Part shown: positions 1 to 24,835 of the stretch, piece by piece
Position numbering within the stretch: position 1 is the first letter of the stretch
Layout: each line of letters starts with the position of its first letter
IMG/VR virus record: IMGVR_UViG_3300025864_000049
Coordinates: 1-24,835 of that record
Direction: 5' to 3' (one strand)
From: a virus
Length of the DNA stretch: 24,835 nt
Made by a program: the position numbers and the translations under genes
The notes under the pieces: generated by a model
Told to the model about the DNA's origin: nothing
The model's database searches: none
The model's input: only the letters and a program-made list of their open reading frames with translations

Positions 1-2
1 AG

Positions 3-560
3 CCGATAGGTAAAATTACGAAGTTGTGGGAAGATGAACGCGGTTTACGGTTTAGAGCGAAACTAAATTTAAAGACGGACTGGGGGCGTAACGCATACGA
101 GGCGTTACTAGCCGACGATGTAAACGCTAACAGTATTGGGTATCAGTTAGTAGCAGGTAAGAACGCGGTCGCAGACGACGGCGTAACCGACTTAAACGCT
201 GTAGAGTTACACGAGATAAGCGTCGTATCCTTCCCGTCTAATGAGGCGGCAACGGTGGACGAGGTTAAATCGGATGCTCTCCGTGTTGAACATTCTGAAG
301 ACCCAGATGAAACCAAAGCGGGCCGAATGCTGTCCAACGTTAACGCGCAGGATATAACGGCATTACGCGCTAATTTATCGACGGCTATAGAATACTGCGA
401 TGCGGTATTGGGTAGGGCCGTTCCGCCTAAAGAAGAGGCGGCACCGGAAGCAGCGCCCAAAGCGCCGGCGGTTCCGGCAGCGAAACCCGCTAAAAATGTT
501 TACGAAATTAACGAATTATTGATTAAACAATTTGAGCATATTAAGGAGATTATAAAATAA
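3..560 (+). CDS. Prohead maturation protease, HK97 family (5'-partial)
   Basis: This is the C-terminal part of an HK97-type prohead protease (peptidase U35/S78), which cleaves the capsid protein arm during head maturation. The reading frame is open to the left edge of the window, and the first visible residues PIGKITKLWEDERGL match the family's conserved stretch, so the true start lies upstream. The motif ELHEISVVSFPSNEAA, about 60 residues on, is the family's characteristic strand with the serine region. The catalytic histidine normally lies further N-terminal and is not visible here. After the protease domain comes an Ala/Pro/Lys-rich linker and a short helical end, which may act as a scaffold-like tail. 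The stop codon overlaps the next start by one base, as expected for the protease and capsid pair. Family assignment is strong. Confidence 0.9.
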   Translation, partial: PIGKITKLWEDERGLRFRAKLNLKTDWGRNAYEALLADDVNANSIGYQLVAGKNAVADDGVTDLNAVELHEISVVSFPSNEAATVDEVKSDALRVEHSEDPDETKAGRMLSNVNAQDITALRANLSTAIEYCDAVLGRAVPPKEEAAPEAAPKAPAVPAAKPAKNVYEINELLIKQFEHIKEIIK

Positions 561-1768
561 TGGTAGAAGAAACCAAGAGCGTAGAGCAATATCTCGAAGA
601 TTTAGAAAAGGGTATAGAAACCTTTAACGCTAAATTCGAGCCGATTAACGCTCAATATAAAACTATGCAAGAACGCATAGACGGATTAGAGACGAAACTT
701 AACACGCCAGAGGCAGGTATCGTAGCACCCAACTCCGAGAAGGACATAATCAACGAGTGGGATAAGAAATATGTCCGCTTTATCAAGTCCGGCCAGACAT
801 ACGACCAGGATTACTATATCGACCAGATGAAGGACTTCGAGCCCGAATACGTTAAGACGATTAGCTCTCTTATGTTGACTACAGGCGGATATTTTATGCC
901 CCCTACACGGTCAGCGAAGATTATCGAGGCAATATTAGCGCTTAGTCCGTTCAGACAACTCGCAAGTGTTGAAACCTTGACAGTAGGCGATACCCTCGAG
1001 ATGATCTCAGAGGTGGGCTCGGTTCTTGCTGCGTGGACGTCAGAAGAAGGCACCAAGACCGAACTCGGTCCGCAGACGTGGAACCTTCAGAAGATACCCA
1101 CCCACCCGATGTACAGCCTCGTGTTCATCACACGAAAGATGGCACAACAGGCGTCTTTTGACATAGAGGGATGGCACCAGCGAAAGATAGCCGAATATAT
1201 GGCGTCTCTCGAAGGTACTGCGTTTATGACGGGTACCGGTGTAGGACAACCAGAGGGTTTGGTTACGCGCGGGGCGGTTCACGTCGCGGCCGACACGGCA
1301 GCGAGACACGAGCACTCAGGCGGCGCTACATCTATACCAGATCTTGACGGCCTTATCGCCATGCAGGATAAGCTAAACGAAAAGTTCCAGTCGAACGCGT
1401 GCTGGTTAATGCACCGCACTACCAAGAGCGTGCTGCGCAGGCTAACCGATGGCATGGGGCGCTATGTGCTCGAAGAGAACGTAACACTGGGTGCACCGGA
1501 CCGGCTGTTTGGTAAACCCATATATTATATGCCAGATATGGCTACGGTTACAACTCCACCTTCAACATTCACGGCAGCGAACATACCGATTATTTACGGC
1601 GATATGCGTGCCGGTTATCAGATAGTTGACGTGCCAGGTATGGTCAGCATCAGGGATGAATACACACACAAGACTAGCAACCTCATAGACCTCTTTGTTG
1701 AACGCCTCGGTATCGGCGGGCAGGTAGTTGACGACAACGCGTTTGTTGTAATGAACGTGAGCGCATAA
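560..1768 (+). CDS. Major capsid protein, HK97 fold
   Basis: This 402-residue protein is the shell-forming capsid protein. Residues 5-50 are a charged coiled-coil like the HK97 delta/scaffold arm that the upstream protease removes. The rest has the layout of an HK97-fold capsid protein: a segment around TTGGYFMPP, a middle region with the common TGTGVGQPEGL motif near residue 225, and a C-terminal part carrying GDMRAGYQIVD and the final strand. Length fits the family. An AAGGAGAT ribosome-binding site lies about 10 nt upstream of the ATG, and the start overlaps the protease stop, which supports translational coupling. Function is inferred from motif layout and position rather than a database match, but both agree. 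Confidence 0.93.
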   Translation: MVEETKSVEQYLEDLEKGIETFNAKFEPINAQYKTMQERIDGLETKLNTPEAGIVAPNSEKDIINEWDKKYVRFIKSGQTYDQDYYIDQMKDFEPEYVKTISSLMLTTGGYFMPPTRSAKIIEAILALSPFRQLASVETLTVGDTLEMISEVGSVLAAWTSEEGTKTELGPQTWNLQKIPTHPMYSLVFITRKMAQQASFDIEGWHQRKIAEYMASLEGTAFMTGTGVGQPEGLVTRGAVHVAADTAARHEHSGGATSIPDLDGLIAMQDKLNEKFQSNACWLMHRTTKSVLRRLTDGMGRYVLEENVTLGAPDRLFGKPIYYMPDMATVTTPPSTFTAANIPIIYGDMRAGYQIVDVPGMVSIRDEYTHKTSNLIDLFVERLGIGGQVVDDNAFVVMNVSA

Positions 1769-1794
1769 TCTAGGAGTCTAGGAGATACAAGATT

Positions 1795-2358
1795 ATGGCA
1801 CACCAGTTAGTACATTACGACCCCGATCAGATTACGGTGGATTCTGGCGGCACGATAACGGTCGCCAGCGGGGCTACCCTTACTGTCGCGGGCACGTTTG
1901 CCTACACCCACGCGGGCGCGATGGAGTTTGACAATGCGGTAAACGTTGTTGGCGCCTTTAGCGTCAATACTTCATCGTTTACCGTTGCGGCGGCGACGGG
2001 TAATACCGTTATCGCTGGTTCGCTCACGATAGGGGCAGGCGCAGGCACAATAACCGACGATGTGGCTACCCTTACGTTGACCGAAACTAACCTCGCGTTA
2101 GTGGGTGCTACCACAGTTACGGGCGCAACAGGTGTTACAGGCGCGTTCGGCGTTACAGGACTATCAACACTTAACAGTGGCGCTGCTACGCCATCGCTTA
2201 AGCTAAACAGCGCGGGCGATAAGTCAGGCGCAGAATACGCAGCAGTTGGTACGCACGTAGGCGACGGCGGAACGTTCGCGTTTGTAGCGGATCAGATGTA
2301 TGCGCGCGTCTACATAGGCGCTACGGTATACAATATACCGCTATGGGCCGACGCTTAA
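1795..2358 (+). CDS. Repetitive beta-structured virion protein, probable capsid decoration
   Basis: This 187-residue protein follows the capsid gene directly. It consists largely of short Thr/Val/Gly/Ala repeats of the form TLTVAGTF, AFSVNT and GATTVTGATGVTG, a pattern typical of beta-helical or beta-stacked fibre and spike proteins. The last 45 residues (from the SLKLNSAGDKSG stretch) are different and resemble a small globular end domain. No catalytic residues are evident. Its place right after the capsid gene suggests a head decoration or spike protein. It is preceded by two tandem copies of TCTAGGAG, the second giving a GGAG site 10 nt before the ATG. Exact family not recognised. Confidence 0.7.
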   Translation: MAHQLVHYDPDQITVDSGGTITVASGATLTVAGTFAYTHAGAMEFDNAVNVVGAFSVNTSSFTVAAATGNTVIAGSLTIGAGAGTITDDVATLTLTETNLALVGATTVTGATGVTGAFGVTGLSTLNSGAATPSLKLNSAGDKSGAEYAAVGTHVGDGGTFAFVADQMYARVYIGATVYNIPLWADA

Positions 2359-2370
2359 ACGAGTAAGAAT

Positions 2371-2523
2371 ATGATAACGAAATCAGACCTGGAGAAACGC
2401 GTAATAGAAGTTAGACTGGAGCGCGACGCGGCTGTTATGCAGCTAGGCGCGTATAATGGTGTAATTGGCGAACTCGAAAGGCTGATCTCGTCCTTCGATT
2501 CAGATAATAAAAAGGAGAAATAA
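2371..2523 (+). CDS. Small charged helical protein, function unknown
   Basis: A 50-codon ORF starting MITKSDLEKRVIEVRLERD and ending in a lysine-rich tail. It is almost entirely predicted helix with alternating charged residues, so a short coiled coil is likely. It lies 12 nt after one virion gene and 5 nt before the next, in the same operon, which argues for a real gene although it is short. The upstream gene's stop at 2356-2358 and the sequence GAGTAAGA precede the ATG, a weak ribosome-binding site. No family recognised. It could be a minor virion or assembly factor. Confidence 0.5.
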   Translation: MITKSDLEKRVIEVRLERDAAVMQLGAYNGVIGELERLISSFDSDNKKEK

Positions 2524-2528
2524 GAATT

Positions 2529-2999
2529 ATGGCTATGAAAGAACTAGGACACGACATTGGCGTGGCCGTCCCGGTAAGGAGCGTATCGTGCGCTAACGCG
2601 GCTGCGTTTAATACCGCGTTTACGACTACAAGTATTGATACGCAGGGCTGCGAATCAGTTATGTTTATACTGAGCTCTGCGGATGATAACTCGACACCGG
2701 ATTATGTATTTCGGTTAATGGAATCTAACACGTCGGTTACCGACGCGGGTACAAACGTCGCCGCCGCTGATATGATCGTTCACGGTCGTATCGCTGCAAC
2801 AGGGCTAGTATCTGACGGTGAAATAGCTGCCGGTGTTTTAACCACGACTGCAAACGCAAGCGAAGATGTAGTCTATATATTCGAGTATATCGGCGATATG
2901 CGGTGGGTTCGCCTACAGAGCACCGTTGGTACAAAGACTAACCACTTTACTTGCACGGTTATTAAATCGCATTTTAGACGCGGACCAGTAGTAGTGTAA
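2529..2999 (+). CDS. Virion-associated beta protein of the head module
   Basis: A 156-residue protein. The segments SIDTQGCESVMFILSS, VFRLMESNTS, VVYIFEYIGDMRWVRLQ and the basic end FRRGP form a pattern found in many small phage structural proteins encoded beside the capsid gene: a statement of identity or change, a residue deviation segment, then a 'YiGdkRyvr' strand. Those proteins have no established enzymatic role and are thought to be minor head or decoration proteins. The ATG is preceded by AAAAAGGAG at about 10 nt. The stop codon lies within a UUCG-loop hairpin (2996-3013). Assignment as virion protein is by pattern and location; the specific role is unknown. Confidence 0.65.
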   Translation: MAMKELGHDIGVAVPVRSVSCANAAAFNTAFTTTSIDTQGCESVMFILSSADDNSTPDYVFRLMESNTSVTDAGTNVAAADMIVHGRIAATGLVSDGEIAAGVLTTTANASEDVVYIFEYIGDMRWVRLQSTVGTKTNHFTCTVIKSHFRRGPVVV

Positions 3000-3013
3000 T
3001 CCTTCGGGGTTAC
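2996..3013 (+). other. RNA hairpin with UUCG tetraloop spanning a stop codon
   Basis: GTAATCC (2996-3002) pairs with GGGTTAC (3007-3013) around the loop TTCG, giving seven base pairs with one G-U. C(UUCG)G is an exceptionally stable RNA tetraloop. The hairpin contains the stop codon of the preceding gene and sits 32 nt before the next ATG. It is followed by TTTATTTTT, so it could attenuate or process the transcript. Confidence 0.6.
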
Positions 3014-3015
3014 AT

Positions 3016-3036
3016 CCCTTTATTTTTAAGGGAGGT
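3016..3036 (+). promoter_or_regulatory. Shine-Dalgarno site partly inside a small hairpin
   Basis: AAGGGAGGT (3028-3036) is a near-perfect match to the 3' end of 16S rRNA, 8 nt before the ATG at 3045. The sequence CCCTT (3016-3020) can pair with AAGGG (3028-3032) across a seven-base T-rich loop, covering part of the site. The pairing is seen; any effect on translation is inference, and five pairs are weak. Confidence 0.45.
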
Positions 3037-3044
3037 AAAAAAGT

Positions 3045-3878
3045 ATGTCTTTAAAGACAAGCGCAATTAAACGAGGCTCCGCTGTATCGCACCGCTCATC
3101 GCTCACGGCGCCCGATTTACTAGGCGCAGTATCCACCGCGCCGACGCTTCCGGTATGCGCCGATAGCGGCGTAACTGAAGGCGCTTTAGGTCACGCACCG
3201 ACTAACCATTACGCGGCGTATGCGGTTCGTAACGGTAACGGTTTAACGATGGCGTCCGCGATCACCACCATTTCGGTAACTAATACTAATTCGATCAGGG
3301 TAACAATACCCGCAGCATTTCGGTTTACTGACTCCGACGTGAGTTATGAAATATTCTTCGCCGCCGCGACGCCGCCTTTACACGTATGTAACTTTACGGC
3401 AGCGCAACTAGTGGCAGGCGCAACCGCGCGGTGCTTTGACTTTACAACCGTAGAAACCCCCGTTGTTAGTGGTGCAGGCGGTGCCGCGTGGACGTGCGAT
3501 ATAGGTATAGTTGGTACTGCTGTAGCTACAACGCAACAGCGCTTTGCGCAGAGTAACGCACTTACACTGGGAACGGTAACGCCAGTAAATTGCGCAGGTT
3601 ATAACAGCGCTGACGTGTTCGTAGATGCTAAGTGTATGGATGTATCTTCTGCTACTGCGCCGTCGTTAGTGCTTATCCCTGTATTCCTTAACGATATACA
3701 GGGCGTTAACTATCACGTAGGGGCGCCTATAACCGTATCGATTTCGCAAGCGGTAGGGCAGTCATACAGGCAGCTATTCAACCTAAGCGTTAATAGCGCG
3801 TATGTGGCTATCCTCGTTGCGAGTATAGCGAATGTAACCGTTAATAGAATAGATGTAACGCCGACGAGTGTGGTCTGA
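3045..3878 (+). CDS. Putative virion protein of the decoration block
   Basis: A 277-residue protein of beta-rich composition. The middle third (about residues 50-115) has alternating hydrophobic strands such as TISVTNTNSIRVTIPAAF and YEIFFAA, reminiscent of a fibronectin-III-like sandwich. The C-terminal third, from around VFVDAKCMDVSSA to the end, reads as a second beta domain with the strand AYVAILVASIANVTVNRIDV. There is no signal peptide or membrane segment. Several cysteines are spread along the chain. A strong GGAGGT ribosome-binding site supports the start. Position between capsid and connector genes suggests a head-surface or minor structural protein. No specific family recognised. 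Confidence 0.6.
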   Translation: MSLKTSAIKRGSAVSHRSSLTAPDLLGAVSTAPTLPVCADSGVTEGALGHAPTNHYAAYAVRNGNGLTMASAITTISVTNTNSIRVTIPAAFRFTDSDVSYEIFFAAATPPLHVCNFTAAQLVAGATARCFDFTTVETPVVSGAGGAAWTCDIGIVGTAVATTQQRFAQSNALTLGTVTPVNCAGYNSADVFVDAKCMDVSSATAPSLVLIPVFLNDIQGVNYHVGAPITVSISQAVGQSYRQLFNLSVNSAYVAILVASIANVTVNRIDVTPTSVV

Positions 3879-3881
3879 GCT

Positions 3882-4019
3882 ATGAGCGCTTACAGGCCGA
3901 TGGCTAGTAAACCGACGGGAATAAAACCACAGATGCGTTCGCAGTTAAACGCGGCGTTTATACCTCGCGTTGATTGTATGTCGTTAAGGTATGTGGGTAG
4001 GCAATATCCGGTTAAGTAG
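3882..4019 (+). CDS. Small basic protein, function unknown
   Basis: A 45-codon ORF beginning MSAYRPMASKPTG, rich in Arg, Lys, Met and Pro, ending QYPVK. Its ATG overlaps nothing but lies 3 nt after the previous stop, and its own TAG stop overlaps the GGAGAT ribosome-binding site of the next gene, so it fits the operon's packing. GAGCT just before the ATG is a weak ribosome-binding site. No domain is recognisable; a basic, proline-containing peptide in a capsid operon might bind the head interior or be a linker, but this is speculation. Confidence 0.45.
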   Translation: MSAYRPMASKPTGIKPQMRSQLNAAFIPRVDCMSLRYVGRQYPVK

Positions 4020-4032
4020 GAGATAAAAAGAT

Positions 4033-5190
4033 ATGGCAGCATATGGTGTAAAATGGCATAGTGACCAGACATCGCCGACATTAGATCGCTTAGAAAGTAA
4101 TGTTGGTTTAACCGCCGGCGCTTCTTTTAACGCATTATCTCCGTGGACTATGCGACGGTGTAATTTATGGACTGATGGCACCCCTACCGCATACTATGGT
4201 GATAGGTGTTACACAGATACCGACGTTACCAATATGGGTCAATGTATGGTTCAGATACCTAAGTTTTGGTATGCCGTCGACTCGTCACTAGCTAACCACG
4301 TTGCATTTTATATCTCTGATACCGCTACCCCCTCACCCGCTATAAGAAATTTGGCCAACACGGCGGATTTAACGTTTGCAGTACATCCCGCGTTCATAGT
4401 TGACACCATAGCGCACGATTACGCTTACATAAGTGCGTATGAGGTATATTACGATGGCGTGAGTAAACTACAATCTCGGGGCGGGGTTACGCCAACGACG
4501 GCCAGTTCTGCATCTTATACAATTTCACTTATGCGGGCCGCCGCCGGCGCAATTGGTTCCGGCTGGCATCTTTCTACAGTACAGGCGTATTCAGCTTCAT
4601 TATTGCTCTTTATAGTTGAATACGCGTCGTTAAATGCTCAGGCAGTATTAGGTAATGGAAACGGCGACACGGGCGGCGCTATAATTAACACGGGCACTAC
4701 AACCGGATACGGAAACGCATCATATGGGGCCACAGCTAGAAACGTAGCAATGAGTTATCGGGGGATTGAGAACCTATGGGGTAATGTTTGGACACTTCTG
4801 GACGGCATTAACCTCAAGGCGGATCACATGCCCTGGATGAAGGCGCAATCAAACACGGCGCCTTATGCCTGCGACCAATTCGATGGGGCTGGTGGAACAT
4901 ATAAATATATTGATACTGGCCTCACAATACCCGCCGCAGGGGGGAATTACACAGTACAGTCCGTATTCCTCACAGGGGCCGATTGGGCGTTAATCCCTAA
5001 TGTTGCGGGTGCAAACACCTCCCAATACTTCTGTGATTCTCTCGTCACGGCAACCGGGAACCGAACCGTATTCCGGGGTGGTTGTTACTCGCAGAGTTAT
5101 ACGATGAATGGGCCGTTTGCATGGCAACCGCAGGCGTCCTCGCTAAACAATAATGCGGCCTATGGGTATAGACTTCAGTATATGCCATAA
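4033..5190 (+). CDS. C-type-lectin/FGE-fold adhesin in the head module (DGR-target-like)
   Basis: A 385-residue protein that aligns by eye with the receptor-binding protein at 17813-19099: shared blocks include MVQIPKFWY, a VHPAF stretch, the LQSRGGVTPTT block, a GW-containing helix, LLLFIVEYASL and AMSYRGIENLWGN. The last motif is typical of formylglycine-generating-enzyme-like C-type lectin folds, as used by Mtd-type tail tips and by variable proteins of diversity-generating retroelements. The C-terminus (FRGGCYSQSY ... YGYRLQYMP) has the shape of such a variable region: an RGG start and a terminal GYRL strand. Such domains bind host surface ligands. A GGAGAT site lies 8 nt before the ATG. 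No reverse transcriptase or template repeat is in this window, so active diversification is unproven. Its place between head genes suggests a capsid-displayed adhesin. Confidence 0.75.
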   Translation: MAAYGVKWHSDQTSPTLDRLESNVGLTAGASFNALSPWTMRRCNLWTDGTPTAYYGDRCYTDTDVTNMGQCMVQIPKFWYAVDSSLANHVAFYISDTATPSPAIRNLANTADLTFAVHPAFIVDTIAHDYAYISAYEVYYDGVSKLQSRGGVTPTTASSASYTISLMRAAAGAIGSGWHLSTVQAYSASLLLFIVEYASLNAQAVLGNGNGDTGGAIINTGTTTGYGNASYGATARNVAMSYRGIENLWGNVWTLLDGINLKADHMPWMKAQSNTAPYACDQFDGAGGTYKYIDTGLTIPAAGGNYTVQSVFLTGADWALIPNVAGANTSQYFCDSLVTATGNRTVFRGGCYSQSYTMNGPFAWQPQASSLNNNAAYGYRLQYMP

Positions 5191-5208
5191 AATAAAGAGC
5201 CAGACAGC

Positions 5209-6561
5209 ATGACCACGACAAAATGGTATTTCTTATCCCCTGATTACCTACATGTACCGTGGCCCCGAATGCCGGATTTAAATTGGCTTAAAGACCGCGG
5301 ATGGGGTGTAATACTGTTTACCCTTTACGATGATTTACAACCGGGAACCCCCCTCACTTCTAATTTTGATTTAAAGGGGGATATTGCATTACCGCGTTTT
5401 TCTGACCTAGAAATCCCGGTAATGTTATGGCTAAATGAGATATTCTACTCGGTGGGCTCCGGTGCTGGTTATGATCCGAACCTCCCAGACTTAGTAACTA
5501 CAATGGGGTTACCCCCCTCATATTATGCCGATAAGTACGGTGCGTTGTTTACGGCTATTGAAGACAAATGGGGGCCGGATGGCTCAGAAGGCAGTTGTTT
5601 GATTGGATACTGGCAGGAATCCTGCTGTGATTCAGCGGCGGAGTGGCTACGAGAACAGACCGATCTCGTAATCCGACAAGGGATATATCATACGATGTGG
5701 CAAAACGCAGGGGTAGCAAATACTATGATCGGTAATGGGCATGAAACCCAAGCATCTGCGATTGAGCGGCGCGTGTCCATGGTAGACGCTATAGATATTG
5801 AACTGTGGGTCTGTGATGATGTTGTAGTATATGATTTAATTGGTTGCGCTAGTTACATACGCGGGAATTACCCAGCGATGCCTATCGGTATAAATTCTAT
5901 TTCATTTAATGGACCGACATCCGGGCCGGATGCCGTACCGACTGGCATCGCGAGTATCCAGTGGAATATACATGCCGATGGGGACGGTATGGGGAACTAC
6001 CCTTTTTCAGTTCAAACGAGGCGGTTTTATCAAGCGACCAAGGCGATTAAGGATCAGCTTGGTGGGTTTGATAGTATCGCCACACAGACGAGCAACGGAG
6101 ATGAAACCGCGCTGCTTTTTGATTATACTTGGCCGGATTGGACTACAATAACTAATCCAACATGGTGGGATGACCAGGTTGGTCAGTTACAGCTATGGGA
6201 TAGTATGAACCTAGACTCCGAGGGGACAAAACACATTTATGATTTAACACAAAACGGAATAGAACCATATTACTCCGGCGCATCATACTGTGCTCACAAT
6301 ACAACGAAAACCGATACGTTCACCAATACCGGCAACGAACTAATACTTTTAAAAGATTATAGCGCCGCATCTACGCACGATATAACCGTAACATCGTCAC
6401 TCGACCCACTAACCAACACACCGTACACCATCGCTTTATCCCCAGATCGCGGCACGATTATAGGCCCGTATCCTCTCGATGATTATGGCGCACTTCCTAC
6501 TATTGAATATGATAATCCAAACCTTTACGTTTCAATATTAAAGGTGGAGGCGTCGGCGTGA
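5209..6561 (+). CDS. Putative barrel-type glycoside hydrolase with C-terminal beta-sandwich
   Basis: A 450-residue protein in two parts. Residues 1 to about 350 alternate hydrophobic strands and helices (for example GWGVILFTLYDD, IPVMLWLNEIFY, CLIGYWQES, MPIGINSISF, IASIQWNIHADGDG), suggesting a TIM-barrel glycosidase-like domain. The NE after MLWL and the E in GYWQES are candidate acidic catalytic residues. The last 95 residues (from about FTNTGNELILLKD to SILKVEASA) form a beta-sandwich also present in the next gene, including the GPYPLDDYG motif. Together this would be a virion-displayed enzyme that trims host surface glycan. No signal peptide. The enzyme class and the catalytic residues are inference; the beta-sandwich kinship with the neighbour is visible directly. 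Confidence 0.55.
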   Translation: MTTTKWYFLSPDYLHVPWPRMPDLNWLKDRGWGVILFTLYDDLQPGTPLTSNFDLKGDIALPRFSDLEIPVMLWLNEIFYSVGSGAGYDPNLPDLVTTMGLPPSYYADKYGALFTAIEDKWGPDGSEGSCLIGYWQESCCDSAAEWLREQTDLVIRQGIYHTMWQNAGVANTMIGNGHETQASAIERRVSMVDAIDIELWVCDDVVVYDLIGCASYIRGNYPAMPIGINSISFNGPTSGPDAVPTGIASIQWNIHADGDGMGNYPFSVQTRRFYQATKAIKDQLGGFDSIATQTSNGDETALLFDYTWPDWTTITNPTWWDDQVGQLQLWDSMNLDSEGTKHIYDLTQNGIEPYYSGASYCAHNTTKTDTFTNTGNELILLKDYSAASTHDITVTSSLDPLTNTPYTIALSPDRGTIIGPYPLDDYGALPTIEYDNPNLYVSILKVEASA

Positions 6562-7127
6562 CGGCGACGATAACCCCGCAGAATACCGCCCTCGGCACAC
6601 CTATATACACACCCGTCACCGGCTGCCGAGATGTAATACCATTATGCCCAACTACCTTCTTACATTTCTACAACGACGGCGCCGTCGATGACGTAATAAC
6701 ATTCGTCGCCACGCATCCAGATGAAACCGGCGTCTATAATTGCTTCGTTTCAGTATTACCTGCGGGCGACGAAATGATATTCGGCCCGTTTGATATGGAT
6801 ACTTTCTACCCCGAGATACTACTATACCATTCGCATCCCGGTGACGTGGTTATGGCGGCGCTGTTTATCCCGTATATCTCAGAGGGCTGCGACGCAACGG
6901 TATCTACGGTTTATCCAAGTATCGAAACTACTTGCACGTTAGTTAGTACCTGTCCGCAATTACCCGATATAGCAGTAATATGGCCTGTAGAAACAGCGGC
7001 GACGGAGATATGGCCAATAGAAACCGCTGTTATAAAGGCGAGTGCGTGCCCGCAACCGCCGGATTCTACGGTAGCGTGGGCAGACCTCGGGCATACAGAT
7101 TTTACAGTTATATGGTGTGGTTTATAA
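6558..7127 (+). CDS. Beta-sandwich virion protein, partner of the upstream gene
   Basis: A 189-residue protein starting at GTG, whose start overlaps the previous stop (GTGA), indicating coupled translation. Residues 1-120 (FLHFYNDGAVDDVITFVATH ... IFGPFDMDTF ... VVMAALFIPYI) match the C-terminal sandwich of the upstream protein in order and spacing of strands and in the GPFD motif. Residues about 120-189 are a different, Cys- and Pro-containing tail with an imperfect duplication (STCPQLPDIAVIWPVETA and SACPQPPDSTVAW). The domain may be a shared head-attachment module, with the enzyme or tail carried on it. Role inferred from context. Confidence 0.6.
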   Translation: MTATITPQNTALGTPIYTPVTGCRDVIPLCPTTFLHFYNDGAVDDVITFVATHPDETGVYNCFVSVLPAGDEMIFGPFDMDTFYPEILLYHSHPGDVVMAALFIPYISEGCDATVSTVYPSIETTCTLVSTCPQLPDIAVIWPVETAATEIWPIETAVIKASACPQPPDSTVAWADLGHTDFTVIWCGL

Positions 7128-7137
7128 TGGAGCTAGC

Positions 7138-7485
7138 ATGACTTTAGCAGTAACAATCCCGCGCGGCACAACGCACGATATTAAAGTAACGATAACCGCG
7201 AAAGACCTAACCGGTGCTGTGGCGGTATGTACCTTCGTAACCGCGCACGGTGTAACAATCATACCGGGCACAAATGGGTTTATAAAACGCTCGAGCGACG
7301 GGGGTATATCAGTAACCGGCGGCACTAACAGCCTCGTTAACGTTCACCTATTACCGGCGGATACCAGCGCACTAGCCCTTATGCAATATGTATGGCAATG
7401 CCGTATAACATTGGCGGGCGTACAGGAGATAATAGAGGACGGCACGCTCACGTTAACGGCTAATGATACTTACGGGGTGGTTTGA
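7138..7485 (+). CDS. Small beta-sandwich structural protein near the connector genes
   Basis: About 115 residues from the ATG at 7138; an earlier in-frame GTG at 7117 would overlap the previous gene, but the GGAG at 7129-7132 favours 7138. The sequence starts MTLAVTIPRGTTHDIKVTIT and ends with a strand pair around IEDGTLTLTANDTYG. This arrangement (rGdt start, 'dLtga' segment, late G-strand) is common in Ig-like proteins encoded just before phage head-tail connectors. It probably contributes to the head-neck interface or to decoration. No catalytic signature. Confidence 0.6.
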   Translation: MTLAVTIPRGTTHDIKVTITAKDLTGAVAVCTFVTAHGVTIIPGTNGFIKRSSDGGISVTGGTNSLVNVHLLPADTSALALMQYVWQCRITLAGVQEIIEDGTLTLTANDTYGVV

Positions 7486-7489
7486 GCTA

Positions 7490-8038
7490 ATGTTAAAGTT
7501 AAAGACCGCCCCCGCAGCCGAACCGGTATTAAATACTGATGTACAGGCATACCTCCGACTCGATAGCACGGCGTATAATACCTCACTTACTAACTATGTG
7601 ACTATGGCGCGTATGCAGGCGGAAGCATACACGCGTCGCGCATTCATAACGCAGACGTGGTATTTAATGCTTGATTCGCGCGAGATTAACGAAGTTATCA
7701 GTATACCGCGCCCACCCCTTATTAGCGCCACTATACTAACATACAACGATGCCGGGACGCCCGCAGCGCAGGAAGCAGCGTCTTACACCGGTGATACCTA
7801 CAGTGAACCCGGGCGCATATACCTAAACCCTGGGTATACCTGGAACTACACGCGCGAGCGTAACGGTATGCTGATAGAATTTATAGCAGGTTACGGTGCG
7901 GCAGCAACCGACGTCCCCGCCGATATTAAGATGGCGATAACCGAAGCAGCCGCTTTATATTACAACAGCGGTGAAGTAGGCGAGTTACCAACGAAGGTAA
8001 AAGACCGGCTCAAGAGTTACCAGGTGATGTATCTTTGA
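7490..8038 (+). CDS. Head-tail connector protein (gp6-like)
   Basis: About 182 residues from the ATG at 7490; an in-frame ATG at 7463 overlaps the preceding gene and is less likely. The protein has the arrangement of the HK97 gp6/SPP1 gp15 connector family: an N-terminal helical segment (DVQAYLRLDSTAYNTSL), the RMQAEAYTRRAFITQTW helix-strand region, a P-R-P-P-L turn with the SATILTYND strand, and a C-terminal helix DIKMAITEAAALYY. These proteins form the ring under the portal to which head-closure proteins attach. It overlaps the next gene by four bases at TTTGA. Strong assignment by pattern and gene order. Confidence 0.85.
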   Translation: MLKLKTAPAAEPVLNTDVQAYLRLDSTAYNTSLTNYVTMARMQAEAYTRRAFITQTWYLMLDSREINEVISIPRPPLISATILTYNDAGTPAAQEAASYTGDTYSEPGRIYLNPGYTWNYTRERNGMLIEFIAGYGAAATDVPADIKMAITEAAALYYNSGEVGELPTKVKDRLKSYQVMYL

Positions 8039-8385
8039 AGCTTGCCGCGCCAGTACCCTTTAACCAATTCCGTGAAAGGATAACGTTTTACTCCGTAACC
8101 GAAACGGTAGATACCTATGGTGGAATAACTACCGCTGAAGTATCATTAGGCAGCGCGTATGCGGCAGTCGAGAAACTATCTGGAAGCGAACAATGGCGCG
8201 CGGGCGGGCAGGCAACGGAAGCGGACTGGACTATAACGACGTGGTATCGCTCCGATATAATCGTTACCCCTAAATGTATAATCAAGTTAGGCTCGAGAAC
8301 GTGGGATATAACCAACGTTATAGACGTGGAAAATAAGCACCAGTATTTAGTTATTGGCTGTAAAGAACGTGAGGGTGCAGTATAA
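8035..8385 (+). CDS. Head closure / head-tail adaptor protein (SPP1 gp16-like)
   Basis: 116 residues with a TTG start overlapping the connector stop. Pattern FNQFRERITFYSVTETVDTYGGI followed by AYAAVEKLSGSEQW, TITTWYRSDI and WDITNVIDVENKHQYLVIGCKE is the classical Phage_H_T_join fold: an N-terminal strand, 'GG...' turn, 'WA.V..lsG.E.' helix and the terminal 'y.l..c.e' strand. These proteins close the head and adapt it to the tail. Gene order, connector then closure then gp10-like then DUF3168-like, is standard and mutually supporting. The TTG start is assumed because no in-frame ATG exists early in the gene. Confidence 0.85.
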   Translation: MKLAAPVPFNQFRERITFYSVTETVDTYGGITTAEVSLGSAYAAVEKLSGSEQWRAGGQATEADWTITTWYRSDIIVTPKCIIKLGSRTWDITNVIDVENKHQYLVIGCKEREGAV

Positions 8386-8407
8386 TGTTCAACACGGAGA
8401 GCATCAA

Positions 8408-8767
8408 GTGAATATAAACGTAACCCTCGAAGGACAGGCAGAATTTGACGCCAAGATAGCAGCGATTATTACGAAGGCATCGGGTCCAGGGTTACAGGCC
8501 GCGTTAATGGAAGGCGGTAAACTGATAGAGACTGCGGCTAAAGGATTCGCCCCCGTTGATACTGGTCGTTTGCGTAGTTCAATAAATACGGAAGCGCAAG
8601 GCGAGAATACGGTTATAGTAGCACCACACGTCGATTATGCAATGTATCAAGAGTTCGGCACGAAAAACCAGAGCGGAACCCCCTTTATGAAACCAGGGTT
8701 TGAACAATCACGACAACCCGCCATAGATCACATAAAAAGTAAGTTAAAAGCGGAGATGGGTCTTTAA
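8408..8767 (+). CDS. HK97 gp10-like neck / tail completion protein
   Basis: About 119 residues with a GTG start at 8408, chosen because GGAG at 8396-8399 lies 8 nt upstream; an in-frame TTG at 8354 would overlap the previous gene by 32 nt. The sequence AAKGFAPVDTGRLRSSI, then YAMYQEFGTKNQSGTPFMKPGFE, is diagnostic of the HK97 gp10 family (motifs 'APvdTG.Lr.si' and 'Y..f.EfGT....PFl.pa'). These proteins sit at the neck and are needed to join tail to head. Length matches the family. Confidence 0.88.
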   Translation: MNINVTLEGQAEFDAKIAAIITKASGPGLQAALMEGGKLIETAAKGFAPVDTGRLRSSINTEAQGENTVIVAPHVDYAMYQEFGTKNQSGTPFMKPGFEQSRQPAIDHIKSKLKAEMGL

Positions 8768-8768
8768 T

Positions 8769-9197
8769 ATGGTATTCGCGCGCTCTTCGTCATTACTCCC
8801 TATACAATACGCAATAATTACAGCGCTAACCGGCGACGCTGACCTACACGCGCACGTAGAAGATAGAGTATATGATTGGGTCCCCGAGAACCCCACGAAG
8901 CCATATATCCAAGTAACCACGCCAACGGAAGTACCGTTCGATTGTTTCGGTTGTAATGATATACAAGCGGGGCAGCGGGTAACGTTCACTATACACCTAT
9001 GGAGTGCTTATCGAGGTTCTAAAGAAACGAAAGAGATCGCGGCGCATATAAACGACCTATTAGATCACCAGGCGCTAACTGTCAGTGGTTATGATCACAT
9101 TGTAACTGCGAATACTATGACGACCGATATGAGGGACCCCGATATGATACATTGGCACGGTATTATGTATTTTACATTTTATGTTATGCAGTCCTGA
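8769..9197 (+). CDS. Tail completion protein (DUF3168 / SPP1 gp17-like)
   Basis: 142 residues. The N-terminal helix SLLPIQYAIITALTGDADLHAHVEDRV, the strand YIQVTTPTEV, the VTFTIHLWSAYRGSKETKEIAAHINDLL helix-strand and the final ITFTFYV-type strand are the standard arrangement of DUF3168 proteins, which join the tail tube to the neck. It begins one base after the previous stop, as usual for this pair. The central Cys pair (DCFGCND) is unusual for the family. Strong assignment by pattern plus neighbours. Confidence 0.82.
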   Translation: MVFARSSSLLPIQYAIITALTGDADLHAHVEDRVYDWVPENPTKPYIQVTTPTEVPFDCFGCNDIQAGQRVTFTIHLWSAYRGSKETKEIAAHINDLLDHQALTVSGYDHIVTANTMTTDMRDPDMIHWHGIMYFTFYVMQS

Positions 9198-9230
9198 TTT
9201 AGAAATTATAAAAGAGGCGATTAAAACAAA

Positions 9231-9686
9231 ATGGTAGTAACTACAGCATCTAAAGCGTGTTTAAAGGCGTCCGTTGTAGCGGGTGGCGCTGGTACATATA
9301 CCGCAATTAACCTGCTGGAATCAATGGACGTAACCGAAACAACAAAGAACGTAGACCTAACGCGTATGGAGGGTATAGCGGCCGCGGACGCGTGGACGAA
9401 AACGTCAACGTCGATGTTAAAATCTGCGTCATTTAAAGGTGGTGGATTCTTTGACTATTACGGCGATACGACCGGACAAAAATATGTAATGGATAACGTA
9501 AATAATGGCGCCCTCTGTTGGTTGCAATACTTTTACGGCACCGGCACCGATCCAAACTGGGATTATGTAAAAAGTAACGTGATGGTTACGGACTTTACGA
9601 TCAAGACAAGCACGAAGGATATGATAACTTTTTCGTTTACCGCTGAGAGTACGGGCACGGTAAGCCACGGGCAGGCGGATATCTAA
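9231..9686 (+). CDS. Tail tube-like protein 1
   Basis: 151 residues; the first of three consecutive genes with the same overall design. It opens with an alternating hydrophobic strand set (LKASVVAGGAGTYTAI, ESMDVTETTKNVDLTRM) and later has FKGGGFFDYYGDTT, the long strand MVTDFTIKTSTKDMITFSFTAEST and a final GTV/GQADI end. This matches the fold of siphovirus tail tube proteins, which are beta-sandwich monomers stacked in rings. AAGAGG about 14 nt upstream is the ribosome-binding site candidate. Which of the three is the main tube subunit is unknown. Confidence 0.75.
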   Translation: MVVTTASKACLKASVVAGGAGTYTAINLLESMDVTETTKNVDLTRMEGIAAADAWTKTSTSMLKSASFKGGGFFDYYGDTTGQKYVMDNVNNGALCWLQYFYGTGTDPNWDYVKSNVMVTDFTIKTSTKDMITFSFTAESTGTVSHGQADI

Positions 9687-9719
9687 GATATAGAATAAAC
9701 TAAAGGAGATACTAGAAAA

Positions 9720-10154
9720 ATGGTAGATACTGGGATACAAAGCGCAGCGAATATAGACCTATATTGCGGCGCAGGGGATGTGGCAACGTGCATAGGTAAT
9801 ATTACCTCCGCCGATTTAACGGTAGACGGTAAAAACGTTGACACGACACACTTTAACTGTGCGACACCGCCGACATACACGTCGAGTAAACAAACGATTA
9901 AAAGCGCTAAAATGTCGCTTAAAGGCTTTTACACACCCGATGATGCAGGACAACTTATACTTCTTGCAGAGTGGAACGGGGCACTAGGCACGTTACAAGT
10001 TAAAATGACCTTTGGGTCTGCGGGCACGTATTATTTCAATGGCCCTATGGCGGTGGATACGGTAGCGGTAAGCGAAAAAGCAAGCGGCGGACTCGTCGAG
10101 GTTACTTACTCACTCACAAGTAACGGAATCTGTAAATTTGACGCAGCACTATAA
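9720..10154 (+). CDS. Tail tube-like protein 2
   Basis: 144 residues, similar in plan to the previous gene: a short N-terminal strand, then ITSADLTVDGKNVDTTHF, KMSLKGFYTPDDAGQLILLAEW, MTFGSAGTYYFNGPMAVDTVAVS and VEVTYSLTSNGI. The 'D..G....dtT.F...' and 'l.G.y.p.d...' segments occur in tail-tube proteins and also in the third gene, so a duplication is likely. A clear AAAGGAGAT ribosome-binding site lies about 12 nt upstream of the ATG. Probable main or secondary tube subunit. Confidence 0.78.
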   Translation: MVDTGIQSAANIDLYCGAGDVATCIGNITSADLTVDGKNVDTTHFNCATPPTYTSSKQTIKSAKMSLKGFYTPDDAGQLILLAEWNGALGTLQVKMTFGSAGTYYFNGPMAVDTVAVSEKASGGLVEVTYSLTSNGICKFDAAL

Positions 10155-10170
10155 GGGTAGGTGATAACCG

Positions 10171-10833
10171 ATGGTTAATGTAATAACCTCCGGACACCTT
10201 GCCGTTCTTTATATCAGCGGTGCGACTACCGCGATGGGTGCGACCGAAGCGACGACACCTAACGCTGGTAAAAACGTTTTCACTATCGACGCTCCGACTA
10301 AGCGCGTGTGGGATCCCACCTATGCGTTAACGCCAACGTGGAGCGCCGGACCGACAGGCACGATAACTAAGAACCGATTAACCGGGCAGTTATACTCAAC
10401 AGCGAATGAAACGACCAATACGGTTACGGTTACGGGTAAATACCTTCCGATGGCCGCTATGTTATATGCTAAAGACTTCTCGATGAGTATAAAGTCGAAG
10501 GTCGTAGATACAACGGCGATAAACTGCACAAGTCCTGCGGCGTATGAGACCAAACAACGGGCCCTTTCAGAAGTAACGGGCACGCTAGGGACGTTCTTTA
10601 CCCCCGATGCGGCGGCTACGTTTGGCACGGCGATAACGGAATACTTTATCAATAGTTTAACAAACGCCACCGTATTCGCTTTAGAGTTGTATGTTTCAGC
10701 AAACTACAGCCTGAGAGCGTGGGTTACCGTTGACACGGAAGCGATAAAGGCGAGCATTAATAACGTGCTCGAAGAAACGGTAAGCTTTAGAGGCGTCGTA
10801 GACGCAGACGGTAGGGTAATTTCGCAACTTTAA
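10171..10833 (+). CDS. Tail tube-like protein 3 (long form)
   Basis: 220 residues, longer than its two neighbours because of an N-terminal extension of about 75 residues containing GNETTNTVTVT-like strands (NETTNTVTVTGKYLPM). The rest follows the neighbour's plan: DFSMSIKSKVVDTTAIN, the ALSEVTGTLGTFFTPDAAATF segment, a LRAWVTVDTEAIKAS strand and VEETVSFRGVVD. Tail tube proteins often appear as duplicated genes; the long one may be a tube terminator or an alternative subunit. AGGTGAT at 5 nt before the ATG is the ribosome-binding site. Paralogy is by eye. Confidence 0.7.
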   Translation: MVNVITSGHLAVLYISGATTAMGATEATTPNAGKNVFTIDAPTKRVWDPTYALTPTWSAGPTGTITKNRLTGQLYSTANETTNTVTVTGKYLPMAAMLYAKDFSMSIKSKVVDTTAINCTSPAAYETKQRALSEVTGTLGTFFTPDAAATFGTAITEYFINSLTNATVFALELYVSANYSLRAWVTVDTEAIKASINNVLEETVSFRGVVDADGRVISQL

Positions 10834-10848
10834 AATTGTAATCTTAGG

Positions 10849-10856
10849 TTTATAAT
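10849..10856 (+). promoter_or_regulatory. Possible internal TATA box upstream of the tail chaperone
   Basis: TTTATAAT in the gap between the tube and chaperone genes. If used, transcription would start near 10880 and give a leader of about 50 nt before ATG 10932. AT-rich TATA-like octamers arise by chance, so this is weak. Confidence 0.25.
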
Positions 10857-10931
10857 CATCTATTGTTAGATGGTAGGAAGCGATACGCTTTGGAGAAAAA
10901 CGGAGATAAGGCTACGAAAGTGGACTCGGCT

Positions 10932-11285
10932 ATGAGTCTACGCGATCGAATATTGAATGCGAAGGATACGCGCGAAGAAATAGTAGACGTCAGCGAATGG
11001 GGCTGGGGAAAAGTCCTTGCTAGAAACCTTACGGGGTTAGAGCGTGCGATACTTAGTAAATTAAGCACGTTCAGCGTTAACGGTAAGATGACATCGAAAC
11101 AAACTGCGGCAGATACGGTAATACTGGGTTCATATGATCCCGCTACTGGGGAAAAGTTATTCACCGAAACCGACAGGAACGCACTATTGACGCATAATAG
11201 CGCACCGCTCGATAAGATAGCCGGAGTTATAAACGAACTGTCGGGGTTATCGATTGAGTCCGAGGACGAAGCGGCAAAAAACTAG
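10932..11285 (+). CDS. Tail assembly chaperone, short form (gpG-like)
   Basis: 117 residues from the ATG at 10932. The start MSLRDRILNAKDTREEIVDVSEWGWGKVLARNLTGLERA is the usual opening of gpG-type chaperones ('d..d.r.E.V.VpeWg..V.vr.Ltg.eR'), which bind the tape measure protein during tail assembly. In-frame TTG codons at 10863 and 10890 could extend it, but ATG 10932 matches family starts. The gene ends AAA AAC TAG, and the last sense codons form the slippery heptamer A AAA AAC (11276-11282). Its location between tail tube and tape measure genes is diagnostic. Confidence 0.85.
   Translation: MSLRDRILNAKDTREEIVDVSEWGWGKVLARNLTGLERAILSKLSTFSVNGKMTSKQTAADTVILGSYDPATGEKLFTETDRNALLTHNSAPLDKIAGVINELSGLSIESEDEAAKN
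11276..11282 (+). other. Programmed -1 ribosomal frameshift site A AAA AAC
   Basis: The codons GCA AAA AAC TAG place the heptamer in the classic X XXY YYZ register immediately before a stop codon. Slippage by one base joins the short chaperone to the 70-codon extension. I do not see a strong stimulatory hairpin downstream; the CGCC/GGCG pairing near 11302-11321 is only four base pairs. Confidence 0.85.
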
Positions 11286-11494
11286 AGAACGACAATTTCC
11301 GCCGTGCGTGTTTCTCGATGGCGCGACATATATTCCATATGCCCGTAAGAGCGATGTTAGAACAAATAGATAGTTATGAACTAACGGAATGGTTTGCGTA
11401 TCTCGAGATAGAGGCAAAAGAGCAAGAGCGCGAGAATAAGCGCCGGGAAGCGGAGGCGAAAGCTAGTAGTAGCGGAAGCGCGCCGACGTTTTAA
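11276..11494 (+). CDS. Tail assembly chaperone -1 frameshift extension (gpT-like)
   Basis: Starting at the heptamer A AAA AAC, the -1 frame is open for about 70 codons, through the segments RRACFSMARHIFHMPVRAML, YELTEWFAYLEIEA and a charged tail ending SGSAPTF. This is the gpT half of a G/GT chaperone pair: it recruits the tube protein, while gpG alone coats the tape measure. The short form stops at TAG 11283-11285, directly after the slippery site. An internal ATG at 11318 has no ribosome-binding site, so the frameshift fusion is the likely product. Expected product: one protein from the gpG start through to 11494. Confidence 0.85.
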   Translation, partial: KKLENDNFRRACFSMARHIFHMPVRAMLEQIDSYELTEWFAYLEIEAKEQERENKRREAEAKASSSGSAPTF

Positions 11495-11509
11495 ATATTA
11501 TTAAAGCAT

Positions 11510-11537
11510 ACCCTCTTAGATACATAGGTAAGGGGGT
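11510..11537 (+). other. Inverted repeat between chaperone and tape measure genes
   Basis: ACCCTCTTA (11510-11518) pairs with TAAGGGGGT (11529-11537), nine pairs with one G-U, around a ten-base loop. It lies just after the frameshift extension and overlaps the G-rich ribosome-binding site of the micro-ORF at 11550. It could control that ORF or protect the mRNA end. No T-run follows, so it is not a terminator. Confidence 0.45.
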
Positions 11538-11549
11538 GTAAAACCAAAC

Positions 11550-11627
11550 ATGGATATAAAACGCGAGATACCCTGGTGGGTTCTTATGGCAATAGTATTC
11601 GTATTTTGCTATAATACCACATTATAG
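11550..11627 (+). CDS. Micro-ORF, single-pass membrane peptide
   Basis: A 25-codon ORF, MDIKREIPWWVLMAIVFVFC then YNTTL, with a basic N-terminus and one hydrophobic segment. AAGGGGGTG, about 10 nt upstream, is a plausible ribosome-binding site. It lies alone between the chaperone and tape measure genes, and four other tiny membrane ORFs occur in this window, which makes chance less likely. It has no recognised family. Confidence 0.4.
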   Translation: MDIKREIPWWVLMAIVFVFCYNTTL

Positions 11628-11656
11628 GGTATTGAGGCTGGATAAAAGGATAGATA

Positions 11657-14600
11657 ATGGCCGTTGATATAGCGGAATTAATGATTAAAATCGGAGGGGA
11701 TGCTTCCGAGTTAAAGAACGCTGTTAGTGATGCGAAGGGGTCTGTTGAATCATTATCCAGTACACTTGGGTCTGTCGGTAAGGGTCTTACGGTTGGTGTA
11801 ACTGCCCCGATCGTAGCTATCGGAGCCGCGGCTTTAAAGGCGGCGTCGGATGTTGGTAGCGGATATAGAGAGATACAAAGGCATACGACGGATACTGGCG
11901 CTGCCCTTACAGCCCTTAAAGGCGTGTATGACAATGTATTTTCGTCCGTGCCCGTAGGTGCGAAGGAGTTAGGGACGTCGTTAGCTAGCTTAAACACGAT
12001 GACGGGGTTAACGGGTGCCGGTTTAGAAGAGTTAGAAACTAAATACATAAATTTATCTCGCGTGATGGACGCCCCGCTTATACCAACGATAGAAAGCGCC
12101 ACTATGGCATTTAAGGCGTTTGGCATCTCCGCTAAAGATCAATCAGGGGAGCTGGATAACCTATATAAAGTAATGCTGGCCACCAATTACGCGCCCGCTG
12201 AATTATTAGGTACATTACAGGATGGCGCCCCCGTGTTGCAGGCGTTCGGGCTCAATCTCGATGAGTCGGCAGGCTTTTTAGGGAAATTGCGCGATATGGG
12301 ACTAGATGCTGCGCCTGTAATAACCGCCATGCGTACCGAGATAGCTAAGGGTGCCACGGAGTATAAACAGGACGTAGCCGCGCTGGAATCAGATACCCTC
12401 GCCCTCTCTAAAAATACCGACTCGAAAAAGACGGCCACGCTTTCTGCTCAGGTTTACGCGGATAAACAAAAAATAAATACTGACTTAAACCAAAACTTGG
12501 GTGAGTCGTTTACTTCTTTAGTTACCAAGATTAAAAACGCCAAAACCGAGACAGAAGGTATAAACTTAGCTATGCAGGCCTTTGGGACTAAAGGCGGTTT
12601 AGCGATGTATAAGGCCATAACCGACGGCTCTATAAGTCTTACTAATTTTAAAGACGTTACTAAAGACGTTAAAACCGATATTAACGGGATGGCTACGAGC
12701 ACTACCACACTATCCGACTCGATGACGGTGTTAAAGCAGCGTTTAGAACTAGCTATGACCCCCCTCGGGACGGCTATGACTACTGCCGTTAAAAACGCGG
12801 AACCGCAGTTCCAAGCACTAACCGGTGTTGTAGAACAAGCAGGTAAGGCATTCGCAGCGTTACCCCCGGATATGCAAACCGATATAGTACTTATCGGTGG
12901 TATTGGCGCCGCTATAGGGCCGACGTTGGTAGGGGTCAGCCAGTTTGCATCCGGTATCGCACAGATAGGGGCGGCGGCATCGGGATCGACGGGCGGGATT
13001 AAAGGATACGGTCTGGCATTAGGTGAGCTGACGATAGTTTTAACGGCGGCGTTGGTTGCGCAAGAGCTATTAAACACCCAGATGGATATAAGCGCCCATA
13101 ACGAAGTGTTGAAACAAGCAAACCAAGCGAAAGACACGGTAACGGGCACTAAAGACGACCCGTGGAATTTTGATTTATACGGCGCCCTAGATCAATTCAC
13201 AGGGGGTGGCGGAAATCAGAAGGGGCCCGTGGTCATCAAGGTAACCGGGGACTTGACGCAATTTAATTCAGCGATGACCACGGCTGTTGCGCAACATCGA
13301 GAGGCTCAAATAGTCGCGCAAGCAATAACAGCATCCGCTACCTCAGATTTGGATACAACATCAAGGGTAAACCGTATAGCGGTAATCACCGCGCAGGCTA
13401 TAACGTCCGTGGCAGAGTCCAACTTAACTGTTACCGAAAAGAAAACCCGCATAGCTGAGATAATAGCGCAAGCGCAGACAAATGTGGCGGGTTCTAACTT
13501 AGACGCCACCGCAAAACAACGGTTGGCAACGATACTGGCAGAAGCGCAGACGGCTGCCGCTAACGGAACCTTAGATGCCGCAGCATTGCAGCGAATTGCC
13601 ATGATACTCGCGCAAGCCGAGACGTCCGGGGCAAATGCGGCACTCAACGCTCTTGTTACACCCCGAACCGCGTATATTAATGTTGTAACCACTGGGGCTA
13701 ATCAGGGAACATATATCCAAAATACAAGTTCTACACCATATAACGTAGCCGCATACGGATCTGGCGTACCGGGCACTCCGGGTCAAGGGGTTCCCACTAT
13801 GCAACAAGGCGGCCACGTTACAAGCGGCCCGCAAATGGCACTCATTGGCGAAGCCGGTCCCGAAGCAGTTATCCCGCAAAAATATTGGGGCGGCGTAGCA
13901 CCGTGGGTATTGGATTCATTACCTAGATATGCAGGCGGTGTAACGACAGGTGGGTTTACCCCCTCTAATTATCAGTATGGTGCGGAAGCAAATACCCCGG
14001 GCGCATGGTATAACGAAGGTTCCGGTTCGTGGAAATTTGAAACGCTAGAAGAGCAGCTAACGTGGTTAAAGTATATCGCCGCGCGCGATAACGCGGGTAA
14101 TGATTTATTACAATTATGGATTAATCAGTCTAAAGGGGTTTACGCACAGCACACTGCGGAACTTGCCGCGCTGAATAATAGAACAAGTACAACCACAACG
14201 GATACTAACACCGCCGCTATAGCCTCGTCATGTAACTCTATGGCGGGCTCATGCGCGGCTACGGCTTCGTCTTGCGGTTCAACCGCGTCCTCTTGCGGTT
14301 CGGCTGCATCTAGTTGTGCCGCAACCGCGGGCTCTTGTGCGTCAACGGCGGGGTCGGCTTCAGCGTGCGCGCAGGCGGCTAATACAACGGCGGCGGCTAC
14401 GACGCAGACCGCTACGACAGTTAAGGGTGTGAATTGGACGGCGGAATCGCAGGCAAAATATCCTGCATTATACTCGCAAGGTGTTGGTGCAGGATGGGCT
14501 ACCGTAGCGACACCGGCGCAAAAGGGGCTTTACGAACGGGCCGCGGAAGCAGGAATAGACCCCGCACGGCAAGCGGTAATGGAGAAGATGAAGGGAACTA

Positions 14601-15583
14601 CACCGAGCACAGTTGCAGCAGCGACTACCGCGACATCGAGAGTACCAGTAGAAGGGTATTCAAACGTTGGCTCTATAATGGGTAAAACTTCTTATGAAGC
14701 TGGCCCAGTTGAGGGTAATTGGGCGGCTATGCAAGACCCGGCAAATCCGAACTGTCCATTATGTAAAGTTTACAAAAAGATATCTGACGATGCACGTTCG
14801 TACCAAACAATATCAAAGCAGATAGATACTACAAATAAAACCACTAGTACAACTTTAACGGGGATATACCAGACGGCCCTTACGCAACTCGGTTCAACGA
14901 AGGGCATTAACGCAACGTTTAACGCCACCGACGCGGCATCATTACAGGGTAACGCCTTCCTAACGTCGCTTGGCGTACACCTGGACGACCGGGGCAATCT
15001 TGTCAACGCGCAGGGGGTAGTAATCGGGAATATAAACGATAATATTTCCGCTAACCAGATAGCCGTCGCGGCGCAAATGGCCCAGATACAAGCGGTACAG
15101 CAACAGATTACCGCCGCGGCTTCCGCGGGCGCCCAAGCGGTTAACGCTGCCGCTGCTGCTGCCGGCTACGGTGGTGCGGTAGCGGGGGCTACTATAGGTA
15201 ATGATTTCGGTTCCGCGGCGTGGGCAGCACAGACGCAAGCGTATCAAGCGCAGGGGATACCAGAAGGTCAAGCATGGCAATTAGCAATAAACCCCGCAGC
15301 TACTTTCGGCTCAGGATGGGCGGGTCCGACTCCGTTGGCGTCAGGCGGCTACGTTGACCGTCCAACGTTCGCGCACATAGGCGAAGACGAACCGGAATAC
15401 GTTATCCCGGGTTCTAAGATGAAGGATGTTTTCCGTCCAAAAGGTAATGGTGGCGGTAGCAACCAACCCAAATATCAAATTAATATGAAAGTAGACGGCG
15501 CCCTGGATTATAAAGAGATAGCGAAGGAAGTCCAGAAACTGATACGCAAGATGGAATTAATGCACGGCGATTATCTTTTTTAA
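11657..15583 (+). CDS. Tape measure protein
   Basis: The largest gene, 1308 residues, sets tail length and carries the tail core. N-terminal motif VDIAELMIKIGGDASELKNAVSDAKGS and the hydrophobic LTVGVTAPIVAIGAAALKAA are typical. Residues about 90-400 match the conserved TMP_2 type domain, including LNLDESAGFLGKLRDMGLDAAP and the AMQAFGTKGGLAMY motif. A hydrophobic stretch at about 415-475 could cross the membrane in genome ejection. Residues 552-673 are five 24-25-residue repeats (starting IVAQAIT, ITAQAIT, IIAQAQT, ILAEAQT, ILAQAET). Six cysteines spaced exactly seven apart occur at 859-894. The motif IGEAGPEAVIP appears mid-protein (about 728) and again, as IGEDEPEYVIP, near the end. An internal CPLC occurs before the C-terminal third. 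Start preceded by AAAAGGA. Confidence 0.93.
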   Translation: MAVDIAELMIKIGGDASELKNAVSDAKGSVESLSSTLGSVGKGLTVGVTAPIVAIGAAALKAASDVGSGYREIQRHTTDTGAALTALKGVYDNVFSSVPVGAKELGTSLASLNTMTGLTGAGLEELETKYINLSRVMDAPLIPTIESATMAFKAFGISAKDQSGELDNLYKVMLATNYAPAELLGTLQDGAPVLQAFGLNLDESAGFLGKLRDMGLDAAPVITAMRTEIAKGATEYKQDVAALESDTLALSKNTDSKKTATLSAQVYADKQKINTDLNQNLGESFTSLVTKIKNAKTETEGINLAMQAFGTKGGLAMYKAITDGSISLTNFKDVTKDVKTDINGMATSTTTLSDSMTVLKQRLELAMTPLGTAMTTAVKNAEPQFQALTGVVEQAGKAFAALPPDMQTDIVLIGGIGAAIGPTLVGVSQFASGIAQIGAAASGSTGGIKGYGLALGELTIVLTAALVAQELLNTQMDISAHNEVLKQANQAKDTVTGTKDDPWNFDLYGALDQFTGGGGNQKGPVVIKVTGDLTQFNSAMTTAVAQHREAQIVAQAITASATSDLDTTSRVNRIAVITAQAITSVAESNLTVTEKKTRIAEIIAQAQTNVAGSNLDATAKQRLATILAEAQTAAANGTLDAAALQRIAMILAQAETSGANAALNALVTPRTAYINVVTTGANQGTYIQNTSSTPYNVAAYGSGVPGTPGQGVPTMQQGGHVTSGPQMALIGEAGPEAVIPQKYWGGVAPWVLDSLPRYAGGVTTGGFTPSNYQYGAEANTPGAWYNEGSGSWKFETLEEQLTWLKYIAARDNAGNDLLQLWINQSKGVYAQHTAELAALNNRTSTTTTDTNTAAIASSCNSMAGSCAATASSCGSTASSCGSAASSCAATAGSCASTAGSASACAQAANTTAAATTQTATTVKGVNWTAESQAKYPALYSQGVGAGWATVATPAQKGLYERAAEAGIDPARQAVMEKMKGTTPSTVAAATTATSRVPVEGYSNVGSIMGKTSYEAGPVEGNWAAMQDPANPNCPLCKVYKKISDDARSYQTISKQIDTTNKTTSTTLTGIYQTALTQLGSTKGINATFNATDAASLQGNAFLTSLGVHLDDRGNLVNAQGVVIGNINDNISANQIAVAAQMAQIQAVQQQITAAASAGAQAVNAAAAAAGYGGAVAGATIGNDFGSAAWAAQTQAYQAQGIPEGQAWQLAINPAATFGSGWAGPTPLASGGYVDRPTFAHIGEDEPEYVIPGSKMKDVFRPKGNGGGSNQPKYQINMKVDGALDYKEIAKEVQKLIRKMELMHGDYLF
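13310..13675 (+). repeat. Five degenerate 24-25-residue repeats in the tape measure gene
   Basis: Units begin IVAQAIT, ITAQAIT, IIAQAQT, ILAEAQT and ILAQAET and share an R-I/L-A end. The DNA has diverged, so the repeat is ancient at protein level. Such units adjust tail length in tape measure proteins and are predicted helical. Confidence 0.6.
14231..14368 (+). repeat. Cysteine heptad repeat in the tape measure gene
   Basis: Cysteine codons occur every 21 nt six times (residues 859, 866, 873, 880, 887, 894), with Ala, Ser, Thr and Gly between, followed by one more cysteine at 904. Codons for the same residues differ between units, so the spacing is maintained by selection rather than recent duplication. 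Confidence 0.8.
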
Positions 15584-15598
15584 CTAGGTAAGTAATAG

Positions 15599-16444
15599 AT
15601 GGCAGAGAAAATATACTGGATGGATAACGACGGCGGCACGATAGACCTTACCGACGGGGTTAAATATGACATACTCGACGGGATCGACGGGCGATGGATG
15701 CCACCGTTCGAGATGGTATCCGACGAGGTTTACGCTGTACCTGGTGATTATGTAAGATTGCGCAAGACTAAGACGCGCGAGATAACATTACCTATCATAG
15801 TATACGGGACTTCCGCCTCGGACTTTTTAACTAATATACGCATGCTAACTGACGCCTTCGACCCATCGAAAGGCGATGGCGTTATACGCGTAGATACTAA
15901 CGACTCGCCTAGTAAAACATTCTTATTAACCTGTCACTTTTCGAGCGGCATGTCGTTCCCGGAAACATATGATACCGGTAACTGCACGTTTCGTAAATTC
16001 GTCGCAACGCTCCAGTCGCACGATGTATTCTGGTGGAACGCGGTAGAGAACGAAACGCTATGGGCTGGTGATTTAGCATCGCACTTTTACCATACCGTAA
16101 CTAACTCGGGTGACGTGGATACATACCCTATATGGGATATTAACGGCTCGGCTACAACGGTTACAGCGGTATTAGTCGCCAATTATACCACAGGGAAATG
16201 GTTTAATTTTACTAACATGGGAGGGCACCTCATAATCGTATATGACCACATGATAGTCGATACGCGTCCCGGGAAACGCAGCGCCACGATAAACCATACT
16301 ACAAACGTATTTGACCACATGGATTCGTATTCTACACTCTTCCCCTTAGTTCCAGGGGTAAATAAAATATTTATTGAGACTACCGGTGGCACGCTTGATA
16401 CCTATGCGAAATGCCGGTGGCGCGATATGTACTACGGGGTCTGA
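15599..16444 (+). CDS. Distal tail protein (Dit-like)
   Basis: 281 residues directly after the tape measure gene, the expected site of the distal tail protein that joins tube to tip. The N-terminal domain (VKYDILDGIDGRWMPPFEMVSDEVYAVPG ... REITLPIIVYG ... IRMLTDAFDPSKGDGVIRV) matches Dit ring proteins with the belt insertion. The C-terminal domain has 'DTYPIWDINGSATTV', 'GKWFNFTN', 'IVDTRPGKRSA' and 'FPLVPGVNKIFIET', the standard galectin-like C-terminal half of siphovirus Dit proteins. Start at ATG 15599. Strong assignment by pattern and order. Confidence 0.85.
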   Translation: MAEKIYWMDNDGGTIDLTDGVKYDILDGIDGRWMPPFEMVSDEVYAVPGDYVRLRKTKTREITLPIIVYGTSASDFLTNIRMLTDAFDPSKGDGVIRVDTNDSPSKTFLLTCHFSSGMSFPETYDTGNCTFRKFVATLQSHDVFWWNAVENETLWAGDLASHFYHTVTNSGDVDTYPIWDINGSATTVTAVLVANYTTGKWFNFTNMGGHLIIVYDHMIVDTRPGKRSATINHTTNVFDHMDSYSTLFPLVPGVNKIFIETTGGTLDTYAKCRWRDMYYGV

Positions 16445-16447
16445 TCT

Positions 16448-17809
16448 ATGGGTAACAGGGAACCTGCGCAATACCAATTTTGGAGCCGTCATAGTTTCGC
16501 TAAAGATAATTTAATAGATATATGGACGTCGTTTAAGTGTAATAGGATGTGGGGTGACGTATCTACGTGGGAATTAACGCTCCCTACTGACGAATTTATA
16601 TCTAAATGGTCATGTATCCCCCCGCAGCCCACATCGTTTATTATGAAGTGGGGGGGTATTCGAGTAATCCGTAACGGCGTTATGCTGATAGCTGGCCCTG
16701 TAATAAGCGCCCACCGCACAAAGGTGGGTAACGACGACATGATAACACTATCCGGCACATCGGATACGTACTACTTATCTACGCGGCTTATATGGCCATA
16801 TTATGCTTATTGTTACAAACCCTTTGGCGACCCTGACGGATACGAAAGGCGTTGGACAGATATCAGTGCTGTATTACCTATTTATTGCTCATACGGTACC
16901 GGGTGGGCTGGTAACTTAATGAAAGATTATGTTAACCAGAACATAGGGCCTATCGCGTTTAACGTTAACGACGCCACCCATATGGAGGGGCACCCGTATG
17001 ACCGGCGCATGTCGTGGACGTATGGGGGCGCTCCGTGTTATATAGATATCGAGGGCGATTTTAACGATGGCACTTCCACTACCTATGAGGGTAGGTTCCA
17101 AACGGTGTTAGACTGTTGCAAAACACTATCACGCGCGCAAGAAGACCCCGGCAGCGTAGCCGACGAGGTAGATTTCTGGCTGGATAATACCGTAGATGGC
17201 GCCCTTACCTTTAGGACAGTTACACCGGTTGATAAATCGGGGGAAACTGTATTTGGGACCAAGTTAGGCAATATTCGTTCGCTTGATTACACCGAGAACA
17301 GGCCCGAAGTGAACGCTATGATGGTAGGAGGTCCTGAGAAATTGGCGGGGGGGGTCTACACAGGCGCATCCTCGCGGTTATTCGCTTACACGGGCACTAC
17401 CTCAAGCGTAGCATCTATGGCCACGTATGGTATGATAGAGGGCTTCTATGATTGGAGTGGTGCCGATAACGATGCCTCCCTATGGCAGATATCTACCGAC
17501 ATGAAAGTCGCGGGACGGGCCGAGGTAGATACGAAGGCTTACGATATAACGGTTAAGATGACGCTCGAAGAGGGGCAGATGTACACTCTTATGGACGATT
17601 ATGATATTGGTTACATCGTAGACGTTCAAATAGACGATATGGTATATACTGATATTATTCGTGAGATAGAGATAACAGTAGACGCAGGCGGCGGCGAGAT
17701 ATTAAGCCCAACGGTATGTAGTCCACGCAGGTGGAGGCCTAGCCCCCCTTCCACATACGCGGCTTACGACGCGCGACGTAAGGCAATAGATACAGGGAGG
17801 TTTAAGTAA
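16448..17809 (+). CDS. Tail hub / tail-tip protein, ReqiPepy6 gp37-like
   Basis: 453 residues, 3 bp after the previous stop. The pattern W-S-FKCNRMWGDVSTWELTLP, MKWGGIRVIRNGVMLIAGPVIS, DDMITLSGTSDTYYLSTRLIWP, then a middle region with SWTYG, FQTVLDCCKTLS, VDFWLDNTVDGALTFRT and finally MTLEEGQMYTLMDDYDIGYIVDVQIDD follows the gp37-like family of siphovirus tail-hub proteins. Such proteins form the trimeric base on which receptor-binding proteins sit. The C-terminus is Pro/Arg-rich. Position between Dit and the lectin-like tail protein supports this. Function inferred from pattern. Confidence 0.75.
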   Translation: MGNREPAQYQFWSRHSFAKDNLIDIWTSFKCNRMWGDVSTWELTLPTDEFISKWSCIPPQPTSFIMKWGGIRVIRNGVMLIAGPVISAHRTKVGNDDMITLSGTSDTYYLSTRLIWPYYAYCYKPFGDPDGYERRWTDISAVLPIYCSYGTGWAGNLMKDYVNQNIGPIAFNVNDATHMEGHPYDRRMSWTYGGAPCYIDIEGDFNDGTSTTYEGRFQTVLDCCKTLSRAQEDPGSVADEVDFWLDNTVDGALTFRTVTPVDKSGETVFGTKLGNIRSLDYTENRPEVNAMMVGGPEKLAGGVYTGASSRLFAYTGTTSSVASMATYGMIEGFYDWSGADNDASLWQISTDMKVAGRAEVDTKAYDITVKMTLEEGQMYTLMDDYDIGYIVDVQIDDMVYTDIIREIEITVDAGGGEILSPTVCSPRRWRPSPPSTYAAYDARRKAIDTGRFK

Positions 17810-17812
17810 ACT

Positions 17813-19099
17813 ATGGTAGATATGACGGCGCATAGGTATAATACGCACGTACCACTACGCCCACCGCTTACGTTTGGCGCCAGTTACGATTACACCGCGC
17901 CAGGTTCGCCAATACTAACGCGGTTAGGTGACGCGGTGGGGTTAACTGTAGATACCGGCTCACAGCCACACGTTAGCGGGTTTAGTGACTACTACCCATG
18001 GAAGGGCATGCGGCGCGTTAATCTGGTTATAGAAAGCGGCGACGTTTACGCTGTTCACGGCGATTTAAACGACGCGGGTGGGACACTATATGAAGATACT
18101 ACTACGATCTATCAGACGATGGTAGAGATACCTAAGTTTTGGGTTAAATTCGTGCAGACAGGGAATGTGCTAAGTTATTACATCTCACCATACCCCTTAA
18201 AAGGATACAGGTTACACCCCGCGTTTACACGCTTCCCGGGAACCCTGGATCATATCTACGTCGGCGCGTTTGAGGCTATCAAGGACGTTACTAACCGCCT
18301 GTATAGTAGGGGTGGGGCAACGCCTACCACGACTACTACACGCGCCACGTTTAGGACGGCGGTAGACCTTTCGCGCTCGAGCGACGACCCCGGGTACGGC
18401 TGGCAACTTATGGATATTAATACGTGGTCTGCGATTCAGTTACTTTATCTTGTCGAGTATGCCCATATGGATAGTCAGACGCCCTCGGGGAGTACTGCGA
18501 TAGGCGGACTAGGTGACGGTTTGGTTCACATAGCAGCTAAAACAGATACGGGCTGGACGGGTTCTAGTCATACTGATTTAGGCAACTATAGCGGGCGCGT
18601 GGCAGTTTCTGGGGCCGATTATGCCATATCATACCGTGGGATAGAAAACCCCTGGGGGAATACAAATACATGGCTTGAGGGGATAAACGTAGATACTAAC
18701 CGCTGGCCGTGGGTTTCTCCCTATGATGAGGTATTCTCTGACGATGTACTTGGTACCACTGGGTATAGGCCGGTCTACGGGGCGCTACCGGCTGCGAGCG
18801 GATATGTGACGTATCCGGCATTCGCATACGCCTTTAACGAAAGTTGTCAGTTCTTACCCGTAGGAACGGGGGGGGCTGGGGATACATATATGTGCGACTA
18901 TTACCAGATAGACGCGACTCACGGCTTTGCGGCGGTTAAAGTTCCGAGGGTAGGTGGCGCTTATAACCAGGCTACGCCCGCGCACGCAGGTATATTCTAT
19001 ATGGACGTGGCATTAGAGTTAGCAGAATCTAACGCGAATACGGGCGCCAGGATTCAGTACACACCGTATGATTCTACAGGGATATACAGATATTGGTAA
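17813..19099 (+). CDS. C-type-lectin/FGE-fold receptor-binding protein (tail; DGR-target-like)
   Basis: 428 residues, the last structural tail gene, starting ATG 3 bp after the previous stop. It is a paralogue of the head-module protein at 4033-5190; shared blocks include MVEIPKFWV, LHPAF, LYSRGGATPTT, a GYGWQL segment, LLYLVEYAHM and YAISYRGIENPWGN. The last block marks formylglycine-generating-enzyme-like lectin folds used as receptor-binding domains. The C-terminus (RVGGAYNQ ... AGIFYMDVAL ... GARIQYTP) differs in sequence but keeps the plan of a variable-region end. It probably determines host attachment. Reverse transcriptase and template repeat are not in this window, so no claim of active diversification. 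N-terminal domain is unique to this copy. Confidence 0.75.
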   Translation: MVDMTAHRYNTHVPLRPPLTFGASYDYTAPGSPILTRLGDAVGLTVDTGSQPHVSGFSDYYPWKGMRRVNLVIESGDVYAVHGDLNDAGGTLYEDTTTIYQTMVEIPKFWVKFVQTGNVLSYYISPYPLKGYRLHPAFTRFPGTLDHIYVGAFEAIKDVTNRLYSRGGATPTTTTTRATFRTAVDLSRSSDDPGYGWQLMDINTWSAIQLLYLVEYAHMDSQTPSGSTAIGGLGDGLVHIAAKTDTGWTGSSHTDLGNYSGRVAVSGADYAISYRGIENPWGNTNTWLEGINVDTNRWPWVSPYDEVFSDDVLGTTGYRPVYGALPAASGYVTYPAFAYAFNESCQFLPVGTGGAGDTYMCDYYQIDATHGFAAVKVPRVGGAYNQATPAHAGIFYMDVALELAESNANTGARIQYTPYDSTGIYRYW

Positions 19100-19140
19100 C
19101 TGAGTTGTCTGAATTGTTTTAGGCGGGAGAGTAAAAGAAA

Positions 19141-19332
19141 ATGAGAATGTGCGAAGTATGCCAGCTAGAAATATCTGATACAGACGGGACCGAGTATAAA
19201 CTACAGGTTTACCAGAAAAACGAGATGGTATTTAAGCGCGATATGGATATACATAGCGCGTGCTTCCCTAAGTTTAACGCTAATTTAGAAGCGTTTATAG
19301 ATACACGCGCGTATCGTGCGGAAGTAAAATAA
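19141..19332 (+). CDS. Small zinc-binding protein (CxxC...HxxC)
   Basis: 63 residues with C4-x2-C7 and H38-x2-C41, enough for one zinc site of treble-clef or ribbon type, and a charged beta hairpin between. It begins after a clear GGCGGGAGAG region with the ATG at 19141. Starts the accessory module after the tail genes. No enzyme domain; small zinc proteins like this commonly bind nucleic acid or another protein. Specific role unknown. Confidence 0.6.
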   Translation: MRMCEVCQLEISDTDGTEYKLQVYQKNEMVFKRDMDIHSACFPKFNANLEAFIDTRAYRAEVK

Positions 19333-19346
19333 GAATAGGGGGTACT

Positions 19347-19475
19347 ATGTTAATACATATCAAACGTTCGTGGGATGCCGATACCAGGATAGAAAAATAC
19401 TGCTTTGAGTATACCGATATGACAGAAGCCGAACGGGATAAGATGGCCAATAGTGGCGGCTTCGGGAAATCATAA
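19347..19475 (+). CDS. Small protein, function unknown
   Basis: 42 residues starting MLIHIKRSWDADTRIEKY with a charged central helix (DMTEAERDKMA) and a Gly/Ser end. AGGGGGT is found about 5 nt upstream of the ATG, an adequate ribosome-binding site. Too short to assign; retained because spacing from its neighbours (14 nt and 6 nt) fits the operon. Confidence 0.45.
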   Translation: MLIHIKRSWDADTRIEKYCFEYTDMTEAERDKMANSGGFGKS

Positions 19476-19481
19476 TAAAAA

Positions 19482-19646
19482 ATGAAGCGAGAAATAAAAG
19501 AAATAATCGTTATACTGGTTATATTCGGTATAATATTAGCGGGTGTGGCTATCTCGATACCGTTTATTCAACATGATGATGTGTGCGCGAATTGTTCGGT
19601 TAATTATACTACGCCTAACGAAGCCCTGGAGAATAATAATACATGA
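19482..19646 (+). CDS. Small single-pass membrane protein with external CxxC
   Basis: 54 residues: basic N-terminus (MKREIKE), a hydrophobic segment IIVILVIFGIILAGVAISI, then a short tail with CANC and Asn/Thr-rich end. Its stop overlaps the next start (ATGA), so it is translationally coupled to the coiled-coil membrane protein. No clear ribosome-binding site. The signal-anchor topology would place the CxxC outside. Possibly a spanin- or holin-like accessory factor; function unproven. Confidence 0.5.
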   Translation: MKREIKEIIVILVIFGIILAGVAISIPFIQHDDVCANCSVNYTTPNEALENNNT

Positions 19647-20149
19647 GTGACGAGACGGATGATAATACGTTACCGAGTCACGGCGTTAAGATAGTGAACC
19701 GTAATAATCTTAGTTATCGCGTCGCGCAGTTGGAGAAGCAGTTCGCGGAGCGCGATAAGAATACCTGCGCGAAGATAGAGAAATTAGACGAACGGGTGGA
19801 TACTCAGACGCTACGGACGCAGGAATATTATGCGGTAATAACCCCCGTTGAGATAAAAAGCATATTAGAACTTACACACCGCAACGAGTTGGATATTAAA
19901 GCGATATCTGAGCGGTTTAACATCTTCCAACAGGACAGAGTTGCGCGGTTAGAAGTAGCCAACGAGAAAATAGACAAGTTAAAAGACGATATAGTAGACT
20001 CCGAGAAGCGCAGTATAGCGTTAGATCATCTGACTAATGAACTAGTAGCTAAAAATAAGATAAAAAACCAGCAATATGTAATAACAGTTATCATGAGTAT
20101 AATTGCGGCAATTATAATTAGCGGTGTTATCGGTGTTATGAGATTCTAG
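19643..20149 (+). CDS. Coiled-coil protein with C-terminal membrane anchor
   Basis: 168 residues. About 30-135 is a long charged coiled-coil (RVAQLEKQFAERDKNTCAKIEKL, then a second helix ending IDKLKDDIVDSEKRSI), followed by NQQYVITVIMSIIAAIIISGVIGVM as a membrane segment. This order resembles XhlA-type lysis proteins and other tail-anchored virus proteins, though it is longer than XhlA. Lies between tiny membrane ORFs and a papain-like protease, hence a possible egress role. Ends in TAG. Confidence 0.55.
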   Translation: MSDETDDNTLPSHGVKIVNRNNLSYRVAQLEKQFAERDKNTCAKIEKLDERVDTQTLRTQEYYAVITPVEIKSILELTHRNELDIKAISERFNIFQQDRVARLEVANEKIDKLKDDIVDSEKRSIALDHLTNELVAKNKIKNQQYVITVIMSIIAAIIISGVIGVMRF

Positions 20150-20167
20150 GGTTCTAGGAGGTGTAAT

Positions 20168-20257
20168 ATGCAGTTATCAGCTATGGAAATATGTTTTATA
20201 TTGTTTGATATTATGTTTTTCGTATTTTTGTTAAACGCAATGGGTGTAATTAAGTAA
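20168..20257 (+). CDS. Micro-ORF, membrane peptide
   Basis: 29 codons: MQLSAMEICFILFDIMFFVF followed by LLNAMGVIK. It is nearly all hydrophobic, with a single membrane segment. AGGAGGTG (20156-20163) is one of the best ribosome-binding sites in the window, 4 nt before the ATG. It starts in frame 18 nt after the preceding stop codon. Likely real because of this site, though it is tiny. Confidence 0.5.
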   Translation: MQLSAMEICFILFDIMFFVFLLNAMGVIK

Positions 20258-20272
20258 TTAGGTGACTAAAAA

Positions 20273-20347
20273 ATGACAGAAATATTGTATATTATATTTG
20301 TACTCGTGATACTATTGGTATTCTTACGAGTGTTAGGTTTGTTATAA
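20273..20347 (+). CDS. Micro-ORF, membrane peptide
   Basis: 24 codons, MTEILYIIFVLVILLVFLRV then LGLL, a single hydrophobic helix. AGGTG lies about 8 nt before the ATG. Two consecutive membrane micro-ORFs, with good spacing to the protease gene, suggest functional peptides such as holin-like pore formers. Confidence 0.45.
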   Translation: MTEILYIIFVLVILLVFLRVLGLL

Positions 20348-20360
20348 CGGATGTGGAATA

Positions 20361-21263
20361 ATGGCATTTACACGGGGCTTAGGGTATAAAAAAGATATTC
20401 CAGACGCTCGGGATTATAAGATGCGGGTGAGTAGGGCCGAGATAGAAACGCTACCACCTACCGTTATCCTTAATGATAAAACCCCCGTGTTAGACCAGGG
20501 CGGCCTAGGGAGTTGCGTCGCTAACGCAGGAGACAACGTGTTTAAGCTACGGGATTATATCGTAACGGGTAATTTCTCCAATGGTTCACGTCTTGCGTTG
20601 TATTACTGGGATCGCGAGGTTGATGGGACTATAAACTCAGATGAAGGGTCCTACTTGCGGACGATGGCAAAGGTCCTCGCAGACAAAGGCGTTCCACCGG
20701 AGAAGTTGTGGCCTTATATAGAATCCAAATATAAAACACGCCCACCCACGTCAGTAGATACCGAAGCGATTAAGTCGCACGCGGACACGTATTACCGTGT
20801 TGACGGGGATACTGCCACTGAAACGCTTACCAATATAAAGGCGGCTATAGCCTCGCAGTATCCGGTAATGCTCGGGTTTACCGTTTATAATAACTTTTTT
20901 AATATAGGTGCATCGGGGGATATGCCAACGGGTGCGGGAGGTATAGCCGGCGGTCACGCCGTTACCGTCGTAGGCTACGATGATACACATACAAATCTAG
21001 ACGGCTCAAAGGGTGCGCTGTTTATTAAAAATAGTTGGGGCGCGGGCTGGGGCGCGAAAGGTTATTTCTGGATGCCCTATAAGGTTGTAATAAAGGCAAG
21101 TAACGACGTAGGGGACGCGTGGGAAATAATAGACGAAAGCGATTTTATGAACCCGATACCGGTGGACCCCGATCCCGATCCAATACCCGTTAAAAAGCGA
21201 TCAATATGTGAGAGGATACATGACTGGTTTTTAAGATTCTTAAGGATTTGGGGGGGGATATAA
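20361..21263 (+). CDS. Papain-like cysteine protease (peptidase C1A)
   Basis: 300 residues. The catalytic set is complete: Gln46 and Cys52 in the segment LDQGGLGSCVANA, His199 in GGHAVTVVGY, and Asn224 in FIKNSWGAGWG. The N-terminus RGLGYKKDIPDARDYKM is the common opening of prokaryotic C1A enzymes without a long propeptide or a signal sequence. After the catalytic domain come a Pro/Asp repeat (VDPDPDPIPV) and a basic, Trp-rich amphipathic helix, which may touch the membrane. In an archaeal virus whose host has a protein S-layer, a protease could act in egress or entry in the way endolysins do for bacteria; this is inference. It sits in the middle of a group of membrane protein genes. Confidence 0.8.
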   Translation: MAFTRGLGYKKDIPDARDYKMRVSRAEIETLPPTVILNDKTPVLDQGGLGSCVANAGDNVFKLRDYIVTGNFSNGSRLALYYWDREVDGTINSDEGSYLRTMAKVLADKGVPPEKLWPYIESKYKTRPPTSVDTEAIKSHADTYYRVDGDTATETLTNIKAAIASQYPVMLGFTVYNNFFNIGASGDMPTGAGGIAGGHAVTVVGYDDTHTNLDGSKGALFIKNSWGAGWGAKGYFWMPYKVVIKASNDVGDAWEIIDESDFMNPIPVDPDPDPIPVKKRSICERIHDWFLRFLRIWGGI

Positions 21264-21796
21264 TAAGATATATCCATTTACCTTTCCGAAAGGGCCCCGA
21301 GAACCCCTTTAAAACCACGTCAGGCGTGACCATTAATAAACTAGCCCCCCTGACGGTGACGCCCGCGGACTACATGCAACTTAGGGTAGCAAGCGGTATT
21401 GATTGGTACAAGGCCGCTGCGTTGACTGCAAGGGCTAAATACCTGATTATGCGCGTTATAGCGGTCATCGGTGCCGCACTCGTCCCGGTATTTGTAAACG
21501 CTTTTCCGACACACCAACTGATTACTACAGGGATTAGCCTACTGGTAGTGCTGGCGGTGAGTTTGGAGGGTGTATTCCATTATAAAGAACAGTGGAGAAA
21601 CTACAGCGCGACAAGTAGCGCGCTCGAGCATGAGTTTTACGCAATGAAAACGGGGACGCCGCCGTATGATACAGTTATCCCAGACCTAAAGTTTAATTTG
21701 TTTGCGCAAAGGGTGGAGGAGACTATTAACCAGGAGGTTAGTACAACCCTAAACGTAGTCGCTGGGGGCACCGATACGACGGTACAGACGGTTTAA
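21248..21796 (+). CDS. DUF4231/SLATT-type two-helix membrane protein
   Basis: 182 residues if the TTG at 21248 is used. The start is uncertain, since the region is an 8-base G-run and the gene overlaps the protease by 16 nt. Residues about 55-115 contain the helix ASGIDWYKAAALTARAKYLIMRV, a membrane segment VIAVIGAALVPVFVNAF and a second one ITTGISLLVVLAVSLEGVF, then HYKEQWRNYSATSSALEHE, the end of the second helix region as in DUF4231 proteins. SLATT/DUF4231 proteins are membrane pore candidates linked to conflict systems in the literature. Here it could be part of an egress or exclusion cassette. Family assignment by pattern, moderately sure. Confidence 0.6.
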   Translation: MGGDIIRYIHLPFRKGPENPFKTTSGVTINKLAPLTVTPADYMQLRVASGIDWYKAAALTARAKYLIMRVIAVIGAALVPVFVNAFPTHQLITTGISLLVVLAVSLEGVFHYKEQWRNYSATSSALEHEFYAMKTGTPPYDTVIPDLKFNLFAQRVEETINQEVSTTLNVVAGGTDTTVQTV

Positions 21797-21819
21797 ACAT
21801 CAAAGGAGGTGTATACAAA

Positions 21820-22023
21820 TTGGCAATACGTTTAAATTTTAGTAGTTCAATCCCCAACTCAGCGCAATGGGTTGCGATAGTGATCTTTGCTATAGGCGCG
21901 ATTGCGCTTATACCACAATACATAACGCTTGATAGCGTTATGGTTGGTTATCTGGCTTTGGCCGGAGCTTTACTGGCTCTACTGTTGAAGGTGTTTACAA
22001 CAATGCCGGACGCAGACGCGTAG
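21820..22023 (+). CDS. Two-helix membrane protein, holin-like
   Basis: 67 residues starting at TTG, chosen because AAAGGAGGTG (21802-21811) lies 8 nt upstream. The segments WVAIVIFAIGAIALIPQYI and VMVGYLALAGALLALLLKVF are two membrane helices separated by a short turn, with a small charged C-terminus. Size and topology resemble class II holins and phage superinfection-exclusion proteins. It closes the cassette, ending TAG directly before a terminator. Confidence 0.6.
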   Translation: MAIRLNFSSSIPNSAQWVAIVIFAIGAIALIPQYITLDSVMVGYLALAGALLALLLKVFTTMPDADA

Positions 22024-22028
22024 GGGTA

Positions 22029-22060
22029 GCCGGTATTATCCGGCGCCTTTTCTCTTTTTT
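22029..22060 (+). terminator. Hairpin plus T-run terminator of the late operon
   Basis: GCCGG (22029-22033) pairs with CCGGC (22040-22044) over a six-base loop, followed by TTTT-C-T-C-TTTTTT (22048-22060). It directly follows the last gene of the long operon. T-runs alone terminate archaeal transcription, and the hairpin would help. Confidence 0.7.
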
Positions 22061-22089
22061 ATTACTTTCACACCACGCGCTCTATCGGC

Positions 22090-22097
22090 TTATAATG
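22090..22097 (+). promoter_or_regulatory. TATA-box promoter giving a leaderless mRNA
   Basis: TTATAATG is centred about 26-27 nt upstream of ATG 22120, the spacing between an archaeal TATA box and its transcription start. No Shine-Dalgarno site lies before this ATG, as expected for leaderless translation. The same layout is found at 23624-23631. Confidence 0.65.
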
Positions 22098-22119
22098 TTG
22101 TTTTCCGTATATGTATATA

Positions 22120-22389
22120 ATGACTACAGCATTTACTACTAGTTTAGAGCCTAAAATGATCGAGCGTTTATGTTTGTGCGGCTGTGGCAAACCTATACCT
22201 AAAGATAGAGCCTCTAATGTTCTTTATCTTAATGAACGACATAGACAACGAGAATCAGAAAGGCGCGAAAAAAAGCGATTAATAGAAAAAGGTATTTGTG
22301 TATACTGTAAGGAATCTCCTGCACAAGATGATATGCATTCATGCCGCGCGTGTCGTGAAAAAAAGAGAGAATACCACAAGCAGAACTAG
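22120..22389 (+). CDS. Double zinc-cluster protein of the early region
   Basis: About 89 residues from ATG 22120, preferred over ATG 22111 because of the TATA spacing. The sequence has a CLCGCGKPI cluster with a later NERHRQRE, then a second cluster, CVYCKESP followed by SCRACREKK. Such paired clusters are seen in small phage proteins that may bind DNA or RNA. The Lys/Arg-rich linker (RESERREKKRLIEK) suits nucleic acid binding. The gene ends TAG at 22389, but the slippery sequence A AAA AAG at 22359-22365 opens a -1 extension of 78 codons (separate entry). No exact family identified. Confidence 0.65.
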   Translation: MTTAFTTSLEPKMIERLCLCGCGKPIPKDRASNVLYLNERHRQRESERREKKRLIEKGICVYCKESPAQDDMHSCRACREKKREYHKQN

Positions 22390-22598
22390 GGCGAGATACG
22401 GCATATGCTAATCCGAACGGCGATCATAAACTAGAGAAACGAGTAGACAGCCCTAAATTGCGTAGAGATATGTTTTATTTCTTCAAAAAGAATAATGCGG
22501 TTTTTAATGATGAGGCTATAGGGTTATTAGAACTACAGGACGTATCATTACGTGTGCTAATAAGGCAAAAAGAGCGCGAAAGACTAGGATGTATATAA
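22359..22598 (+). CDS. Possible -1 frameshift extension of the zinc-cluster protein
   Basis: From A AAA AAG (zero-frame codons GAA AAA AAG) the -1 frame runs ERIPQAELGRDTAYANPNGD and on through VDSPKLRRDMFYFFKKNN and EAIGLLELQDVSLRVLI to a TAA at 22596-22598. A TGA stop in that frame lies immediately before the heptamer (22356-22358), so the open segment begins exactly at the slippery site. The first in-frame start codons, TTG 22458 and ATG 22470, lie about 33 codons in and lack ribosome-binding sites. Either a second programmed frameshift, an indel in the A7 run, or a separate 42-codon gene starting at 22470 would explain it. Codon use looks coding. Confidence 0.45.
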   Translation, partial: KKERIPQAELGRDTAYANPNGDHKLEKRVDSPKLRRDMFYFFKKNNAVFNDEAIGLLELQDVSLRVLIRQKERERLGCI

Positions 22599-22627
22599 GT
22601 AACGCCAGAACGCGCACCGCCTAGCTA

Positions 22628-22634
22628 TTTTTTT
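22628..22634 (+). terminator. T7 run, probable terminator after the zinc-cluster gene
   Basis: Seven consecutive T residues lie 30 nt after the end of the frameshift extension. T-runs of this length commonly end archaeal transcripts. There is no hairpin. Confidence 0.5.
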
Positions 22635-22650
22635 ACGATTCTGAGAAGTC

Positions 22651-22659
22651 TTATATATA
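22651..22659 (+). promoter_or_regulatory. TATA-like element ahead of the palindrome cluster
   Basis: TTATATATA would place a start near 22682, just after the palindrome GGGTATATACCC and before the small ORF at 22739. The leader would contain GGTTTTAAAACC. The second palindrome itself is TATA-like, so the exact element is uncertain. Confidence 0.4.
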
Positions 22660-22667
22660 CTAGAGAG

Positions 22668-22679
22668 GGGTATATACCC
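22668..22679. repeat. Perfect 12-bp palindrome GGGTATATACCC
   Basis: Lies just downstream of the TATA-like element and resembles a dimer operator. Its own centre TATATA might also serve as a promoter element on either strand. Confidence 0.6.
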
Positions 22680-22698
22680 AGTGGTTACCAGGGTTACG

Positions 22699-22710
22699 GG
22701 TTTTAAAACC
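22699..22710. repeat. Perfect 12-bp palindrome GGTTTTAAAACC, flanked by TACCAGGGT copies
   Basis: The palindrome is bracketed by TACCAGGGT at 22686-22694 and 22711-22719, 25 bp apart. A further inverted repeat CCAGG-GTG-CCTGG follows at 22713-22725. A two- or three-site operator or an origin-type binding array would look like this. Confidence 0.55.
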
Positions 22711-22738
22711 TACCAGGGTGCCTGGAGATAAAAACCCT

Positions 22739-22843
22739 ATGTCTTACTCAGATAATTGTAAAATGATAAAAAGAGGGGACAAGATTTACAGACTGCCTCG
22801 AATAAATCTTAGCAAATTATTTCTCTCGAAGCCCAAAATCTGA
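22739..22843 (+). CDS. Candidate 34-residue basic protein
   Basis: ATG 22739 begins MSYSDNCKMIKRGDKIYRLP, followed by RINLSKLFLSKPKI and TGA. GGAGAT, the site most used by this virus, lies 9 nt upstream (22724-22729). The coding stretch begins within and ends within an inverted repeat (TCTTACTCAGAT and ATCTGAGTAAGA). The protein is strongly basic. It may be a small DNA-binding regulator, or the ORF could be incidental to a structured RNA. Confidence 0.35.
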   Translation: MSYSDNCKMIKRGDKIYRLPRINLSKLFLSKPKI

Positions 22844-22849
22844 GTAAGA
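22742..22849. repeat. 12-bp inverted repeat bracketing 84 bp
   Basis: TCTTACTCAGAT (22742-22753) and ATCTGAGTAAGA (22838-22849) are exact reverse complements. Between them lies a further exact inverted repeat, AAGATTTA (22781-22788) and TAAATCTT (22803-22810), with a 14-base loop. The nesting suggests an RNA with two stems, or an invertible or excisable unit. Confidence 0.6.
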
Positions 22850-22897
22850 TTATACCAGCCTGCAACTGAACCCACCCTGGGGATTAAATATACACGT

Positions 22898-22924
22898 TAT
22901 GGGTTATGGCTTATGGCTTATGGG
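22898..22924 (+). repeat. Short tandem TTATGGC-type repeat
   Basis: Four imperfect copies of a 7-nt unit (TTATGGG, TTATGGC, TTATGGC, TTATGGG) lie at the 3' end of the minus-strand HNH gene. The last copy pairs with CCATAAGCC (22933-22941) through GGCTTATGG (22915-22923), over a nine-base loop. It may form a terminator-like stem for convergent transcripts. Confidence 0.5.
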
Positions 22925-23207
22925 GGCATACACCATAAGCCCCCAATGCCTGGTTACAATTACAGCATAATACCCGAAAGCCGGCCGGGTATTCGTTTCT
23001 CTTTAAGAACTCGTAGATATTAATACCTCGATGCACGGCACCGCCACCGTTAATATGATCTATACACAGAAACTCGAGATGCGCTTCGCCACAACACTCG
23101 CAGGTAGGCGGGTTAGCTACTGAGTAATGCGTTAACACGCGGTATCGCAAGCGCCGATAATACCGCCGACCACACGCGCGGCGTTCGTTTATATCTTTAT
23201 GAGGCAA
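22911..23207 (-). CDS. HNH-type zinc-cluster protein
   Basis: 98 residues on the minus strand, starting TTG at 23207 (no ATG is available). C36-x2-C39 is followed by LEFLCIDHINGGGAVHR, then NIYEFLKRNEYPAGFRVLCCNCNQALGAYGVCPH. The CxxC ... DHINGGG ... H ... CxxCN arrangement is a very common phage small HNH-like protein. D50-H51 is the likely catalytic HNH core, so it may nick DNA, though many such proteins lack proven activity. It is transcribed against the flanking genes. Its promoter is probably in 23208-23400. Confidence 0.75.
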   Translation of the reverse strand: MPHKDINERRACGRRYYRRLRYRVLTHYSVANPPTCECCGEAHLEFLCIDHINGGGAVHRGINIYEFLKRNEYPAGFRVLCCNCNQALGAYGVCPHKP

Positions 23208-23302
23208 GCGTGCGTATATGTATCTTTACCTTAAAAGATGTTATGATTTAGTTTCCATATTAGTACAATTAGGGGCTAACGCGGGTCGTGGCGCGTTTCT
23301 TT

Positions 23303-23330
23303 ATTGCCGATAATATACCATTTCGGCAAT
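23303..23330. promoter_or_regulatory. Inverted repeat enclosing a TATA-like core, operator candidate
   Basis: ATTGCCGA (23303-23310) and TCGGCAAT (23323-23330) are exact reverse complements, spaced 12 nt by a segment containing TAATATACC. On the minus strand this gives GGTATATTA, which could be the promoter of the minus-strand HNH gene, about 100 nt before its start. Half-sites flanking a TATA box would suit a repressor. Confidence 0.45.
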
Positions 23331-23393
23331 TGGTTATACTGACGTTCAACGTGGAGAGCATTTTACTACATATTGTGAATAATAGGATATTCC

Positions 23394-23407
23394 AACGTTT
23401 TAACGTT
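23394..23407 (-). promoter_or_regulatory. 14-bp AACGTT element, leftward copy
   Basis: On the minus strand the sequence reads AACGTTAAAACGTT, identical to the rightward copy at 23603-23616, and is followed by GGAATATCCTATTATT, similar in layout to the sequence after the rightward copy. A regulator site serving leftward transcription is inferred. Confidence 0.5.
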
Positions 23408-23498
23408 CTTACGGCAATAAATATGTAGAAGAAGCATATTTCGAGTTTGTCCGCAGGAGGTTATTTTAGGAATGGTTTTGTCTAAGAGGATAACCCAA

Positions 23499-23578
23499 CA
23501 TATATAAACATAGAACATATACCGATACAACATGAAAAAATAAATTTAGCGTTTAAGGTACCGATATAGTCTTTTTTT
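23499..23578 (+). promoter_or_regulatory. TATA-like site and T7 run, possible short transcript
   Basis: CATATATAAA (23499-23508) would start transcription near 23531, and the T7 run at 23572-23578 could end it about 45 nt later. No ORF longer than two codons starts there, so a small RNA or attenuated leader is conceivable. Weak evidence. Confidence 0.25.
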
Positions 23579-23602
23579 ACGCCTCTTTCGGGATCACGGT
23601 AA

Positions 23603-23616
23603 AACGTTAAAACGTT
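23603..23616 (+). promoter_or_regulatory. 14-bp AACGTT element, rightward copy
   Basis: AACGTTAAAACGTT, two AACGTT half-sites eight bases apart, ends 7 bp before the TATA box of the HNH-like gene. It is in the same orientation, relative to that promoter, as the leftward copy is relative to its own side. A regulator here would contact the TFB/TBP site. Confidence 0.55.
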
Positions 23617-23623
23617 AGAAATA

Positions 23624-23631
23624 TTTATATA
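23624..23631 (+). promoter_or_regulatory. TATA-box promoter of the HNH-like gene, leaderless
   Basis: TTTATATA, preceded by a GAAA-rich stretch like an archaeal BRE, is centred 27 nt before ATG 23655. That ATG has no ribosome-binding site, consistent with leaderless translation. This is the cleanest archaeal-type promoter in the window. Confidence 0.75.
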
Positions 23632-23654
23632 CTTTCGAACCGTGTTTCTATCGT

Positions 23655-24008
23655 ATGACAAGGATAGAAGATGTCGTCAGGCCGGGCGCTAACATAAAGC
23701 GCATCCAGTCACGATTAATGCAGCATGTAAATATCGTGCCAGATCCCGTGAACTGTTGGTTATGGATCAATCCGCATAACGACGACGGGTTATTCTATTT
23801 ATCCGCGAAAGAGGTAGCTAACCCTCGTGGATTATTAAACCCGAAAGGTAAACACGTTTCTGCGCGACGGCTAAGTTTTTTATTATCTGGTGAAGAAATA
23901 CCTAAACTATGCCACTTAACATCTACCTGTGGGCGGCCGTGTATTAATCCTGAACATTTAAGGTTATTGGGTAAACGGCATGATCATATCTATGAGGGTG
24001 AGATATAA
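23655..24008 (+). CDS. HNH-like zinc-binding protein (degenerate nuclease core)
   Basis: 117 residues. The frame CWLW (Cys34), then SARRLSFLLSGEEIP, LCHLTSTCG (His87, Cys92) and CINPEHLRLL (Cys96, Asn98, His101) follows the HNH_3-type family of phage endonucleases, whose usual core is 'aHR' in the middle. Here the expected His is replaced by Ser in SARR, so catalytic activity may be lost, leaving a zinc-binding DNA-binding or structural protein. It has its own TATA promoter and is followed after 2 nt by the GIY-YIG-type gene. Confidence 0.65.
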   Translation: MTRIEDVVRPGANIKRIQSRLMQHVNIVPDPVNCWLWINPHNDDGLFYLSAKEVANPRGLLNPKGKHVSARRLSFLLSGEEIPKLCHLTSTCGRPCINPEHLRLLGKRHDHIYEGEI

Positions 24009-24010
24009 AA

Positions 24011-24562
24011 ATGGTGAAGGGAACTTACTTTATCGCAGACGAACATGGCCGCGTAAAAATAGGGGGCACTGCTACTAACCCGAAAAATCGCATGCGGCAA
24101 CTTCAAACTGGTAACGGTAGTAAACTTAAGTTGTTATTATTTGTTTCAGGATTAAATGAAGCTAAGACGCAAGAGAAATTTAGACATTTAAACGTATCTG
24201 ATGTAGGGGAATGGTTTTATCTGAGTGTTGAACTCTTAGAATTTATCAGTTTATTTGATAATGCGATGAATGAATATGATGAAGAAGGTCCCGCCATACC
24301 AGACGCCCATTTAAAAGAACTATGGGCGATTCAAGATAAGAAAGCGGAAGAATATACAGCACAGGAAATATATACCATCGTGCGAGAAGTCGAGTTTGAA
24401 TCAGATTCTAGAGTAGCCCCATTGAGTAAGGTTATCGAACGGGCCGCTAAAGTAGGTTTTGATAAAGATATTGTTGAAGAAAAAATAACTTATTTAGTAA
24501 GAGAAGCGCGCATATTTGAGCCGCAAAGGTATACCCAGGAATATCGGGTAACACAGCCTTAA
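24011..24562 (+). CDS. T5orf172/GIY-YIG-like domain fused to MCM-type winged helix
   Basis: 183 residues. Residues 5-80 read TYFIADEHGRVKIGGTATNP, then KNRMRQLQTGNGSKL, an LNEAKTQEKFRHLNV stretch and GEWFYLS: the degenerate GIY-YIG fold of the T5orf172/Mug113 group (TYF and VKIG replace GIY and YIG). Residues about 115-180 (VAPLSKVIERAAKVGFDKDI, then VEEKITYLVREARIFEP) follow the pattern of the C-terminal winged helix of archaeal MCM and related proteins ('vI..A...G.d...vEe.i..L...g.iyEP'). Together: a DNA-binding nuclease-like protein. ATG 24011 follows the previous stop by two bases. Activity unproven. Confidence 0.6.
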   Translation: MVKGTYFIADEHGRVKIGGTATNPKNRMRQLQTGNGSKLKLLLFVSGLNEAKTQEKFRHLNVSDVGEWFYLSVELLEFISLFDNAMNEYDEEGPAIPDAHLKELWAIQDKKAEEYTAQEIYTIVREVEFESDSRVAPLSKVIERAAKVGFDKDIVEEKITYLVREARIFEPQRYTQEYRVTQP

Positions 24563-24580
24563 AGAAAAAGAAGGCGAAAA

Positions 24581-24751
24581 ATGACTTGTGAAGAGAAATT
24601 AAAAAAGTTACTAGCCGTTCTCGACATTGTGCTACAGGATAATAACATCGGTAAAGATTGGCGAGTTCATCCGTACGCGGTTTTTATGGACGAAGAAGAT
24701 GCGTATCTAGCGGTAAGGGTGGCGGTTCTCGAAGCGGAAGGTGAAAAATGA
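24581..24751 (+). CDS. Small acidic protein, function unknown
   Basis: 56 residues starting MTCEEKLKKLLAVLDIVL with helices and a central WRVHPYAVFMDEEDAYLAVR segment. AAGAAGGCG lies upstream, a weak ribosome-binding site. Its stop overlaps the start of the next gene (ATGA). No family recognised; small acidic proteins of this sort are common in early virus operons. Confidence 0.5.
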   Translation: MTCEEKLKKLLAVLDIVLQDNNIGKDWRVHPYAVFMDEEDAYLAVRVAVLEAEGEK

Positions 24752-24835
24752 TAGACATCTTAGCGTTTATATGGTCGATAATATTCGACGACGGTGGCGC
24801 TAGCGAAATAATGGTATTAAGCTATATATTGTCAT
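24748..24835 (+). CDS. Partial membrane protein at right edge
   Basis: The ATG at 24748 overlaps the previous stop. The visible 29 residues, MIDILAFIWSIIFDDGGASE then IMVLSYILS, include hydrophobic segments and no stop before the window ends. Membrane location is likely, identity unknown. Confidence 0.45.
   Translation, partial: MIDILAFIWSIIFDDGGASEIMVLSYILS

Follow-up and report, generated by a model that had tools for sequence, protein, structure and literature searches.

Few -1 frameshifts have been demonstrated in archaea. Haloarchaeal tailed viruses employ -1 shifts (PMC8211752), and in Methanocaldococcus and Methanococcus strong purifying selection acts on a heptamer of the form A_AAA_AAR in the magnesium chelatase genes (PMC5009743). 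In the fucA1 gene of Saccharolobus solfataricus, two frames are joined at an A-run, while other Sulfolobales have a full-length fucA1 with one A fewer in the stretch (PMC8211752), so that an indel and a frameshift lie close together as readings of such a site. Among the heptamers tested in E. coli, A AAA AAG was the shiftiest, an efficiency that rests in part on a single tRNA-Lys for both AAA and AAG (PMC5009743), and the tRNA set of the host considered here may differ. For orphan, unclustered frame transitions, 33% are expected to be gene overlaps and the remainder sequencing errors and indel mutations (PMC3711429).

The window analysed here, the whole stretch of 24,835 nt, is a virus record (IMGVR_UViG_3300025864_000049, positions 1 to 24,835). 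Its host is likely an archaeon of the methanogen type, as judged from three sequence features: a terminase from the same record as the related locus L011 (terminase locus L012) best matched those of Methanothermobacter phage psiM100 and Methanobacterium phage psiM2 with 46-48% identity, the C-terminus of a GIY-YIG-type gene at 24011 matched archaeal MCM (NCBIfam E 0.00046), and a TATA-like element without a Shine-Dalgarno sequence precedes the ATG at 22120. Slippage on A_AAA_AAR-type heptamers is plausible in methanogens by analogy with the conserved sites in their magnesium chelatase genes (PMC5009743). The A AAA AAG at issue had been called an efficient bacterial slippery heptamer in the original prediction; the sequence is as described, but its bacterial efficiency does not transfer directly when the nearest named terminases come from methanogen viruses.

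The gene that carries this heptamer encodes, in the zero frame of the ORF list, a small Cys-rich, zinc-cluster-like protein of 89 aa (22120-22389; N-terminal end MTTAFTTSLEPK, C-terminal end CRACREKKREYHKQN-stop). This gene with its promoter, its heptamers and its -1 frame, as well as the tail-chaperone gene used below for comparison, lie on the plus strand. A CxxC...CxxC spacing can be read in the protein, and a curated match that would place it in a zinc-binding family was not obtained: Pfam returned a weak zinc-ribbon match (PF13248, E 0.009, 15.9 bits, under the cut-off of 27), and NCBIfam and PHROGs returned none. Translation probably starts at ATG 22120 and not at 22111, since the former position is conserved in the related locus L010 and a TATA-like element (TTATAAT, 22090-22096) is centred ~27 nt 5' of it. 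There is no Shine-Dalgarno sequence before ATG 22120, and initiation is probably leaderless; a strong Shine-Dalgarno sequence is present at the gene at 21820. Aligning 22020-22200 with L010 13110-13290 delimited a conserved promoter region (22046-22119, corresponding to about 13136-13209 in L010). Two early genes with unrelated bodies have in common a promoter region and their first 12 residues, MTTAFTxxLEPK (22120-22155 in the window, 13210-13245 in L010), and from the sequences it looks as if gene bodies had been swapped behind one conserved start.

From 22357, the zero-frame codons read GAA AAA AAG AGA GAA TAC CAC AAG CAG AAC TAG, which places an in-phase A AAA AAG, the candidate shift or indel site, at 22359-22365, and an A7 run at 22358-22364 with G as the next base. 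The zero-frame stop TAG (22387-22389) is the eighth codon past AAG. In the -1 frame, a TGA (22356-22358) lies immediately 5' of the heptamer, after which the frame is open from 22359 to 22598, with 79 sense codons ahead of TAA 22596-22598. The phase of the heptamer, the TAG eight codons beyond it and a -1 frame that opens exactly at the heptamer had all been predicted and were borne out, while of the predicted run of 78 open codons to TAA 22598 the end was correct and the count one codon short. Counting ATG, GTG and TTG, the earliest internal starts of the -1 frame are TTG 22458 (codon 34) and ATG 22470 (22458-22472 together), and neither is preceded by a Shine-Dalgarno sequence, in agreement with the claim that the first starts lie about 33 codons inside without a ribosome-binding site. 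One peptide of the encoded tail is NNAVFNDEAIGLLELQDVSLR. The site therefore has what a programmed -1 frameshift gene would have, namely an X XXY YYZ heptamer in zero-frame phase and inside the frame overlap, and also what an indel-split gene would have, a frame change that sits on a homopolymer run (A7).

The probability that a frame stays open for 79 codons beyond a fixed point was 0.0009-0.007 in a Markov model of the local composition. More than 70 open -1 codons followed just two of the 24 in-phase X XXY YYZ heptamers in the genes of the window, the ones at 22359 and 11276. The length of the run is indecisive by itself, since two further non-gene runs of at least 79 codons exist on the plus strand of the window; another 26 are found on the minus strand. 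Codon usage was assessed for 22392-22595 against a model for which early genes from both the window and L010 had served as training set. This segment scored 0.105 per codon, as is typical for true segments (mean 0.062), and at a level reached by 0.8% of wrong-frame 68-codon segments. The 22 codons ahead of the first start scored 0.139, which 2% of wrong-frame segments equalled. With training on all genes, the -1 frame scored just 0.022, reached by 17% of wrong-frame segments, and the +1 frame inside the zinc gene scored up to 0.28 over 25 codons, so that codon statistics carry noise at this locus. The -1 tail was similar to the adjacent GIY-YIG gene in its base composition at each codon position. 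The -1 frame is probably more than a random opening, and it is probably coding and entered from upstream, given that its codon usage is early-gene-like already before any start codon; an indel in A7 would give the identical picture. An extra helical domain had been proposed for the tail. A single-sequence structure model gave a mean pLDDT of 55.8, with the first 28 residues below 50 and a first helix from residue 32, which leaves helices in the model and the domain at low confidence; a structure search with this model was dropped for the same reason.

No SD-like stimulator was found upstream of the heptamer at 22359, and RNA structure downstream of it showed no excess over shuffles (z +0.76, +1.30 and -0.37, for folds free of pseudoknots), nor did an RNA family or tRNA match the site. 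Of the stimulators that mark a programmed -1 frameshift gene, an SD-like sequence upstream or a stem-loop or pseudoknot 5-9 nt downstream, neither an SD-like sequence nor a stem-loop in excess of shuffles was seen. Stimulators aid frameshifting and are no strict requirement for it. The zinc gene also contains an earlier in-phase A AAA AAG (22269-22275, again GAA AAA AAG), identical to the site at 22359 and 30 codons upstream of it, where the -1 frame shuts after 13 codons. If this copy were strongly slippery in the host it would lose product, and one silent change could abolish the heptamer; the simplest reading is that both copies just encode Glu-Lys-Lys.

The same virus has a tail-assembly-chaperone-type gene (10863-11494) with an open -1 frame, which is conserved in L010 and L011. 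Its heptamer, A AAA AAC at 11276-11282, lies directly 5' of the stop codon, and both relatives keep it, together with a -1 frame whose product is recognisably homologous (57% and 63% identity, respectively). The virus family thus appears to use conserved A_AAA_AAC frameshifting in this gene, as far as sequence conservation can tell, and slippage on A-rich heptamers therefore seems available in the host. In the window, an SD-like GAGG precedes the chaperone site by 10 nt, and downstream structure was not clearly above shuffles (z 0.90 to -1.29). Since the chaperone site has little excess structure either, its lack at 22359 is weak evidence against shifting there.

Relatives of the locus were sought with the DUF4231, peptidase, distal tail, holin-like and GIY-YIG genes as baits, and by scanning cellular genomes, and only L010 and L011 turned out to be informative. 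L011 stops just short of the zinc-gene locus. In L010 the position is taken by another gene, in which a Cys-pair motif precedes a long domain and all 195 codons lie in a single uninterrupted frame. Homology of the body of this L010 gene to either half of the zinc gene was rejected as no similarity was detectable. Contigs that encode a capsid protein with 97-98% identity also exist (L002-L004). No convincing relative of either half was found in viral contigs, phages, plasmids or nine related virus records, nor by permissive tblastn of both halves on all fetched loci, and a weak match at L003 2596-2646 was discarded as it fell outside the gene frame there. Searches of Pfam, PHROGs, NCBIfam, phages and plasmids returned nothing for the -1 frame product.

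The surroundings of the locus offered some observations of their own. At 21248-21796 lies a gene for a DUF4231 membrane protein (Pfam E 5.5e-17), with phage relatives in phages of Staphylococcus, Streptococcus and Enterococcus, and its open frame overlaps the 3' end of a papain-like peptidase gene (20361-21263) by 16 bases. Two HNH-type endonuclease genes (PHROGs; 22911-23207 on the minus strand and 23655-24008 on the plus strand) are located in and after the intergenic stretch downstream of the zinc gene. The gene at 24011-24562 begins with a GIY-YIG/T5orf172-type N-terminus, and its C-terminal segment is similar to the C-terminus of archaeal MCM helicase.

Four readings of the -1 frame were weighed, and their probabilities are a judgement guided by the expectation that orphan transitions beyond the 33% of overlaps are errors or indels (PMC3711429), which itself speaks for the reading I favour: that the zinc gene has been split by an indel in A7, be it a real mutation or an assembly error, with a probability of about 0.4. 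The zero and -1 frames are probably two pieces of a single early gene, Cys-rich in its N-terminal portion and with a tail at its C-terminus, and the likeliest reason for their break in register is that A7 gained or lost one base. In the case of a real mutation, the gene would chiefly make the 89-aa protein ending at TAG 22389, and unprogrammed slippage on A AAA AAG might allow slight reading into the tail. An indel is consistent with early-gene-like codons ahead of any start, which suggest that translation enters the -1 frame, or once entered it, from upstream; with a switch located on a homopolymer; with the joint absence of an upstream SD-like sequence and of excess downstream structure; and with the dead end behind 22269, which would waste ribosomes were the heptamer efficient in the host. 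The L010 gene, with the same promoter and 12-residue start, runs as one continuous frame, but with no homology detected between its body and either half, that frame is weak evidence. Moreover, A7 runs are not very error-prone in typical short-read consensus, although the read type may differ here, and a -1 frame free of any second disruption means that only a recent indel or an error would fit. It also counts against an indel that the switch falls on the very heptamer that was shiftiest among those tested in E. coli (PMC5009743). An indel in A7 had been named beforehand as the main rival to programming; it stands, and is at least as likely.

Programmed -1 frameshifting at A AAA AAG, which would yield the short 89-aa form and a fraction of a ~160-aa form with the tail, is possible but rather unlikely. 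The phase is correct, the heptamer marks the opening of a -1 frame that looks coding from this point on, the conserved shift in the chaperone gene suggests that the host permits slippage on A-rich heptamers, and there are precedents in the A_AAA_AAR chelatase genes of methanogens (PMC5009743) and in the -1 shifts of haloarchaeal tailed viruses (PMC8211752). The programmed frameshift of the original prediction was nevertheless left unsupported: no SD-like stimulator or excess structure was found, an identical heptamer leads to a dead end within the same gene, and no relative turned up to show conservation. The frame could also be a small gene in its own right, overlapping the zinc gene or lying behind it, with a start at TTG 22458 (46 aa) or ATG 22470 (42 aa) and translation coupled after TAG 22389. 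Overlapping or adjacent pairs commonly give such transitions (33% of orphan cases expected, PMC3711429), and the first helix of the low-confidence model begins close to TTG codon 34, but such a gene is quite improbable when neither start has a Shine-Dalgarno sequence like the strong one at 21820, when the codon signal precedes the first start, and when that start lies ~70 nt past TAG, which is far for coupling. Least likely is a chance opening with no product, the 89-aa protein alone being made; the further non-gene runs on both strands, the high-scoring +1 frame and the weak all-gene score agree with chance, whereas the open length under local composition (P about 0.001-0.007) and an early-gene codon signal at the 1-2% level do not.

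It is doubtful that a stimulator-poor -1 shift has diversified the early zinc-cluster gene of this methanogen-type tailed virus into a short and a tailed form, beside the conserved A AAA AAC shift of the chaperone gene. If this were true, the virus would shift frame on A-runs at two sites, of which one lies in an early gene of regulatory type, and could usefully serve to test decoding in archaea; if the indel is right, the locus is an ordinary small gene, disrupted or misassembled.

Compared with known systems, the zinc-gene site has the same heptamer and phase as the -1 frameshifting site of E. coli dnaX (A_AAA_AAG), without the SD-like stimulator or structure. With the magnesium chelatase genes it has in common an A-rich heptamer joining overlapping frames, in methanogens, but the chelatase heptamer is under purifying selection (PMC5009743), while the zinc-gene site has no relative for comparison. 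With fucA1 of S. solfataricus (A-AAA-AAT), the demonstrated archaeal -1 case, the likeness is that two frames are joined at an A-run; fucA1 also offers rare codons in tandem, a putative stem-loop and the result of an enzyme assay, none of which applies to the zinc gene. The G/GT frameshift in the tail assembly chaperone of tailed viruses is present in the same virus, at 11276, on A_AAA_AAC. It differs in that it belongs to a structural late gene with a conserved site, whereas the zinc gene, unrelated to it, is early and yielded no relatives.
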